In this document: in pieces, positions 1 through 64,000 of the stretch
How positions within the stretch are numbered: the stretch's first letter is position 1
Layout: each line of letters starts with the position of its first letter
Assembly (NCBI GenBank): GCA_017525505.1
Contig: JAFXSR010000017.1
Location: 1 to 64,000, forward strand
DNA: 64,000 nt
Source: Bacteroidales bacterium
GTDB taxonomy: Bacteria; Bacteroidota; Bacteroidia; Bacteroidales; WCHB1-69
Direction: 5' to 3'
Translations under genes and position numbers: made by a program
Notes under the pieces: model-generated
Databases searched by the model: none
Told to the model about the DNA's origin: nothing
Seen by the model: only the letters and a program-made list of their open reading frames with translations

Positions 1-949
1 CATTCAATAGCAACAAGCCGTTGCGACCTACACTCTGATAGTATATGCGCATCAGTTCTTCCACGCTTTTGGGATGTTCGCTGTCGCGATAGAACCAGCC
101 AGGTCGAATAGAGACATCCACTTCGGCCGGAATCCAATATTGGCCTTGCCGGTTGCCCACGGTTAGCGTATCCTGAGGAGGAGCTCCTGCACCAGGGGTA
201 AAGCCATCGGTATTGAGCAGCGACCAGCAAGTGCGGCCTGCCCTGCCCTCTTCGTTGCCCACCCAGCGGCAACCAGGGCCCACATCGCTGAAGATGAGTG
301 CCTGCGGCTGTAACTGATGCACAGTGTTGTTGAACAGCGGCCAATCGTACTCCTGTCGTTTGCCATTGGGACCTTCTCCATTAGCCCCGTCGAACCACTG
401 CTCGAAAATCTCGCCATAATGCGTCAGTGCACTTTCCAGAGTTCTCTTGAACACCCCGTTATACTCAGGAGTTCCGTAAGTGGGTGCATTCCTGTCCCAC
501 GGCGAAATGTAAATGCCAAAACGCACACCTTCTTGGCGGCAAGCATCGGACAATTCTTTCAGCACATCCCCTTTGCCATTTCGCCAGGTGCTTTGCGCCA
601 CGGTATGCTCGCTTTCCGGATTCGGCCAGAGGCAAAAACCATCGTGATGCTTGGCGGTGAGGATGATTCCTTTGAATCCAGCGGCTTTGGCAATCTTTGT
701 CCATTGGCGGCAATCCAGTTGTGTCGGATTGAAAATATCTTCCACCTCGGTGCCGTCACCCCACTCTTTTCCCGTGAAGGTGTTAGGACCGAAATGGCAA
801 AACATGTTCATCTCCATGCGCTGCCACTGCAATTGCGCTTCGGTGGGAACAGGACCGTACGGTTCAGGCGGTGGTGCCAATTTGTACGATTGCTGGCAGG
901 AGGACAGAAATAAGAAGATCAAAAAGAAATAGGTAAAAAGATGTTTCAT
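1..949 (-). CDS. alpha-L-fucosidase, GH29 family, lipoprotein (3' end cut by window edge)
   Basis: The frame reads leftward from an ATG at 949 and stays open to base 1, so about 316 residues are visible and the C-terminus lies outside. The protein starts with a lipoprotein signal ending in LFLSSC (Cys18), which implies an envelope-anchored enzyme. The GH29 catalytic domain follows: HFGPNTFTG near residue 52, KHHDGF at 100-105, and WFDGA at 185-189, whose Asp187 matches the family nucleophile. The family hydrolyses terminal alpha-L-fucose from glycans. The long plus-strand frames over this region are its shadows. A TAnnTTTG box lies 21 bp upstream. The family call is secure; the exact linkage specificity cannot be told. 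Confidence 0.93.
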   Translation of the reverse strand, partial: MKHLFTYFFLIFLFLSSCQQSYKLAPPPEPYGPVPTEAQLQWQRMEMNMFCHFGPNTFTGKEWGDGTEVEDIFNPTQLDCRQWTKIAKAAGFKGIILTAKHHDGFCLWPNPESEHTVAQSTWRNGKGDVLKELSDACRQEGVRFGIYISPWDRNAPTYGTPEYNGVFKRTLESALTHYGEIFEQWFDGANGEGPNGKRQEYDWPLFNNTVHQLQPQALIFSDVGPGCRWVGNEEGRAGRTCWSLLNTDGFTPGAGAPPQDTLTVGNRQGQYWIPAEVDVSIRPGWFYRDSEHPKSVEELMRIYYQSVGRNGLLLLN

Positions 950-969
950 AATGATAAATTTTCTGAATG

Positions 970-977
970 CAAAGGTA
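970..977 (-). promoter_or_regulatory. -7 promoter box for the GH29 fucosidase
   Basis: Read on the minus strand this is TACCTTTG, matching the Bacteroidota -7 consensus TAnnTTTG. It sits 21 bp before the start codon. No clear -33 element was identified. Confidence 0.55.
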
Positions 978-1019
978 TGAATTTTTTTACTATTTTTTGT
1001 TGTGAATCATCAAAATATT

Positions 1020-1486
1020 GCACTGGGGTTTCACCCCGTGCTGAGTTTTTCACAGTCGTTGGAATTACATAGCTGACAGTATTGTTTTAGCATACCATAT
1101 AATATTAAACCCTAGCGAAGGTAATTTAAAACAGAATTATCTCTTTTTGTCTTGTAACATACGACAACCGCATTATTTTTTTGCATCGGCTGTAAGGTCT
1201 CAATTCCGCGATGTGCCAAATCAGTGCTTCGGTGCATGTTCAGAACGCACCGCGGCAAAGGATAACGTATGCATTCACCACCCCAGATTACGCTACGCTC
1301 ATCTGGGGTTACCAAGATATCGTCTCTTCGAGACTATGATGTTGCAGGCTGTAAGCCTGCGAGGAATATAGCCCGGGGTAAGGCGCGAGGTACGAGCACC
1401 GCAACCCCGGGAATAAGGATGTCCCGTGTATTTGGTCGCGGCGGGTGTGTCACATGCACCGAAGCTCAACACCTGACCGCCGCGAA
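1020..1486 (+). repeat. composite palindromic intergenic element, copy 1
   Basis: A gene-free stretch holds a train of hairpins: CAC-GGGG/CCCC-GTG (1021-1040), ACCCCAGAT/ATCTGGGGT (1280-1309), GTCTC-TTC-GAGAC (1322-1334), GCAGGCT-GTA-AGCCTGC (1344-1360), CCCGGGGT/ACCCCGGG with an inner GGT/ACC (1372-1411), and TCGCGGCGG/CCGCCGCGA (1436-1485). The last three recur in the same order, inverted, at about 28928-29200. No plausible coding frame was seen, and the rest of 950-1600 shows nothing else clear. It could be a REP/MITE-like element or a structured RNA. Confidence 0.7.
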
Positions 1487-1625
1487 ATGGAGAAACCATA
1501 ACTGATGCCATAAAATTCTCACAACAAATATAATCATCCTAACGGTTAACACCACTTCTGCAAATTGCATACAATAAAGTCATGTAAATAATTCGCAAAA
1601 ATGATAATTATTCAATTTATTTTAT

Positions 1626-1633
1626 TATTTTTG
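1626..1633 (+). promoter_or_regulatory. -7 promoter box for the HigA-like gene
   Basis: TATTTTTG is an exact TAnnTTTG match. It ends only 6 bp before the ATG at 1640, so the expected transcription start coincides with the start codon. Confidence 0.5.
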
Positions 1634-1639
1634 CAGTCT

Positions 1640-2011
1640 ATGAAGAATAAGAAAAAACAAATCATCCCAGCCTTTGCAACTCATCCTGGTGAATTAATCA
1701 AGGACGAGTTGGTTGAACGGAAAATGACCCAAAAAGAACTCGCTGAGCTAACTGGAATCAAGCCCTCCATTTTAAGCGAAACCATCAATGGCAAACGTTC
1801 CATATCACTTAACGTAGCTGTCGCCCTGGAAAAAGCATTCGGAATTCCAACCCAATACTGGATGAATATGCAGACACAGTACAACATTGATTCAGCCAAG
1901 ATTGCCGAAAAAGATAATCAGCATGAGACCATCGCCGTGACCATACCCGTAAGCGACCGGAATTTATTACGTGACTTAGCATATAAATTCGGATGGGCAT
2001 GTGTGTTATAA
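1640..2011 (+). CDS. HigA-family antitoxin-like XRE transcriptional regulator
   Basis: This is a 123-residue protein with an XRE helix-turn-helix in its N-terminal half. HPGELIKDELVERKMTQKEL is typical of the HigA antidote family, followed by a recognition region (GIKPSILSETINGKRS). HigA proteins bind DNA, repress their own operon and neutralise the HigB RNase. No HigB-like gene lies directly upstream or downstream, so this looks like an orphan regulator or a solitary antitoxin. The ATG at 1640 is chosen over 1601 because a -7 box lies between them. The nitroreductase gene follows after 18 bp, probably in the same transcript. Confidence 0.8.
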   Translation: MKNKKKQIIPAFATHPGELIKDELVERKMTQKELAELTGIKPSILSETINGKRSISLNVAVALEKAFGIPTQYWMNMQTQYNIDSAKIAEKDNQHETIAVTIPVSDRNLLRDLAYKFGWACVL

Positions 2012-2029
2012 CCAAAACTGAAAGATACA

Positions 2030-2671
2030 ATGGCAGACAATTATTTGGAAAACCGATATGACGAGCTTTTCGGCTCGGGACGGAAGAAAACCGTGGTGAA
2101 ACATGTGGGACAGTCGTTAGACACCTTGCTGAAGAAAAACCGAAGCTACCGCGGTTACGACAGAAACACCAGGGTAAGCCTGGAACAACTGAAGAAAATC
2201 GTGGCGGTGAACCCTCTGCTTCCCTCGGGGCGAAACCAGCAGGCCTTGCGTTTCAAGCTGGTAACCCATGACACAGGAGCGGAAAAGGTATTGGCCAATA
2301 TCAAATTGGGCGGCGCACTTCCTGAACTGCACCTGCCTTTTGAGGGCACCGAACCCGAAGCCTTCATCATCATCTGCGGCATCACTCCTGAAAACAAAAT
2401 TTTGGACATTGACCTTGGCATTTCTGCCCAAAGCATGTTACTCAAAGCCGTGGAGATGGGACTGAACGGCATCATCATCGCAGCCTTCAATAAAGAACAT
2501 ATCCGCCAGGAATTCGACCTGCCCTACGAACCGCTGCTCATTCTTGCCATTGGCAAAGGTGCGGAAAACATCCGCCTGGTGGAAATAAATGAGGAAGAAA
2601 GTCACAAATACTATCGGCAGGACGGGGTTCATTTTGTGCCGAAAGTGAAACTTGAACAGTTGATATTGTAA
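2030..2671 (+). CDS. nitroreductase-family protein
   Basis: The protein has 213 residues. After a variable N-terminus it carries the nitroreductase opening motif (NRSYRGYDRNTRVS, around residues 37-50), then PSGRNQQALRFKLVT, a common FMN-binding arrangement. A C-terminal segment reads LLILAIGKGAENIRLVE. Family members are FMN-dependent NAD(P)H oxidoreductases acting on nitroaromatics, quinones or flavins; the substrate here is unknown. It follows the HigA-like gene by 18 bp, which suggests cotranscription. The nitroreductase fold is likely; the precise reaction is not deducible. Confidence 0.75.
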   Translation: MADNYLENRYDELFGSGRKKTVVKHVGQSLDTLLKKNRSYRGYDRNTRVSLEQLKKIVAVNPLLPSGRNQQALRFKLVTHDTGAEKVLANIKLGGALPELHLPFEGTEPEAFIIICGITPENKILDIDLGISAQSMLLKAVEMGLNGIIIAAFNKEHIRQEFDLPYEPLLILAIGKGAENIRLVEINEEESHKYYRQDGVHFVPKVKLEQLIL

Positions 2672-2764
2672 AAATCGGAAGTTTGATACCTGATATTTAC
2701 ATCTATTAACATGTTTTAAGTTTTTTTAGCAAAAACAATTTGATTTATTCCAGCAAATTTATAT

Positions 2765-2772
2765 TATTTTTG
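2765..2772 (+). promoter_or_regulatory. -7 promoter box for the AT-rich lipoprotein cluster
   Basis: TATTTTTG matches TAnnTTTG and lies 29 bp before the ATG at 2802. A TTTG at 2739-2742 could serve as a loosely spaced -33 element. Confidence 0.55.
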
Positions 2773-2801
2773 CACTAGAATAACTCTTAAAATTTTTTAT
2801 C

Positions 2802-3446
2802 ATGAAAACAGTTTTACGTTTATTTACATTATTTACAATGACTATCCTTTTTTTGTCATCATGTAATAAAGAAAATTTTAACAATCAAAATTTGACATCT
2901 AACAACTTCTCTTCTTCCAAAGGCGAGTCTGACTTCGTCACCATTGCCTCTTTCGAAGAAGGCGATGCATACGCCACATTATTTTTTGACAAAGACATAT
3001 TCACGTAACTTTTTCAAGAAGAACTTACAATCTTATATGGAGATAATTTCATTTTTGATGACATCTCCATTTGGGATGAAGACCCTTTTGATATGGATAA
3101 TAAACCTGCTCTACGTATTTCAATACATGAAACCAATAGTGGTAAAACAACTTCACTATTTATGATGATTGAAAAAAAACATACAGACTATACAGTTCAA
3201 TATATTTTGAAAAAAAAGAAGAAAACAGTTACAGTTGTTGAATGTATAGGAAGTTGCAAAAAAGGCGGGTGTTATGTAAATCGAAACAAGACTGGCTGTG
3301 AACCCTGCAAAGACAGTGGCAGTCAATGCGACTCACGTGTTCAAACAATATACTTGGAAGATAATAATGGTGGTGGATCCAATCCATGGCTTCATACCAT
3401 TATTGGTGTTGCGGTAACAATTTTAGTTGCGCTTATATTTGCTTAA
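2802..3446 (+). pseudogene. cysteine-rich lipoprotein interrupted by one in-frame TAA
   Basis: Frame 2802-3446 reads as one protein broken by a single TAA at 3006-3008. Before it: a lipoprotein signal (ILFLSSC, Cys24) and 68 residues. After it the same frame continues sensibly (LFQEELTILYGDNFIF...) for 145 codons. This includes a Lys-rich stretch, a Cys-rich segment at about 3247-3330 (pattern CxxxCxxxxC ... CxxC ... C) and a C-terminal hydrophobic helix ending LVALIFA. A CAA-to-TAA change would explain the break. Restarting at the ATG at 3093 would give only the C-terminal part. I recognise no family. It heads a cluster with a thioredoxin-like lipoprotein and DUF1573. Confidence 0.6.
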
Positions 3447-3470
3447 CGTAAATAAATGGTTTGTACTGAA

Positions 3471-4691
3471 ATGAAAGCAAATTTAGTCCTTCTGAAATTC
3501 TTATGCAGAATACAACTATTACTTGTCATCTCATTTTTTTCTACATCTTGTGTACATAATATAAAACAAAACATACAAGCCACTCTTTTTTGGGAAAGGA
3601 ATGTCATGCCCATTTTTAAGGCAGACAGTTCTGAAAATATAACCATCCACATCTCTGAAGTAATTAATGACAGCATAATACTTCCCCCCTTCGACATTAT
3701 CCGTACAAATAGTTGTGAAGCATACCTCGATACTATTTCGAATCAATTTTTCAAGTTTTCCGATGATAGCATTTGGATGGTTAACATGAACGATTGTGAA
3801 CTCATGACCGGATTAAGTTCTAATTCATATTATGAAGATTCTTATGGTCAATTTTTCTCAAGTAACACTGTATTTTTGCAGCCTTTTCTTTATCCTAAGG
3901 AATCAAAACTGCAATTTCAGGATATCCGTGATTCCATTATCAATGGCCAAAATTATAAAATATTACAACGACTATATAAAAGCAGTTTCTTCCTGAATGA
4001 CTCTACAGGAGAATTTGACATTCCTAATTTTCACACATTATATTACTACTACAATACAAACACTTGTGTTATAGATCGCATATGTGCGATCCCAACTTCT
4101 GACAGTCCTCTCTCCTCAAAAAAAGACTATTATCTAGCATATTCTTTTAAAGACCCTACTCTAACTATAAACCATATTTTTAATTTTAATAACAAGCAAT
4201 ACAGGTCATATACTATACATAATGACGAATTTCTACCTTATTCAACAATAAAAACAACCGCTATTCCTTCTGTTTTAACAGAAGAAACGCTTTCATACCC
4301 TATTGTTTCTCTTACGGGCGATACTACCACTATTAACAAAGAAACAGGTTGGATATTATTAGGGTTTTGGGATTTTTCCTGTCCACTATGCTATCATCAA
4401 TTGTTTTCAGATAGTTCAAAAAAACAAGAATTATCACGAAAACAATCTATTGAAAAAAACAAAATAAAAATTCTATATATCAATCCTCTTTCCAACAATC
4501 AGAAAAAACTAATTGAATTCGCTTCCCAACATGATGCTAACAACATAATCTATCATTCTAAAGGATTAAATCGCTTTTTTAACACTGATATGTATTATCT
4601 TATTTCCCCCACTAAAGAAATATTATACACAACCGACAATCTGAACAAATATTCCGAAATAACAAATAAAACAATACTCTGGGGAAAATAA
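3471..4691 (+). CDS. thioredoxin-like (TlpA-type) lipoprotein
   Basis: The signal ends ISFFSTSC, which fits SPase II lipidation, so the protein should be anchored in the periplasm or outer membrane. The roughly 270-residue middle is of unknown type. The last ~120 residues resemble a redoxin domain: GWILLGFWDFSCPLCYHQ carries a CxxC pair (CPLC) after a hydrophobic strand, and a later YLISPTKEILYTTDN matches the cis-Pro strand and hairpin of TlpA folds. The ATG at 3471 is preferred over 3456 because it gives a conventional lipoprotein signal (406 residues). The next gene starts 1 bp after this stop. The gene is markedly AT-rich, like its neighbours. The thiol partner is unknown. Confidence 0.7.
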   Translation: MKANLVLLKFLCRIQLLLVISFFSTSCVHNIKQNIQATLFWERNVMPIFKADSSENITIHISEVINDSIILPPFDIIRTNSCEAYLDTISNQFFKFSDDSIWMVNMNDCELMTGLSSNSYYEDSYGQFFSSNTVFLQPFLYPKESKLQFQDIRDSIINGQNYKILQRLYKSSFFLNDSTGEFDIPNFHTLYYYYNTNTCVIDRICAIPTSDSPLSSKKDYYLAYSFKDPTLTINHIFNFNNKQYRSYTIHNDEFLPYSTIKTTAIPSVLTEETLSYPIVSLTGDTTTINKETGWILLGFWDFSCPLCYHQLFSDSSKKQELSRKQSIEKNKIKILYINPLSNNQKKLIEFASQHDANNIIYHSKGLNRFFNTDMYYLISPTKEILYTTDNLNKYSEITNKTILWGK

Positions 4692-4692
4692 A

Positions 4693-5079
4693 ATGAAAAA
4701 ATTATTATTCACAATACTTTTGTTTTTAAGCCTGTCATGTAAAGCCCAAAATAATGATGGGGCTAAGATACAATTTGAGGAAAAAACCATTAATCTTGAC
4801 ACACTATATAAAGGAGACAAAGGCATTGGATATTTCTATTTCTTAAATACTGGTAACACTCCGTTGATACTTCATGATGTACTGTCTTCTTGTGGTTGTA
4901 CGACTCCATATTGGAGTAAGAAACCCATTATGCCTCAAAAAAAAGATAAGATAACAATATCGTATAATACGGACAAAATTGGACCGTTTCAGAAAACAAT
5001 TATAGTCAAATCAAATGCAATTAACGAACCCAAAGTTATCCTAAGAGTAAAAGGAATCGTATTAGAAAAAAACAACTGA
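4693..5079 (+). CDS. DUF1573-domain lipoprotein
   Basis: This 128-residue protein has a short lipoprotein signal (LFLSLSC, Cys16). A single DUF1573 Ig-like domain follows: IQFEEKTINLDTLYKGDKG, FYFLNTGNTPLILHDVLSSCGCT, then IVKSNAINEPKVILRVKG. The SSCGCT cysteine pair is typical of this Bacteroidota family, whose function is not established. It is coupled to the thioredoxin-like lipoprotein (stop at 4691, start at 4693), which suggests the two act together on envelope thiols or on the same surface peptide. It ends just before the tRNA-Val terminator on the other strand. Confidence 0.85.
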   Translation: MKKLLFTILLFLSLSCKAQNNDGAKIQFEEKTINLDTLYKGDKGIGYFYFLNTGNTPLILHDVLSSCGCTTPYWSKKPIMPQKKDKITISYNTDKIGPFQKTIIVKSNAINEPKVILRVKGIVLEKNN

Positions 5080-5091
5080 AGAAAAACAAAA

Positions 5092-5118
5092 AAGCACCTG
5101 CATGATTATCAGGTGCTT
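5092..5118 (-). terminator. intrinsic terminator of tRNA-Val
   Basis: The stem AAGCACCTG/CAGGTGCTT encloses a 9-nt loop. On the minus strand it is followed by a T-rich tract (5081-5091). It lies directly downstream of the tRNA. Confidence 0.8.
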
Positions 5119-5121
5119 GCG

Positions 5122-5196
5122 TGATCTGTACTGGATTTGAACCAGTGACCTCTTGCCTGTCAAGCAAGCGCTCTAAACCAACTGAGCTAACAGATC
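5122..5196 (-). tRNA. tRNA-Val (anticodon GAC)
   Basis: Minus-strand cloverleaf: acceptor GATCTGT/ACAGATC, D stem GCTC/GAGC, anticodon stem CTTGC/GCAAG with loop TTGACAG giving anticodon GAC, a 5-nt variable loop, and T stem ACTGG/CCAGT with loop TTCAAAT. The discriminator base is A and CCA is not encoded. A -7 box upstream and a terminator downstream make it a complete single-gene unit. Confidence 0.95.
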
Positions 5197-5209
5197 GTAA
5201 AATCGGCGG

Positions 5210-5217
5210 CAAAAATA
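5210..5217 (-). promoter_or_regulatory. -7 promoter box for tRNA-Val
   Basis: TATTTTTG on the minus strand, 13 bp before the tRNA 5' end. Confidence 0.6.
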
Positions 5218-5246
5218 CGGAATTTTTTTGAATAAAAAGCAGTTTT

Positions 5247-5549
5247 ATGAAAAAAGTGAAAATCACGGCCATCCGTAAAGTATGGTATCAGGATTTATCA
5301 GCGAAATACGAAAACCCCATTGAGCACAGCTGCGACATTGAGGAAGGGCAAATTTTTGTCTCCTGCGAAGGACAAAAACCCGAAGGCCTGTGCGACAGCG
5401 CCTGGGAAAGTATGAGTCAGTTTGTGATAGAACTGGCCAACGGCGGCGGCAACTTTTTCGACGGCTGGATGAAGAATCCCCACTCCGCCATGATTTCCTG
5501 CAACGACGGCTTCCGCCCCGTGAGTTTTTTGCTGGAAACAATGGAGTAG
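5247..5549 (+). CDS. TIGR04076-family protein
   Basis: A 100-residue cytosolic protein matching the TIGR04076 family along its whole length: KVKITAIRKVWYQDL at the start, ENPIEHSCDIEEGQ, EGLCDSAW, and GGGNFFDGWMKNPHSAMISCNDGFRPVSF near the end. The family is widespread in anaerobes and has no known function. Its conserved cysteines (residues about 29, 40, 49 and 85) could bind a metal or cluster, but that is inference. Its stop codon lies inside a palindromic repeat (5546-5573). Confidence 0.85.
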   Translation: MKKVKITAIRKVWYQDLSAKYENPIEHSCDIEEGQIFVSCEGQKPEGLCDSAWESMSQFVIELANGGGNFFDGWMKNPHSAMISCNDGFRPVSFLLETME

Positions 5550-5573
5550 AGACGAGATTAATCGCATCTCTAC
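5546..5573 (+). repeat. GTAGAGACG palindromic repeat, member 1
   Basis: Arms GTAGAGACGAGAT and ATCGCATCTCTAC are nearly perfectly complementary around TA. The stop codon of the upstream gene is inside the left arm. Related members are at 8356-8383 and 47672-47699. Confidence 0.75.
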
Positions 5574-5615
5574 AATAAAATTTCATAAGACATCGTTTAA
5601 TTCAAGAAATTTGTG

Positions 5616-5623
5616 TAACTTTG
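5616..5623 (+). promoter_or_regulatory. -7 promoter box for rfbB
   Basis: TAACTTTG lies 61 bp before the rfbB start, implying a leader of about 55 nt. Confidence 0.55.
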
Positions 5624-5684
5624 CAAAAAGTTTCTTTGATCAAACGGAATCGTTCTTCAATAGATTTATATAGAGATTTATAGC

Positions 5685-6737
5685 ATGAAAAAAATTTTAA
5701 TCACAGGAGGAGCCGGATTTATCGGTTCACACGTAGTGCGCTTGTTTGTCAACAAATACCCGCATTATGACATTTATAATTTGGATGCATTGACCTACGC
5801 TGGCAATCTGGAAAACCTGACCGATGTCGATCAGAAACCCAACTATCATTTCATCAAAGGCAACATCGTGGATGCTGATTTTATCCAAAAAATCTTCGAA
5901 GAACACCAATTCGACGGAGTCATCCACCTGGCTGCCGAGTCACATGTGGACCGCTCCATCGAGAATCCCATGGAGTTCATCTTCACCAACGTGGTGGGTA
6001 CGGTAAACTTGTTGAACGCCGCCCGCAAAATATGGAAAAACAACTCCGAACGGAAGCGTTTCTACCATATTTCCACCGACGAGGTGTATGGCACATTGGG
6101 CGAAACCGGCTCTTTCAAGGAAACCACCCCGTACAGTCCGCATAGTCCTTACTCAGCCGCCAAGGCCAGCTCAGACCATTTTGTGCGCGCTTACCATGAC
6201 ACCTACGGGCTGCCGACCGTGATTTCCAACTGCTCTAACAACTACGGCCCCAACCAGTTCCCCGAAAAGCTGCTGCCGCTGTTCATCAACAATATCAAGC
6301 ACAGCAAACCGCTTCCGGTTTATGGCAAAGGCATCAATGTGAGAGACTGGCTGTATGTGGAGGACCACGCCAGTGCCATCGACACCATTTTCCACTTCGG
6401 GAAAGACGGCGAGACCTATAACATCGGCGGCAACAACGAATGGCGCAACATCGACATCATCAAGAAACTGATTGAGATTGTGGATGCCAAGTTGGGCCGT
6501 CCCGCAGGCACCTCCCTGTCGCTGATTACCTACGTCACCGACCGTGCCGGCCATGACCTGCGCTATGCCATCGATGCCACCAAACTCAAAACCGAGCTGG
6601 GCTGGGAGCCGAAAATCAAATTCACCGAAGGCTTTGAGAAGACCGTGGACTGGTATCTGGCCAACGAAGAATGGCTGGATCATGTGACCTCAGGAGCATA
6701 CGTAGATTATTATCACAAAATGTACGACAACCGATAA
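5685..6737 (+). CDS. rfbB: dTDP-glucose 4,6-dehydratase
   Basis: A 350-residue extended short-chain dehydrogenase. The NAD-binding motif GGAGFIGSH is at residues 7-15, followed by LAAESHVDRS, STDEVYG near residue 130, and the catalytic YSAAK near 155-160. Later signatures SNCSNNYGPNQFPEKL, VRDWLYVEDH and DRAGHDLRYAID are diagnostic of RfbB/RmlB. It converts dTDP-glucose to dTDP-4-keto-6-deoxyglucose, a cytosolic step towards dTDP-rhamnose and other deoxysugars. The rest of the rml pathway is not in the window. purA follows after 32 bp. Confidence 0.96.
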   Translation: MKKILITGGAGFIGSHVVRLFVNKYPHYDIYNLDALTYAGNLENLTDVDQKPNYHFIKGNIVDADFIQKIFEEHQFDGVIHLAAESHVDRSIENPMEFIFTNVVGTVNLLNAARKIWKNNSERKRFYHISTDEVYGTLGETGSFKETTPYSPHSPYSAAKASSDHFVRAYHDTYGLPTVISNCSNNYGPNQFPEKLLPLFINNIKHSKPLPVYGKGINVRDWLYVEDHASAIDTIFHFGKDGETYNIGGNNEWRNIDIIKKLIEIVDAKLGRPAGTSLSLITYVTDRAGHDLRYAIDATKLKTELGWEPKIKFTEGFEKTVDWYLANEEWLDHVTSGAYVDYYHKMYDNR

Positions 6738-6769
6738 TTTTTCAACACACAAATCTCAAACATACAATA

Positions 6770-8038
6770 ATGAAATGTGACATTTTATTAGGATTGCAAT
6801 GGGGAGACGAAGGCAAGGGCAAGGTAGTGGATGTAATGACTCCCCGTTATGATGTGATTGCCCGTTTCCAGGGCGGTCCCAATGCTGGTCATTCTTTGGA
6901 ATTCAACGGGATCAAACATGTTTTGCACATCATTCCCTCAGGAATTTTCCATAAAGACAAGACCAATATCATCGGCAACGGTGTTGTCATCGACCCCTGC
7001 ATTTTCGAGGAAGAAATCAACGCTCTGGTCAAAATGGGTCTGGATCCCGTTTCCAACCTGTTGATTTCCAAAAAGGCGCATCTGATTCTGCCCACCCATA
7101 GGCTGCTGGATGCCGCCCAGGAAGCCAAAAAAGGCAAGAACAAAATCGGCTCGACACTGAAAGGCATCGGCCCCACCTATACCGACAAAACCGCCCGCCA
7201 CGGACTGCGTGTCATTGACATCCTGTCACCGGATTTTACCAACAGGTACAACGCACTGGTATCCAGTCATAAAGACATGTTGAAAATGTACGATTTCGAC
7301 TATACGGAGGTGCTGCCCAAAATGGAGCTGAATTTCTTCGAAGCCCTAAACTGCTTGAAAAAATTCAGATTCATTGACAACGAATATGAAGTCAGCGAAT
7401 ACCTTGACAACCGCAAAAGCGTGCTGGCGGAAGGCGCACAAGGGACGCTTCTGGACCTGGAATTCGGCAGCTATCCTTTTGTCACCTCCTCTAACACAAT
7501 AGCCGCAGGCGCTTTCACCGGCTTGGGACTGGCTCCCAGCAAAGTGGGCAAGGTTATCGGTATCGTCAAGGCTTATTGCACCCGTGTGGGTAGTGGCCCT
7601 TTCCCCACAGAGTTGTTCGATGAGACAGGAGAAACCTTGCGCAAGCAGGGCAATGAATTCGGTGCCACCACTGGTCGCCCTCGTCGCTGCGGTTGGCTGG
7701 ACTTGGTGGCGTTGAAATACGCCATCATGGTGAATGGAGTCACCGAAATCGCCCTCACCAAAGCCGATGTGATGTCCAATTTCGAAACCATCAACATCTG
7801 CACAGCCTACAAAATCAACGGTGAAACCACCACCCGCTTCCCCAGCGAAAGCGATGCGGAAATAGAGCCGGTGCTCACACCGTTCAAAGGCTGGCTGCAA
7901 GACATCAGCCAAGCGAAAACCTACGACGAGCTGCCACCGGAATTCAAAATGTATATCCAATACATCGAAAAAGAAACTGGCACCAAGATTTCCATTGTTT
8001 CGGTAGGACCCGACAGGGAAGCAACGATATTCAGATAA
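6770..8038 (+). CDS. purA: adenylosuccinate synthetase
   Basis: The start is set at the ATG at 6770 (MKCDILLGLQWGDEGKGKV), giving 422 residues, the usual PurA length. The upstream part of the open frame overlaps rfbB and is not homologous. QWGDEGKGK (residues 10-18) is the GTP-binding signature. GPNAGH, IGSTLKGIGPTY, EGAQGTLLDLEFGSYPFVTSSN and TTGRPRRCGWLD follow in the expected order. The enzyme joins aspartate to IMP using GTP, the first committed step from IMP to AMP. It may be cotranscribed with rfbB. Confidence 0.97.
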   Translation: MKCDILLGLQWGDEGKGKVVDVMTPRYDVIARFQGGPNAGHSLEFNGIKHVLHIIPSGIFHKDKTNIIGNGVVIDPCIFEEEINALVKMGLDPVSNLLISKKAHLILPTHRLLDAAQEAKKGKNKIGSTLKGIGPTYTDKTARHGLRVIDILSPDFTNRYNALVSSHKDMLKMYDFDYTEVLPKMELNFFEALNCLKKFRFIDNEYEVSEYLDNRKSVLAEGAQGTLLDLEFGSYPFVTSSNTIAAGAFTGLGLAPSKVGKVIGIVKAYCTRVGSGPFPTELFDETGETLRKQGNEFGATTGRPRRCGWLDLVALKYAIMVNGVTEIALTKADVMSNFETINICTAYKINGETTTRFPSESDAEIEPVLTPFKGWLQDISQAKTYDELPPEFKMYIQYIEKETGTKISIVSVGPDREATIFR

Positions 8039-8039
8039 T

Positions 8040-8136
8040 TAGCAAATTAGTTAATTAGCAAATGTGCAAATTAAAGGTGTTGTAGGGACGCAATTATTGC
8101 GTCCGCTTCGTAAGGGCGAATAACTATTCGCCTACC
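8040..8136 (+). repeat. TTAGCAAAT tract plus nested palindromes
   Basis: After purA comes an imperfect tandem of TTAGCAAA/ATTAGC words (8040-8073). Two hairpins follow: GGACGCAAT/ATTGCGTCC (8087-8104) and GGCGAATA/TATTCGCC (8115-8132), enclosed by an outer GTAGG/CCTAC pairing. The first hairpin shares the GACGCAAT core with the repeat at 8356. Confidence 0.6.
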
Positions 8137-8148
8137 CAAAATGAAAAG

Positions 8149-8328
8149 ATGAAAAAACAAACATTATACATTTTATTGTTAGCCGGAATAATTCTGTTGG
8201 CGGGATGTGCGCCGAAGGTGGTGGGCAAGCGCAAGCACAAGAAAATCCGTGACTGTGGATGCGAATTGCTGCAAAATCCATCTGTTGCTCATGATTCGCT
8301 GACGGTTTATTTTTCCGAAATCAAATAA
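8149..8328 (+). CDS. small lipoprotein (59 residues)
   Basis: The ATG at 8149 opens a 59-residue frame with a clear lipoprotein signal: Met-Lys-Lys, a hydrophobic core, and LLAGC with Cys20. A basic stretch follows (KVVGKRKHKKIRDCGC), then a short tail. Such tiny Lys-rich lipoproteins with a CGC pair are common in Bacteroidota and uncharacterised. I recognise no named family. It sits between purA and infC with palindromic repeats on both sides. A real gene is likely because of the signal peptide and lipobox. Confidence 0.65.
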   Translation: MKKQTLYILLLAGIILLAGCAPKVVGKRKHKKIRDCGCELLQNPSVAHDSLTVYFSEIK

Positions 8329-8355
8329 AACAGATTTTCAACATCCCGTATTCTT

Positions 8356-8383
8356 GTAGAGACGCAATGCATTGTGTCTCTAC
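8356..8383 (+). repeat. GTAGAGACG palindromic repeat, member 2
   Basis: Arms GTAGAGACGCAATG and CATTGTGTCTCTAC form a 14-bp stem with one G-T pair. It lies between the small lipoprotein and the infC promoter. Palindromes of this kind are widely scattered in Bacteroidota and cyanobacterial intergenic DNA. Confidence 0.75.
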
Positions 8384-8441
8384 GGAGACAAGTGAAAAAT
8401 AAAAATTATCAACATTCGATGCTTCGCATTGAAAAAAAGTG

Positions 8442-8449
8442 TATTTTTG
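8442..8449 (+). promoter_or_regulatory. -7 promoter box for infC-rpmI-rplT
   Basis: TATTTTTG overlaps the region just after the upstream in-frame ATG (8439), so that ATG would not be transcribed. The predicted start is near 8456. Confidence 0.6.
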
Positions 8450-8486
8450 CGCCCAATTTTTTAATACAAAAGATATTAACCAAAAG

Positions 8487-8504
8487 AAAGGAGAAAAGCT
8501 TATC
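8487..8504 (+). promoter_or_regulatory. Shine-Dalgarno AAAGGAG and ATC initiation codon of infC
   Basis: AAAGGAG (8487-8493) is unusually strong for this phylum. It stands 8 nt before an ATC codon (8502) in the IF-3 frame, with no ATG or GTG nearby. A non-AUG start is the known autoregulatory device of infC (AUU in E. coli). Confidence 0.65.
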
Positions 8505-9068
8505 GCAACGCAAGTCACAAATTCCGGTCCACGTCGTCCGCTTCCCAACAACAACAAGAAAAAGGAAGCTGCGCACCGTATTAACCAATACATCACCGCA
8601 CCCATTGTGCGTGTTGTAGGTGAAAACTTCGAGCCGAAAATCTGTTCCTTAAAGGAGGCTTTGGATTTGGCAGACCAGTTTGAATTGGATTTGGTGGAAA
8701 TCTCTCCCCAAGCCAATCCGCCTGTATGCAAAATCATGGATTACCAGAAATTCCTTTACGAGCAGAAGAAAAAACAGAAGGAGATCAAGCAGAAATCGGC
8801 CAAGATTGTCATCAAGGAAATCCGTTTGGGACCCCAGACCGATGACCATGATTTCGAATTCAAATGCAATCACGCCATCCGATTCCTGAAAGAAGGCTGC
8901 AAGGTGAAGGTCGATGTGTTTTTCAAAGGCCGTTCCATCGTTTACAAGGACCAAGGCGAGCTTATTCTGCTGAAATTCGCCCAGGCGGTGGAAGAATACG
9001 GCAAGCCAGAACAGATGCCCAAGTTGGAAGGTAAGCGCATGATTATCGTCATCAATCCGAAAAAATAA
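8502..9068 (+). CDS. infC: translation initiation factor IF-3
   Basis: This is IF-3, which binds the 30S subunit and discriminates against wrong initiation. The N-terminal domain signature HRINQYITAPIVRVVGENFEP is followed by the Lys-rich linker (EQKKKQKEIKQKS). The C-terminal domain reads IRLGPQTDDHDFEFK ... GCKVKVDVFFKGRS ... EGKRMIIVINPKK. The chosen start is the ATC at 8502 (188 residues), because the upstream ATG overlaps the promoter and only this codon has a good ribosome-binding site. It heads the conserved infC-rpmI-rplT operon. IF-3 is expected to repress its own atypical start codon. Confidence 0.93.
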   Translation: MATQVTNSGPRRPLPNNNKKKEAAHRINQYITAPIVRVVGENFEPKICSLKEALDLADQFELDLVEISPQANPPVCKIMDYQKFLYEQKKKQKEIKQKSAKIVIKEIRLGPQTDDHDFEFKCNHAIRFLKEGCKVKVDVFFKGRSIVYKDQGELILLKFAQAVEEYGKPEQMPKLEGKRMIIVINPKK

Positions 9069-9114
9069 GAGAATTGCAATTAACTCATAGATATTAACCT
9101 TAAAAATCAGAGAA

Positions 9115-9312
9115 ATGCCAAAAGTAAAAACCAAATCGGCCGCCAAGAAGAGATTCACTCTGACAGGTACCGGTAAAGTAAGAAGACACCACGCTTATCA
9201 CAGCCACATTCTTACTAAAAAAACAACAAAGAGAAAACGTAACCTGGCTTACAGCACCATCGCTGACAAAGTGAACGAACACACCATCAAGGAAATGTTG
9301 GGCCAGTGCTAA
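9115..9312 (+). CDS. rpmI: 50S ribosomal protein L35
   Basis: A 65-residue basic protein with the L35 pattern: [20 protein letters not shown], then [24 protein letters not shown]. It sits between infC and rplT, the invariant arrangement for this operon, 46 bp after infC. L35 is a structural component of the large ribosomal subunit. Its length is typical. Confidence 0.97.
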
Positions 9313-9396
9313 GAAAATTAAATTATTAACTTTACTATCAGCACAAAAAGAGTTTAGACAGCACTAAACCGCTGACGTAAAAAGAAAGGAGACTTT

Positions 9397-9741
9397 ATGC
9401 CAAGATCAGTAAATCATGTTGCTTCAAGAGCAAGAAGAAAAAAGATTTTGAACCGTACCAAAGGGTACTTCGGAAAGCGTAAAAACGTCTGGACCGTTGC
9501 CAAGAACACTTGGGAAAAAGGACAGCAGTATGCTTACCGCGACAGAAAAGCAAAAAAAGGTGCATTCAGAAGTTTGTGGATCACCCGTATCAATGCGGGC
9601 GTTCGCGCATACGGCCTGTCATACTCAGCATTCATGGGTATGCTTTCAAAGAAGGGCGTTGCCTTGAACCGCAAAGCTCTCGCCGACCTCGCAATGAACC
9701 ATCCCGAGGCATTCAAAGCTATTGTTGACTTAGTAAAATAA
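9397..9741 (+). CDS. rplT: 50S ribosomal protein L20
   Basis: A 114-residue protein with the L20 signature [36 protein letters not shown]-type N-terminus (visible from residue 1) and the C-terminal domain [23 protein letters not shown]. It binds 23S rRNA early in 50S assembly and in other bacteria represses this operon through the leader. The 84-nt gap before it contains AAAGGAG just upstream of the ATG, so translation is SD-led. An intrinsic terminator follows at 9782. Confidence 0.97.
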
Positions 9742-9781
9742 GCATCAGCAACAACCATTATTAAGTAATTGAGTTTTTTGC

Positions 9782-9812
9782 AAAAAAGGGGCTTTTTCAA
9801 GCCCTTTTTTTT
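9782..9812 (+). terminator. intrinsic terminator of the infC operon
   Basis: GGGCTT/AAGCCC stem with an A-tract before and an 8-T tract after. It lies immediately upstream of the ruvA -7 box. Confidence 0.85.
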
Positions 9813-9813
9813 G

Positions 9814-9821
9814 TACCTTTG
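9814..9821 (+). promoter_or_regulatory. -7 promoter box for ruvA-sprA
   Basis: TACCTTTG lies 22 bp before the ruvA ATG at 9844 and abuts the upstream terminator. Confidence 0.6.
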
Positions 9822-9843
9822 CACCCTCATATTTTGGATAAAA

Positions 9844-10443
9844 ATGATTACAGGAATCAAAGGCAGAATCATCGAGAAAAACCCTGCGTACGTAGTGATA
9901 GAGACCGCTGGCGGTTTGGACTATCTGGTCAACATTTCGCTGGCAACTTACACCAAAATCCGCGAAATGGACGAGGTACGCCTGTTCACCCACTATGTCA
10001 TCAAAGAGGACGAACAGCAATTGTTCGGTTTTTTCGACGAGGAAGAGCGTTCTTTCTTCCGCCTGCTAATCACGGTCAACGGAATCGGAGTCAACACTGC
10101 CCGCCTGATTCTCTCCTCCATGTCGGTGCATGAACTACACAACGCCATCATCACCGAAAACGCCAAAGTATTGCAAGCCATCAAGGGTATCGGAGGCAAA
10201 ACCGCCCAGCGACTCATCATCGAACTCAAGGACAAAATCGGCAAAATGGCTCTCAGCGTCTCCCCCGAAACAGAAAAAAAACAGTTCTCAAACAATAATA
10301 ATACAAATGCTGCGTTATCAGCATTGGTGTCTTTAGGTTTTCCCAAGAATTCCGCAGAGGCCGTACTTGAAAAAATTATCAAAAATGAAGGATTGGACCT
10401 GTCGATTGAGGATCTCATCAAAAAGGCACTGAAACTGTTATAA
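9844..10443 (+). CDS. ruvA: Holliday junction branch migration protein RuvA
   Basis: The ATG at 9844 (MITGIKGRIIEKNPAYVVIE) gives 199 residues, the normal length. The upstream part of the open frame covers the promoter and terminator. Domain I has the OB-fold (GGLDYLVNIS). Domain II has two helix-hairpin-helix motifs (ITVNGIGVNTARLIL and IKGIGGKTAQRLIIELK). The C-terminal domain III (ALVSLGFPKNSAEAVLEKI) contacts RuvB. RuvA tetramers clamp Holliday junctions for branch migration. The gene precedes sprA by 15 bp, an arrangement known in T9SS-bearing Bacteroidota. Confidence 0.96.
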   Translation: MITGIKGRIIEKNPAYVVIETAGGLDYLVNISLATYTKIREMDEVRLFTHYVIKEDEQQLFGFFDEEERSFFRLLITVNGIGVNTARLILSSMSVHELHNAIITENAKVLQAIKGIGGKTAQRLIIELKDKIGKMALSVSPETEKKQFSNNNNTNAALSALVSLGFPKNSAEAVLEKIIKNEGLDLSIEDLIKKALKLL

Positions 10444-10458
10444 AAGTTTGAAAGCATA

Positions 10459-13400
10459 GTGATCAATATAAAGAAAAGAACATATCGTTTTATCGCCGCC
10501 ATTACTGTCTTCGCGCTGTATTCCGCGGTATGGGCTATTCCCGCCCCGACAAGTCACTATTTTCCAGTGACCACTGAGGTTGAAGCACCCTCCCAGCCCG
10601 TCTCCGTCCAAGAGGTGGAGAATGACTACATAGTTCCCGAAATAGAAGTGGAGTTACCCGTTTTCCCCCCCGACACAGGCGACAAACCTATTATCGAGGT
10701 GCCCCAACCCGACAATAACCCGCTGAACGAGAATAACCCTTCCAGCCCGTTCCTGCTGCACAATCCCTCAGGAGTTGGCACACAAATACAGTACAATCCC
10801 AATACCAACAGCTACGACTTCCAATACATGACAGGCAACACGCCTTTCGGACCCGGTGGAGCAATGGATATCAACGAGTATATCAAATATGATCTTCGTC
10901 ACTCTATCAAAGACTATTGGAAGAGCAAGGGCGCAAGATATGCCGGAGGCCCCAATGCCCGAGGCAGCGGCCTTATTCCGCAAATCAAAGTCGGTGGCGA
11001 GATTTTCGAGTCCATATTCGGCAGCAACATCATCGACATCCGTCCCTCCGGTAGCGCCGAGCTGATTTTCGGTATCATCCACCAAAACAACAAGAACCCG
11101 AATCTTCCCGTCAAACAGCGAAGACGAACAGACTTCAACTTCGACGAAAATATCCAGCTGAACCTGGCCGCCAAAATCGGTGACAAAATCGAATTCAACC
11201 TGAATTACAACACCGAAGCCACCTTCGACTGGGAAGGCGAGGAATTGAAACTGAAATACGAGGGCAAAAAGGACGATATTCTTCAGCTGCTGGAGTTCGG
11301 TAATATCAACTTCCCCCTAAATAGCACGTTAATCACAGGTAGCCAAACCCTTTTCGGTGCCAAAACCGCATTGAAATTCGGCAACCTGACCATCACGGCT
11401 GTCGCATCCGAGAAACAATCCGAATCCAAAACCATTACCATCAGTGGTGGTGCCCAGAAAAATGAATTCTATTTCAGGGCAGACGAATACGATGAAAACA
11501 AGCACTTTTTCCTGGGACAATTCTTCCGTGACCATTACAACCAGTATCTGGAGACACTGCCTTTAGTGGGTTCTCCCATTGTGATTACCAAAATCGAAGT
11601 CTGGCGAACCACCATCGGCGCAGCCACGAATGAGAACCGAAACATCGTTGCTTTCACTGACTTAGGCGAAGCTTCTCCCAGCATGACCACCATCCATCGT
11701 AATGTCGAATATAACAAAGACTACCCCGACAACAGAATCAACAACCTGATATTGGGTTCTGACGCCTATTTGGACTCCACCCAACTGAGAGACATCTCCA
11801 CCGTAAGCAACTACCTCCGTACAAGAGGTATGGTTTCCGGCACAGATTTCGAAAAAGTGGAAAGCGCCCGTTTGTTGAATAGCTCGGAATATACCTTCAA
11901 CTCCAAACTTGGTTTTATCTCTCTGAATACCGCGCTGTCGGCCGACCAGGTGCTGGCAGTCGCCTTCCAATACACGGTGATTGGTGACGATCAGGTTTAC
12001 CAAGTAGGTGAATTCTCCAATGAAGTTGCCTCTCCCAACTGTATCAAAGTCAAGTTATTGAAGAGTACCAACCTCAACACAAAATCCCCCTTGTGGAACT
12101 TGATGATGAAAAATGTCTATAGTCTGTCGGCCTACCAAGTTTCAGAAAAAGACTTCAGACTGAACATTCTATTCACAGGCGACGATGAGGGTATTCCCAA
12201 CGGTTTCTTCAACAAAGGCTCCATGAAAGGTATTCCTTTGATCAGACTGGTAGGTTTGGACCGGTTGAATCAACAAAAAGACCCGAATCCTGATGGCATC
12301 TTTGACTTTATTGACGGAGCAGCCACCCTGGGTGGTACCATCAACGCCAGCAATGGTAAGATTTATTTTCCCACCGTGGAACCGTTCGGTAAAGATTTGC
12401 GAGCAGTGATTCCTGAACCTGAATATGCGGACAAATACGCTTTTGACTCTTTGTACACCATGACCAAAACCATGGCGCAGCAATACACCAGCAAAAACAA
12501 GTATTATATTGAAGGCTATTACTCCTCTACTTATGGTTCGGAATTCTCGCTGAACACTTTCAACGTTCCTGAAGGATCGGTGAAAGTGGTAGCCGGTGGT
12601 CTTACCTTGACTGAAAATGTTGACTACACCGTCAATTACAGCATGGGAACAGTCTCCATCATCAATGAAGGTGTATTGAATTCCGGCACCCCTATCACCA
12701 TCACAATGGAAGACAAAAACAACTTTGCTGTCACCAAACAGCGAATGTTGGGAACTACCTTGGACTACCGTTTCTCCGATAATTTCAACATTGGTGCCGC
12801 ACTTTTGAACCTTTACGAGAAACCATATACACAAAAGGTCAACTACGGAAACGAGCCCATCAACAACCTGATTTGGGGCATGAACATGTCATATCGCACA
12901 AAGGTGCCCTTTATCACAAAGTTGGTTGATTTCCTGCCTTTCCACAGCACTACCACCGAATCAAATTTCAATTTCGACGCTGAGTTCGCCCACTTTGTTC
13001 CGGGCCATTCCAGGGCAATCGGCAAAGAAGGAACCACTTATATCGATGACTTCGAATCCACCAAATCCACCGTGGACTTAAGATCCTTCTCCAACTGGGT
13101 ATTGGCATCCACCCCGCAAGGGCAGCCCAATCTCTTCCCGGAAGCCAACACCAATGTCAACGAAAGCGAACGCAGACAACTGGCATACGGCTACAACAGA
13201 GCAAAACTGGCATGGTATATCATCGACCCCCTGTTTTATAATAACAACAGCTACACACCGTCACACCTTACCAGGGACGACCTCTCGCTACCCTACTCCC
13301 GCGCGGTATATGAGCCCGAGTTATTTCCTTACAAAGAACGTGAAAGCACTGCCCAGTCCACCAATATCCCCGTTTTCAACTTGGCATTCTATCCTTCTGA

Positions 13401-16400
13401 AAGAGGTCCCTACAACTATGATGTTGACGGCAGCGAAGGCCTTTCACGAGGTATTAACGAAGACGGTAGCTTGAGAGATCCCAACACACGTTGGGGTGGT
13501 ATCATGAGGAAAATGGACAACACCGACTTCGAATCCTCCAACTACGAGTATATCGAATTCTGGATGATGGACCCCTTCATTGAAAATCCCACACACAGTG
13601 GAGGTAAGCTGTATTTCAACCTGGGTGACATCTCCGAAGACATCTTGCGTGACGGCAAGAAATTCTTTGAAAACGGAATGCCGGCAAACGGTTCAGACGA
13701 TGACGTGGAATACACTGTCTGGGGACGTGTTCCCACATCCCAGATGATTGTCAACGCTTTTGACAACAACACAGCCGCCCGACAGTACCAGGACATCGGT
13801 TATGACGGTTTAAGCACAGAACAAGAACGAGCTATCCGCGGCAACTATCTGGAACGCATCGCCAACATGTACGGCATTCAGTCACCGGCATACCAAAACG
13901 CATACGATGACCCGTCATCGGACAATTACCACTATTTCCGCGGAAGAGACTATGACGAAGCACTGCTGAGCATTACCGAACGTTACCACTATTACAACAA
14001 TGCGGAAGGCAACTCTCCCACCGATGAGCAAAGTCCCGAATCATACCCCACTTCCGCCACTAGCTTGCCTAACCTTGAGGATGTCAACAACGACAACACC
14101 CTGAGTGACGAAGAAAAATATTATCAGTATGTCATTGATCTGGCTCCGGACAAAATGGTGGTTGGTCAGAATTACATCAACGACATTTATGAGGCCACTC
14201 CGGAAGCTCTTCCCAATGGCACTTCTCCCAAGACCAAATGGTATCAATTCCGTATTCCCATCAAGAACCCCGACAAGGTTGTGGGTGCCATTCAAGGTTT
14301 CAATTCCATCCGATTCCTGAGGGTTTTCATGAAAGACTTCTCTGAACCGATTATCTGTCGTCTGGCTACCTTCGAATTGGTGCGCGCAGACTGGCGTACA
14401 TACACCCAGCCCATTTATGAGGAGGGCGATTACGTTTCCGCCACCGGTGATGACAACACCTCTTTCTACGTAGGTACCATCAGTTATGAGGAAAACGCCA
14501 ACAGAACCCCTATCCCCTACGTGTTGCCTCCCGGCATTGAGCGTGAGCAAGGATATGGCGGCACCCAAGTATATCTCACTAACGAACAGGCACTCACCAT
14601 GAAAGTGGTGGACCTGGTAGATGGTGATGCGCGCAGCATATATAAAAGCACGGATTACGATCTTCGCCAGTTCAAGCGTCTGAAGATGTTCATTCACGCA
14701 GAAGATGTGTATTCATCGGGAGACCTCAAGAAGGGGGACGTTACCGTTTTCATCCGCTTGGGTAGCGACTTCAGCGACAATTATTATGAATACGAGATTC
14801 CTGTTGATATTACTCCGTGGGGAGTTGGTGCGGACACTACCCGGATATGGCCAGTGGCCAACCGCATGGACATTCTGCTAGATTCGCTGGTAGGCATCAA
14901 AATGGCACGTAATATTGCCGTCAGAAACGGTCAGCACGCCAGCAACCAAATACCATACTATTACTACCTTGCCGATGGCGCAAGAGTAACCATCATGGGT
15001 ATGCCTAATTTGGCAAAGGTCACCACCATCATGGTGGGTATCCGAAATCCCAAGAAACAACATATAGCGGATGGCGACGACATGCGTGAAAAATCAGTGG
15101 AAGTGTGGATTAACGAATTGAGACTGTGCGGTTTTGACAAGAAATCAGGCGTGGCCGCCCTTGCCAATATGCGTATCAACTTGGCAGATTTGGGCGACTT
15201 CTCCGTGTCCACCACTTATTCCTCCGCAGGCTACGGAAGTCTTGACCAATCTGTCACAGAATTGAAAAAAGAAGCGGTCACCACCCTTGACATCGCCACC
15301 AATATCGATGCCGGCAAGATGATTTTCCCCGACAAATGGAACGTGAAAATACCCGTTCATTATGACTATTCTCTGAATGTGGTCACCCCCGAATATAATC
15401 CGCTGAATCCCGACATAAAACTGAAGGACGACCTGAAGACCTACAACACCGCATACGAAAGGGATTCAATACGGAAAATGACCACCAGTCGCGTCGTACG
15501 CCACAATGTCAACCTGATGAACATCCGCAAGGAAAGAAATTATGACAAACCCATCAAAATCAGACCCTGGGATATAGAAAACTTTGACATCTCCTATTCC
15601 TACTCGCAGACCAAGAAAAGCGATGTGGATGTGGAAATGGACAACCAGTTCAACCATTTTGGCGAAATCGGCTACACATACAATAACAACCCTAAAAACA
15701 TTAGACCGTTCGCAAAATCCAAAGGGTTAAAATCCAAGTGGTTGCAACTAATCAAAGACTTCAACTTCAATCCGCTTCCGAAGGTTGTCACCATCAGAAC
15801 CTCCATTACCCGTGAATTGAACGCTTTCAAATACAGACCCAAGAGCCAAGGTAATATTGTGATTGACACCAGCTATATCAAAACATTCAACTGGGCGCGA
15901 AACTACGCCGTGAACTGGGATTTGGCTCAATCGCTCAAAATTGAGTACACCGCCAATGCAATGGCCCGTATTGACGAACCTGACGGGATGATTGACACGA
16001 AAGCGAAGAGGGATTCCGTGTGGAAAAGTTTCGGGAAGGGCGGACGTACCAATCATTTCTACCAGAGAGTGATGGCCTCCTGGCAGATTCCTATCAACAA
16101 ATTCCCCGTGTTCAACTGGCTCACCGCCAATATACGCTATACAGGCGACTACACTTATACGGGATCCACCTTGGCATTGGCCTATTTGGGCAACACTATC
16201 CAAAACTCAAACAGCTATCAGGGAACCGCTAATGCGAATCTTGTGACTTTATACAACAACATTCCGTACCTGAAGAAAATCAATCAGGGTCAGATCGGCA
16301 AAAGCAATAAAGACACCAAAAAGGACGATAAAAACAAGAAATCGAAAGACGGTGACAAAGGAAAGGACAATAACACAAAGAACAAAAAAGGCAAAGACAA

Positions 16401-17811
16401 GGGCAAAGACGGACGCGACACACTGAAAAATGATGTCAATGTCGGCAAGATTATTTTGGACGGAACGCTACGTTTCCTGATGCTCGTAAGAAATGTCTCC
16501 GTCAACTACACCCAAGGCAATGGCATGTTACTTCCTGGTTACATGTACTCACCAAACATTTTGGGTTTGAATGTGGCCTCCAAAGGCTCTCCTGGCTTCC
16601 TCTTTGTCTTCGGTGGACAACCAGACATTCAAACCATAGCTGCGGAGAGACGCTGGCTGACTACCGACTCCCTTATGAACTCCTCATTCCAAAGACGCCG
16701 CAACGAGACCTTTAACTATCGTGTAACCGTGGAACCGTTCAAGGATTTCCGCATCGATGTGACAGGAAACTGGACCAAGACAGAAAACTATACCGAATAC
16801 TTCAGAGCCTACGAAGACGGACATCTTGATCATTTCACACCCATGACCACAGGTAATTTCAGCATGACCTTTGTAGGACTTGCAACGTTCTTCCAAAAAG
16901 GAGACGCAGTGTTTGAACGTTTCCTGGAAGCACGTCATTACCTTGCGGAACAAGTGGCCTCCAACAACCCCAACTCACAAGGCATTGATCCTGAAACCGG
17001 ATATCCCGATGGTTACAACGGCATTGCCCAGGAAGTACTTACCAACGCATTTCTGTCGGCATACGGTGGTCGTAAAGTGGAGAAAATGAATGTCAAGAAT
17101 GTTTTCCCAAAATTCCCACTACCCAACTGGCGCTTGAGTTACAATGGCTTAACCAAAATCAAAGGTGTAAACAAGGTATTCCAGTCTTTCTCTATCAATC
17201 ACGCCTATACCTCAACATACTCTGTCGGTGGATTTACAACCAATTCATTATACCGGGAAGATGCCAATGGCAATTCTTTGGTCAAGAACACACTCGGAAA
17301 CTTCATTCCGAAATATGAGTTCTCACAAATCAGCATGTCCGAACAATTCGCACCTTTGATTGGTATCGACATGACTTTCAAGAACAGTTTGTTACTCAAA
17401 GTAGAATACAAACAGTCTCGTAACATTTCGTTGAGCTTTACCAACAACCAGATTACAGAAACAAGTTCTTCTGAACTTTCATGTTCAGCAGGTTATCGAT
17501 TCAAAGACATAAAGATCGGTTTCGTTTTCTCTGGCATGAAACGTCAAGTAGTCAGCGACTTGAATCTCACTGCTGGTTTCGGCATGAAAAAGAACTTGAC
17601 CACTTTGAGAAAAATTGTTGAACGCGAAAACCAAATTACTGCCGGTATGGTCACCATGACCATCAATGTGGCTGCCGACTACCAGATCAGTAGCCGCGTG
17701 GGACTGAAATTCTACTATGACCAAGTGATCAACCGACCGAAAATGAGTAACCAATACGATAACATGAACTTCGAAACAGGTATCAGTATAAGATTGATGC
17801 TGACCAATTAA
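10459..17811 (+). CDS. sprA: T9SS outer-membrane translocon SprA (Sov)
   Basis: At 2,450 residues this is the giant outer-membrane beta-barrel through which type IX secretion cargo passes. It starts at GTG (10459) with a signal peptide ending near AVWA. It contains repeated SprA-type motifs (for example RPSGSAELIFGIIHQNNKNPNLPVKQRR, partially quoted as IHQNNKNPNLPVKQRR near residue 205; IDDFESTKSTVDLRS near residue 860; SVEVWINELRLCGFD near residue 1540). The C-terminus is rich in beta strands and ends SIRLMLTN. A very hydrophilic Lys/Asp/Asn tract occupies about residues 1950-1990, unusual within a barrel protein. It is probably cotranscribed with ruvA. Confidence 0.95.
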   Translation: MINIKKRTYRFIAAITVFALYSAVWAIPAPTSHYFPVTTEVEAPSQPVSVQEVENDYIVPEIEVELPVFPPDTGDKPIIEVPQPDNNPLNENNPSSPFLLHNPSGVGTQIQYNPNTNSYDFQYMTGNTPFGPGGAMDINEYIKYDLRHSIKDYWKSKGARYAGGPNARGSGLIPQIKVGGEIFESIFGSNIIDIRPSGSAELIFGIIHQNNKNPNLPVKQRRRTDFNFDENIQLNLAAKIGDKIEFNLNYNTEATFDWEGEELKLKYEGKKDDILQLLEFGNINFPLNSTLITGSQTLFGAKTALKFGNLTITAVASEKQSESKTITISGGAQKNEFYFRADEYDENKHFFLGQFFRDHYNQYLETLPLVGSPIVITKIEVWRTTIGAATNENRNIVAFTDLGEASPSMTTIHRNVEYNKDYPDNRINNLILGSDAYLDSTQLRDISTVSNYLRTRGMVSGTDFEKVESARLLNSSEYTFNSKLGFISLNTALSADQVLAVAFQYTVIGDDQVYQVGEFSNEVASPNCIKVKLLKSTNLNTKSPLWNLMMKNVYSLSAYQVSEKDFRLNILFTGDDEGIPNGFFNKGSMKGIPLIRLVGLDRLNQQKDPNPDGIFDFIDGAATLGGTINASNGKIYFPTVEPFGKDLRAVIPEPEYADKYAFDSLYTMTKTMAQQYTSKNKYYIEGYYSSTYGSEFSLNTFNVPEGSVKVVAGGLTLTENVDYTVNYSMGTVSIINEGVLNSGTPITITMEDKNNFAVTKQRMLGTTLDYRFSDNFNIGAALLNLYEKPYTQKVNYGNEPINNLIWGMNMSYRTKVPFITKLVDFLPFHSTTTESNFNFDAEFAHFVPGHSRAIGKEGTTYIDDFESTKSTVDLRSFSNWVLASTPQGQPNLFPEANTNVNESERRQLAYGYNRAKLAWYIIDPLFYNNNSYTPSHLTRDDLSLPYSRAVYEPELFPYKERESTAQSTNIPVFNLAFYPSERGPYNYDVDGSEGLSRGINEDGSLRDPNTRWGGIMRKMDNTDFESSNYEYIEFWMMDPFIENPTHSGGKLYFNLGDISEDILRDGKKFFENGMPANGSDDDVEYTVWGRVPTSQMIVNAFDNNTAARQYQDIGYDGLSTEQERAIRGNYLERIANMYGIQSPAYQNAYDDPSSDNYHYFRGRDYDEALLSITERYHYYNNAEGNSPTDEQSPESYPTSATSLPNLEDVNNDNTLSDEEKYYQYVIDLAPDKMVVGQNYINDIYEATPEALPNGTSPKTKWYQFRIPIKNPDKVVGAIQGFNSIRFLRVFMKDFSEPIICRLATFELVRADWRTYTQPIYEEGDYVSATGDDNTSFYVGTISYEENANRTPIPYVLPPGIEREQGYGGTQVYLTNEQALTMKVVDLVDGDARSIYKSTDYDLRQFKRLKMFIHAEDVYSSGDLKKGDVTVFIRLGSDFSDNYYEYEIPVDITPWGVGADTTRIWPVANRMDILLDSLVGIKMARNIAVRNGQHASNQIPYYYYLADGARVTIMGMPNLAKVTTIMVGIRNPKKQHIADGDDMREKSVEVWINELRLCGFDKKSGVAALANMRINLADLGDFSVSTTYSSAGYGSLDQSVTELKKEAVTTLDIATNIDAGKMIFPDKWNVKIPVHYDYSLNVVTPEYNPLNPDIKLKDDLKTYNTAYERDSIRKMTTSRVVRHNVNLMNIRKERNYDKPIKIRPWDIENFDISYSYSQTKKSDVDVEMDNQFNHFGEIGYTYNNNPKNIRPFAKSKGLKSKWLQLIKDFNFNPLPKVVTIRTSITRELNAFKYRPKSQGNIVIDTSYIKTFNWARNYAVNWDLAQSLKIEYTANAMARIDEPDGMIDTKAKRDSVWKSFGKGGRTNHFYQRVMASWQIPINKFPVFNWLTANIRYTGDYTYTGSTLALAYLGNTIQNSNSYQGTANANLVTLYNNIPYLKKINQGQIGKSNKDTKKDDKNKKSKDGDKGKDNNTKNKKGKDKGKDGRDTLKNDVNVGKIILDGTLRFLMLVRNVSVNYTQGNGMLLPGYMYSPNILGLNVASKGSPGFLFVFGGQPDIQTIAAERRWLTTDSLMNSSFQRRRNETFNYRVTVEPFKDFRIDVTGNWTKTENYTEYFRAYEDGHLDHFTPMTTGNFSMTFVGLATFFQKGDAVFERFLEARHYLAEQVASNNPNSQGIDPETGYPDGYNGIAQEVLTNAFLSAYGGRKVEKMNVKNVFPKFPLPNWRLSYNGLTKIKGVNKVFQSFSINHAYTSTYSVGGFTTNSLYREDANGNSLVKNTLGNFIPKYEFSQISMSEQFAPLIGIDMTFKNSLLLKVEYKQSRNISLSFTNNQITETSSSELSCSAGYRFKDIKIGFVFSGMKRQVVSDLNLTAGFGMKKNLTTLRKIVERENQITAGMVTMTINVAADYQISSRVGLKFYYDQVINRPKMSNQYDNMNFETGISIRLMLTN

Positions 17812-17815
17812 TAAA

Positions 17816-17952
17816 CAGGAGGACACTCCCTGCACTCGTACGGGGAGACACTCATTGCGTTCGCTCATCAATACGAAAAAATTATTGCTTTAGAACTCAT
17901 AAAACAGCTTCAACATTTCAACAAATAAACGATTCAACAAATCAACAACAAT
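17816..17952 (+). repeat. degenerate GGGGAG hairpin units and CAAC-rich leader
   Basis: Just after sprA a CTCCC/GGGGAG pairing (17826-17846) is followed by a GGGGAG spacer unit with a GCG-TT-CGC mini-stem, a weak relative of the arrays at 35619 and 38268. From 17907 the leader of alaS consists of TTCAAC/TCAACAAAT words repeated every 9-10 bp. No promoter box was identified. Confidence 0.45.
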
Positions 17953-17955
17953 ACA

Positions 17956-20562
17956 ATGACTTCAACCGAAATCCGTACCGCCTTTTTGGAATTTTTCAAA
18001 TCAAAACAACACCAGATTGTTCCGTCCGCACCCATGGTCATCAAAAACGACCCAACCCTGATGTTCACCAATGCGGGCATGAATCAATTCAAGGATATAT
18101 TTTTGGGTAACTCGCCCATCAGATTCCCTCGTGCCGCCGACTCCCAGAAATGTCTGCGTGTATCGGGCAAACATAACGACTTGGAAGAGGTGGGTCGCGA
18201 CACCTACCATCACACCATGTTCGAAATGCTCGGCAACTGGTCGTTCGGTGACTATTTCAAGAAAGAAGCCATTGACTATGCTTGGGAGTTTCTGACCGAA
18301 GTCATGAAGTTAGACCCCAACAGACTGTATGCCACGGTGTTCCAGGGCGATGAAAAAGACCATACCGAAGCTGATTTGGAGGCCAAGGAATACTGGAAAC
18401 AGCACCTGCCCGAGGAACGTATTCTGTTCGGCAATAAAAAAGACAACTTCTGGGAAATGGGCGATACCGGTCCTTGCGGACCCTGCTCTGAGATACATAT
18501 CGACTTGCGTGACGACAGAGAACGTGCCGCCGTTTCAGGGGCTTCTTTGGTCAATAAAGACAATCCCCTGGTGATTGAAATATGGAATCTCGTGTTCATG
18601 CAGTTCAACCGCATCAACTCAGGAGAACTGCTGCCTTTGGCCCACAAACACGTGGATACCGGCATGGGCTTCGAACGCCTGTGCATGGCCGTTCAGAACA
18701 AAAAATCGAATTATGACACCGACGTGTTCCAGCCACTGATTCAGAAACTGGCACAATTATCGAATACCCAATACGGACAAAAAGAAGAAACCGACATTGC
18801 CTTGCGTGTCATTGCCGACCACCTGCGTGCCGTTTCCTTCGCCATTGCCGATGGCCAGCTGCCCTCCAACACTGGTGCAGGCTATGTTATCCGACGCATT
18901 TTAAGACGAGCCATCCGTTATGGTTTCACCTTCCTGAACATCAAGGAAGCCTTCATTTACACGCTGGTGAAAGACCTGGTAGCACAGATGGGTGCCCAGT
19001 TCCCCGAACTGAAAGCCCAGCAGACGCTTATCGAAAAAGTGATGCAGGAAGAAGAAAATTCCTTCCTCAAAACCTTGGATTCAGGTATTGCCAAATTCGA
19101 GAACTATTGCGCCAAAGCCGGCCAGAACAAGGTCATTGACGGTGCTTTCGCCTTCGAATTGTTCGACACCTACGGCTTCCCCATCGACCTCACCCAGCTG
19201 ATGGCCGAGGAAAAAGGAATGACCGTCGATATGGAAGGCTTCAACAAGGGCTTGGCAGAACAGAAGCAACGCTCCAGAGCCGCCGCAGCCGTGGAAACTG
19301 AGGACTGGATTGAACTAATTCCTGGGGTGGCACAGACTGAATTCGTGGGCTATCACCAGCTGGAATGCGAAGTGAAAGTGGTGAAATTCAGATCCATCAA
19401 AACCAAGGGCAAACAGTTGTTCCAGATCGTGTTGGACAAAACTCCTTTCTATGCCGAAATGGGTGGACAGGTAGGCGATACTGGTGTATTGGAATCTGTG
19501 AACGAGAAAATCAATATCATCAACACCACCAAGGAAAACAACCTCATCATCCATTCCACTACCGCTTTGGCCGACAACATGGAAACGACTTTTGTTGCCA
19601 AGGTAAACATGGAAAAACGTATTGACATCCAAAACAATCACTCGGCCACTCACCTGCTCCATTTTGCTTTGAGGCAAGTGTTGGGCACACATGTGGAACA
19701 GAAAGGATCTCTGGTGGCTGCCGATAGATTCCGCTTCGACTTCTCCCATTTTGCCAAAATGAGCATTGAGGAAATAGAGAAAGTGGAGAAGCTGGTGAAC
19801 CAACTGATTAGAAACAACAATCCCTTGCAAGAATATATTGACACTCCGATTGCCGAAGCCCAGAAAATGGGAGCCATGGCCCTTTTCGGAGAAAAATACG
19901 GCGACAAAGTCCGTGTCATCAAATTCGGTGATTCCATCGAATTATGCGGTGGCACACACACACCCGCCACTGGCAATATCGGCTTGCTCAAAATCGTGTC
20001 CGAAAGTGCCATTGCCGCTGGTGTAAGACGTATTGAGGCCGTGACAGGAGCCGCTGCCGAGGCTTTCATGATGGAAAAACAGCACTTGTATGAGGAATTG
20101 AAGAGCATGCTGGGAACAGATGACATCATGCGTTCCATCGAGAAACTGATGCAGGACTATGACAAGGCCAAGAAAGAAATCGAGCAGTTTGAGAAAGAGA
20201 AAATCAACCAATTCACCAACGAAATCAAGCAGAAAGTCACTGAAATAAACGGCATCCATGTCATTCGTGAGGTGCTCGACATGAACCCCGACGGCATGAA
20301 ACAAGCCGCCTACAATCTGCGTACTTCCATGGAGAAGTTAGCCATTGTTTTCGGCACGAAATATGGCGAGAAACCGAACCTGATTGTCGCTTTGTCTGAT
20401 GACCTGGTAGCTGCCGGATTCAATGCCGGGCAGCTGGTGCGCGAGGCGGGCAAACTCATCCAAGGTGGTGGTGGAGGACAGCCCGGCTTGGCCACTGCCG
20501 GTGGCAAGAACTCCGCTGGCATCGAAGCTGCCGTTGACTTTGTAATTAGCAAATTAGCTTAG
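17956..20562 (+). CDS. alaS: alanyl-tRNA synthetase
   Basis: An 868-residue class II synthetase that charges tRNA-Ala. The aminoacylation domain opens with TSTEIRTAFLEFFKSK. It includes MFTNAGMNQFKDIFLG, CLRVSGKHNDLEEVGRD and MGFERL. The editing domain has the zinc-binding HSATH near residues 562-566 and CGGTHTPATG near 664-673. The C-Ala domain ends with GGGGGQPGLATAGGK near residue 838. Length and order match the family. pyrC starts 4 bp after its stop, so the two are cotranscribed. Its last codons coincide with a TTAGCAAATTAGC word common in this window. Confidence 0.97.
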   Translation: MTSTEIRTAFLEFFKSKQHQIVPSAPMVIKNDPTLMFTNAGMNQFKDIFLGNSPIRFPRAADSQKCLRVSGKHNDLEEVGRDTYHHTMFEMLGNWSFGDYFKKEAIDYAWEFLTEVMKLDPNRLYATVFQGDEKDHTEADLEAKEYWKQHLPEERILFGNKKDNFWEMGDTGPCGPCSEIHIDLRDDRERAAVSGASLVNKDNPLVIEIWNLVFMQFNRINSGELLPLAHKHVDTGMGFERLCMAVQNKKSNYDTDVFQPLIQKLAQLSNTQYGQKEETDIALRVIADHLRAVSFAIADGQLPSNTGAGYVIRRILRRAIRYGFTFLNIKEAFIYTLVKDLVAQMGAQFPELKAQQTLIEKVMQEEENSFLKTLDSGIAKFENYCAKAGQNKVIDGAFAFELFDTYGFPIDLTQLMAEEKGMTVDMEGFNKGLAEQKQRSRAAAAVETEDWIELIPGVAQTEFVGYHQLECEVKVVKFRSIKTKGKQLFQIVLDKTPFYAEMGGQVGDTGVLESVNEKINIINTTKENNLIIHSTTALADNMETTFVAKVNMEKRIDIQNNHSATHLLHFALRQVLGTHVEQKGSLVAADRFRFDFSHFAKMSIEEIEKVEKLVNQLIRNNNPLQEYIDTPIAEAQKMGAMALFGEKYGDKVRVIKFGDSIELCGGTHTPATGNIGLLKIVSESAIAAGVRRIEAVTGAAAEAFMMEKQHLYEELKSMLGTDDIMRSIEKLMQDYDKAKKEIEQFEKEKINQFTNEIKQKVTEINGIHVIREVLDMNPDGMKQAAYNLRTSMEKLAIVFGTKYGEKPNLIVALSDDLVAAGFNAGQLVREAGKLIQGGGGGQPGLATAGGKNSAGIEAAVDFVISKLA

Positions 20563-20566
20563 CGAC

Positions 20567-21925
20567 ATGAACTATTACATCAAAAACGCCACTATAATTA
20601 ATGAAGGCGAGACATTTGAGGCCGATGTTTGTATCGCCAATGGAAAAATTGCCAAGATTGTCCGCAAGGGTGAGTTTTTTGAGGCAGGCAGCACTCATGT
20701 CATTGATGCCAAAGGGAAATACCTGATTCCTGGCATCATTGACGAGCACGTGCATTTTCGGGAACCGGGACTGACACAAAAAGCCGACATCTACACCGAA
20801 AGCCGCGCAGCCGTGGCTGGAGGCGTGACTTCCTTTATGGATATGCCCAACACGGTGCCGCAAACCGTGAACCAAGAGCTGTTACAACAGAAATTCGACC
20901 TTGCTGCTGAGAAGTCGCTAGCCTATTATTCCTTTTATATTGGCGCCACCAACGACAACCTTGCTGAAATCGCCAAAATTAATCCTAAAGAGATTTGTGG
21001 TGTCAAATTATTTATGGGCTCCAGCACCGGCAATATGCTGGTGGATAAGGCCGACACCTTGGAAACCCTTTTCCAAGAAGCACCCTGTCTTATTGCAGCC
21101 CATTGCGAAGACGAGGAGATTATCAAACAAAATACACAGCATTATAAAGAACTGGCAGGAAAAGGAGAAATCGCTCCCGATGCCTGTATTCATCCCTTAG
21201 TGCGCTCGGCGGAAGCCTGCTACAAATCATCGGCCAAAGCAGTGGAACTGGCGGAAAAAACCGGTGCCAGACTGCATATTATGCACATTTCCACGGCTAA
21301 AGAATTACAACTTTTCAGAAAAGATATACCTTTGGAAGAGAAGAAAATCACCGCCGAAACCTGTCCTCATTACCTTTTCTTCAACGAGGAGGACTACAAG
21401 CGGAAAGGCTTTGCCATCAAATGCAATCCCGCCATCAAGGCGAAAGAGGACCAACAAGCCTTGCTACAAGCCCTGATGACTGGACAGATAGACACCATCG
21501 GCACCGACCATGCCCCGCATCTATGGGAAGAGAAATCTACCGGCAATTACTTCACCTCCAAGTCGGGTTTCCCCTCCATACAGCACTCTTCGGGTATTAT
21601 GATGGAACTATGCCGACAAGGATATTTGTCGCTACTCCAACTTGTGAAATTAATGTGCCACAACCCCGCCCTACTTTATCAAATCGACCGGAGAGGCTTT
21701 ATCAGAGAAGGGTATCATGCCGATTTGGTGCTCATTAATCCCAATGCCAGCCACCCCATCCACAACGAGGAGGTCCACTACAAATGCGGCTGGACCCCCT
21801 ACGACGGCACAATCCTTCACTCCCAAATCACTCACACCTTTGTCAACGGCAACTTAGTGTTCGAAAACGGTATTTTCCACGAAGAAGACAAAGGTAAAAA
21901 ACTGGAATTTAATCTAAAACCTTAA
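20567..21925 (+). CDS. pyrC: dihydroorotase (class I)
   Basis: A 452-residue amidohydrolase. HVHFREPG (residues 61-68) supplies two metal-binding histidines. GVKLFMG near residue 146 carries the expected carbamylated lysine. IAAHCEDE and LHIMHIST supply further histidines, and IGTDHAPH near residue 308 the catalytic aspartate. This pattern distinguishes dihydroorotase from allantoinase only moderately, but the overall sequence is that of Bacteroidota PyrC. It closes carbamoyl-aspartate to dihydroorotate in pyrimidine synthesis. It follows alaS by 4 bp. Confidence 0.92.
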   Translation: MNYYIKNATIINEGETFEADVCIANGKIAKIVRKGEFFEAGSTHVIDAKGKYLIPGIIDEHVHFREPGLTQKADIYTESRAAVAGGVTSFMDMPNTVPQTVNQELLQQKFDLAAEKSLAYYSFYIGATNDNLAEIAKINPKEICGVKLFMGSSTGNMLVDKADTLETLFQEAPCLIAAHCEDEEIIKQNTQHYKELAGKGEIAPDACIHPLVRSAEACYKSSAKAVELAEKTGARLHIMHISTAKELQLFRKDIPLEEKKITAETCPHYLFFNEEDYKRKGFAIKCNPAIKAKEDQQALLQALMTGQIDTIGTDHAPHLWEEKSTGNYFTSKSGFPSIQHSSGIMMELCRQGYLSLLQLVKLMCHNPALLYQIDRRGFIREGYHADLVLINPNASHPIHNEEVHYKCGWTPYDGTILHSQITHTFVNGNLVFENGIFHEEDKGKKLEFNLKP

Positions 21926-21963
21926 AAATTTGCATTTTTCGCACTCCAAATCATAATTTTTCG

Positions 21964-21971
21964 TATCTTTG
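21964..21971 (+). promoter_or_regulatory. -7 promoter box for the hypB operon
   Basis: TATCTTTG lies 44 bp before hypB. It is the only clear -7 box before the whole hypB-DUF5692 run, suggesting one transcript. Confidence 0.6.
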
Positions 21972-22015
21972 CCGAAATCTCATAAGAAATTCCTTCATGA
22001 GTAAATTTCGGTATT

Positions 22016-22693
22016 ATGAACGAAGTAAAAGTCATCGAAATAAAAAAGAGCGTTTTTGCGGAAAATGAAAAGGATGCGGATGCGTTGCGACAGGAACTGA
22101 AAAGCAAAGGAGTATTTCTTCTCAACCTGATGTCGTCACCTGGCAGCGGCAAAACCACCACCCTTATCCAGCTGATTAACAAGATTAAAGACAAAGTACG
22201 CATTGCTGTAATGGAAGCCGACATTGACAGCGATGTGGACGCTGTCAAAATCAAAAAGGCCACTGGTGTTCCCTCCATCCAACTCCATACTGGCGGCATG
22301 TGCCACCTTGATGCGGAAATGACCCGCCAAGGAATAGACAACCTCGACCTCAACGAAGTGGACCTTGTCATCCTTGAAAATGTCGGAAATCTTGTGTGCC
22401 CTGCCGAATTCGACACTGGCAGCTGCCGCAACGCAATGATTCTCTCTGTTCCGGAAGGCGACGACAAACCCCTGAAATATCCTCTCATGTTCACGGTCTG
22501 CGACCTTGTCATTGTCAACAAAACCGACGTAATGCCTTATTTCGACTTCGACTTGGAACGTTGCAAAACCAATATCCACCAACGTAATCCCAAAGCAGAA
22601 GTCATCCCCATCAGTGCCAAAACCGGCGACGGCATCGACCGCCTAGCCACATGGCTCCTGCAAGAAGTGAATGTTGATAAGCTTCGCTGTTAG
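22016..22693 (+). CDS. hypB: HypB-type nickel-insertion GTPase
   Basis: A 225-residue SIMIBI GTPase. P-loop SSPGSGKTT (residues 40-48), switch EADIDSDVD, metal site GGMCHLDA (Cys/His near 96-97) with LVCPAEFDTG (Cys near 128), and NKTD for guanine specificity. HypB delivers nickel with HypA to [NiFe] hydrogenase or to other nickel enzymes. No hydrogenase subunits are in the window. Its last residues (KLRC) and its TAG stop are encoded by the first unit of a mini-hairpin array that starts inside the gene, so the native C-terminus may have been altered by repeat insertion. Confidence 0.93.
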   Translation: MNEVKVIEIKKSVFAENEKDADALRQELKSKGVFLLNLMSSPGSGKTTTLIQLINKIKDKVRIAVMEADIDSDVDAVKIKKATGVPSIQLHTGGMCHLDAEMTRQGIDNLDLNEVDLVILENVGNLVCPAEFDTGSCRNAMILSVPEGDDKPLKYPLMFTVCDLVIVNKTDVMPYFDFDLERCKTNIHQRNPKAEVIPISAKTGDGIDRLATWLLQEVNVDKLRC

Positions 22694-22733
22694 TAATTTC
22701 ATGTTAGTTACTTCGTGTTGATTAGTAAATGTT
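22680..22733 (+). repeat. mini-hairpin array B1 (GTTAGTN spacers)
   Basis: Units: AGC-TTC-GCT, GTTAGTA, AT-TTC-AT, GTTAGTT, AC-TTC-GT, GTTGATT, AGTAAAT. Each unit is a 2-3 bp stem around TTC followed by a 7-nt spacer. The array contains the hypB stop and ends at the next gene's ATG. Confidence 0.75.
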
Positions 22734-23176
22734 ATGAAAATTTATAATTTTGAAGATTTAGTGGTATGGCAATTGGCAAGAGAACTTGTCAAAGACATTT
22801 ATGCCCAATTTGCGGCAAGTAAGGATTTTGGCTTTAACAATCAGATTCAGCGTGCTGTAATTTCTGTAATGAATAACATTGCGAGGGCTTTGATAAGAGT
22901 AAGAATTCAAAAGACAATAAGCAACTTTTAAGTTATCTAAACATATCCTATGGTTCTTGTGGAGAGGTGAAAAGTATGTTGTATGTAGCGGAAGATTTAG
23001 GATATATTAATGATGAAACAGCCAAATCCTTACGCGAACAATGTACAAATTTATCTATAAAAATCACTTCATTCATGTCTAAATTTCACGAATACGACAC
23101 AAAAAAAAACAACAGCGAAGCTTATCAACATGAAATAACTAACACGAAGTTCACCAACACGAAGTCACTAACATAA
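22734..23176 (+). pseudogene. four-helix bundle (S23/23S rRNA intervening-sequence) protein, frameshifted
   Basis: The first frame (MKIYNFEDLVVWQLARELV ... VISVMNNIA) is the S23 family N-terminus. The conserved continuation (EGFDKS..., then LNISYGSCGEVKSMLYVAEDLGYI) is found in the +1 frame from base 22883. One missing base between 22882 and 22883 (GC-GAG) restores a single protein of about 147 residues with the family's NIAEGF motif. The tail after FHEYDTKKNN is encoded by array B2, so it is not native. Family members form small pentameric bundles of unclear function. The gene is inserted between hypB and the oxidoreductase, flanked by arrays in opposite orientation. Confidence 0.8.
23111..23174 (-). 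repeat. mini-hairpin array B2 (opposite orientation)
   Basis: Reverse-complement form of B1: AGC-GAA-GCT, TATCAAC, AT-GAA-AT, AACTAAC, AC-GAA-GT, TCACCAAC, AC-GAA-GT, CACTAAC, AT. With B1 it forms an interrupted inverted repeat around the S23-type gene. Confidence 0.75.
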
Positions 23177-23189
23177 AAATTATACTTGT

Positions 23190-26051
23190 ATGCCCGAAAT
23201 GTCGAACAAGTTTGTCCCAAAACACAAAGGCGACAAAAATCCGAACCCCAAACTACTCAAATTCGTCCGCCACGTAACGGACCGTATCCCCGGAAAAATC
23301 AAGATGACCACCGATGCTCCTGAATATTGGGGGCTCGCCTGCATCTTCGAAGACGAAATGGATGCCGTAACACGCGAAGCCGCACTGGATCTGCTTTTAG
23401 ACATGCTTCCCGGCAATTTCTTCCGGGTGCGTGAGCATCACACTTATGCCAAACTGCATGAAATGAATGCCCAGAAGCATTATACTCCAGATGACAAGTC
23501 CCTTGATGAGCTGCTTGACCTGATGGCCCGTCTGGGTGTCATGGAGTACGATTATGGAGACAAATACACCAAAAATGGTCCTGTTCCTGGTACAACATAC
23601 AAAAGGGAAGACCGTATCTACTGGGTTCCCATGTTCGTTCCAGGCAGTGCCGAATATACCAATATGAACGAGGAATTAATGAAGAAACATCCCGAATTGG
23701 GCATGTTCTTCGAACGCATGACCTTCCTCCCGCTGGAGAAAATCACCCCCATGGTACCCATGGGTGGCAGTGGTATTGGCATGCACGTAATTCCAGTGGA
23801 AAAGGCCATCTCCATGGAGAATCAATCCATCGACATCGAACACATCTCCTACTGGCTCAAACGCTATGAGGGTCACCTCGCTGTAGGAATCTGCTCATGC
23901 CGCATCGGACGTAAACAGTTGGACGAGGGTTGTGCGGACGATTATCACGACTGGTGCATTGGCGTAGGCGACATGGCAGAATACCTGGTTGAGACAAACC
24001 GCGGTCACTATATCACCTACGATGAATGCATGGCTATCTTAAAAAAGGCTGAAGACCATGGTTTTGTACACCAGATCACCAATATAGACGGAGAAGGGAA
24101 GATTTTCGCCATTTGCAACTGTAACGTAAAGATTTGCAATGCTTTACGCACCTCACAGCTCTTTAACACCCCCAATATGTCGCGTAGCGCATACGTGGCT
24201 AAAGTTGACCCAAAGAATTGTGTGGCCTGTGGCCGCTGCGTGGAATACTGTCCTGCCGGGGCGGTCCGTCTCGGCCAAAAACTCTGTACCAAACACGGTG
24301 AACAGACTTATCCGAAACAAGAATTGCCTGACGCCACCAAATGGGGCCCACACAAATGGGACGAAGATTACCGCGACAAGAACCGCATCAATTGTTATCC
24401 TACAGGTACAGCACCATGCAAAACCGCCTGTCCGGCTCATATCGCCGTACAAGGTTACCTGAAAAAAGCCGCCGAAGGCAAATATACTGAGGCTTTGGAG
24501 TTAATCAAGCGCGAGAACCCCTTCCCTGCAGTTTGTGGCCGCGTATGCAACCGTCGCTGCGAGGACGCCTGTACCCGTGGCACCATCGACCAACCCATCG
24601 CTATCGATGCCGTGAAAAAATTCATTGCTGAACAAGACTTAAAAGCTGAAACGCGTTTTGTGCCAGAAGTGAACATCTGCTCCAATGTGAAAGACCACTG
24701 GGAAGAAAAAATCGCCATCATCGGTGGCGGTCCTGCCGGTCTGAGCTGTGCCTACTATCTCGCCACCATGGGCTACAAACCCACCGTGTTCGAGAAAAAC
24801 GACATCCCTGGTGGTATGCTGCAGTATGGCATCCCGTCATACAAACTCGACAAAGCTGTTATTAAGGCTGAAATCGACATCATGCGCGAAATCGGAGTGG
24901 ATATACATACTGGAGTGGAAGTGGGCAAAGACATCACCATCCAGCAACTGCGCGAACAAGGCTACAAGGGCTTCTATGTGGCCATCGGATGTCAAGGAGG
25001 CAAATTACCAGGTATCTCCGGAGAAAACCTCGAAGGCACCATTACGGCTATTGACTATCTTCACTATGCCAATTGTGGAAATGTGGATGTAAATATGAAC
25101 GACCATGCGTCTCTACAAACGACCAATAAAAAAGTTGTTGTCGTTGGTGGCGGCAATGTGGCTATCGATGCAGCCCGTGTAGCCAAACGCAATGGCGCTT
25201 CGGAAGTCACTATGCTTTCGCTGGAAACTGAAGACATTATGCCAGCCTCCTTAGAGGAACGCAGTGAAGCCCGTGAAGACGGTGTGGTCATCAACCCCGG
25301 CTGGGGACCGAAGGAAGTACTCGGCACCGATAAAGTCACCGGCATTGTCTTCAAGAAATGTACTTCTGTATATGATGCGGAACACCGTTTCTCCCCACAA
25401 TACGATGAAAATGAAACCATCACGTTAGATGCTGACATGGTCATTTTCGCCATCGGTCAGACTGTAATTCTGAAAGACCTGCTGAAGGATACCAAAGTTG
25501 AATTTATCCGTGGTGTATATCCTGTTGCCGACAAGTTGACCTATCAAACCGCCGAAGAGGACATCTTCGTGGGTGGAGACTGCTTCACGGGACCGAAATT
25601 CGCCATCGACGCCATCGCCGCTGGTCATGAAGCTGCCGAAAGCCTGCACCGTTACGTACAGCACGGCCATTTGACCATCGGACGCAACCGCCGCGATTTC
25701 ATTGAGCTGGATAAGGACGACATCGTGGTGGAAAACTACGACAATTCATCCCGTCAGGTTGAAGGTATGCGCAAGGCGGAAACACCGTTTAGCGAATACA
25801 TGCAGACTCTCACCGAAGAACAAGTCCGCACCGAAACAGCGCGCTGCCTTTCTTGTGGAGCCTCAGTGGTAGATACCAACCGCTGCATAGGTTGTGGCAT
25901 CTGCACCACAAAATGCGCTTTCGACGCCATCCATCTCTTCCGCGACAACCCCGATGCAAGTATCATGCGTACCTCCGAAGACAAGTTCGGTGGCATCCTG
26001 CCATACATGCTCAAACGCACTGGCAAGATTGTATTCAAAAGCAAAAGTTGA
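23190..26051 (+). CDS. large FeS/FAD NAD(P)-binding oxidoreductase (GltD-like fused to ferredoxin domains)
   Basis: A 953-residue multidomain redox protein. Residues 1 to about 330 are a Cys-containing region of unknown type (ICSCRIG near 232, ICNCNVKIC near 311). A 4Fe-4S motif CVACGRCVEYCP sits near 343. A GltD-type N-terminal cluster domain follows (CKTACPAHIAVQGYL; VCGRVCNRRCEDAC). The FAD motif IAIIGGGPAGLSCAYYL is near 507, the NAD(P) motif VVVVGGGNVAIDAARV near 648, and GGDCFTGP near 790. A last ferredoxin motif CIGCGICTTKC is near 898. It presumably moves electrons between NAD(P)H, flavin and several clusters in the cytosol. The partner and reaction are unknown. Its hypA/hypB neighbours suggest a nickel-linked process. 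Confidence 0.85.
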   Translation: MPEMSNKFVPKHKGDKNPNPKLLKFVRHVTDRIPGKIKMTTDAPEYWGLACIFEDEMDAVTREAALDLLLDMLPGNFFRVREHHTYAKLHEMNAQKHYTPDDKSLDELLDLMARLGVMEYDYGDKYTKNGPVPGTTYKREDRIYWVPMFVPGSAEYTNMNEELMKKHPELGMFFERMTFLPLEKITPMVPMGGSGIGMHVIPVEKAISMENQSIDIEHISYWLKRYEGHLAVGICSCRIGRKQLDEGCADDYHDWCIGVGDMAEYLVETNRGHYITYDECMAILKKAEDHGFVHQITNIDGEGKIFAICNCNVKICNALRTSQLFNTPNMSRSAYVAKVDPKNCVACGRCVEYCPAGAVRLGQKLCTKHGEQTYPKQELPDATKWGPHKWDEDYRDKNRINCYPTGTAPCKTACPAHIAVQGYLKKAAEGKYTEALELIKRENPFPAVCGRVCNRRCEDACTRGTIDQPIAIDAVKKFIAEQDLKAETRFVPEVNICSNVKDHWEEKIAIIGGGPAGLSCAYYLATMGYKPTVFEKNDIPGGMLQYGIPSYKLDKAVIKAEIDIMREIGVDIHTGVEVGKDITIQQLREQGYKGFYVAIGCQGGKLPGISGENLEGTITAIDYLHYANCGNVDVNMNDHASLQTTNKKVVVVGGGNVAIDAARVAKRNGASEVTMLSLETEDIMPASLEERSEAREDGVVINPGWGPKEVLGTDKVTGIVFKKCTSVYDAEHRFSPQYDENETITLDADMVIFAIGQTVILKDLLKDTKVEFIRGVYPVADKLTYQTAEEDIFVGGDCFTGPKFAIDAIAAGHEAAESLHRYVQHGHLTIGRNRRDFIELDKDDIVVENYDNSSRQVEGMRKAETPFSEYMQTLTEEQVRTETARCLSCGASVVDTNRCIGCGICTTKCAFDAIHLFRDNPDASIMRTSEDKFGGILPYMLKRTGKIVFKSKS

Positions 26052-26152
26052 TGAGCCTGAGGCTGTTAATGAGCTACGCTGTTAATGAGTAAATGTTAAC
26101 ACGAAGTAACTAACACGAAGTCATCCACTTAAAATAACCAACACGAAGTGAA
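26052..26152 (+). repeat. mini-hairpin array B3 (two halves in opposite orientation)
   Basis: First half: AGCC-TGA-GGCT, GTTAATG, AGC-TAC-GCT, GTTAATG, AGTAAAT. Second half: three AC-GAA-GT units separated by AACTAAC and a longer spacer, running up to hypA. The halves have the same spacer read in opposite directions. Confidence 0.75.
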
Positions 26153-26153
26153 T

Positions 26154-26495
26154 ATGCACGAATTAGGAATCGTCTTCTACATCATCCGGGATGTCAAGCA
26201 AGTGGCGGAGGATAACCACGTGGATCATATTTCCACAGTGGTCATGGACATCGGTGAGGTTTCCACCGTAGTGCCGCATTTGCTTACCGACTGCTGGCGC
26301 TGGGCAGCTGACAAGGAGCCCCTATTGCAAGGCTGTGAGCTGCAATGTAATACGATTCCAGCCGTCACCTGGTGCGACGAATGCAAGCGGGAATACGAAA
26401 CCGTCAAATACGGCAAAACATGTCCCCATTGCAACAGTGACAACACTTGGTTACTACACGGCAATGAAGTGGAAATCAACAGTATCGTGGTGTGA
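26154..26495 (+). CDS. hypA: HypA-type nickel metallochaperone
   Basis: The start is placed at the ATG at 26154 rather than the GTG at 26148, because HypA needs Met-His-Glu at its N-terminus for nickel binding (MHELGIV). The 113-residue protein has the zinc site CDEC ... CPHC (residues about 71-92) and VVMDIGEVSTVVP in the core. HypA passes nickel with HypB to hydrogenase or urease-type enzymes. No nickel enzyme is encoded nearby, so its client must be elsewhere or be a protein of this operon. Confidence 0.9.
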   Translation: MHELGIVFYIIRDVKQVAEDNHVDHISTVVMDIGEVSTVVPHLLTDCWRWAADKEPLLQGCELQCNTIPAVTWCDECKREYETVKYGKTCPHCNSDNTWLLHGNEVEINSIVV

Positions 26496-26524
26496 AACAA
26501 ATAATTGTTAGCAACCATACTCTT

Positions 26525-26575
26525 CTACACGAAGTCAACAACAATAAAGTTCAATAATACAAAGTCATAAACAAA
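26525..26575 (+). repeat. degenerate mini-hairpin array B4
   Basis: Units AC-GAA-GT, CAACAAC, AATAAAGT, TCAATAAT, AC-AAA-GT, CATAAAC: a weaker version of arrays B1-B3, again in the gap between two genes of the same run. Confidence 0.45.
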
Positions 26576-26587
26576 AAATCTAAAAAT

Positions 26588-26947
26588 ATGTCTTGTTTTT
26601 TAGTTCCCTTAACCGAAGCGATAGCGACAAGCACCTATCGCCAACTGAACAAAAATTCCATAGAGAATTCAACATCATCCCTGAAACGGAACATTCCCAC
26701 ATTGGAGAAGATGTTATGGGGCGGCTCATTGATGCTCGTCGTTGACCATGCCATCAACGGCGAACTCAGCTTACAGTTTCCCTTTTTCACCGCACTGAGT
26801 GCTGAAGGCGGTTTCCAGATCATGTTACGTGAAATGCTCACCGTGGGAGTCCCCATGGCCTTGGTCCTAACCGCAGCATGGGCCATCTACGCACTTGTGA
26901 AAGAACGCAAAACAAATAAACAAACAATTCAACAAATAAATAACTAA
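26588..26947 (+). CDS. small membrane protein of unknown function
   Basis: A 119-residue protein beginning MSCFLVPLTEAI. Two hydrophobic helices are seen: about 42-55 (MLWGGSLMLVVDHAI) and about 84-104 (VGVPMALVLTAAWAIYALV), separated by a short loop. A Lys/Asn/Gln-rich tail is partly encoded by the CAAC-type leader repeat of the next gene. I know of no named family, although similar proteins appear to accompany DUF5692 genes. It lies between hypA and the polytopic membrane protein, which suggests a subunit or assembly factor for the latter. Confidence 0.7.
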   Translation: MSCFLVPLTEAIATSTYRQLNKNSIENSTSSLKRNIPTLEKMLWGGSLMLVVDHAINGELSLQFPFFTALSAEGGFQIMLREMLTVGVPMALVLTAAWAIYALVKERKTNKQTIQQINN

Positions 26948-26974
26948 ACAAATCAACAATTAAACTATTAAACT
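26909..26974 (+). repeat. CAAC/AAAC-rich low-complexity leader
   Basis: AACAAATAAACAAACAATTC-type words repeat every 8-10 bp up to the DUF5692 start codon and overlap the end of the previous gene. A similar tract precedes alaS. Confidence 0.5.
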
Positions 26975-28066
26975 ATGTTTTTCCAAGTTTATGGGGCTAG
27001 TGCCCTGGCTCAATGGGGAATGCTGCTCGTCGTCCTCGTGGGTCTCATCCTGTTCAACGAGTTTGCCCGTCGCACTAAACTCGGCGGTATCATCACTTTC
27101 TTCGCTATTCCCGTCATTCTGACCATCTATTTCGTGGCCATCGCCATCGGTGCTCGCGCCGGAGCCGACTGGGCTGTTAACAACCAGACTCATATCTACA
27201 TGAACGGCTGGTTCCACTATGCCAAGCTGTATGCCGCCCTCACAGGCTGTATCGGTTTTATGATGATTAAATACAAATGGGGTATCGGCGCCAAACATTG
27301 GTTCAAACCCTTCCCCTTTGTCATCGTGGCCATCAACATTTTAATTGCTGTTGTCTCTGACTTTGAAAGCGCTTTCATGGGCTGGAACAAATGGTGGCTC
27401 TCTTCAGAAGGCGTATGGCTCTATGGCGGCTGGCACAATGTGTTCAACGGCATCGCCGGTATCCTCAACATCTTCTGTATGACCGCATGGTGGAACGTGT
27501 TCCCCTCAAAAGACAAGAAAGATATGATCTGGGCCGATATGACCTGGGTATTCATCGTGGTTTATGACATCTGGAATTTCGCCTACACTTACAACTGCTT
27601 GCCCACTCACTCATGGTACTGTGGTATCGCTTTGTTGCTCGCTCCTACTATCGCTGCCCTTATGTGGAACCGCGGCGGTTGGATTCAGAACCGCGCCAAT
27701 ACGCTGGCTATCTGGTGTATGTTCGCTCAGGTTTTCCCGCTCTTCCAAGAAACTTTCAAAGACGGTTTCCAGGCTTTCAGCTGGGCTGTATTGCCAGTTC
27801 AATATCCCGAAGGTATCGCTACTATTGAGCAGATTTATGCCGCTGCAGGCGGTGCTGAAGCTGCTGTAGGCACTACTGTTGACACCGTGGCAGGCAACCC
27901 CACCATGATGACCGTAATCAGTGCTTTGGCATTGATCACTAACGCCATCGCTCTCTGCTACATCCTCGTACAAGCCAAAAAACGTCATATCAATCCTTAC
28001 AAGGAAGACGTATTTATCAACCAGAAATACTACAAAGACGCTATGGAGCGTGCCGACGTGGCATAA
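26975..28066 (+). CDS. polytopic membrane protein, DUF5692-like
   Basis: A 363-residue integral membrane protein with about nine or ten hydrophobic helices, for example GMLLVVLVGLILFNEF, IITFFAIPVILTIYFVAIAIG and FVIVAINILIAVV. It is very rich in Trp and aromatic residues in loops (GWNKWWLSSEGVWLYGGWHNVFNG; read in parts). I believe this corresponds to DUF5692, with no known function. A role as membrane partner of the cytosolic oxidoreductase is inferred only from gene order. It ends the run: an intrinsic terminator follows 21 bp downstream. Confidence 0.7.
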   Translation: MFFQVYGASALAQWGMLLVVLVGLILFNEFARRTKLGGIITFFAIPVILTIYFVAIAIGARAGADWAVNNQTHIYMNGWFHYAKLYAALTGCIGFMMIKYKWGIGAKHWFKPFPFVIVAINILIAVVSDFESAFMGWNKWWLSSEGVWLYGGWHNVFNGIAGILNIFCMTAWWNVFPSKDKKDMIWADMTWVFIVVYDIWNFAYTYNCLPTHSWYCGIALLLAPTIAALMWNRGGWIQNRANTLAIWCMFAQVFPLFQETFKDGFQAFSWAVLPVQYPEGIATIEQIYAAAGGAEAAVGTTVDTVAGNPTMMTVISALALITNAIALCYILVQAKKRHINPYKEDVFINQKYYKDAMERADVA

Positions 28067-28087
28067 TCTATACCTAATTTCATTACA

Positions 28088-28117
28088 AAGCCGTTGCCGA
28101 TGGTAACGGCTTTTTTT
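28088..28117 (+). terminator. intrinsic terminator of the hypB-DUF5692 run
   Basis: Stem AAGCCGTT/AACGGCTT with a 9-nt loop and a 7-T tract. The next promoter box starts 2 bp later. Confidence 0.85.
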
Positions 28118-28118
28118 G

Positions 28119-28126
28119 TAGTTTTG
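28119..28126 (+). promoter_or_regulatory. -7 promoter box for the T9SS cargo gene
   Basis: TAGTTTTG lies 26 bp before the ATG at 28153. Confidence 0.55.
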
Positions 28127-28152
28127 CAGGTAAAATTTTAAATTATTTTTCT

Positions 28153-28920
28153 ATGAAAAAATTTGTACTATTTTTGTTTTTATATGCTGTAACTTCAACA
28201 TCATTTGCACAATTGACATTATTGCATACATTTGATGGTAATGTACAAGCTCAAGGAGAATACATCACGGAACCAATAAACAGGTACATATACAGAAATA
28301 ACAATACTATTCAAATATATAAACCAGACTTTTCGTTGGAAAAAACAGTAGCCGTTTCATTGCCAGCTGGATATGATTTCACCCTTATCATTACAACTCA
28401 ACATTTTTTTAATTCTGACAACAAATTCGAATTTTTTATTTCAGCACACCAAACTGGAGCAGCTGCTTCTGACCATTCTTCTTATGCCGTAATAATCAAT
28501 GATGAAGGGACTGTTATCCATGATTTTGGATATTCATATTCGTTTAGTGGCAACTGTTATAGAATTGCAGGACAATTAAGGTTCGTTCTGCTCAAAAACA
28601 TTTATACAGGAACTTATACATATAATTATAGTACAGAAATTTACTCCTGTGCTGGAAGTTATTCAGGAGTTGCACCAATTGAATCACACAACCAATTACT
28701 ACCCTACCCCAATCCTACAACTTCCATTATTAATTTACCCTATGAATTAACTCAAGGCACAACAGCTGAAATGAGAATCTTCAATATTAATGGTCAATTG
28801 ATGGAAGTAAAACAATTGGGTTCTCATTTTAACAACATTATGCTTAATGTGGATAATTATGTTCCGGGGATTTATTTTTATGAGTATAACGGGAATAAAG
28901 GTAAATTTATAGTTCAATAA
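28153..28920 (+). CDS. secreted protein with T9SS type A sorting domain
   Basis: A 255-residue protein with an N-terminal signal peptide (cleavage expected after TSFAQ-type residues near 21). An unrecognised beta-rich body follows with kelch- or propeller-like wording (FDGNVQAQGEYITEPINRYI; YAVIINDEGTVIHDFG). The last ~75 residues are a T9SS type A sorting domain: LLPYPNPTTSIINLPYEL, MRIFNINGQLMEV, VPGIYFYEYN. The domain directs export through SprA and cell-surface attachment. The body's function is unknown. Transcription is probably monocistronic. Confidence 0.88.
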   Translation: MKKFVLFLFLYAVTSTSFAQLTLLHTFDGNVQAQGEYITEPINRYIYRNNNTIQIYKPDFSLEKTVAVSLPAGYDFTLIITTQHFFNSDNKFEFFISAHQTGAAASDHSSYAVIINDEGTVIHDFGYSYSFSGNCYRIAGQLRFVLLKNIYTGTYTYNYSTEIYSCAGSYSGVAPIESHNQLLPYPNPTTSIINLPYELTQGTTAEMRIFNINGQLMEVKQLGSHFNNIMLNVDNYVPGIYFYEYNGNKGKFIVQ

Positions 28921-28927
28921 TATTTAG

Positions 28928-29200
28928 AGCGACCGGGCACGCTTTCTGCTCGATGCACAGGTTTGTAGCAAGAATGTGACGTTCAGCTATAATATTTGCT
29001 TTCGCGGCGGGCAGACACATTGCTTGCGGAGCAAATGACACCCGCGCCGCGACCGTGATATATGACAATGCTTATTTCTATTGATTTGGAATCCCTAACG
29101 GGATTCGGTGATGGTTTTTACCCCTCCTACCCCAGGGTGTCGGTGCTTGTACCTCGCACCTTGCCCTGGGCTACCTGCTCCTGCAGGCCTTCAGCCTGCA
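28928..29200 (-). repeat. composite palindromic intergenic element, copy 2
   Basis: Inverted relative to copy 1. Read on the minus strand: TGCAGGCTGAAGGCCTGCA (29182-29200), a CCCAGGG-type arm pair with inner GGTGCGAGGTACAAGCACC-like sequence (29130-29171), AATCCC/GGGATT (29090-29106), then TCGCGGCGCGGGTGTCA ... CCCGCCGCGA (29002-29052). Module order matches 1344-1485. The rest of 28921-29357 has no convincing coding frame. Confidence 0.7.
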
Positions 29201-29357
29201 TACATTGGCAAAGTACAAACTTATGGCAACATCAGCCCATTGACGATTTTGCGTTGGGAATGCCTACATGGCGAGACGGAGGTGGAATAAAAAAAATTTT
29301 CATGCAGTAAACGTGATAAATTTTCTCCTTCATTCCGCATTTATCCTTTTTTTTTAT

Positions 29358-29365
29358 TACTTTTG
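29358..29365 (+). promoter_or_regulatory. -7 promoter box for the Gly-linker lipoprotein
   Basis: TACTTTTG, 57 bp before the ATG at 29423. Confidence 0.55.
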
Positions 29366-29422
29366 CACCTGCAAGTTTTAAATTTGCAGAAAGATATTTA
29401 ATACAAACCTAAGCTTCAAATC

Positions 29423-30529
29423 ATGAAATACAAGTTTTTATTACTGGTTTTAATGACTTTCACTCTTCTCGGATGTAAAAAGGAAGCCAAACTTCCTGTG
29501 GTGAGTACTGGTCAGGCTCAATTAAGTTCGTCGGGCAATGCTATGCTCTGCGAAGGTTACTGCCAGTCCGACGGAGGAAGCGATGTAATTGACCGAGGAA
29601 TTTGCTTCTTGGAAGGAAATTCAACACCCACTGTCTCCAACCACAGGGTAAGTGGAGGCAGCGGTGTCGGAGCCTTCAATTGCGAACTTACAGGTCTTAC
29701 CGAAGGAGCCACCTATACTTATTGCGCCTACGCAACCAACTCCATAGGTGTCGGTTACGGCCAAACTTCAACATTTACTTTTAATGGAACCAGCGGTGGT
29801 GGCGGTGGGGGTACTGGTGGAGGTACTGGTGGAGGCACTGGCGGTGGAACCAATCAAGCACCCTCCTGTAGCATCACCAATATCAACAACGGTGACGAAT
29901 TTATCTCCGGTGACGCGTTTACAGTAGAAGTTGAAGCTTCTGACCCGGATGGTAACATCAGCACCATTCGTCTCTATCTCGACGATGTGCCCTTCGACAA
30001 CCAAATCGGTGACCATGCTTCTTTTATTGTTCCGGCAGGACGATTATCACAAGGAATCCATACCATAAAGGCTGTTGCCACCGATAATCAAGGCGAAATG
30101 GGTCTTACAGAGGTGATGATTAGTTACGTGGTTAACTATATCAAACAAGGTGAAAATATCACCAAACTCGGAAATGCCAACTGCTCCATTACTTATAGCT
30201 ATCAAGTAAGCCCTTCTTTCTGCTCAACAAGAATTGTTCGTTTTTATGCAGAAAATGGAACCCTGTCATTTTTCATTGTGACCCGTACACTTGCACAAGT
30301 AACCACTATCGATCCTGGATCCTGGACTTACGATAATGGTTCCTGGACATACTCCTACACAAGCTATACTTACTACAGTTTATTCGGAAATGGAGTTTCC
30401 GCTTCTTTGAATTCATTCCAAGTATCCAACAATGGCGCAGGATACGTCATTAACGCCAACATCAACAGCACCACTTCACTCCACTACGAAGGATCTATTC
30501 CTATCAGTACCTCAACAGAATACAACTAA
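29423..30529 (+). CDS. surface lipoprotein with Gly-Thr linker and Ig-like domain
   Basis: A 368-residue lipoprotein (LLGC, Cys18). Residues about 25-122 resemble a Bacteroidota fibronectin III/FN-like module (GLTEGATYTYCAYATNSIGVGYGQ). A linker of repeated Gly-Gly-Gly-Thr follows (about 124-143), encoded by 12-bp DNA repeats. An Ig/cadherin-like domain comes next (CSITNINNGDEFISGDAFTVE ... DPDGNISTIRLYLDD, seen in parts), then an unrecognised Tyr/Ser-rich C-terminal beta region. It is probably cell-surface exposed; ligand unknown. It stands alone, with its own promoter. Confidence 0.75.
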   Translation: MKYKFLLLVLMTFTLLGCKKEAKLPVVSTGQAQLSSSGNAMLCEGYCQSDGGSDVIDRGICFLEGNSTPTVSNHRVSGGSGVGAFNCELTGLTEGATYTYCAYATNSIGVGYGQTSTFTFNGTSGGGGGGTGGGTGGGTGGGTNQAPSCSITNINNGDEFISGDAFTVEVEASDPDGNISTIRLYLDDVPFDNQIGDHASFIVPAGRLSQGIHTIKAVATDNQGEMGLTEVMISYVVNYIKQGENITKLGNANCSITYSYQVSPSFCSTRIVRFYAENGTLSFFIVTRTLAQVTTIDPGSWTYDNGSWTYSYTSYTYYSLFGNGVSASLNSFQVSNNGAGYVINANINSTTSLHYEGSIPISTSTEYN

Positions 30530-30666
30530 TCCTATAACACTCCTATTGTTTTAACAATCAAAGCACAAAACTTTATATTATTCTCAGTATAAGTCAATTA
30601 AACCTGATTTTTACTGAGAATATTTTTTTCTATTTTTTTGAAATGTTAAAAAAAGTTAATTATAAA

Positions 30667-30685
30667 TACCTTGTGATACAAGGTA
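30667..30685 (+). promoter_or_regulatory. perfect palindrome, candidate PadR operator
   Basis: TACCTTGT-GAT-ACAAGGTA is a perfect 8-bp dyad ending 13 bp before the -7 box of padR, so it overlaps the expected -33 region. Position and symmetry suit autorepression by the PadR dimer. Confidence 0.6.
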
Positions 30686-30698
30686 CTAAAATTTTATC

Positions 30699-30706
30699 TA
30701 CTTTTG
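30699..30706 (+). promoter_or_regulatory. -7 promoter box for the padR-efflux operon
   Basis: TACTTTTG lies 23 bp before the padR ATG at 30730. Short gaps downstream suggest it drives padR through at least the permease genes. Confidence 0.6.
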
Positions 30707-30729
30707 CCACGGATTTAAAATAAAAAGCT

Positions 30730-31068
30730 ATGGCTATCAACGCTGAAAATGTGAAATCACAGATGCGGAAGGGTTATTTGGAATACTGCATCCTGCTTAT
30801 CATCTCCCAAAAGCCTATGTATGTTTCCGACATCATCACTGAATTGAAAGAGGCTCACCTCATCGTGGTAGAAGGCACCCTCTACCCTCTTCTGTCTCGA
30901 TTGAAAAGTAGCGGCATCCTCGCATACCAATGGCAGGAATCGTTGCAAGGGCCGCCACGAAAATACTATGAACTAACCGACGAAGGACGACAATTTCTGG
31001 CAGAACTAGAGGAAGGTTGGGAAGAAATCAAAAAAGTTGTTGAATTAATCAAAAATAAAAATATATAA
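30730..31068 (+). CDS. PadR-family transcriptional regulator
   Basis: A 112-residue winged helix protein. The first helices (GYLEYCILLIISQKPMYVSD) and the wing segment (VEGTLYPLLSRLKSSGILAYQW ... GPPRKYYELTDEGRQFL, read in parts) carry the PadR signature, and the C-terminal helix mediates dimerisation. PadR proteins usually repress adjacent efflux genes and respond to small toxic ligands. It is followed by the PspC gene after 2 bp and then the ABC efflux genes. A perfect palindrome upstream of its own promoter is a likely binding site. Confidence 0.93.
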   Translation: MAINAENVKSQMRKGYLEYCILLIISQKPMYVSDIITELKEAHLIVVEGTLYPLLSRLKSSGILAYQWQESLQGPPRKYYELTDEGRQFLAELEEGWEEIKKVVELIKNKNI

Positions 31069-31070
31069 TC

Positions 31071-32342
31071 ATGAAAAGGACCAGCACAATCAGTTTAGGA
31101 GGCATGAACTTCAATATTGATGATGATGCCTATGAAATGTTAAACCAATATTTCATCGAAATATCCAAACGTTTTCCTGAAGACGAAAAAGAAGAGATTC
31201 TCCGCGACATTGAAGGCCGTATGGCGGAATTATTCACTTTCAAAATGAAAGACCGTAACGTCATCACTGCTGACGATGTGAATGAAGTGATTGATGTCAT
31301 CGGACATCCTGACCAATTTGACGATGAAAACAACAACTCTTCAGAAGCAAATTATTCAGAAAGAAAAAATTCGGAAGAGAAAAGCTCAGAAGAGAAAAGA
31401 AACTTCAGCGGTAGCTCAAGAAAAAAATACCGCAAACTTTACCGTAACGGCACTGACAAAATCATCGGGGGCGTGGCTTCCGGTTTGGCCACCTATTTCG
31501 ACCTCGACCCGGTAGTGATGCGTATTCTCTTTGTGGTGCTGGCTTTCGCCAGTCTCGGCTGGGGTATCCTTATTTACCTGATCTTCCTCATCGCCATGCC
31601 CGAAGCAATCACCAAAGCCGAGTTACTTGAAATGCAAGGAATAGAACCGAATTTGGAGAACATTGACAACTTCAGCCAGACACCAGTAAACCCTAAAAGA
31701 AGCAGCACTTTTTGGAATATCATCAAAGCCATCCTGATATTCATCGGTATCGCCATCGCCATAACTTTGGCTGTCTGTGTGCTTGGCATTGCCATCGCCA
31801 TTTTTGTAGGCCTGCTCACCCATACACCTGGAGAATTTGGCAGTTTCATCGATATTGCCCTTTTGGTCAGTTGCGGGGTGTTCTGTCTTTGCCCTCTCAT
31901 AGGTATTATCGTTCTCTGCGTTCGCGCCTTCAGAAACGGCGAGCGCAAACACAAATGGGTGGGCTGGACCTTGCTTGCCATCTGGATGCTCAGCTTATTT
32001 GGCATCATCGGTTTCGGAATAGAAGAAGGCAAACAAGGTGATTTAGGAGATCGTCTTGAAAAGACCGCCAGGAATTTTGATGGCAAATGGGGTACAAATA
32101 CTTATTCCTACGAATATTACTCCAATTATCCTGAGGAATACAGTTCAGAACAAATTGACAGCATTGTTCAACCAATACTTAATGATTTGAGCGATGATAA
32201 AGACTACGATGTATTCATCCAATCAGATCCCGGCTCCGGTACAACTGTTCGTATCTCCAGCAAAAGCAAACCAAAACAACATACCACCAAACAAATTAAC
32301 AAATTTACCACCCATACGGATACAATAAGTGTTCAGCAATAA
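31071..32342 (+). CDS. PspC-domain membrane protein
   Basis: A 423-residue protein. An N-terminal cytosolic part has a pattern common next to PadR (FPEDEKEEILRDIEGRMAELF ... VIDVIGHPDQFD), then an Asn/Ser/Glu-rich spacer. The PspC domain is at about 123-180 (KLYRNGTDKIIGGVASGLA, YFDLDPVVMRILFVVLAF, YLIFLIAMPEA). Further membrane helices lie around 225-320. A polar C-terminal tail is Thr/Ser-rich. PspC proteins sense envelope stress in other phyla; here a role in regulating or supporting efflux is inferred from position. Translation is probably coupled to padR (2-bp gap). Confidence 0.87.
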   Translation: MKRTSTISLGGMNFNIDDDAYEMLNQYFIEISKRFPEDEKEEILRDIEGRMAELFTFKMKDRNVITADDVNEVIDVIGHPDQFDDENNNSSEANYSERKNSEEKSSEEKRNFSGSSRKKYRKLYRNGTDKIIGGVASGLATYFDLDPVVMRILFVVLAFASLGWGILIYLIFLIAMPEAITKAELLEMQGIEPNLENIDNFSQTPVNPKRSSTFWNIIKAILIFIGIAIAITLAVCVLGIAIAIFVGLLTHTPGEFGSFIDIALLVSCGVFCLCPLIGIIVLCVRAFRNGERKHKWVGWTLLAIWMLSLFGIIGFGIEEGKQGDLGDRLEKTARNFDGKWGTNTYSYEYYSNYPEEYSSEQIDSIVQPILNDLSDDKDYDVFIQSDPGSGTTVRISSKSKPKQHTTKQINKFTTHTDTISVQQ

Positions 32343-32371
32343 CGTTATAAATACTCAATAATTGTATAGCT

Positions 32372-33094
32372 ATGCTGATTGAATTAAAGGGCATTCACAA
32401 AACCTACGACAACGGGCAGCCGCTGCATGTGCTGAAAGGCATTGACCTCAGCATCGACAAAGGTGAGTTTGTTTCCATCATGGGCGCTTCCGGCTCAGGA
32501 AAATCAACGTTACTGAATATTCTCGGCATCCTGGACAATTACGACGAGGGAGAATACCATATTGACGGCAAGCTGATCAAAAACCTGAGCGAAAAAGAAG
32601 CGGCTCATTATCGCAACCAGTTGATAGGCTTTGTATTCCAGTCGTTCAATCTCATCAGTTTCAAAACCGCCATTGAAAATGTGGAGCTTCCACTATTCTA
32701 CCAAGGGGTAAACCGCAAAGAACGTCACGACTTGGCCATGCACTATCTTGAGCGTTTCGGCTTGGCTGATTGGGCATCGCATTATCCCAACGAGATGTCG
32801 GGCGGACAGAAGCAGCGTGTAGCCATTGCCCGTGCCCTGATCACTCAGCCTAGTATTTTGCTGGCCGACGAGCCTACCGGTGCCCTCGACTCCAAAACCT
32901 CTGTGGAAGTAATGGAACTGCTGACCCGACTCAACCGCGAGGAGAAAGTCACCATCATTGTGGTGACCCACGAGAGCGGCGTAGCCAATTGCACCGACAA
33001 AATCATTCATATCAAGGACGGCATCATCGGTGAAACCACTATCAACACCGAACATCACGCTTCCGTATTCGGCAGCACCACCATCATGAAATAA
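32372..33094 (+). CDS. ABC transporter ATP-binding protein (MacB/LolD type)
   Basis: A 240-residue ATPase. Walker A GASGSGKST (residues 38-46), Q-loop VFQSFNLI, signature MSGGQKQRV near 143, Walker B ILLADEPTGALD near 163, and H-loop VTHE near 200. The subgroup powers MacB/FtsX-type permeases (mechanotransmission) rather than classical import. Two such permeases follow directly, then a MacA-like adaptor and a TolC-like channel, so it probably energises export of a toxic or signalling compound across the envelope. The substrate is unknown. Confidence 0.94.
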   Translation: MLIELKGIHKTYDNGQPLHVLKGIDLSIDKGEFVSIMGASGSGKSTLLNILGILDNYDEGEYHIDGKLIKNLSEKEAAHYRNQLIGFVFQSFNLISFKTAIENVELPLFYQGVNRKERHDLAMHYLERFGLADWASHYPNEMSGGQKQRVAIARALITQPSILLADEPTGALDSKTSVEVMELLTRLNREEKVTIIVVTHESGVANCTDKIIHIKDGIIGETTINTEHHASVFGSTTIMK

Positions 33095-33111
33095 ACATAG
33101 CATTTTTCAGC

Positions 33112-34380
33112 ATGAAAGACCTCTTTATCGAAATATGGGAATCTTTGAAACGCAACAAACTGCGTACCGCTCTGACGGGTTTCGCAGTGGCGTGGGGTAT
33201 CTTTATGCTGATCGTGCTTCTGGGCGCCGGCAATGGACTGATGAACGCCTTCATGAACAACGGCCGCGATTTCGCCTCCAACACCATGATGATTTTCGGT
33301 GGCTATACCACCATGCCTTACGACGGACTGGAGCAAGGAAGGGATATCAGCTTGAACGACAAGGATATTGAATTAACCGAAAGCCACCTATTTGCCGACC
33401 ATATTGACGATGTGACCGCCAATCTTACGCAAGGTCCTTATCACATGGTATGGAAAAATAAGAGTGTCAGCGTATCGCTCTCCGGTTGCTACCCCAAGAT
33501 TGCCGAAATGGATAAAATCACCCTCTTGGAAGGACGCTTTATCGACAACATCGACATGAAACTACGGCGGAAAACAGCGGTAATAGCCAGTTCTCACGCC
33601 AAGCAATTGCTGAACGGAGGCACCGACTACGCCTACTTCATCGGCAAGCAACTTAAAATCGACAACACGCTTTATCAGATAGTGGGCATCTACAAGGCAC
33701 AGGAAAACATGCGTAACAACGAAGTCTATGTGCCATTCAACACCATGCAGATGCTGACCAACAACCTCAATTATGAGGATCATATTCTTTTTACCTTCCA
33801 CGGACTGAAAACCGAGCAGGAAAACAATGAATTTGAGAAACAGTACAAGGCGGTACTCAACAAGGCACACCGTGCCGATCCCGACGATGAAGGAGCAATA
33901 TGGGTATGGAACCGTTTTACCCAAAACATGCAAATGAACAAAGGTACCAGCATCTTGCGCAAAGCATTGTGGATTATTGGCATTCTGACATTGCTGGGCG
34001 GCATTGTCGGGGTATCCAATATCATGCTGATTACTGTAAAGGAACGCACTCACGAGTTCGGCATCCGCAAAGCCATTGGCGCCACGCCAGCCTCCATCAT
34101 GAAACTCATTGTGGCCGAAAGTGTTACCATCACAGCCTTGTTTGGATACATTGGCATGATTCTCGGCTTGGTGGCCTGTGAAATCATGGACGTCACCGTG
34201 GGAAAATCCTCCTTAGAGATGTTCGGCGAAAAAATTCAAGTATTTGTGGACCCCACAGTAGGACTGGATGTGGCCTTCGGCGTCACCTTTGTGCTGATTG
34301 TCGCTGGCACCATCGCAGGCCTCTCTCCCGCCTTGAAAGCTGCTAAAATTCGACCTATAGAAGCCTTACGAAACGAATAA
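33112..34380 (+). CDS. MacB-like ABC transporter permease 1
   Basis: A 422-residue membrane protein with MacB topology. An N-terminal helix (TALTGFAVAWGIFMLIVLLGAGNG, read in parts, residues 18-42) is followed by a ~230-residue periplasmic domain. Three C-terminal helices form an FtsX domain (ALWIIGILTLLGGIVGVSNIM; FGIRKAIGATPASIMKLIV; FVLIVAGTIAGLSPALKAAKIRPIEALRNE, in parts). The conserved RKAIGATP loop couples to the ATPase. It pairs with the next, paralogous permease to make a heterodimer, unlike the fused MacB of E. coli. Confidence 0.9.
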   Translation: MKDLFIEIWESLKRNKLRTALTGFAVAWGIFMLIVLLGAGNGLMNAFMNNGRDFASNTMMIFGGYTTMPYDGLEQGRDISLNDKDIELTESHLFADHIDDVTANLTQGPYHMVWKNKSVSVSLSGCYPKIAEMDKITLLEGRFIDNIDMKLRRKTAVIASSHAKQLLNGGTDYAYFIGKQLKIDNTLYQIVGIYKAQENMRNNEVYVPFNTMQMLTNNLNYEDHILFTFHGLKTEQENNEFEKQYKAVLNKAHRADPDDEGAIWVWNRFTQNMQMNKGTSILRKALWIIGILTLLGGIVGVSNIMLITVKERTHEFGIRKAIGATPASIMKLIVAESVTITALFGYIGMILGLVACEIMDVTVGKSSLEMFGEKIQVFVDPTVGLDVAFGVTFVLIVAGTIAGLSPALKAAKIRPIEALRNE

Positions 34381-34383
34381 GTT

Positions 34384-35616
34384 ATGAAGTTCGACCTCGA
34401 CACCTACAAGGAAATATCAGATTCGCTGATGCGAAACAAGCGGAGGAGCTTCCTCACCGGCTTCGGCATCTTCTGGGGCTTGTTCATGCTGCTGTTTCTG
34501 ATTGGTGGCGGGAATGGACTGAAAGAGCTGCTCTCCAAGAACTTCTCGGGTTTTGCCACCAACACCATCATTATGGGAGCTGGCCAGACAGGCAAACCGT
34601 ACAAGGGTTTCGAGGAAGGACGTTATTGGCAATTGGAGTTTAAAGACGTAGAACGGCTGAAACATCTGTTTCCTGAATTGGCCATCATCACCCCGCAACT
34701 GTCACAATGGGGTGCGGTAGCTGTTAATGGAGGACATATGGTCAACAGTAACATGCTGGGAGCAGATGCCGACTACCAGTATGTGGAAACCCCGGTGCTG
34801 AAATATGGACGTTACCTCAACAATGTGGATATTCAACAACACCGGAAGGTATGTGTCATCGGCAAGCAGATTTACCAGTCGCTGTTTCCGGAAGGCGGTG
34901 ACCCCTGCGGACAGTTTATCTGTGTAAATTCTGTTTATTTTCAAGTAATTGGAGTGAATTACAGCAGCTCCAACATCAACATCAATGGCCGAAGCGAAGA
35001 AAGTGTTACCGTACCTATTACAGTTTTACGGGACATTCTTAACACCGGAGATGCGGTAGGAATGATATGCATGGTGGGACGAGACGGTGTGAAGATGAGC
35101 GACATGGAACCTCGCATCCGCCAAGCTGTTTACCGCAAGCATACCATTGCCCCCGACGATGACGAGGCACTTTTCATGCTCAACATGGAGCCGATTTTCA
35201 AGATTGTGGACAACCTTTTCAGGGGGGTGAACTTCCTGATTTGGCTGGTGGGTATCGGCACCTTGTTGGCCGGAGCTATCGGGGTAAGCAATATCATGAT
35301 GGTGGTGGTGAAGGAGCGCACTATCGAGATCGGCATCCGCAGGGCTATTGGCGCCACTCCTTTCGACATTCTGTTTCAGATTGTGGCAGAGGGCATCGTG
35401 CTCACCCTTATCGCAGGTATGTCGGCCATTGTGTTCTCGGTATTCCTGCTGAATGGGCTTGAAGTGATTGCTCACCACGAAACCGCCTTCCAGATTAACT
35501 TCGGCACGGCAATGGCGGCCTTTTTCCTGCTCGCGCTACTTGGCATGTTAGCAGGCATCGCCCCGGCCTACCGAGCTATGCATATCAAACCCGTTGACGC
35601 CATGAGAGACGAATAA
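34384..35616 (+). CDS. MacB-like ABC transporter permease 2
   Basis: A 410-residue paralogue of the preceding gene, starting 3 bp after it. It has the same layout: one N-terminal helix (SFLTGFGIFWGLFMLLFLIG, in parts), a periplasmic MacB-type domain (RYLNNVDIQQHRKVCVIGKQ), and a C-terminal FtsX domain with IGIRRAIGATPFDILFQIV, ending YRAMHIKPVDAMRDE. Tandem non-identical permeases imply a heteromeric transporter. An array of GGGGAG-spaced hairpins starts right after its stop. Confidence 0.9.
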   Translation: MKFDLDTYKEISDSLMRNKRRSFLTGFGIFWGLFMLLFLIGGGNGLKELLSKNFSGFATNTIIMGAGQTGKPYKGFEEGRYWQLEFKDVERLKHLFPELAIITPQLSQWGAVAVNGGHMVNSNMLGADADYQYVETPVLKYGRYLNNVDIQQHRKVCVIGKQIYQSLFPEGGDPCGQFICVNSVYFQVIGVNYSSSNININGRSEESVTVPITVLRDILNTGDAVGMICMVGRDGVKMSDMEPRIRQAVYRKHTIAPDDDEALFMLNMEPIFKIVDNLFRGVNFLIWLVGIGTLLAGAIGVSNIMMVVVKERTIEIGIRRAIGATPFDILFQIVAEGIVLTLIAGMSAIVFSVFLLNGLEVIAHHETAFQINFGTAMAAFFLLALLGMLAGIAPAYRAMHIKPVDAMRDE

Positions 35617-35618
35617 GC

Positions 35619-35790
35619 GGGGAGTCTCGCACTGCGTGCTCGAGGGGAGTTTCGGGCTTCGCCCTCAAGGGGAGACATGCACTACGTGCATTCGGGGAGA
35701 CGGAAAAACGTACACTAACGTGTACTCGGAAAGACGGGAAGACAGGGAGACGATAATCGTCTCACCGAGCGAATGAAATGAGCGTCTATA
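35619..35790 (+). repeat. GGGGAG mini-hairpin array A1
   Basis: Five units follow GGGGAG or GGGAG spacers. The stems are GCAC-TGC-GTGC (35629-35639), GGGC-TTC-GCCC (35654-35664), ATGCAC-TAC-GTGCAT (35677-35691), GTACAC-TAAC-GTGTAC (35710-35725) and GAGACGA-TAA-TCGTCTC (35747-35763). Stem sequence differs in every unit while pairing is kept. 34 bp including the first unit are identical to array A2. No gene lies in 35617-35823. The last ~30 bp before the next ATG are AT-rich with no -7 box. Confidence 0.8.
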
Positions 35791-35823
35791 CGCATTAACG
35801 AATAAACAATAAAACAACATACA

Positions 35824-36915
35824 ATGAAAAAAGGACTCAAAATTATCATTTTCACGCTGATTGGCCTGATCTTTATCGGCACCTTCGTATTTCTGTGTCA
35901 GAAATCAAAGAAGAAAGAAATCCAGTACAACGAATATGAGGTAGTGCAGATGGACATCAAGCGGCAGGCTCTGATTACCGGCAAAATCAATCCCCGCAAC
36001 GAGGTGGCCATCAAGCCTCAAATCAATGGCATCATTGCCGAACTGTATAAGGAAGCCGGACAGGAAGTGAAGGAAAATGAGGTGATCGCCAAGTTGAAAG
36101 TGATACCCGACATGAACTCGCTGAGCGCCGCCCAAAGCCGTGTGCGTCTCGCGGAAATCAACTACGATCAGGCCCTGAGTACCTACAAGCGCGAAAAAGC
36201 CTTGTATGACCAGAAACTCATCAGTCAGGAGTCCTTTGAACAGACCACCCAAATGCTGGAGCAAGCCCGCGAGGAGAAATCGGCGGCAAAAGATGCGTTG
36301 GAAATTATCCGCGACGGGGTTTCCTCTTCCAACGCCACCTCCAGCTCCACCCTGGTGCGCTCCACCATTTCCGGACTCATTCTGGATGTTCCCGTCAAAG
36401 TGGGTAACTCTGTCATTCAGGCCAACACGCTCAACGACGGCACCACGGTGGCCACCATCGCCAACATGAACGACCTGATTTTCGTGGGCAATGTCGATGA
36501 GACAGAAGTCGGCACCCTGCAAGAAGGCATGCCGCTCACCATCACCATCGGAGCCTTGCAGGATTTGAGTTTTGAGGCCACCCTGGAATACATCGCCCCA
36601 AAAGCCACCGAAAGCAACGGCACCAACAAGTTTGAAATCAAAGCCGCCGTGCTGCCCCAGAAAGAGCACAAAATACGCTCAGGCTACAGCGCCAATGCCG
36701 AAATCACCCTCGAACAAGCCACCGGAGTGCTGGCGGTTCCTGAAAGCGCTCTTGAATTCTCAGGCGACTCCACCTTTGTCTATGTCAAACGAAACGGCAC
36801 TTTCACCCGCCAGGCAGTGGAAACCGGCCTCAGCGACGGCATCAACATCCAAATTACCAGCGGCCTGAAAGAAGGCGAATTGGTAAGAGGCTCACAAATC
36901 TTTGATAAAGAATAA
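35824..36915 (+). CDS. MacA/HlyD-type periplasmic adaptor protein
   Basis: A 363-residue membrane-fusion protein. One N-terminal transmembrane helix (IIIFTLIGLIFIGTFVFLC) is followed by a lipoyl half (KINPRNEVAIKPQINGIIAEL). A long coiled-coil hairpin covers about 97-165 (SRVRLAEINYDQALSTYKRE, ESFEQTTQMLEQAREEKSAA). The second lipoyl half reads STISGLILDVPVKVGN. A beta-barrel and membrane-proximal domain complete it (VPESALEFSGDSTFVYVKRNG). It links the inner-membrane MacB-like complex to the outer-membrane channel encoded 3 bp downstream. Confidence 0.93.
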   Translation: MKKGLKIIIFTLIGLIFIGTFVFLCQKSKKKEIQYNEYEVVQMDIKRQALITGKINPRNEVAIKPQINGIIAELYKEAGQEVKENEVIAKLKVIPDMNSLSAAQSRVRLAEINYDQALSTYKREKALYDQKLISQESFEQTTQMLEQAREEKSAAKDALEIIRDGVSSSNATSSSTLVRSTISGLILDVPVKVGNSVIQANTLNDGTTVATIANMNDLIFVGNVDETEVGTLQEGMPLTITIGALQDLSFEATLEYIAPKATESNGTNKFEIKAAVLPQKEHKIRSGYSANAEITLEQATGVLAVPESALEFSGDSTFVYVKRNGTFTRQAVETGLSDGINIQITSGLKEGELVRGSQIFDKE

Positions 36916-36918
36916 ACC

Positions 36919-38256
36919 ATGAAAAAAATACTGCTTAGTTTCATTGCAAGTTTATTGTTTACCTCCGTCTTGGGACAGGAAAACAATTCCCTACATGGTC
37001 CATGGACACTGGACGAGTGCATCAATTATGCCATTGAGCACAACAATGGGGTCAAGCAAAGCCAATATTCGGTACAGCGGAGCTCTATTGAGTTGAACAC
37101 CGCCAAAAATAGTGTATGGCCATCCCTCTCGGCCAATGGTTCCCAAGGTTTTAACTTCGGAAGAGGATTATCGGAAGATAACACCTACATCCAGAATAAC
37201 ACCGCCAATACCTCATTCAGCATCGGCGGTAGTTTGGATTTGTTCACAGGATTGAGAACCAAGAACACCATCACCATGGGCAAACTCAACCTGCAAGCTG
37301 CCACCGCTGACTACGAAAAGGCGAAAGACGACATCCGTGTAGCCGTAATGCAAGCCTATATGCAGATTCTCTACAGCATGGAAATCAGCAAAGTAGCCAT
37401 CGAGCAAATCCGCATCGACTCTATGCAGGTGGAACGGCTTACGATTTTGGAAAAAGCAGGAAAAGTGGGTCCCTCGGAAGTGGCTACCCAGAAGTCCTCT
37501 TTGGCACAAAGCCAACTCACCTATACCCAAGCCCTCAACCAACTGAAGCTGGCAGTTCTCGAGTTGACCCAACTGCTGGAACTTCCCTCTCCCGAAGGAT
37601 TTACGGTTAGCCCACTGGACATCTCCAACTTCACTCTGCGCCAGCTGCCCAATCCCGAGCAAATCTATCTTCAGGCAGTAGAGGTTCGACCTGCCATCCG
37701 TGCAGAAGAAATCCGCTACGACTACGCCAAAACCAACATCTCTCTGGCTAAAAGCGGCTATATTCCAACCCTCTCCATGAATGGCGGTATTGGCACCAAC
37801 TATTATGCCCTGCTGGGTTATCAGAACAAAAATTTCGGACAGCAACTGAAAGACAATTTCAGTCCTTACCTCGGGTTTAATCTGAATATTCCTATTTTCG
37901 ATAAGCTGGTTACCCGCAACAATGTGCGTAGTGCCAAACTGCAGCTGAATAACCAGCAGCTCCAGCTGGACAATGCCAAGAAGACCCTCTACAAGGAAAT
38001 CCAGCAGGCCTACTACGGGGCGGTAGCTGCACGCGACAAATACAAAAGCAGCAAGACAGCGGCGGAAAGCTCCGAAGAAGCCTTTCTTCTGGAGAAAGCC
38101 CGCTATGAAAACGGGAAAGTCACATTAACAGAATTCAACGAAGCCAAGAACAATTACCTGAAAGCATCTTCCGACTTAGTGCAAGCGCAATACGACTATA
38201 TTTATAAAGTGCAGTTGTTAGAGTTCTACCGCAGCGGGGAAACGGAGAAACGGTAA
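36919..38256 (+). CDS. TolC-family outer-membrane efflux protein
   Basis: A 445-residue protein with a signal peptide (cleavage near VLGQ, residue 20). Two TolC repeats follow: WTLDECINYAIEHNNGVKQS with AKNSVWPSLSANGSQGFNFG, then PAIRAEEIRYDYAKTNISLAKSGYIP with long helices up to YENGKVTLTEFNEAKNNYLKA. Trimers form the outer-membrane exit duct for the MacA/MacB-like system encoded upstream. Its last residues (SGETEKR) are encoded by GGGGAAACGGAG-type sequence resembling the spacer of array A2, so the repeat may have extended into the gene. Confidence 0.92.
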   Translation: MKKILLSFIASLLFTSVLGQENNSLHGPWTLDECINYAIEHNNGVKQSQYSVQRSSIELNTAKNSVWPSLSANGSQGFNFGRGLSEDNTYIQNNTANTSFSIGGSLDLFTGLRTKNTITMGKLNLQAATADYEKAKDDIRVAVMQAYMQILYSMEISKVAIEQIRIDSMQVERLTILEKAGKVGPSEVATQKSSLAQSQLTYTQALNQLKLAVLELTQLLELPSPEGFTVSPLDISNFTLRQLPNPEQIYLQAVEVRPAIRAEEIRYDYAKTNISLAKSGYIPTLSMNGGIGTNYYALLGYQNKNFGQQLKDNFSPYLGFNLNIPIFDKLVTRNNVRSAKLQLNNQQLQLDNAKKTLYKEIQQAYYGAVAARDKYKSSKTAAESSEEAFLLEKARYENGKVTLTEFNEAKNNYLKASSDLVQAQYDYIYKVQLLEFYRSGETEKR

Positions 38257-38266
38257 GACGAGAAGA

Positions 38267-38364
38267 CGGGGAGTCTCGCACTGCGTGCTCGAGGGGAGTT
38301 AGGCTTCGCCTAGGGGGAGTCTCACGCTTCGCGTTCGAGGGGAGTTGTGCTACGCACAAGAGGA
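38267..38364 (+). repeat. GGGGAG mini-hairpin array A2
   Basis: Four units with GGGGAG spacers: GCAC-TGC-GTGC (38278-38288), AGGC-TTC-GCCT (38301-38311), ACGC-TTC-GCGT (38324-38334) and TTGTGC-TAC-GCACAA (38345-38359), then a final GGAG. Same architecture as A1, with a different set of stems after the first. Confidence 0.8.
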
Positions 38365-38495
38365 GTCTTTCTTAGCTTAAAGTCCTATATGTAGCCATTA
38401 CCGCCATGCGTTTTGCCAACGGTTCCGACACCTACGCCCGCCACAAGGGCTTATACATTTTTTTCAATTAATCTTATTCATAAAAGATTTTTTAC

Positions 38496-38503
38496 TAATT
38501 TTG
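38496..38503 (+). promoter_or_regulatory. -7 promoter box of the candidate structured RNA
   Basis: TAATTTTG, an exact TAnnTTTG match, with no start codon leading to a gene for more than 350 bp. The predicted start is near 38510. Confidence 0.55.
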
Positions 38504-38509
38504 CAGGGT

Positions 38510-38740
38510 CTATTGAAGCACTATTGTGTGCTTGGATAGGCAGATTTTTATGACATATTGAGCTTGACGCTCTTGTCCTCTCGATGCAAAGTCTGGAAAA
38601 CAATGCTATGAACTGAGAATAAGATGGCGAAAAGTTCACGTTTTAGGCGTGAATTTTATTCGACCCTTATTTAGTTCAAGGTATTTCCAGACACCTGCAT
38701 TGAAAATAAGCGGCAAAACGAAGAATTCATGCCTTTTTTT
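38510..38740 (+). ncRNA. candidate structured non-coding RNA (possibly 6S-like)
   Basis: Hairpin 1 is AAGCAC/GTGCTT (38516-38532) and hairpin 2 GAGC/GCTC (38560-38572). Then comes one long rod from 38584 to 38700: ATGCA/TGCAT, GTCTGGAAA/TTTCCAGAC, TGAACT/AGTTCA, AATAAG/CTTATT, CGAA/TTCG and GTTCACG/CGTGAAT, separated by small internal loops. A T-rich tract (38733-38740) could end transcription. A long bulged rod of this size recalls 6S RNA, but no diagnostic sequence was recognised. No coding frame fits. The strand is chosen from the promoter. Confidence 0.5.
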
Positions 38741-38861
38741 CTATCCCTTATTTGAACAAAGTATCCAGTTCCGAATAGCGGGGATGCCGAAAACCGTATT
38801 TGAGAGTAGGTGTATTGAATAAAAACCGATGGGGACAATGTGACAACAGTCCAAAAACAAG

Positions 38862-39764
38862 ATGAAAAGAAATCTGACATTTTTCATGATTGTATGCTTT
38901 GCCATACTCTTCACTGCCTGCCACAAGGAAAGTGAAGGCGTGTACAACCCTGGCAAGAAAATCAGCAAAACTTACTACACGGCTTATAACTCCGATGGCA
39001 CAATAGAACAACCTAGACATTTATCAGAGACATATACATGGAACAAAGACAACACGTTGAATAATATAGAAAGCGAATGGAGTCGGCAATCGTACACTTA
39101 TTACTCCAATAAACGTATTAAAACATATACATACCAGAGTAAGGTAGATGGATGGAGCTACACATCTGAGTATAAATACAAAGGGAATCAATTGTCTGAA
39201 ATTAAACTTTCTGATGGTGAGATTTATCAATTCACTCACAAAAATGGAAAGATTGTTACAATAACATACGGGGTGTACAACAACGACAAAAATGCCGATA
39301 AAAGCAAAGTGAGTCCTTTGCGTTTTGTGTTATCTGAAGAAATTTGCAGGGATATTCAGGAGAATATTGAAATGCAACGGGCGAAGAAGGTGGGAAAGGG
39401 ATCCAATACAGGTACTGATGTTCACGTGCTTTCAACCTATACATTAACTTGGACGAAAGACAATGTCACAAAAATGGTTTATATGGATGAAGAAGATGGG
39501 CGAACAATAACCAATACTTATCAGTATGATAGCTACAATAATCCATATTATAATAGTGATTATACTGAAGTATACAGTCTGTCAAAAAACAATATTATTA
39601 GTGAGAAACATGAACAAGGTAATAGCTTACGTGTAATAACCTATACCTATACTTATGAGGATCAGTATCCTGTTCGTAAGCAACAATCAAGCCAAAGTTA
39701 TTGGAATGGTTCTCTGATGTCTGAATCTAATAATAGGCTTACAGAATATGAATATTTGAATTAA
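38862..39764 (+). CDS. lipoprotein with YD/RHS-like wording, unknown function
   Basis: A 300-residue lipoprotein (LFTAC, Cys20). The body is built of short beta-hairpin motifs rich in Tyr, Thr and Lys (LSETYTWNKDNTLNNIES, YTYYSNKRIKTYTYQ, SEYKYKGNQLSEIKLSDG, TNTYQYDSYNNPYYN), reminiscent of DUF4595-like or RHS/YD beta-sheet repeats found in Bacteroidota surface lipoproteins. No catalytic motif is visible. It follows the candidate structured RNA, has no clear -7 box of its own, and ends at an intrinsic terminator. Confidence 0.7.
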   Translation: MKRNLTFFMIVCFAILFTACHKESEGVYNPGKKISKTYYTAYNSDGTIEQPRHLSETYTWNKDNTLNNIESEWSRQSYTYYSNKRIKTYTYQSKVDGWSYTSEYKYKGNQLSEIKLSDGEIYQFTHKNGKIVTITYGVYNNDKNADKSKVSPLRFVLSEEICRDIQENIEMQRAKKVGKGSNTGTDVHVLSTYTLTWTKDNVTKMVYMDEEDGRTITNTYQYDSYNNPYYNSDYTEVYSLSKNNIISEKHEQGNSLRVITYTYTYEDQYPVRKQQSSQSYWNGSLMSESNNRLTEYEYLN

Positions 39765-39776
39765 ACACAAAAAGAT

Positions 39777-39808
39777 GGGGAGGTTCATGAAGACTTCCCC
39801 GTTTTTTT
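39777..39808 (+). terminator. intrinsic terminator after the lipoprotein gene
   Basis: Stem GGGGAGGT/ACTTCCCC (one G-T pair) with a following 7-T tract. Confidence 0.85.
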
Positions 39809-39828
39809 GCTATTATTTATAATTTTCA

Positions 39829-39965
39829 ACGGCAGTCGGAATATGATTGAATTGTGTGTCGTCAATAGAGTGTCTCCCCGTCTTTGTCATGTAGGTCTGT
39901 CACATTGTGACAGCCGTGTGTTGAACCTGTTGCGGCTGCCGTGATACGACTGCCCTACATAATGC
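39829..39965 (+). repeat. nested inverted repeats
   Basis: CTGTCAC-ATT-GTGACAG (39897-39913) lies inside an ATGTAGG/CCTACAT pairing (39889 to 39961), and GGCAGTCG near 39832 pairs with CGACTGCC near 39948. No coding frame fits. The stretch 39809-40052 otherwise shows only the direct repeat at 40031. Confidence 0.5.
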
Positions 39966-40030
39966 TACCTGATGTGCCCATGTGATGTGCGAGTATCGTC
40001 TTATACAGACTTTCTACGGAAGAAACCGTC

Positions 40031-40049
40031 GGCATGGCCCACGCACGCA
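40031..40049 (+). repeat. direct repeat flanking the ORF6N gene, left copy
   Basis: GGCATGGCCCACGCACGCA matches 41063-41081 at 17 of 19 positions in the same orientation, bracketing about 1 kb that holds the ORF6N gene. Confidence 0.5.
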
Positions 40050-40052
40050 GCA

Positions 40053-40658
40053 TCAGGAGTTGATTCTTTTCTTTAGCTCTGCCACTTCTTCCCTTAATTT
40101 TCGGACTTCATCCTCATTCTCGCGTTTTACTGAATGCTTGAATTTGAACATAGCCAGATTCAGTTCGAAGGAGGTTTCGCTGCTCTGCTTGGGAAGGATA
40201 TCGCTCATGATGTCCTCCACTAATTGTCCACCTCGGTGTAGAAGGACTTGTTGCTCTGTGCTTTTGTCCTCATATTGCGGAACTTCGACAATCACCCGTG
40301 AAAGTTCTTTTAATTTGGCGTATGCTTCCACAATGGCGAGGGTTGTTTCTACCGCTTTCGGACTTTTGAGAATGGTGGCTAACATGTAAAGTCCCTTTTC
40401 GGTGAAGGCTTTGGGAACAACAGTAGAATGTTTTTGTTTCTCGAACCGGTGAAAATTTTTCACCAGTTCATCTCTCTCCGTATCCAATAGTTCAAAAACA
40501 TAGCCTTCTGGAAACTTGTCTGGGTTGTTTTTTACTGATTTGTTGATTTGTTTGGTTTCCACACCATACAAATCGGCCACATCTGAATCCAAAATCACCT
40601 GTTGATTCCGCAGGGTGATAATTTTCTTTTCCACTTCAGAAAGTAAATTGTTTTCCAT
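40053..40658 (-). CDS. ORF6N/KilA-N-type DNA-binding protein
   Basis: A 201-residue protein. The N-terminal ORF6N domain reads IITLRNQQVILDSDVADLYGVETKQINKSVKNNPDKFPEGYVFEL (seen in parts), followed by FTEKGLYMLATILKS. The C-terminus is a long coiled coil (VKRENEDEVRKLREEVAELKKRI). The domain comes from phage and large DNA virus regulators and is scattered over Bacteroidota genomes, often as a lone gene; its function is unknown. Direct repeats flank it, consistent with transfer. Its own -7 box lies 31 bp upstream. Confidence 0.88.
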   Translation of the reverse strand: MENNLLSEVEKKIITLRNQQVILDSDVADLYGVETKQINKSVKNNPDKFPEGYVFELLDTERDELVKNFHRFEKQKHSTVVPKAFTEKGLYMLATILKSPKAVETTLAIVEAYAKLKELSRVIVEVPQYEDKSTEQQVLLHRGGQLVEDIMSDILPKQSSETSFELNLAMFKFKHSVKRENEDEVRKLREEVAELKKRINS

Positions 40659-40689
40659 AGTATTGAAAATTTAAGGTTTATACTGTCTG

Positions 40690-40697
40690 CAAAGTTA
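40690..40697 (-). promoter_or_regulatory. -7 promoter box for the ORF6N gene
   Basis: TAACTTTG on the minus strand, 31 bp before the start codon at 40658. Confidence 0.55.
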
Positions 40698-41062
40698 CGA
40701 TAACCAAACTGAAAAAACAATAGTGAAATCCGTGTTAATTTATTAAAAATCAATGGTTTGATAAATTACATATTCTTATCAAAAAGTGGACAAAATCGTT
40801 CAAAAGATTGCAGAAAAGAAAAAGTTTAATTTTTGGAATCTAGCTTAAGTAGGTAAGAGAGGAACCGAGATTTCGGAAATTTTAAGCCCTGATGCCGCGT
40901 GTGGGGGCAAAGTCGACGGTTGGGGGGTGCGGGCTTGTGCGGCTGCACTTACCGTCGACAAGATCTTTTGGTTCCTTTTCCTTCTTTGGAAAAGGAACGG
41001 AAAATGTCAACAAAGATCTTTGCACACTTTCCATCTTTGGAACAAGTATGAGAAAAAAGGTT

Positions 41063-41081
41063 GGTATGGCCTACGCACGCA
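41063..41081 (+). repeat. direct repeat flanking the ORF6N gene, right copy
   Basis: GGTATGGCCTACGCACGCA, partner of 40031-40049. Confidence 0.5.
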
Positions 41082-41141
41082 TCGTCATGGCAAGTGTCAG
41101 CCAGAATCAGTAAAAAATCCCTGCCTTTATCCTATACTCGG

Positions 41142-41174
41142 CCTGTGCTTATCCTGTGCTTATCCTGTGCATAT
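41142..41174 (+). repeat. 11-bp tandem repeat
   Basis: CCTGTGCTTAT occurs twice, then CCTGTGCATAT, head to tail with no gap. It lies in non-coding DNA. Confidence 0.8.
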
Positions 41175-41513
41175 CCCCAAGCAGTATTTTCGGATGCGAT
41201 GCAACGCGGCACTACAATTCCATCATGGGCAAGTGGCGGAGGTCATGAAGAGGCAGCTGCGTCCTCGCAGCTGCACAGCAACAACTGTGGGATGCAAATG
41301 TCCCCCATAGAAATGCGCTTTCACCGACAAATTCTTCCAAAATTACATTCGACCAAACCGAAATTTGGACACCAGCGGATTCGCACTTTTTTGCGATTTG
41401 TAATTTTTATTACAAAAAAGACATCTTTTCAATTGAAAAATGTAATTTTTTATTTATTTGATTATTAATAAGTTGAATATTATTTATCCTTGATTTATTC
41501 GAAATGATTTTGT

Positions 41514-41521
41514 ATGTTTGT
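41514..41521 (+). promoter_or_regulatory. -7 promoter box for the DUF1016 nuclease
   Basis: TATGTTTG, 32 bp before the ATG at 41554. Confidence 0.55.
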
Positions 41522-41553
41522 CGGCAAAAATATAAAAAATCAAGATTGATCTC

Positions 41554-42645
41554 ATGAGTAAATCAATTACAATTCAAGACAAAGACTACCTGCAATGGGT
41601 GAAAGAACTGGGTTCAAGATATCGTAGAAGCCAAATTAAGGCTGCGGTGAAAGTCAATGAGGAGATGTTGCGTTTCTATTGGGAACTGGGAAAGGATATT
41701 GTGGAACGCAATGCTGAAAACAAGTATGGAAGTTCTTTTTATGCAAGCTTAAGTACAGACTTGAAAAGCGAAATTCCATCAGCAACAGGACTGTCTGAAA
41801 GAAATTTGCGCTATATAAAAAGATTCTATTTACTTTATAATGAATTCTTTGTGAATTTGCAGCAAGTTGCTGCAAATTTTGATACTTGTCCACAATTCAT
41901 GAACAAGTACCTTGAGGAATTGTTCTCCATCCCATGGGGTCATCACATGTTACTGATAGACAAGTGCAAAGATAATCCAAAAAAAGCGTTGTTCTTTGTA
42001 CATCAGACCGTGCAAAATGGTTGGAGCCGGAATATGCTTTCAAACTCAATCAACACAGATCATTACGAACGACAAGGTCATGCGTTGACAAATTTTAAAC
42101 GAACACTGCCCGAAGAAGCCAGTGATCTAGCTCAGGAACTGACCAAAGACCCCTACAACTTCGCCTTTACTGGTATCACTGGCAAACACAACGAAAAACT
42201 GTTGAAAGACAAATTGCTTGATAACATCACACAATTCCTTGTGGAACTTGGCACAGGATTCGCGTATATGGGCAGAGAATACCGATTGCAAATAGGTGAA
42301 ACAGAAAATTATATTGACCTGCTGTTCTACAATTTGAACCTTTCGTGCTATGTGGTAATTGAAGTTAAAATTGGCAAGTTTGAATTTGCCGATGCTGGAC
42401 AACTTGGAGGATATGTGGTTGCCTGCAATCATATCCTAAAGAAAGAAGGCAGGGACAATCCCACTATTGGCATTCTAATCTGTAAGGAAAAATACAACCT
42501 TGTTGCCCAATACGCATTGGAGGCCAGTAGTCAGCCCATGGGAATATCGGAATACGAACTGGCAAAACTTTACCCCGAAAAAGTGAAAGGAACCATTCCT
42601 ACCATCGAAGAGCTGGAACAACTGGAAAATAGATTAGATATTTGA
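41554..42645 (+). CDS. DUF1016 (YhcG-type) PD-(D/E)XK nuclease-family protein
   Basis: A 363-residue protein with both DUF1016 parts. The N-terminal helical domain (IKAAVKVNEEMLRFYWELGKDI, YASLSTDLKSEIPSATGLSERNLRYIKRF, in parts) is followed by the C-terminal nuclease-like domain: YIDLLFYNLNLSCYVVIEVKIGKFEFADAGQL (in parts), where Asp of IDLLFYN and the E-x-K at about 270-272 fit the PD-(D/E)XK core. Family members travel in mobile and defence regions; their target is unresolved. It stands alone, with its own -7 box. Confidence 0.9.
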   Translation: MSKSITIQDKDYLQWVKELGSRYRRSQIKAAVKVNEEMLRFYWELGKDIVERNAENKYGSSFYASLSTDLKSEIPSATGLSERNLRYIKRFYLLYNEFFVNLQQVAANFDTCPQFMNKYLEELFSIPWGHHMLLIDKCKDNPKKALFFVHQTVQNGWSRNMLSNSINTDHYERQGHALTNFKRTLPEEASDLAQELTKDPYNFAFTGITGKHNEKLLKDKLLDNITQFLVELGTGFAYMGREYRLQIGETENYIDLLFYNLNLSCYVVIEVKIGKFEFADAGQLGGYVVACNHILKKEGRDNPTIGILICKEKYNLVAQYALEASSQPMGISEYELAKLYPEKVKGTIPTIEELEQLENRLDI

Positions 42646-42758
42646 CAGCCATTGCCAGTGATTTTTCCGCTACCATCTCCTCCCTTCTTGTTCACGGCAC
42701 ACCATTCCGCTATGAACGCAGTGAGCAAGAGAAATCTCGAATGCGATTCTTCAATTGG

Positions 42759-42789
42759 CTCATTAGCACATTATCTCATTAGCACATTC
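42759..42789 (+). repeat. 16-bp direct repeat before gldA
   Basis: CTCATTAGCACATT occurs at 42759 and again at 42775, just upstream of the -7 box. It resembles the TTAGCAAAT words at 8040. Confidence 0.6.
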
Positions 42790-42799
42790 AAAAAATTTG

Positions 42800-42807
42800 T
42801 ATCTTTG
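42800..42807 (+). promoter_or_regulatory. -7 promoter box for the GldA-like gene
   Basis: TATCTTTG, 22 bp before the ATG at 42830. Confidence 0.6.
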
Positions 42808-42829
42808 CCTCCCAAAACAAATATAAATT

Positions 42830-43573
42830 ATGTCCATCGCAGTTCATCATGTTTCAAAGGTTTTCGGCACCCAGTATGCTTTAGACGATGTCAGTTTTGA
42901 AATCAAAAAAGGAGAAATTGTGGGCTTTCTAGGTCCTAACGGAGCCGGCAAATCCACCATGATGAAAATCATCACCTCCTTCATCCCTCCCACCAAAGGC
43001 GATGTGGAAGTCTGTGGCTTGGATATTTGGAACGACTCGCTGGAATTACGCAAGAAAGTGGGCTACCTGTCTGAGGCCAACCCCTTATATTACGACATGT
43101 ATGTACGTGAATTTCTGGAATTTATTGCAGGCATCCATCAGCTGAAAAACAAAAAGGAACGCATAGACCACATCATCAAAATCACAGGGCTTACCCCGGA
43201 AATGCACAAGAAAATAGGAGCTTTGTCGCGTGGTTACAAGCAACGTGTGGGCATTGCCCAAGCCCTGATCCACGACCCGGAAGTGCTGATTCTGGATGAG
43301 CCTACCACCGGTCTCGACCCCAACCAATTGCTGGAAATACGTGAACTCATCAAGCAGTGCGGCAAAACCAAAACTGTGTTGCTGTCCACCCACATCATGC
43401 AGGAAGTGGAGGCCGTTTGCGACCGCATCATCATCATCAACAAAGGCAAAATCGTTGCCGACGCCAAGATTGACGACATCAGAAAGATGACGGAGAAAAT
43501 GGGATTCAAACGTCAGGAAGAACGTGCCACCAACTTGGAGATGGAGGAATTGTTCCGCCAACTTACCAGATAG
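42830..43573 (+). CDS. gldA: ABC transporter ATPase, GldA-like
   Basis: A 247-residue ATPase. Walker A GPNGAGKST (residues 35-43), a modified signature ALSRGYKQRVG near 128, Walker B VLILDEPTTGLDP near 150, and H-loop STHIM. This sequence style (SIAVHHVSKVFGTQYALDDV) matches GldA, the ATPase of the gliding-associated GldAFG transporter. It is about 50 residues shorter than typical GldA and no gldF/gldG follows, so its permease is elsewhere or it serves another exporter. It converges on rho without a visible terminator. The symbol is tentative. Confidence 0.75.
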   Translation: MSIAVHHVSKVFGTQYALDDVSFEIKKGEIVGFLGPNGAGKSTMMKIITSFIPPTKGDVEVCGLDIWNDSLELRKKVGYLSEANPLYYDMYVREFLEFIAGIHQLKNKKERIDHIIKITGLTPEMHKKIGALSRGYKQRVGIAQALIHDPEVLILDEPTTGLDPNQLLEIRELIKQCGKTKTVLLSTHIMQEVEAVCDRIIIINKGKIVADAKIDDIRKMTEKMGFKRQEERATNLEMEELFRQLTR

Positions 43574-43662
43574 TTCAGCCAGACAGTAATTCAAACCATA
43601 AGCGAATCCGACTGCTATCCAATCAGGACAAGAATTAATCTAACTGGTATCAAATCAAGTTA

Positions 43663-45438
43663 TTAACCATTCATCGAAACCAGAAATTCCTCGTTGCTGC
43701 GAGTGAATTCCATCTTCTCTTTCAGGAAGGTCATGGCTTCCAAAGTGGTCATATCAGCCAGATGATTTCTCAGAATCCATACTTTCTGCAATACCTCTTG
43801 CGGCTGCAACAGGTCATCACGACGCGTACTTGAAGCCACAATATCCACAGCGGGGTAGATACGCTTGTTTGACAATTTTCTATCCAACTGCAGCTCCATA
43901 TTACCAGTACCCTTGAATTCCTCGAAAATCACCTCATCCATACGGGAACCCGTTTCAATCAGAGCTGTAGAGATAATCGTCAGAGAGCCACCGTTTTCGA
44001 TATTACGCGCCGCACCGAAGAAACGCTTAGGTTTCTGCAAGGCATTGGCCTCCACACCACCCGACAGCACCTTGCCCGAAGCCGGAGCCATAGTGTTAAA
44101 TGCTCTGGCCAGACGAGTGATAGAGTCCAACAAGATGCACACATCGTGACCGCACTCCACCATACGTTTCGCTTTCTCGAGCACCATGTTGGCGATACGC
44201 ACATGACGCTCGGCAGGCTCGTCAAAGGTAGAGGAAATCACCTCGGCATTCACGCTACGCTGCATATCGGTCACCTCTTCCGGACGCTCATCTATCAGCA
44301 GAATAATCAGATAAATCTCAGGATGGTTTGCGGCGATAGCATTAGCTATCTCTTTCAGCAATACCGTTTTACCAGTTTTCGGCTGTGCCACAATCAAGCC
44401 ACGCTGTCCTTTACCAATAGGAGCGAACAAATCGATGACACGTGTACTCAAAGTCTCGCCCTGATGGCCTGTCAAGCGGATTTTCTGATCCGGAAACATC
44501 GGAGTAAGGTAATCGAACGGCACACGGTCACGAATTTCTTCAGGGTTACGTCCGTTGATTTTATCAATTTTTGTTAACGGGAAAAATTTCTCCCCTTCCT
44601 TTGGCGGACGGATAGCCCCTTTGATGGTATCTCCGTTCTTCAGACCGAACAACTTAATCTGGGAAGGAGACACGTAAATATCATCAGGTGAAGACAAATA
44701 ATTATAATCTGAGGAGCGAAGAAAACCGCAGGAATTGTCGGTATTGATCTCCAGGACACCCTCGGCGATTACGGAACCATCGTAATTGGCATTGGCCACT
44801 ATACCCCACTGTTCGTCAAACACGGACGGTTGTTCGGGAGTTTTTTGCTCCTTCTCCTCTGGCACTTCCGTCTCCGGCATTTCCGAACGCTCCTCTGTTT
44901 CGGCGCCGGATTCTGCTGCCGCAGCGATTTGACTCACAAGGTCAACAGATTCCATTACAGTGTCTGCAAAAGAATCATCGTCCAGCATGATATCATTCAA
45001 AGCCAAGATATCAGCATTTTTTTCTTTCTCCTCAATTTTCGCCTTCGACCTCTTATGTGAGTTCTTTTTCTTGGGTATCACCTCCGCCACTGACAGCTCC
45101 ACATTATCGTCCAGAGTCAAATCAAGTTGTGGCTGCACATTCTTTTTTCTGCCTCTCTTGTTTTTTTTCACCTCTTTTTCGACTATTTCCTCCATCTGCG
45201 TGGGGAATTCCATACTATCAGGAACCTGAGGAGCATTTTCCAACTCTTTTACGTTTATATCCTGTTTCAAATCTCCTTCCGGAACAATTTCCGCCAAAGG
45301 CAGATCATCCTCGGATTTGATCTCATTCACAACAAGCATCCCTGACGATATTTTTTTCACATTTGAGGTAGCCACAGGACCTGTTCCGGGAACAGAAATA
45401 CGTTTTCTTTTCGATTTCTTTTCAAGGGAGTTCTCCAT
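43663..45438 (-). CDS. rho: transcription termination factor Rho
   Basis: The C-terminal ~380 residues are canonical Rho: RNA-binding fold ([35 protein letters not shown], in parts), P-loop [38 protein letters not shown], and R-loop/arginine-finger motifs. The ~200-residue N-terminal extension is charged and low in complexity (Lys/Glu-rich, [10 protein letters not shown]), as usual in Bacteroidota. The ATG at 45438 ([13 protein letters not shown], 591 residues) is preferred; an in-frame ATG at 45534 and a TTG at 45540 lie near the promoter and cannot be excluded. Rho is an RNA helicase that ends transcription. Confidence 0.94.
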
Positions 45439-45548
45439 AAAAAACAAAATAAATGCCAAATTCAGTTTGTTAAAAATTTTTTTCTGAGAAGATTTTGCCT
45501 TTGCTTCCTGCAAATTGGAGTAGCTAAGAGCCATCCGCAAAACCGCTG

Positions 45549-45556
45549 CAAAAATA
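45549..45556 (-). promoter_or_regulatory. -7 promoter box for rho
   Basis: TATTTTTG on the minus strand. It gives a leader of about 100 nt if translation starts at 45438. Confidence 0.6.
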
Positions 45557-45610
45557 CAAAAAAAAAATTAATATTTCAGTCCCCTGCACGAAAAATCAAA
45601 AAAAAAGTGA

Positions 45611-45618
45611 TAAATTTG
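45611..45618 (+). promoter_or_regulatory. -7 promoter box for the secreted protease
   Basis: TAAATTTG, 45 bp before the ATG at 45664. It is divergent from rho with about 55 bp between the two boxes, so upstream elements may overlap. Confidence 0.5.
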
Positions 45619-45663
45619 CAGGCTCAAAAGAAAGTAATACAAATACAACCAATATTAATGCTT

Positions 45664-47658
45664 ATGAAAAAATTACTTCCTATCTCTCTGTTGGCCTTAT
45701 ATCTTGTTATCGGTCAATGGGTATCCGCACAAGTAAACAGCGGTGTTCTTCCCAAAAGTGCTGTGGCACAATTATCTGAAACCTTAGTTCCTCAGATTGA
45801 AGTAGCCACTCCCGATTTAGCGGCACTTCAAGCCAGATCGGAAAAGTCCATCATGGATGGCACACCCATGAAGGTGGCTATTGTCATGCCCTTGCAACTT
45901 ACCACTGACAACGCCGGAACTTGGGAGCATACAAGTGACGGTTATGACATCTGGCGACTGAGATTACACAATGCCAAAGCATTGGGATGCTGCGCGCTCT
46001 TCGAACGCTTCCAATTACCTGAGGGTGCACAATTCTTTGCATACAACAGCGACAAGTCCCTGATTTATGGCCCATATACTAACGAAAGCAATCCTTCTGG
46101 CGAAGGTTTCAGTAGCGGTTTGTTCGCAGGAGGAGATGTTATTCTGGAATATGTATCTCCAAAACAAACATTTAACCAAAACGAACAACCTGACATTCTG
46201 ATTGCCGGCTACACTTATTTTTACCGTTCAGAAGGTCTGCCCGACAACAGAGTTTCCGGCACCAAAGACGGTGACACCGGTTACGGTGCGTCACAAAGCT
46301 GCATGATCAATATCAACTGTTCTGAGGGTGACAATTGGAGAGTACAACAGAAAGGCGTAGGCCGTTTGCTGGCTTATGGTGTGGAAGGTGAATCCGTACT
46401 CGCAGGATGGTGTTCCGGCACCTTGATCAACAATACCATGGGAGACGGAACTCCTTATTTTCTCACTGCCAACCACTGTGCAGAAGGAACTACCACGCAA
46501 TATCTCAATTATTTTGAAATATACTTCCACTACGAATGTCCTTATTGCACCTGTACCTCCGAACCGGGCATGATTACCTACACGGGTGTCACCAAAGTGG
46601 CCAGCAGTCCCATCTCTACCACCAGCAACACTGGCACTATCGTCTATCGAGGATCTGACTTTTTATTGCTGAAATTGAAAAGTGTTCCTTGGACCAGATT
46701 GAAAAACGACGGTTTGCTGTTAAACGGCTGGAGCAAAACCGCTGCTCCGAGCACCTCCGGTGTATGTATTCATCATCCCGCAGGTGACGTGAAGAAGATT
46801 TCCACCTATACTACCACCTTAACTTCCGGCACATTCAACGAAGGAGCGACCAATGCATACTGGATTGTTCCATGGGCTACCACTACTCATGGCAGAAGTG
46901 TTACCGAACAAGGTTCCTCAGGTTCACCCCTTTTCAACTCTAACGGTTTGGTAGTGGGAACCCTTACAGGCGGTAGCTCTTCCTGCACCAACCCCAATGC
47001 CAGAGAGTATTACGGCAAAATGTCTTACCACTGGACTTCCGCTGGTACCGCCAACGAAAGAAGATTACAACCCTGGTTGGATCCTGTTCCGCTTTCACAA
47101 AGCACCTGCAATATTTTGGATTTCAACAGTCCATTCTATGTCATACCCGCCGCTCACATTTTCAGTGCCAATGGCGCTGCCTTCAACTACACCGTTTTCA
47201 GCGACCAGCCGTGGACACTGACCTACCAAAATGACCACAGTTGGTTTACCGTGAATAATGAATCCGGTAGTGGTGACGGTTCCATCCGAGTGACTTGTGA
47301 AGCGAATCCTACTGCCAGCACCCGCCGCTGCAATATGATAGTCAACAAAGCCGATGGTACCTCTTTCCAGATCATTGTGAAACAAGATGCTTCCGGAACA
47401 GGCATCTCCATGGTTTCGGAAACTGAATTCAACATTTATCCTAATCCCGCCCACAACGAAATCAATATTGAAACCGCTGACCACTTCCTTAGCAAAGTGG
47501 AAATCATCGACATGTTAGGCAAAGTGGTGTACAGTGCAAACATCAATGGTGACAACTCCCTGATTATCCCCGTTGCACAATTGGAGAACGCCATGTACCT
47601 CGTGCGTCTGACAACCGTGGATAACGAAGTGGTGTACAAGAAATTCTCAAAGAATTAA
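45664..47658 (+). CDS. secreted trypsin-like (lysyl-endopeptidase-type) protease with BACON and T9SS sorting domains
   Basis: The start at 45664 gives a proper signal peptide (MKKLLPISLLALYLVIG, cleaved near SAQ) and 664 residues. A prodomain-like region precedes the chymotrypsin-fold protease. Catalytic His is in TANHCAEG near residue 271, Asp in YRGSDFLLLKL near 332, and Ser in GSSGSPLF near 419. A BACON domain follows (VFSDQPWTLTYQNDHSWFTV). A type A sorting domain ends it (NIYPNPAHNEINIET ... VYKKFSKN). It should be exported by the SprA translocon and attached to the surface. Substrate specificity for Lys is suggested only by family resemblance. Confidence 0.92.
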   Translation: MKKLLPISLLALYLVIGQWVSAQVNSGVLPKSAVAQLSETLVPQIEVATPDLAALQARSEKSIMDGTPMKVAIVMPLQLTTDNAGTWEHTSDGYDIWRLRLHNAKALGCCALFERFQLPEGAQFFAYNSDKSLIYGPYTNESNPSGEGFSSGLFAGGDVILEYVSPKQTFNQNEQPDILIAGYTYFYRSEGLPDNRVSGTKDGDTGYGASQSCMININCSEGDNWRVQQKGVGRLLAYGVEGESVLAGWCSGTLINNTMGDGTPYFLTANHCAEGTTTQYLNYFEIYFHYECPYCTCTSEPGMITYTGVTKVASSPISTTSNTGTIVYRGSDFLLLKLKSVPWTRLKNDGLLLNGWSKTAAPSTSGVCIHHPAGDVKKISTYTTTLTSGTFNEGATNAYWIVPWATTTHGRSVTEQGSSGSPLFNSNGLVVGTLTGGSSSCTNPNAREYYGKMSYHWTSAGTANERRLQPWLDPVPLSQSTCNILDFNSPFYVIPAAHIFSANGAAFNYTVFSDQPWTLTYQNDHSWFTVNNESGSGDGSIRVTCEANPTASTRRCNMIVNKADGTSFQIIVKQDASGTGISMVSETEFNIYPNPAHNEINIETADHFLSKVEIIDMLGKVVYSANINGDNSLIIPVAQLENAMYLVRLTTVDNEVVYKKFSKN

Positions 47659-47671
47659 TATGAATTTGATT

Positions 47672-47699
47672 GTAGAGACGGGGCACGCCCCGTTTCTAT
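47672..47699 (+). repeat. GTAGAGACG palindromic repeat, member 3 (likely shared terminator)
   Basis: Arms TAGAGACGGGGC/GCCCCGTTTCTA flank a 2-nt loop. The hairpin lies between the convergent protease and sufS genes, with an A-tract on its right side that would act as a T-tract for sufS transcripts. Confidence 0.7.
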
Positions 47700-47706
47700 G
47701 AAAAAA

Positions 47707-48909
47707 TTACAATAACATATTTTTTGCCCTATAGACGGCCTCGTAGAGGTCGTCTATTTCTTTTTTATCATTGTATAAGGCAAACGACGCCCGCACCGTT
47801 CCCGGAATGCCAAAATGATCCATAATGGGTTGTGTGCAGTGATGTCCCGTACGCACTGCCACCCCCAATTTGTCAATAATAGCTCCGATATCGGAAGGAT
47901 GAATTTTATCAATATTGAAAGAAACGATAGCCGCTTTTCGCGCTGCCTGACCATAGATACGGAGTCCCTCAATGCCCGACAAGCGATCCTCCGCATAATC
48001 CAGCAACTCCTTTTCATAAGCAGCGATATTCTCAATACCAATACTTTCCATATATTCTACCGCAGCCTTCAAGCCCATGGCATCACCCACACTCGGAGTG
48101 CCTGCCTCGAATTTAAACGGCAAATCATTATAAGTGGTTTTGGGAAATGTCACTTGCTTAATCATCTCCCCTCCTCCTTGATATGGTTTCATCCTGTTCA
48201 ACCATTCCTCCTTGCCATACATCACTCCTATACCCATCGGCGCATACATTTTGTGTCCCGAGAAGCAGTAAAACTCGCAGTCCAGGGCCTGGACATCCAC
48301 TTTGCAGTGGGAAACAGCCTGCGCACCGTCTAACAGCACAGGAACGCCTTTTTCATGGGCTATTTTTATGATTTTCTCTACCGGATTGACCGTTCCCAGA
48401 GAATTGGACACATGCGTCACCGCCACCATTTTGGTTTTGGCAGTAATCAGCTGGCCGAGCTGGTCGATGCACAACTCGCCTTTTTCATTGAAAGGCAGTA
48501 CTTTCAGCACACAACCACGGTCCTCGCACAAAAACTGCCAAGGCACGATGTTGGCATGGTGCTCCATCTCGCTGATGATGATTTCATCACCTTCGCGCAA
48601 GAAGGTACGTCCAAAAGAAGCAGCCACCAGATTCACGGAATCAGTGGCACCACGGGTGAAAACAATCTCGTAGGCATTTCTGGCATTGATAAAACGCCGC
48701 ACCGCCTCTCGGGCAGCCTCAAACTCGTCGGTGGCCCGCTGGCTCAGATAATGCACCCCTCGGTGGATATTGCTGTTGATGGTCTCATAATAATCCTTCA
48801 ATGTGTCAATCACCACCTGCGGTTTCTGCGTAGTGGCGGCATTGTCAAGATATACCAACGGTCTGCCGTATATCTTCTGGTCCAAAATCTTAAAATCCTC
48901 TCTATTCAT
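47707..48909 (-). CDS. sufS: cysteine desulfurase SufS
   Basis: The ATG at 48909 (MNREDFKILDQ) gives 400 residues; an open frame extends to 48927. Motifs: VYLDNAATTQKP, MEHHANIVPWQ, PLP-lysine in FSGHKMYAP near residue 220, and the catalytic cysteine in RTGHHCTQP near 358. The VRTGHHC form is group II (SufS type). It takes sulfur from cysteine for Fe-S cluster assembly. The other suf genes are not in the window. It overlaps the upstream membrane-protein gene by 8 bp, so translation is coupled. Confidence 0.95.
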   Translation of the reverse strand: MNREDFKILDQKIYGRPLVYLDNAATTQKPQVVIDTLKDYYETINSNIHRGVHYLSQRATDEFEAAREAVRRFINARNAYEIVFTRGATDSVNLVAASFGRTFLREGDEIIISEMEHHANIVPWQFLCEDRGCVLKVLPFNEKGELCIDQLGQLITAKTKMVAVTHVSNSLGTVNPVEKIIKIAHEKGVPVLLDGAQAVSHCKVDVQALDCEFYCFSGHKMYAPMGIGVMYGKEEWLNRMKPYQGGGEMIKQVTFPKTTYNDLPFKFEAGTPSVGDAMGLKAAVEYMESIGIENIAAYEKELLDYAEDRLSGIEGLRIYGQAARKAAIVSFNIDKIHPSDIGAIIDKLGVAVRTGHHCTQPIMDHFGIPGTVRASFALYNDKKEIDDLYEAVYRAKNMLL

Positions 48910-49411
48910 CGTCATCATCTTGGTCATTCACTTCCTCGTAATCTGAAAACTGATTTCCGTCATCCCTGTTCATCAGGGCCTCACGCAACAGTATGCCATA
49001 ACAGGCTATGACAAGTATGGTGGTGAAAATATTCATCCAATTCATGGTCAAAGCCCCTTTAATCACCAGATTGCACATCACAAACAGCCAGATTTGGGCA
49101 ATGACATACAAATGAAAGCCAAGTTTATTGATTTTCAGCATCAAAGCAGCGCCAACCACCGCCAAGGCATAGCCTAAAGACAAGAGAAAATACTGCCAAG
49201 AGGACACTTCCGTCAATTGTTGCATAGCATCAATCACCTCACCAGGCATTCCCATATTCTCATACATCTCTGTCACCGACGGCAACATTCCGCTGGTAAA
49301 GGAAAGCATGAAATAGGTCAAGAAGGAAAAACCCGAGAAAATGAAGGTCAATACTGCCAGCACCACCAGCCAAGGCGAGCGCTTGGGTTTGTTTTCGTTA
49401 AATGGATCCAT
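48902..49411 (-). CDS. small integral membrane protein, unknown
   Basis: A 169-residue protein with four predicted membrane helices: WLVVLAVLTFIFSGFSFLTY, YFLLSLGYALAVVGAALML, LYVIAQIWLFVMCNLVI and IFTTILVIACYGILL. The N-terminus is short and polar; the C-terminus is highly acidic (DDGNQFSDYEEVNDQDDDDE). Similar small proteins are seen in Bacteroidota, unnamed. It overlaps tilS by 14 bp upstream and sufS by 8 bp downstream, so the three genes form a tightly coupled operon. Nothing more specific can be said. Confidence 0.8.
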   Translation of the reverse strand: MDPFNENKPKRSPWLVVLAVLTFIFSGFSFLTYFMLSFTSGMLPSVTEMYENMGMPGEVIDAMQQLTEVSSWQYFLLSLGYALAVVGAALMLKINKLGFHLYVIAQIWLFVMCNLVIKGALTMNWMNIFTTILVIACYGILLREALMNRDDGNQFSDYEEVNDQDDDDE

Positions 49412-50717
49412 AATATTGAATTTTATAATAGTTTTCGGTTTGATGATCTATCTTGAATCTGTCATCAGCACGGAGTCCTACCAACCAAACGATTTTATCA
49501 GCGGAACACAGAACCTGCACATTCTTCTTTTCCAGCAAATTGACTTTCTGATCAATGAAAAAATCACTCAGTTTCTTGCTACCACGCATGCCGAAGGGAC
49601 AGAAACGGTCGCCTTCCTGCCAGTGGCGCAACACCAAAGGGAAGACCAGTTTCTCTACATCCACGTGTAAAATATCAGAATTGAGCGTAAAATCAGGAAC
49701 AACACTGATCGGGAACTTCTCCACTTTGAAGCCTAAAGTCTCCAAATCCTCTATCTTGTCAATCTTTTTCTCTTCTTGCTGAGAAGTCTCAATAGGACTG
49801 ACAATCAAGTATTTTCTATCTTTCACCACCTGATAACGGGACGAAAAGAAACGTTTTCCGGAGGATTTTTCCAATGAATCCAGAATCTGCTCCACCTCAG
49901 AAGCGTTAAAGCCCTCGTCCTTCAAAATCTCGAACAAAACCAGCGCAGGGTCTTCACATTTGCGCAATTTATCTATCGAAATGCGCAACATCTCACCTTC
50001 TTCGGCAAGCAACGAGGACTTGACCTCTTCCATTTTTCGCTGATAAAAAAGATACTGTCGTTTCAGCAAATCAATATTGCGTGAAAAAACGGAAATCAAC
50101 TCAGGATTCAGCTCCTCCAGCTTAGGCATCACAGAAAGCCTGATTTTATTGCGCTGGTAGGCTTCGGAGCCATTGGAGGCATCGTTTCTGTAGTTGATGC
50201 CCTTTTCAGCGGCAAAACGCCTTATTTGAGCCGAAGAGAAATGCAATAACGGCCGGAGCAAGGTGCTGGTTTTTTCCGGTATGGCCGTCAGACCCTTCAA
50301 ACCCGTTCCCCGGGTCATATTCAGCAGGAAAGTCTCGGCATTGTCATTGGCATTATGGGCGGTTACCACAAAATCAAAGTCAGAGCAAATTTGCGCAAAC
50401 CAGTGATAACGCAGTTCCCGCGCTGCCATTTCCAACGACAAACCGTGTTGTTTCTGGTAGTCCAGCGTGTCAAACTCACGCTCGAAGTACCTCACGCCGT
50501 AATTTTCAGCCATTTCGCGCACCAACAGCATATCCTTATCCGATTCTTCTCCACGCAGGTGAAAATTGCAATGCGCCATGGCAAAAACAAACCCGCAATG
50601 ATGGAAAAGCCACGCCATCACCGAGGAATCGGCACCACCGCTCACTGCCAGCAGATACTTTTTCTCCTTCGCAAAGGGTACTAACTGTTCAATATGTTGT
50701 CGAAACTGATCTACCAT
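49398..50717 (-). CDS. tilS: tRNA(Ile)-lysidine synthetase
   Basis: A 439-residue PP-loop ATPase. SGGADSSVMAW (residues 26-36) is the PP-loop and FAMAHCNFHLRGEESDKD (in parts) its typical follow-up. The body also shows VTAHNANDNAETFLLNMTRGTGLKGL. The C-terminal substrate-binding region ends FKIDHQTENYYKIQ. It modifies C34 of the minor tRNA-Ile (CAU) to lysidine, essential for AUA decoding. It is first gene of the operon, with a -7 box 11 bp upstream. Confidence 0.95.
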   Translation of the reverse strand: MVDQFRQHIEQLVPFAKEKKYLLAVSGGADSSVMAWLFHHCGFVFAMAHCNFHLRGEESDKDMLLVREMAENYGVRYFEREFDTLDYQKQHGLSLEMAARELRYHWFAQICSDFDFVVTAHNANDNAETFLLNMTRGTGLKGLTAIPEKTSTLLRPLLHFSSAQIRRFAAEKGINYRNDASNGSEAYQRNKIRLSVMPKLEELNPELISVFSRNIDLLKRQYLFYQRKMEEVKSSLLAEEGEMLRISIDKLRKCEDPALVLFEILKDEGFNASEVEQILDSLEKSSGKRFFSSRYQVVKDRKYLIVSPIETSQQEEKKIDKIEDLETLGFKVEKFPISVVPDFTLNSDILHVDVEKLVFPLVLRHWQEGDRFCPFGMRGSKKLSDFFIDQKVNLLEKKNVQVLCSADKIVWLVGLRADDRFKIDHQTENYYKIQYYGSI

Positions 50718-50727
50718 AATTCGGCTA

Positions 50728-50735
50728 CAAAATTA
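50728..50735 (-). promoter_or_regulatory. -7 promoter box for tilS-sufS
   Basis: TAATTTTG on the minus strand, only 10 bp before the tilS start, so the leader would be a few nucleotides at most. Confidence 0.55.
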
Positions 50736-50760
50736 CAAAATATTCGCCGACTTTCATATA

Positions 50761-50792
50761 AAAAGGGCAGTTCGTTGCCGACCACCCTTTTT
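50761..50792 (-). terminator. intrinsic terminator of nrdJ
   Basis: On the minus strand AAAAAGGGTGG pairs with CTGCCCTTTT across an 11-nt loop (two G-T pairs), right after the nrdJ stop at 50820. Confidence 0.7.
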
Positions 50793-50819
50793 CAATTTAT
50801 TAACCCCATTAAAAAAAGA

Positions 50820-53558
50820 TTACGAACCACATTTGGAGTAGCCGCAATTGGAGCAGCACAGGCAGCCCTCCTTGTACTCCATGGTATTCTCCTGTCCGCA
50901 ATTCGGGCAGACAGCTCCTTTAGCTTTTGTACCGTCGCGGAGGAACTTCTTCAAGGCGCGAATCACACCATTCTTCCAAGAGTTGATGGACTCCTCGCGG
51001 AAATTCAGACCGGAGATGATATTGATGATACTTTCCATCGGAATTTCATGTCTCAGCAAAGCGGAGATCATTTTGGCATAGTTCCAGAATTCAGGATTGA
51101 ACGTACGGGACAAACCCTTCATCAGCACTTCATAACCGTCCTTGTCGTAGTATTGGAAATCGTAAGTTTTTGTGCCATCTTCGTGACGGTTCTTGATGAT
51201 AAAACCTGACTCCACCCATTTCGGGATGACGAAGCGGTCGCTTTCGGTCTTACCGGTGAAAATCTCGTATGGACGGCCATCGCGCAAGCCCACGAAAGCA
51301 ATCCAATCCTCGCAATTGTTTTTGAATCTCACGATTTCGGCTGGCAGGGAGGTAGGGCGTTTGTAATTCTTAGGCTTTTCGGCAGGTTTTTCCTCTTCTT
51401 TCTTGGTGATAGTATTCAGCACACCGTCGCGTGAACCTTCACGATAAACGGTCATGCCTTTGCAACCCACTTCCCAAGCTTTAACATACAAGCCAGCCAC
51501 GGTTTCCTCGGTAGTGTCAGCGGGCAAATTCACGGTAACGGAAATGGAATGGTCCACCCATTTCTGCACCATACCCTGCAATTCCACTTTCTTCAGATAA
51601 TCGGTATCGGCAGCCATGGACTTGTAGTAAGGAGATTTCTCAACCAAAGCCAAGATATCGTCTTTATCCATAGCTTCCAGCTCTTCCTTGCTGATGCCCT
51701 GAACTGCGGCCCAGTCGATAAATTTCGGATGGAAGACCATATATTCCTCGAAAAGATCACCCACGGTATCACGTACGGTTTTGCGACGGTTCATATCATT
51801 GGGATTCACTTTTCTTCTTCTCATATACACCACATTGAAAACAGGCTCGATACCAGAAGTGGTTTGCGTACAAATACTTACGCTGCCTGTAGGTGCGATA
51901 GTCAGCAGAGCGATATTTCTACGGCCATAACGGATCATATCTTCATACAACTTCTCGTCAGCGGCTTTCAAACGTAACACGAACGGATTGCGGCTTTCTT
52001 TGATACAACTGTACACCGGGAAAGCGCCTCTTTCGCGAGCCATGGTAACGGAAGAACGGTAAGCTGCCAGGGCCAACTGCTTGTGCACCTCTGTTGAGAA
52101 AGCGTTGCCGTGGTCGGAACCGTACTGGATATTCAGAGCGGCCAGCATATCGCCTTCGGCGGTGATACCCAAACCTGTACGACGACCTTTCAGGGACTGT
52201 TTCTTGATCTTGTTCCACAGTTCCAGTTCCACACGTTTGATATCATCCGTTTCAGGATCTCTGTTGATTTTGTCTATAATTTTCTCGATTTTCTCCAATT
52301 CCAAGTCAATGATGTCATCCATCAGACGCTGGGCGTACTGTACATGCTGGCGGAACAGCGGCATATTGAAACTGGCCTGATCGGTGAACGGATTATCCAC
52401 ATAGCTGTAGAGATTCATGGCAATCAGACGGCAGCTGTCATAAGGACACAAAGGTATCTCGCCACAGGGATTGGTGGAAACAGTCAAGAAGCCCTCATCG
52501 GCATAGCAGTCGGGAATGGCTTCTCTATGGATGGTATCCCAGAACAAAACACCCGGTTCAGCGGACTTCCAAGCGTTGTGGGTAATCTTCTGCCACAATT
52601 TGGAAGCATCGATTTTCTGTCTGTATTTCGGATTGGGAGAATCGACAGGATATTGCTGAACGTAAGGTTTGCCTGTTCTCACGCATTCCATGAACTCATC
52701 ATCGATACGCACGGACACGTTGGCGCCTGTGATTCTACCCTCTGTCATTTTGGCATCGATGAAGCGCTCGGCATCGGGATGTTTGATGGAGATAGACAAC
52801 ATCAATGCGCCACGACGGCCATCCTGGGCCACCTCACGGGTGGAGTTGGAATACCTTTCCATGAAAGGCACCACACCGGTAGAGGAAATAGCGCAGTTCT
52901 GCACCTTGCTTCCGGTGGGACGGATATGGGACAGATCGTGACCCACACCACCACGACGTTTCATCAACTGTACCTGTTCCTCATCCATTTTCATGATACC
53001 ACCGTATGAATCTGAGCGCGCATCATTGCCGATAACGAAGCAGTTGGACAAAGACGAGATCTGGAAGTTGTTACCGATACCAGCCATCGGGCTTCCTTGT
53101 GGGATCACATACTTGAAATTCTTGAACAAAGAATAAATCAATTCCTCGCTCATCGGGTTGGCGTATTTTTTTTCAATACGGGCAAACTCACGGGCCATGC
53201 GTCGGTGCATCTCGTCAGGATTGCGCTCCAAAAGCTGGCCTTCATCGTTTTTCAGTGCATACTTATCAATCCAAACACCCGCTGCCAGCTCGTCACCATG
53301 GAAATAACCCACCACCTCCTGAAAGATATCCTCTTTATTATACGTTCTCATCGATTCCTTTTCCATATCCTCCACTTTTTTTTCTTCTTCTTGTGTACCT
53401 CCCATGACCAATTCTTCCAGGTCATCAAACTGCATTTTTTCCAAACCATTCGCCCGGCTCTCTATCAGCGCCTGATGGTTGTCTTTTTTCCGGACATCCA
53501 CCTCCTCCAAGGACTCCGAAATTTTTAAATTGTCAAATAATGATAAATTTGTATCCAT
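50820..53558 (-). CDS. nrdJ: adenosylcobalamin-dependent (class II) ribonucleotide reductase
   Basis: The ATG at 53558 gives 912 residues. Motifs in order: SPMAGIGNNFQISSLSNCFVIG, RRGGVGHDLSHIRPTGS, STNPCGEIPLCPYDSCRLIAMNL near 360, TGLGITAEGDMLAALNIQYG, LTIAPTGSVSICTQTTSGIEP. The C-terminal part has a Cys-rich zinc-ribbon-like end (CPNCGQENTMEY ... CLCCSNCGYSKCGS). It makes deoxyribonucleotides with a B12-generated thiyl radical, needing no oxygen. I saw no cobalamin riboswitch in the 250-bp leader. Confidence 0.95.
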   Translation of the reverse strand: MDTNLSLFDNLKISESLEEVDVRKKDNHQALIESRANGLEKMQFDDLEELVMGGTQEEEKKVEDMEKESMRTYNKEDIFQEVVGYFHGDELAAGVWIDKYALKNDEGQLLERNPDEMHRRMAREFARIEKKYANPMSEELIYSLFKNFKYVIPQGSPMAGIGNNFQISSLSNCFVIGNDARSDSYGGIMKMDEEQVQLMKRRGGVGHDLSHIRPTGSKVQNCAISSTGVVPFMERYSNSTREVAQDGRRGALMLSISIKHPDAERFIDAKMTEGRITGANVSVRIDDEFMECVRTGKPYVQQYPVDSPNPKYRQKIDASKLWQKITHNAWKSAEPGVLFWDTIHREAIPDCYADEGFLTVSTNPCGEIPLCPYDSCRLIAMNLYSYVDNPFTDQASFNMPLFRQHVQYAQRLMDDIIDLELEKIEKIIDKINRDPETDDIKRVELELWNKIKKQSLKGRRTGLGITAEGDMLAALNIQYGSDHGNAFSTEVHKQLALAAYRSSVTMARERGAFPVYSCIKESRNPFVLRLKAADEKLYEDMIRYGRRNIALLTIAPTGSVSICTQTTSGIEPVFNVVYMRRRKVNPNDMNRRKTVRDTVGDLFEEYMVFHPKFIDWAAVQGISKEELEAMDKDDILALVEKSPYYKSMAADTDYLKKVELQGMVQKWVDHSISVTVNLPADTTEETVAGLYVKAWEVGCKGMTVYREGSRDGVLNTITKKEEEKPAEKPKNYKRPTSLPAEIVRFKNNCEDWIAFVGLRDGRPYEIFTGKTESDRFVIPKWVESGFIIKNRHEDGTKTYDFQYYDKDGYEVLMKGLSRTFNPEFWNYAKMISALLRHEIPMESIINIISGLNFREESINSWKNGVIRALKKFLRDGTKAKGAVCPNCGQENTMEYKEGCLCCSNCGYSKCGS

Positions 53559-53609
53559 AAAAATGCCTATATTTTTTTCACATGTAAGTTCCCGTCGCCC
53601 CTTTTTCAT

Positions 53610-53859
53610 AAAACTACATAAAACCCGTCAATGGCAAATTAAACAACTCATTGATAGAACGGCTATTAGCTTTACAAAAATCTCTCTAAAACTCTTTCGC
53701 TAAAATAAAAAAGTTGCAGCGAATAGAATGTTAAAAAACACATTTATTATGAACAAAATGACGTTGATATTTTTTTTCTTTGATTATTAGAGAATTAAGA
53801 GAAAAGTGAAAATAATCGTCATTTTTATGCACAAAATGGCATGAAAAATCAAAGAAAAA
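53610..53859 (-). other. gene-free stretch between methyltransferase and nrdJ
   Basis: AT-rich. Two nested inverted repeats lie just after the methyltransferase stop: TTTTCTTTGATT (53842-53853) with AATCAAAGAAAA, and AAAATGACG (53757-53765) with CGTCATTTT (53818-53826). They may end transcription of the methyltransferase. No convincing -7 box for nrdJ was found. Confidence 0.4.
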
Positions 53860-54783
53860 TCAGTGCATATTACGCTCTTTGAATACCCCGTTTTCATACC
53901 CTTGGATACGGGGATTTTCATCGGCCAGCAGCAGTCGTTTTTCCGCCCAAAGGCAATATTCCTCATTTATTTCAACGCCAAGATATTTGCGTCCCAATTT
54001 TTTGGCCACCACGGAGGTCGTACCGGAACCGAGAAAAGGATCGAAGACCAAACCATCCGGAGGACAAGAGGCCAGAATCAGTTTGGCAACAAGTTTCTCG
54101 GGTTTTTGCGTCGGATGGTCGGTATTCTCGGTCATAGACCAATAAGGAATAGTAATGTCATCCCAGAAATTTGAAGGACAAGTAAGACGGAATTTACCCT
54201 CCTCACCTTCTTCCCAGTCTTTCGGCACACCTTTTTCACGATAAGGAGCCAACACTTTTTTCTTCTGTTTAACTGACTCTAAATCAAAGTAATAATTATC
54301 CTTATCCAAGACTCCGAACCAAATATCTTCCATGCCATTCTTCCAGTTTCTGGAAGCTCCCCTGCCCTTCTCTCGCTGCCAAGTAATGCGGTTCAGCACC
54401 GTCAGATTCTCCTCCATCACCTGCTGCAAGGCCGAGGTGGATTTCCAGTCGCCACAAAGATACAACGATCCACTGGGTTTCAACAATTTACACAGCTGTG
54501 GAAACCATGAACGCAAGTATTCCAGATACTGACTTCCCGTGATGGCCTTGAATTGGAGACCATTGAAATTCTTGGACAGGTTATAGGGTGGATCCACGAT
54601 AATCAAGTCGGCCAGTTGAGCTGGAAGCCGGGACAACAACGACAATGTGTCCCCATGTATTGTCTTGTTGAACAGAATAGCGTTATCATCTACCTGATGG
54701 GCAGACAGCAAACGAAACTGAAGAGATTTTCTCTCCTCATCGGTCAGGGTTAAAGTCTTGTTGCGGGGAGCCCTTTCTTTCAT
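53860..54783 (-). CDS. orphan DNA methyltransferase (N4/N6 type, beta class)
   Basis: A 307-residue enzyme. The catalytic motif DPPYNLS (residues 64-70) precedes the AdoMet motif FDPFLGSGTTSVVAKKLGR (about 245-263), the order that defines the beta class. NHPTQKP-like wording (TDHPTQKPEKLV) is typical of N6-adenine or N4-cytosine enzymes. A variable middle would hold the target-recognition part. No restriction gene adjoins, so it may be regulatory or protective. It lies 17 bp after the LytTR regulator, probably cotranscribed with it. The recognition site cannot be inferred. Confidence 0.9.
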   Translation of the reverse strand: MKERAPRNKTLTLTDEERKSLQFRLLSAHQVDDNAILFNKTIHGDTLSLLSRLPAQLADLIIVDPPYNLSKNFNGLQFKAITGSQYLEYLRSWFPQLCKLLKPSGSLYLCGDWKSTSALQQVMEENLTVLNRITWQREKGRGASRNWKNGMEDIWFGVLDKDNYYFDLESVKQKKKVLAPYREKGVPKDWEEGEEGKFRLTCPSNFWDDITIPYWSMTENTDHPTQKPEKLVAKLILASCPPDGLVFDPFLGSGTTSVVAKKLGRKYLGVEINEEYCLWAEKRLLLADENPRIQGYENGVFKERNMH

Positions 54784-54800
54784 AATTCGTGCAAGAAAAG

Positions 54801-55661
54801 CTACTCGGAAGCAGCGAATTTATCCACTATCTGTTCAGAATAGGTTTTGGACACCGGCAGCGGAGCCACTTCTTCATTATCAAAATTGATAAACAAGCCA
54901 TCCTTCTCTTTGCTGATCATCTTAATCTTCTGCATATTAACGATATACGAGCGATGACTGCGACAAAAGCCTTTGTTACTCAACTTCTCTTCCAAATCCT
55001 TCAAATTATTACGGAGCATATAATGGAACAAATGGCCATTATCTATATAGTATATATTTACATAATTGTCTGCTGATGCCAGATAATAAACATTCGCCAG
55101 CAGGATGGACAATTTCAGTCTTCCCTTTTCATCGCAGAAATTAAAAACTTCATCCACATGAGTGTAGGGTTTGTTGTCCCAGATCTCTTTTTTGTCGAGC
55201 AAACTATTCAGTTTACTATTCTTTTCTTTCAAAGAATAGTATAAATACGACACCAAATAAGGGACAAAAAGGATAGATGGCACAAAAACCAACGCTCTTT
55301 TAAAAATATCCTCAAAAGGACGGGCATCTTTAAGTGCGAATTTGTTAAAAACGGAATAGACAAACACAATAAAGATGACTTCCGACGCAATCCAGAGCAC
55401 ATATTGCAAGATGGAGATCTGATCGCGGCGACAAACCGCCCACAAAATAAAACGGCTCAACACCAAAATGGAAACACAGCCCAAAACGGTGATGGAAGCA
55501 TAGACCATTTTCATCACATCATCATTGGACTGGTACCAGCTGGTAAGATCGAAGGGGGTGTAAATGGAAACAAATGCGATGGAAAATACCAAAACGAAAA
55601 GCAGCATCTGGATGTTGATGCGGAAATTCGCTAAGTAATCTGGTATTTTCTGGTTCATCAT
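54801..55661 (-). CDS. membrane-anchored LytTR-family transcriptional regulator
   Basis: The ATG at 55661 (or the next at 55658) is chosen because the upstream part of the frame overlaps the promoter, giving 286 residues. The N-terminal ~150 residues form about four membrane helices (MLLFVLVFSIAFVSIY, MVYASITVLGCVSILVLSRF, in parts). The C-terminal ~100 residues are a LytTR DNA-binding domain: LLANVYYLASADNYVNIYY, LKDLEEKLSNKGFCRSHRSYIVNMQKI (in parts), then LPVSKTYSEQI. It has no receiver domain, so it would sense membrane or ligand signals directly. A phased repeat array next to its promoter is the likely operator. Confidence 0.9.
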   Translation of the reverse strand: MMNQKIPDYLANFRINIQMLLFVLVFSIAFVSIYTPFDLTSWYQSNDDVMKMVYASITVLGCVSILVLSRFILWAVCRRDQISILQYVLWIASEVIFIVFVYSVFNKFALKDARPFEDIFKRALVFVPSILFVPYLVSYLYYSLKEKNSKLNSLLDKKEIWDNKPYTHVDEVFNFCDEKGRLKLSILLANVYYLASADNYVNIYYIDNGHLFHYMLRNNLKDLEEKLSNKGFCRSHRSYIVNMQKIKMISKEKDGLFINFDNEEVAPLPVSKTYSEQIVDKFAASE

Positions 55662-55682
55662 ACAATATGTTTTAAAGGGGTG

Positions 55683-55690
55683 CAAAGATA
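55683..55690 (-). promoter_or_regulatory. -7 promoter box for the LytTR gene
   Basis: TATCTTTG on the minus strand, 21 bp before the start codon. The repeat array begins 10 bp upstream of it. Confidence 0.6.
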
Positions 55691-55700
55691 CGAAAAATTT

Positions 55701-55791
55701 ATTTCACCCCGTATTTTAAAATTTCGTCCCACCGGACGAGAATTTCACCCCTCATTTGGAGATTTCACCCCTCATTTGGAGATTTCGCCAC
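55701..55791 (-). promoter_or_regulatory. five phased direct repeats, candidate LytTR operator
   Basis: ATTTCACCCC-type boxes start at 55701, 55721, 55742, 55762 and 55782, spaced 20, 21, 20 and 20 bp. The third and fourth units are identical over 20 bp (ATTTCACCCCTCATTTGGAG). LytTR regulators bind direct repeats about two helical turns apart, so spacing and position both fit. The array lies between the divergent LytTR and acyl-CoA synthetase genes and could control both. Confidence 0.65.
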
Positions 55792-55899
55792 ATTTGTCCA
55801 TCAAACACAACATAAAACACAAGCATGCCATTTTTTTTTATTCTTTTGCAACTTCTTTTGATGACGAACGACGACAAACTAATAATTTAAATCATAAAC

Positions 55900-57669
55900 A
55901 TGAAAGAAATCAGCAGACTTTTTGACATTTTGAATCGTTATGAGGAAAAATACCCCAAACAGACCGTTGCATTAGGTTGTAAAAGAGATCAAAAATGGGT
56001 AACCTTCTCACCCGCCAAATATAAAGAAATGACCGACAATATCAGTTATGGCCTGATGAAGTTGGGTGTTGAACCTGGCGACAAGGTCGGCATCATTGCC
56101 AACAACCGTCCCGAATGGAACATGTTGGACATGGGCATCATGCAAATCGGTGCCATCACGGTTCCCGTGTATCCGACCATCAGCGAGAATGACTACCATT
56201 ACATCGTCAACCACTCCGACATGAAGGTGGTTTTTGTGGAAGGCGTGGAAGTGATGAACAAGATCAGCAACATCATGGGTGACACACCAAAATTGGAGAA
56301 AGTCTATACTTTCATCAACCGCGACCGTTTCCCCTATCTGGATCAGCTGATAGAGCTGGGTCGTGAGAATGCCGACCCTGAAGAGCTGAAACGCCGCAGC
56401 GACGCTGTGAAGGAGGAAGATTGCTCCACCATCATGTACACTTCCGGCACCACTGGACACCCGAAAGGCGTGATGCTGTCGCACCGCAATATTGTGCATC
56501 AGCTGCTCAACCTGCGCCAGACACCCGCCAAATGGTCCAACAAGGCCTTCAGCTTCCTGCCCATCTGTCACGCTTACGAACGCATGCTGGTATTCCTGTA
56601 CCAATATTTGGGCATGTCGGTATATTATGCGCAGAATTTGGGCACCATTGCCGAGAACATCAAGGAAGTGAACCCTACCATGATGTCGGCAGTACCCCGT
56701 GTGTTGGAGAAATTCTACGACAAAATATGGAGTTCCAAGTTCAACATGAAACCCATGGCCCAGAAAATCTTCGTGTGGGCTGTAGAGGTGGCCAAGCAAT
56801 ACAAGATCCAAGACCACGAACGCACAGCCTGGTACAATTTCAAGCATAGCATTGCCGACAAGCTGGTTTACAAGAAGATACGTGAGAAAATCGGTGGCAA
56901 TTTTGACATCGTGGTGTCGGGTGCCGCCAGCATACAGCCGCATCTGGCCTCCTTCTTCTCCGCCATTGGCATGCCCGTTTTCGAGGGTTATGGCAGCACC
57001 GAGACCTCTCCTGTGATTGCTGTGAGCTGCCGCGACCGTGACGGACGCGAGGTGGGCACCGTAGGTTTCCCGCTGCCTGGCGTGGAAATCAAGTTCGCCG
57101 ACAATGGCGAGCTGCTGTGCCGCGGTCACAATGTGATGATGGGTTACTACAAGAACCCCGAACTGACCGCCGAGGTCATCGACAAAGACGGTTGGTATCA
57201 CACGGGGGATATGGGTCGCCGCAACGAAAAAGGACAGATTTTCATCACCGGCCGTATCAAGAGCTTGTTCAAGACCTCTTTCGGCAAATATATCAACCCC
57301 GAAGCTTTGGAAGAGAAATTCTGCGAATCGCCATTCATCGCCAACATGATGGTGGTGGGCGAGAACCAGAAGTTCGCCGCCGCGGTCATCGCTCCCGACT
57401 TTGAGTTCCTTAAAGGCTGGTGCGCACGCCACGAGATGAAATTCACCACCCCCGACGACATGGTGCACAACCCCGACATCATCAAACGATACAGCCGTGA
57501 GGTACAAAGTTACAACAAGAATTTCGGCGATTTCGAGCAAATCAAGAAATTCATCCTGGTACCTGACGAATGGACCATCAAGAATGAGATTCTCACCCCG
57601 ACCCTGAAAGTGAAGAGACGTTTCGTACAGGAGCGGTATGCCAACCGGATTGACGAAATGTTCAAATAG
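55900..57669 (+). CDS. long-chain fatty acid-CoA ligase (AMP-forming)
   Basis: A 589-residue adenylate-forming enzyme. The P-loop TSGTTGHPKGVMLSH lies near residue 181; AVPRVLEKFYDKI and FEGYGSTETSPV follow. The hinge region reads WYHTGDMGRRNEKGQIFITGR, and the C-terminal domain NEILTPTLKVKRRF. The layout matches FAA1-type long-chain acyl-CoA synthetases. It activates fatty acids with ATP and CoA at the membrane. It is divergent from the LytTR gene and may share the operator array. Its end runs into the left end of an IS element 43 bp downstream. Confidence 0.93.
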   Translation: MKEISRLFDILNRYEEKYPKQTVALGCKRDQKWVTFSPAKYKEMTDNISYGLMKLGVEPGDKVGIIANNRPEWNMLDMGIMQIGAITVPVYPTISENDYHYIVNHSDMKVVFVEGVEVMNKISNIMGDTPKLEKVYTFINRDRFPYLDQLIELGRENADPEELKRRSDAVKEEDCSTIMYTSGTTGHPKGVMLSHRNIVHQLLNLRQTPAKWSNKAFSFLPICHAYERMLVFLYQYLGMSVYYAQNLGTIAENIKEVNPTMMSAVPRVLEKFYDKIWSSKFNMKPMAQKIFVWAVEVAKQYKIQDHERTAWYNFKHSIADKLVYKKIREKIGGNFDIVVSGAASIQPHLASFFSAIGMPVFEGYGSTETSPVIAVSCRDRDGREVGTVGFPLPGVEIKFADNGELLCRGHNVMMGYYKNPELTAEVIDKDGWYHTGDMGRRNEKGQIFITGRIKSLFKTSFGKYINPEALEEKFCESPFIANMMVVGENQKFAAAVIAPDFEFLKGWCARHEMKFTTPDDMVHNPDIIKRYSREVQSYNKNFGDFEQIKKFILVPDEWTIKNEILTPTLKVKRRFVQERYANRIDEMFK

Positions 57670-57712
57670 ACATTTTCTTAATACCAAATACCCATTAACC
57701 CAGCATTCAATT

Positions 57713-57732
57713 GAGGGTGACTAAAAAGTAGT
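57713..57732 (+). repeat. left terminal inverted repeat of the IS1182 element
   Basis: GAGGGTGACTAAAAAGTAGT. It is also the left half of a terminator-like hairpin followed by an 8-T tract (57743-57750), which could stop readthrough from the acyl-CoA synthetase gene. Confidence 0.7.
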
Positions 57733-57915
57733 CATCCTCTTTTTTTTGCAAATTTAACAGCAATAATCGTAAATAATAATTGACCGGCGTCATTTGACAT
57801 TGGCAAATGAAAAAAATGGCTATTTTTCTGAAATTCAGATTAATAGCCATTGTTATTTGATGAAATTTTTGTATTTTTGTATCGCCAAACACAAAAAAAA
57901 CAAATCATCAAACCA

Positions 57916-59532
57916 ATGGCAAAAGTAACATTTAAATCTTACAATCCCAACGACAATCTTCTTTTTCCTCCATGTCTGGGAGATTACCTACCCAAGAACC
58001 ACAACGCGCGTGTTGTCAGCGCCATCATAGACCGGCTTGACATCTCAGAGATTGAAAGCGGATACAAGGGAGGCGGAGCCAGCAGCTACAATCCCAGGAT
58101 GCTTCTCAAGGTGATAGTGTACGCATATCTCAACAACGTGTACTCGGGCCGGAAAATGGAGAGGCTGCTTGTGGAGAACATCGCCTTCATGTGGCTTAGC
58201 GGGATGCAGACCCCGGACTTCCGCACCATCAACCTGTTCCGCAGCAAGCGGCTGGCAGGCAAGTTCGACGGTCTGTTCACCCAGGTGGTGCTGCTGCTTA
58301 ACGAGGAGGGCTTCGTGTCACTGGATGTCCAGTACATAGACGGCACAAAGATAGAGTCCGTGGCGAACAAGTACACCTTTGTCTGGAAGGGCAGCGTGGA
58401 AAAGAACAAGGCCAGACTGGAGGCCAAGGTGAGATCAGTACTGGAGACGGCCGAACAGACACTGGCGCTGGAGGAGAGCGAGCCGGAAGAGGAGCTGAGC
58501 TCCGAGGAGATGACCCGTCGTGCGGAGGCCATCCTCGACAAGATGGACAGGGAGGGCATCAGCAACAAGAAGATGCGCAAAGCTGTGGAGAAAGTGAAGA
58601 GCGAGAAAGCCCCCAAGATGCGGGAGTACGAGGACAAGCTGGAAACCATGGGGGAAAGGAACAGCTTCAGCAAAACCGACCCTGACGCCACTTTCATGCG
58701 GATGAAGGAGGACGCGATGAACAACGGACAAACCAAGCCGGGATACAATATCCAGATAGCCACCGAGAACCAGTTCATCACCAATTACGGCATTTTCTGG
58801 AGACCGACAGACCAAGAGACTCTCATCCCTTTCCTCGAGTCGTTCCAAGACAGATACGGGAGACAGAGCAGTGAGGTGTGCGCCGACTCCGGCTACGGCA
58901 GCGAACAGAACTACGAGTACATGTTCGGCAACGGCATCGCCCCGTATGTCAAATACAACATGTTCCATGCGGAGGACAAAAGGAAACGCCGCCAGAACCC
59001 GTTCCTGACACAGCATCTTCACTACAACGAAACGGACGACTACTTCGTATGCCCCATGGGCCAGCACATGGAGCACATCGGCGATGTGACCGTGAAATCC
59101 GACCTCGGATATGAATCCACCGTGAGCAGGTACATCGCACGGAACTGCTCGGGGTGCCCGTTGCGGGGTATGTGCTACAAAGCGGCTGCTGACAGAAGAA
59201 TCATAGAGGTCAACCACAAAAACAACGCATACCGGAGAAAGGCCAAGGAACTGCTCACAAGCGAACGCGGAATCTACCATCGCGGTAACAGACCCATAGA
59301 GCCGGAGGCCGTCTTCGGGGACATCAAGTTCAACCACGGGTTCAAACGCTTCCGCCTCAAATCCAACGAGAAAGTGAAAACGAAGTTCGGTCTGGTAGCT
59401 TTGGCTCACAATATCAGAAAGTACATCGCCATTAACCAGAGCAATATGGCAAAAAACATCAAAAACAACGCTCCCAAACGCCTTTGTTTACCTCTGGCAT
59501 GGAATCTGAGACGCTTCCATGAAGCCTGTTGA
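57916..59532 (+). CDS. IS1182-family transposase (DDE)
   Basis: The ATG at 57916 (MAKVTFKSYNPNDNLLFPPC) lies 36 bp after a -7 box, giving 538 residues. The N-terminal DUF772 region reads SYNPRMLLKVIVYAYLNNVYSGRKMERL, in parts. The DDE catalytic core includes LDVQYIDGTKIESVANKYTF and VCADSGYGSEQNYEYM. A CPMGQHM ... CSGCPLRGMCYKAA cysteine segment and the C-terminal IEPEAVFGDIKFNHGFKRFRL supply the last acidic residue. The frame is intact, so the element may still be active. Its G+C-rich codon use differs from the flanking genes. Confidence 0.93.
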   Translation: MAKVTFKSYNPNDNLLFPPCLGDYLPKNHNARVVSAIIDRLDISEIESGYKGGGASSYNPRMLLKVIVYAYLNNVYSGRKMERLLVENIAFMWLSGMQTPDFRTINLFRSKRLAGKFDGLFTQVVLLLNEEGFVSLDVQYIDGTKIESVANKYTFVWKGSVEKNKARLEAKVRSVLETAEQTLALEESEPEEELSSEEMTRRAEAILDKMDREGISNKKMRKAVEKVKSEKAPKMREYEDKLETMGERNSFSKTDPDATFMRMKEDAMNNGQTKPGYNIQIATENQFITNYGIFWRPTDQETLIPFLESFQDRYGRQSSEVCADSGYGSEQNYEYMFGNGIAPYVKYNMFHAEDKRKRRQNPFLTQHLHYNETDDYFVCPMGQHMEHIGDVTVKSDLGYESTVSRYIARNCSGCPLRGMCYKAAADRRIIEVNHKNNAYRRKAKELLTSERGIYHRGNRPIEPEAVFGDIKFNHGFKRFRLKSNEKVKTKFGLVALAHNIRKYIAINQSNMAKNIKNNAPKRLCLPLAWNLRRFHEAC

Positions 59533-59619
59533 AACAAGGCAAACTTCTATCAGGTATTTTTTTACACCTAAAGAAATACCCCTCGAATAATGAACAAAAA
59601 AAGTGGCCGAACCAAAATC

Positions 59620-59636
59620 ACTTTTTAGTCGGCCTC
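59620..59636 (-). repeat. right terminal inverted repeat of the IS1182 element
   Basis: Reads GAGGCCGACTAAAAAGT on the minus strand, matching the left end at all but two central positions. It forms part of the GGCCGA/TCGGCC hairpin. Confidence 0.7.
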
Positions 59637-59700
59637 TTTTTGCTTTGATTTTTATTAGTAAAAAAATTGGGAGAAAGATAAGAAATAGATAAAAAAAGAC

Positions 59701-59708
59701 TATCTTTG
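59701..59708 (+). promoter_or_regulatory. -7 promoter box for hsdR
   Basis: TATCTTTG, 25 bp before the ATG at 59734 and 7 bp before the ATG at 59716, so a start at 59716 would be leaderless. Confidence 0.6.
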
Positions 59709-59733
59709 CAAATGAATGTTTCAACATCTAGTT

Positions 59734-62724
59734 ATGGCACTTGAAAAACAAATAGAAGATCAGTTTATTCGCTATTTAAGCGAGAACCTGAAATATGTTT
59801 ATCGCCCCGACATCAACGACCGCGATTCGTTGGAACGCAATTTCCGCGAGAAGTTTCAAACCTTGAACCGTTGTCATCTGACCGACAACGAGTTTGCACG
59901 TTTGTTGGAGGAAATCACGGAAGCGGATGTGTTCAGTTCGTCGAAACGCTTGCGTGAGCGCAACACGTTTATGCGCGAAGACGGCACGCCATTGCAATAT
60001 TCATTGGTCAATATAAAAGACTGGTGCAAAAACGATTATGAGGTCATTCACCAGTTGCGAATCAATACGCGGAACAGTTTCCAGCGTTATGATGTCATTT
60101 TGCTCATTAACGGCTTGCCAGTTGTTCAAATTGAGTTGAAGACCTTGGATGTCAGTCCGCGCCGCGCGATGCAGCAAATTGTCGATTACAAAAACGATGT
60201 CGGAAATGGATACACCAATTCGTTGTTATGCTTCGTACAGATGTTCATTGTCAGCAACCAGCACAATACCTATTATTTCGCTAACAATAACAAGGAGCAT
60301 TTCAACTTCAATGCAGAGGAGAAGTATCTACCTGTGTATCAGTGGGCTGATGAGAAAAACCAGAAGATAACAGGTTTGGAGGCTTTTTCGGATGCTTTCT
60401 TACAAAAGTGCCGTTTGGGTGAGATGATTAGCCGCTATATGGTTTTGGTGGCTTGTGAACGAAAGGTGCTGATGATGCGTCCGTATCAGATTTATGCGGT
60501 GAAGGCGATTGTCAGTTGCATTAACGAGAACCGTGGCAATGGATACATCTGGCATACTACTGGCAGCGGTAAGACGCTCACTTCGTTCAAGGCTTCAACG
60601 CTATTGAAAGACAATCCTGAAATTGAGAAATGCCTCTTTGTGGTGGACCGTAAAGACCTTGACAAGCAAACCCGAGAGGAATTCAACAAGTTCCAAGAGG
60701 GTTGCGTAGAGGAAAACACTAACACCGATACCCTCGTGCGCCGTATGCTTTCCGAGGACTATGCCGACAAGATTATTGTGACGACTATTCAAAAATTGGG
60801 CATTGCCCTCGACCCGCAAAACCGCCGAAACTATCAGGAAAGACTCAAGCCGTTGAGAGACAAACGAGTTGTGTTTATCTTCGATGAATGCCATCGTTCA
60901 CAATTCGGCGACAACCACAAGGCCATCAAGGAGTTTTTCCCGAAAGCGCAGTTGTTTGGTTTTACAGGAACACCCATTTTTGAGGAAAATGCCACTTATA
61001 CCCAAATCACGGGTGAGGAAGCACAATACAAGACCACAAAAGATGTGTTCCAGAAAGAACTACATGCCTACACCATCACCAATGCCATTGAGGACAGGAA
61101 TGTGCTGCGTTTCCACGTGGATTATTTCAAGCCCGAAAAGTCAGATATGGCGGGCGAGACGGTGAAGAAATCTGCGGTTGTGCGCACCATTTTGGGCAAA
61201 CATCGTGCAGCCACTGCAGACGGGCGTTTCAATGCCATTCTTGCTACGGGTTCCATCAATGAGGCTATCGAGTATTACCATCTGTTCAAGGAGATGCAAG
61301 CCCAAAAGTTGGAGATGGATAATACATACGAGCCGTTGAACATCGCTTGCGTGTTCTCGCCGCCCGCTGAGGGTAACCGCGACATCCAGCAGATTCAGGA
61401 GGATTTGCCGCAGGAACAGAAAGACAACGAACAAGAACCCGACCAAAAAAAGGCGGCTCTGACGGCTATCATTAACGATTATAATAAGCAATATGGCACC
61501 AACTTCTCTGTTGCCGAGTTTGACGCTTATTATCAGGACGTGCAGCAACGCATCAAAAACCAGCAATACAGCAACAAGGATTATGCCCACAAGAACAAAA
61601 TCGACATCACCATTGTAGTAGATATGCTGCTGACGGGCTTCGATTCCAAATATCTGAACACGCTGTATGTCGATAAGAACCTGAAGTACCACGGTTTGGT
61701 GCAGGCCTTTTCGCGTACCAACCGCATCTTGAACGACAGCAAGCCTTACGGCAACATTTTGGATTTCCGTGGTCAGCAGGAGGCAGTGGATACGGCCATC
61801 GCCTTGTTCTCAGGTGAGAAGAAGGACGAGGCGAGACAGATTTGGTTGGTGGAACCAGCTTCGGCCATCAAGAAGAAGTACCTTGACGCAGTGAACGGTT
61901 TGCGCGACTTTATGACGCTTCATCATCTGGATTTCAAAGCTGAAGAGGTGTTCAACCTGAAAGGCGACGATGCCAAGGCGGGTTTCATCGTATGTTTCAA
62001 GGAAGTGCAACGACTCAAGACGCAACTCGACCAATATACTGACCTCGTGGAAGTTGAAGATGAAAACGGCCCGATTTATGCAGCAGAGCAACAACCTCAA
62101 TATGGTTTTACGGAGGATGACCTGCGTGCTTTCCGAGGGGCGTATCTTGACATTGCTCGCGAACTGAAAACACGGCGAGAGAAAACAGGCGCGGTTGTCC
62201 CGAATGAGGTTGAGGAACTGGATTTTGAATTTGTCTTGTTTGCCTCGGCCATGATCGACTACGACTATATCATGGAATTGATTTCCAAGTGCATGGGGCA
62301 ACCAGCAAAATGGAAGATGACCAAGGAGGAATTAATCAACCTGATTCGGTCGAGTTCCAATTTGCTTGATGACCGCGAGGATATCATTGCCTACATCAAC
62401 AGTCTTGATGGCGTGAACGGTCGTACTGAACAGGAAATCAAGGACGGTTACGAAATCTTTAAAACAGAGAAGTATGCCAAGGAATTGATGGCCATTGCTG
62501 AAAAACATGGTTTGAGTGTGGCCTCGTTGCAGGCTTTTGTGAACGACATTGTAGATCGCAAGATTTTCGATGGCGAAAAATTGAACGACTTGCTTGAACC
62601 CCTTGATTTGGGTTGGCGCGACCGTACCCGCAAGGAAACCGAACTGATGAATGACCTCGTTCCGCTGTTGAAACGTTTGGTGCCGGGACAGGAGATTTCG
62701 GGATTGAAGGCGTATGAGGAATAA
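59734..62724 (+). CDS. hsdR: type I restriction enzyme subunit R
   Basis: The ATG at 59734 (MALEKQIEDQFIRYL) gives 996 residues; 59716 is an alternative. The N-terminal nuclease domain has VVQIELKTLD near residues 131-139 (E-x-K of the PD-(D/E)XK site). The helicase motor follows: HTTGSGKTLTS near 273, FIFDECHRSQFGD near 381, and FGFTGTPIF near 407. A later motif reads LLTGFDSKYLNTLYVDK. HsdR cuts DNA after ATP-driven translocation, in complex with HsdM and HsdS. hsdS starts at 63940; no hsdM is in the window. Confidence 0.95.
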   Translation: MALEKQIEDQFIRYLSENLKYVYRPDINDRDSLERNFREKFQTLNRCHLTDNEFARLLEEITEADVFSSSKRLRERNTFMREDGTPLQYSLVNIKDWCKNDYEVIHQLRINTRNSFQRYDVILLINGLPVVQIELKTLDVSPRRAMQQIVDYKNDVGNGYTNSLLCFVQMFIVSNQHNTYYFANNNKEHFNFNAEEKYLPVYQWADEKNQKITGLEAFSDAFLQKCRLGEMISRYMVLVACERKVLMMRPYQIYAVKAIVSCINENRGNGYIWHTTGSGKTLTSFKASTLLKDNPEIEKCLFVVDRKDLDKQTREEFNKFQEGCVEENTNTDTLVRRMLSEDYADKIIVTTIQKLGIALDPQNRRNYQERLKPLRDKRVVFIFDECHRSQFGDNHKAIKEFFPKAQLFGFTGTPIFEENATYTQITGEEAQYKTTKDVFQKELHAYTITNAIEDRNVLRFHVDYFKPEKSDMAGETVKKSAVVRTILGKHRAATADGRFNAILATGSINEAIEYYHLFKEMQAQKLEMDNTYEPLNIACVFSPPAEGNRDIQQIQEDLPQEQKDNEQEPDQKKAALTAIINDYNKQYGTNFSVAEFDAYYQDVQQRIKNQQYSNKDYAHKNKIDITIVVDMLLTGFDSKYLNTLYVDKNLKYHGLVQAFSRTNRILNDSKPYGNILDFRGQQEAVDTAIALFSGEKKDEARQIWLVEPASAIKKKYLDAVNGLRDFMTLHHLDFKAEEVFNLKGDDAKAGFIVCFKEVQRLKTQLDQYTDLVEVEDENGPIYAAEQQPQYGFTEDDLRAFRGAYLDIARELKTRREKTGAVVPNEVEELDFEFVLFASAMIDYDYIMELISKCMGQPAKWKMTKEELINLIRSSSNLLDDREDIIAYINSLDGVNGRTEQEIKDGYEIFKTEKYAKELMAIAEKHGLSVASLQAFVNDIVDRKIFDGEKLNDLLEPLDLGWRDRTRKETELMNDLVPLLKRLVPGQEISGLKAYEE

Positions 62725-62743
62725 ATAATTTGGATGTAGCGAT

Positions 62744-63697
62744 ATGAGAGAGTACACTAAACCACCATTGACGTACCAACAACAAGTCGAGTTGCTGAAA
62801 TCGAGAGGATTGTTGATTCCTGATGAAGAAAGGACGATTCGGCATTTGTCAAACATTAGTTATTATCGTTTAAGTGCTTATATGCTGCCATGTAAAGAAA
62901 TCAAGGACGAGTGTTATACTGACCATTTTATTGAAGGCAAGACTTGGGACGATGTGTACAATTTGTATTTGTTTGACAGGAAGTTAAGGCTATTGGTTTT
63001 TGATGCCATTGAGCGATTGGAGATTTCCATAAGGACACAAATTATATATCAGTTGAGTCACAAATACGGTTCTCATTGGCAAGATAATCCTGACATATTC
63101 AACGTCATTCATAAAAAAGACAAGGATGGACGTGATATCGAGATAAATGTCCATGAGGAATTAAAAAAGCATATTGCTGAACAACTACACAGCAACAAGG
63201 CGGAAGTCTTTATCCAGCATTATAGGGAAACTTATGATACACCTCCGATTCCCCCTTCGTGGATGAGTGTTGAAATTATGTATTTCAATCATTTGTCAAG
63301 AATTTGTTCTGGACTGAAGTTGAGAAGTGATCTTGTGGGCATAGCAAGTTTTTATGGCATGCCTCCAAGACAATTCTGTTCTTGGCTTCATACGATTAAT
63401 TACGTAAGGAATTTGTGTGCTCATCATGCTCGGTTGTGGAATCGCGATTTCAATATTGTTCCTGAACGATTAGACTTCTCCAAAACGCATGTTTGGATTA
63501 GCAATCCCAATACGGTGAAAAGGAAAAAGACATATTATTTCATTTGCATGCTTAATTATCTGCTACAGACGGCTTGCCCGAATTCGAGTTTCAAGGAAAA
63601 ACTCTATGGTTTAATCGAGGAATATGATGGTTCTGTCCCGTTGCAACACATGGGATTTCCAGACAATTGGCAGGAAGAAAAAATGTGGAAAAAGTAA
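62744..63697 (+). CDS. Abi_2 (AbiD/AbiF-type) abortive infection protein with HEPN motif
   Basis: A 317-residue protein. N-terminal KPPLTYQQQVELLKSRGLLI and ISYYRLSAYMLP are the Abi_2 hallmarks; LYLFDRKLRLLVFDAIERLEISIRT (in parts) follows. RNLCAHHARLWNRD near residue 222 contains the R-x4-H motif of HEPN RNases, which can include AbiF relatives. It likely acts as an RNase that halts infected cells. It starts 19 bp after hsdR and lies before hsdS, so it is embedded in the restriction operon. Confidence 0.9.
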   Translation: MREYTKPPLTYQQQVELLKSRGLLIPDEERTIRHLSNISYYRLSAYMLPCKEIKDECYTDHFIEGKTWDDVYNLYLFDRKLRLLVFDAIERLEISIRTQIIYQLSHKYGSHWQDNPDIFNVIHKKDKDGRDIEINVHEELKKHIAEQLHSNKAEVFIQHYRETYDTPPIPPSWMSVEIMYFNHLSRICSGLKLRSDLVGIASFYGMPPRQFCSWLHTINYVRNLCAHHARLWNRDFNIVPERLDFSKTHVWISNPNTVKRKKTYYFICMLNYLLQTACPNSSFKEKLYGLIEEYDGSVPLQHMGFPDNWQEEKMWKK

Positions 63698-63737
63698 AAA
63701 AAATGACGAAAAAAGTGTTTCGTATTGAAAAAAGTTG

Positions 63738-63745
63738 TATTTTTG
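63738..63745 (+). promoter_or_regulatory. -7 promoter box for hsdS
   Basis: TATTTTTG, 194 bp before the hsdS ATG, which gives a long structured leader. Confidence 0.5.
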
Positions 63746-63857
63746 CAACCTCATTAAGAGAGATGCTCTCTTTAATGCAACATATTGATAATAAGCCCTT
63801 CAGGCGCGCCTTTGGCAGCATACTTGAGGGGCGTTTCCCATTTTATAAGGCAGAGAT

Positions 63858-63905
63858 TCGGAACACACTGTGTACCGAATTCAAAATTGGTCACACAGTG
63901 TGTTC
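63858..63905 (+). promoter_or_regulatory. overlapping palindromes in the hsdS leader
   Basis: TTCGGAACACA/TGTGTACCGAA (63858-63880) forms one hairpin. GAACACACTGTGT (63861-63873) can instead pair with CACAGTGTGTTC (63894-63905) in a longer stem. The two structures exclude each other. Each arm is itself a short dyad, so they could also be paired operator sites. A small AAGAGAG/CTCTCTT hairpin precedes them near 63756. Confidence 0.55.
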
Positions 63906-63939
63906 AAATTCTTAATATCGAACTAAAACATCAACACCT

Positions 63940-64000
63940 ATGACCACCAAACCATCATACACCCCCGCCCTCCGCTTCCCCGATTTCCTCAACGACGGGG
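63940..64000 (+). CDS. hsdS: type I restriction specificity subunit (5' end only)
   Basis: The ATG at 63940 opens a frame that runs off the window. The 20 visible residues, MTTKPSYTPALRFPDFLNDG, carry the LRFP-x-F opening typical of HsdS proteins. HsdS recognises the DNA target for the type I complex. Its position after hsdR and the Abi gene agrees. The call rests on this short motif and on context. Confidence 0.7.
   Translation, partial: MTTKPSYTPALRFPDFLNDG

Follow-up and report, generated by a model that had tools for sequence, protein, structure and literature searches.

The GGGGAG-spaced hairpin arrays on either side of an adaptor-channel gene pair in the window (the whole 64,000-nt stretch of DNA analysed, which lies on contig C41 of a 2.74-Mb draft genome) are a genus-wide intergenic repeat and nothing peculiar to the efflux operon, which is an incidental host site. 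Each array is probably a copy of an intergenic mosaic element of the REP/BIME-like kind, read as single-strand hairpins through loop and mismatch and putatively moved by a Y1 enzyme. The following features were read in the window:

17816–17875, forward strand: degenerate remnant after sprA, in which a single unit (GGGGAGACACTCATTGCGTTCGCTCATC) can be recognised at 17842–17870
32372–38256, forward strand: efflux genes (ABC ATPase, two MacB/FtsX permeases, HlyD-type adaptor, OEP outer-membrane channel), surrounding genes that do not belong to the element
35619–35699, forward strand: array A1 in the strict sense, with four GGGGAG copies enclosing three hairpin units
35700–35790, forward strand: continuation of A1, related units with other 8-nt linkers
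38229–38267, forward strand: 8-nt linker repeats GGGGAAAC, GGAGAAAC, GGTAAGAC and GAGAAGAC
38268–38362, forward strand: array A2, four hairpin units in the order M4-P-M4-P

Array A1 starts 2 nt past the stop codon of the second MacB-like permease gene, with GGGGAG units at 35619, 35644, 35669 and 35694. Its hairpins are, in order, GCAC.TGC.GTGC (M4), GGGC.TTC.GCCC (M4) and the perfect ATGCAC.TAC.GTGCAT. Array A2 (units at 38268, 38293, 38314 and 38339; GGGGAG-to-GGGGAG spacing of 25-21-25 nt) contains GCAC.TGC.GTGC, TAGGC.TTC.GCCTA, ACGC.TTC.GCGT and TTGTGC.TAC.GCACAA. Perfect triloop hairpins with stems of at least 4 bp exceeded dinucleotide shuffles in both A1 (4 versus a mean of 0.62; 1 of 1000 shuffles reached 4) and A2 (4 versus a mean of 0.33; 0 of 1000), confirming the arrays given in the preliminary description. 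The GGGGAG spacing, which had been extended to 35790, holds for 35619–35699; beyond this, a ACGTACACTAACGTGTAC hairpin and 8-nt linkers of the GGGAAGAC and GGGAGAC types are followed by an inverted CGAGCGAATGAAATGAGCG unit. The relative noted after sprA is present, reduced to the single degenerate unit listed above. At the Rfam gathering score, a tRNA was the sole match in the window and no match was found at the arrays.

The linker repeats ahead of A2 hold the stop codon and the last four codons (TEKR) of the TolC-like channel gene, and A2 with its linkers runs across that stop codon. The channel protein ends in ...RSGETEKR here and in ...RSGE in several relatives; in five relatives the gene ends at other codons, without these repeats. 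The genes flanking the arrays also include PadR and PspC genes, and the overall gene content bears out the efflux reading of the cluster.

A strict search pattern (GGGGAG..CTNCG..GGGGAG), with the reversed pattern as the control, gave 15 matches in this genome versus 0 for the control, and 28–90 matches versus 0–1 in six of eight congeners. The pattern was thus present, genome-wide and not only at this locus, in seven of nine genomes of this uncultured genus of rumen Bacteroidales (15–90 matches each). No matches were found in the congeners G004 and G007, and 51 more distant genomes had one place in total. Among the matches listed for the related ATGCAC unit, the records were rumen and abomasum Bacteroidales MAGs. 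In addition to the searches, stretches were sampled from this genome (464 kb), G008 (391 kb), and G004 and G007 (200 kb each). The 34-bp identity between A1 and A2 (CGGGGAGTCTCGCACTGCGTGCTCGAGGGGAGTT) is exact, but it does not denote recent copying between them, as had been proposed. Within this genome the same 31-mer recurs on contig C33, it has many further sites in G001, G006 and G008, and the shared first unit is the commonest (consensus) unit of the genus.

Successive GGGGAG copies are set at discrete distances, with 67 of approximately 200 at 21 nt and 94 at 25 nt, and the loop position is identical in nearly all of the 25-nt units. Two hairpin designs were recognised. The P design has an unbroken stem of 5–6 bp (e.g., TGGAC.TTC.GTCCA), and the M design has one or two outer pairs, followed by a tandem TC/TC mismatch and then by 2 or 4 bp of inner stem (TYTC NNNC TNC GNNN TCRA). 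The stems differ between units yet remain paired, as first described, and this was borne out on the genus-wide unit set by strong covariation: 289 paired cells versus 197 ± 8 with permuted arms (maximum of 226 in 2000) for the 25-nt units, and 143 versus 107 ± 5 for the 21-nt units. In the TC/TC type (related GAC..TCG unit), outer pairs associate freely with inner pairs (GC/AT 30, AT/GC 26, AT/AT 9, GC/GC 2, broken 3). Among 57 distinct 25-nt units, the loop was T-N-C or T-N-T in 55 and the loop-closing pair was C-G in 54. The TC/TC mismatch was retained in 37 of 38 cases, and the base following it was a purine in 37 of 38. The constant elements are therefore the loop, the mismatch and the spacing, while the stem sequence is free provided that pairing holds.

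Read on the opposite strand, the TC/TC mismatch is a tandem G.A, nearly always in a 5'-Y-GA-R-3' context, and the loop is a C-GNA-G triloop. In general nucleic-acid chemistry, both motifs are known to be unusually stable. In a nearest-neighbour energy model, single units were no more stable than shuffles on either strand or in either chemistry, and the case for structure therefore rests on the covariation. An unbiased loop census of 103 kb of intergenic DNA from two genomes returned 87 perfect triloop hairpins with C-TNC-G or C-GNA-G loops versus 2.0 expected, with no such excess within genes. The census gave 1 versus 0.8 expected in array-less G004 and 6 versus 1.2 in array-less G007. G-quadruplexes were considered and rejected, as the majority of arrays contain at most four G-tracts and none are present in the related linkers GTTAAGAC and GTGGAGAC.

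The C-TNC-G loop is common to the GGGGAG units, the units linked by GTTAAGAC or GTGGAGAC and the repeats beside TnpA genes, in agreement with the earlier suggestion of a single class that has more than one type of spacer. The GTTAGTN arrays (22640–22760, 23080–23190 and 26052–26147 of the window; AC.TTC.GT and GC.TTC.GC), which had been placed in the same class, share the loop over stems of 2–3 bp, but GTTAGT spacing was not seen as a genome-wide array in the sampled DNA.

Three units was the modal array size (31 of 73 distinct arrays), and the commonest order was mismatched, perfect, mismatched (M-P-M; 15 arrays). Adjacent units of equal length were less alike than permuted ones (0.494 versus 0.608 ± 0.035, p = 0.0008), so the arrays are not simple tandem duplications. 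Within an array the GGGGAG units lie in direct order, with opposite orientations occurring only between two parts of a gap. No intragenic array was present among the 61 sampled, in which convergent gaps were over-used (12) and divergent gaps under-used (5). In same-direction gaps, the arrays were sense and antisense to the genes in a ratio of 19:19, and the sense arrays began close behind the stop codon (median of ~20 nt).

A comparison of orthologous gaps covered 684 pairs from seven MAGs. Hairpins of this kind were present on at least one side in 205 unique gap pairs, and in 92 of these (~45%) on one side only. The remaining 113 had hairpins on both sides; the 65 that were alignable, a set selected for alignability, showed 92.0% identity versus 88.3% in the flanking genes. 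This relative conservation could mean function. The gap contents were often swapped whole for other repeat types. Within arrays, indels peaked at 8, 16, 25 and 33 nt, the lengths of linker units, of hairpin units and of the two combined, and one hairpin unit differed between loci whose flanks are 99.7% identical. No precise insertion footprint was found.

The special tie to the efflux cluster that had been proposed was not upheld, since in relatives the arrays at both sites are present, different or absent. At the A1 site, the array is shared with changes in G003 and G005, other arrays occupy the site in G001, G002 and G006, and none is present in G008. Array A2 is absent from G001, G002, G003, G006 and G008. 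The same five genomes lack ~4.5 kb (38257–42829 of the window) between the TolC-like gene and an ATPase gene (42830), which there directly follows the TolC-like gene; A2 lies at the left edge of this segment.

Further observations were made on the gaps. Some arrays were 92–97% identical between species (L086 versus L012, L090 versus L101) where the flanking genes were only ~89% identical, hinting at constraint or a recent exchange of gaps. The intergenic DNA of the genus (L011–L042; 684 gap pairs) is made up of a few degenerate repeat types with periods of 8–9 nt (GTTAAGAC, ACGTCTCC, AATGTGCTA, TTTTGAATTC and CAGTGATTAG), which are traded wholesale between species while the flanking genes remain syntenic. 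A separate MITE-like repeat (AATTCCCCTTCTGTTAGAAGGGGTGCCCGAAGGGCGGGGTAGTGACGC) often directly follows the GGGGAG arrays (L023, L041, L152, L156).

Each genome of the genus carries one to six Pfam Y1_Tnp genes, and the encoded Y1 proteins have the HUH motif and a core ending in a Y---Q--HH motif, the protein features asked of IS200/IS605 ends or TnpA subclass 1.2. The Y---Q--HH motif is the signature of TnpA subclass 1.2, which is listed without a REP (PMC6006769). Within 500 nt of 27 TnpA-Y1 genes (loci including L183, L184, L185, L187, L188, L193, L195, L196 and L198), 127 Y-TNC-R/Y-GNA-R hairpins with stems of at least 5 bp were present versus 1.2 expected. Such hairpins lay beside 25 of the 27 genes, including those of array-less G004 and G007. 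The stem is particular to each TnpA-Y1 gene family (GTACC, GGCATCTC, ACCCTC, TGCGGT, GGCCT and others) and the loop is the same throughout, so that the loop is common and the stem variable; the GGGGAG arrays show the same.

The GGGGAG arrays themselves do not lie beside these genes; one true array was found within 1 kb of the TnpA-Y1 genes checked, which is approximately the chance level, and the units were consequently rejected as terminal repeats of a TnpA gene. TnpA copy number also did not track array number (one gene and 28 matches in G001; one gene and none in G004 and in G007). In Y1 genes of other families the loop signature was mixed, and no phylum-wide claim is thus made. A tentative possibility, which we hold to be less probable than not, is that subclass 1.2 TnpA-Y1 has its own REP-like system here. 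The enzyme would recognise any short stem with a T-N-C/GNA triloop, together with the tandem mismatch in one hairpin type, so that stems could diversify into orthogonal families, and the GGGGAG tri-hairpins would be non-autonomous members.

The arrays work like REPs, yet lie outside the described REP families. With the REP/BIME/REPIN elements of Proteobacteria and their TnpA-REP (RAYT) genes they share short, multi-copy, extragenic palindromes able to form hairpins, mosaic combinations, a preference for convergent and same-direction gaps, a tolerant stem sequence, a conserved stem mismatch (AA-GC in E. coli) and HUH/Y1 genes in the genome. As in BIMEs, unlike unit types are regularly combined (the M-P-M mode and unlike neighbours), but the units keep a direct order and do not alternate in orientation. 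The arrays further differ in that the stem is not constant among the units of an array, three hairpins are the mode, GGGGAG spacers stand on both sides, and all of the units read GGGGAG where a 5' GTAG/GTGG would stand at the hairpin foot. No cognate TnpA-REP gene flanks them, although Y1 genes are flanked by other repeats that carry this loop. Membership of the GTAG REPs therefore fails on tag and gene linkage.

The CGTC-tagged REPs (PMC3733652) similarly have no adjoining dedicated transposase, often have unlike neighbours (heterodimers) and are reported in Bacteroidetes too. However, these have stems of 8–9 bp, loops of 4–5 nt, a CGTC tag and head-to-head dimers, whereas the GGGGAG units have stems of 2–6 bp, a 3-nt loop, no CGTC tag and direct-order arrays; stem, loop and tag thus separate the two. 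The atypical secondary structures flanking TnpA-REP subclass 2.6 of Bacteroidetes (PMC6006769) are comparable in host and in having hairpins by Y1 genes with copies elsewhere, but the Y1 proteins here carry the Y---Q--HH of subclass 1.2. A literature search found no description of these GGGGAG hairpin elements. In mitochondria, double-hairpin or repetitive hairpin elements likewise have variable stems and a conserved shape, but they belong to another genome compartment and have no link to an HUH gene.

Three other explanations were weighed against a REP/BIME-like mosaic. As RNA elements, the arrays would form mRNA hairpins that block exonucleases or mark processing sites, leading to differing permease and adaptor/channel levels. 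The start of sense arrays near stop codons, the position of A1 within a likely operon and some G.T pairs on the GGGGAG strand are consistent with this. The equal use of sense and antisense orientations, the array-less A1 site of G008 with the other arrays of G001, G002 and G006, and A.C mismatches (wobble on the other strand only) at least as frequent as G.T make it unlikely, and the mRNA-stabilising or -cutting role suggested initially thus received no positive support. The arrays have no T-run, and intrinsic terminators were rejected.

It is also rather improbable that the arrays are by-products of slippage, i.e., self-expanding and self-contracting repeats in which template switching perfects palindromes, with neither a transposase nor a selected function. 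Indels of whole linker or hairpin units, linkers made of tandem 8-mers and the frequent change of loop C to T would be expected from such a process. It leaves unexplained the fixed loop, its recurrence at TnpA genes, neighbours less alike than chance and the kept mismatch, which palindrome correction should erase. Host DNA proteins such as gyrase or a nucleoid protein are reported to bind E. coli REPs, and binding sites of this sort would suit arrays that are strictly intergenic, genus-wide and, where alignable, at least as conserved as the flanking genes. Given two congeners without arrays, and the absence of hairpins from the partner genome in nearly half of the hairpin-bearing orthologous gaps, this explanation is very improbable.

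Under the favoured REP/BIME-like reading, one element would typically consist of three short hairpins among GGGGAG spacers, mostly mismatched, perfect and mismatched. An HUH/Y1 (TnpA) nuclease recognising a folded single DNA strand by its loop and stem irregularity would give rise to the pattern seen. The E. coli TnpA-REP requires the stem mismatch and tolerates changes in stem and loop, and the IS608 and ISDra2 transposases recognise a T in the loop together with an irregularity in the stem (PMC8266576). We file the arrays as a REP/BIME-like mosaic because such an enzyme would leave the pattern observed, which comprises genome-wide spread, covariation, a fixed loop and mismatch, the three-unit mode, presence or absence at orthologous sites, whole-unit indels and a loop shared with TnpA-flanking repeats. 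From this we infer a Y1 nuclease as the past or present mover and single-stranded DNA as the form recognised. The elements would pile up where they are harmless, between genes and often just past stop codons, and whole units would then be gained or lost through slippage or recombination between the direct-repeat spacers.

If this reading is right, what is inherited would be a shape and not a sequence, with loop, mismatch and spacing fixed, stems freely replaced and neighbours kept unlike. A TnpA subclass listed as partnerless would gain a partner, and annotators would be cautioned against calling such arrays operon-specific regulators. Much of the turnover of intergenic DNA in rumen Bacteroidales would also be explained.
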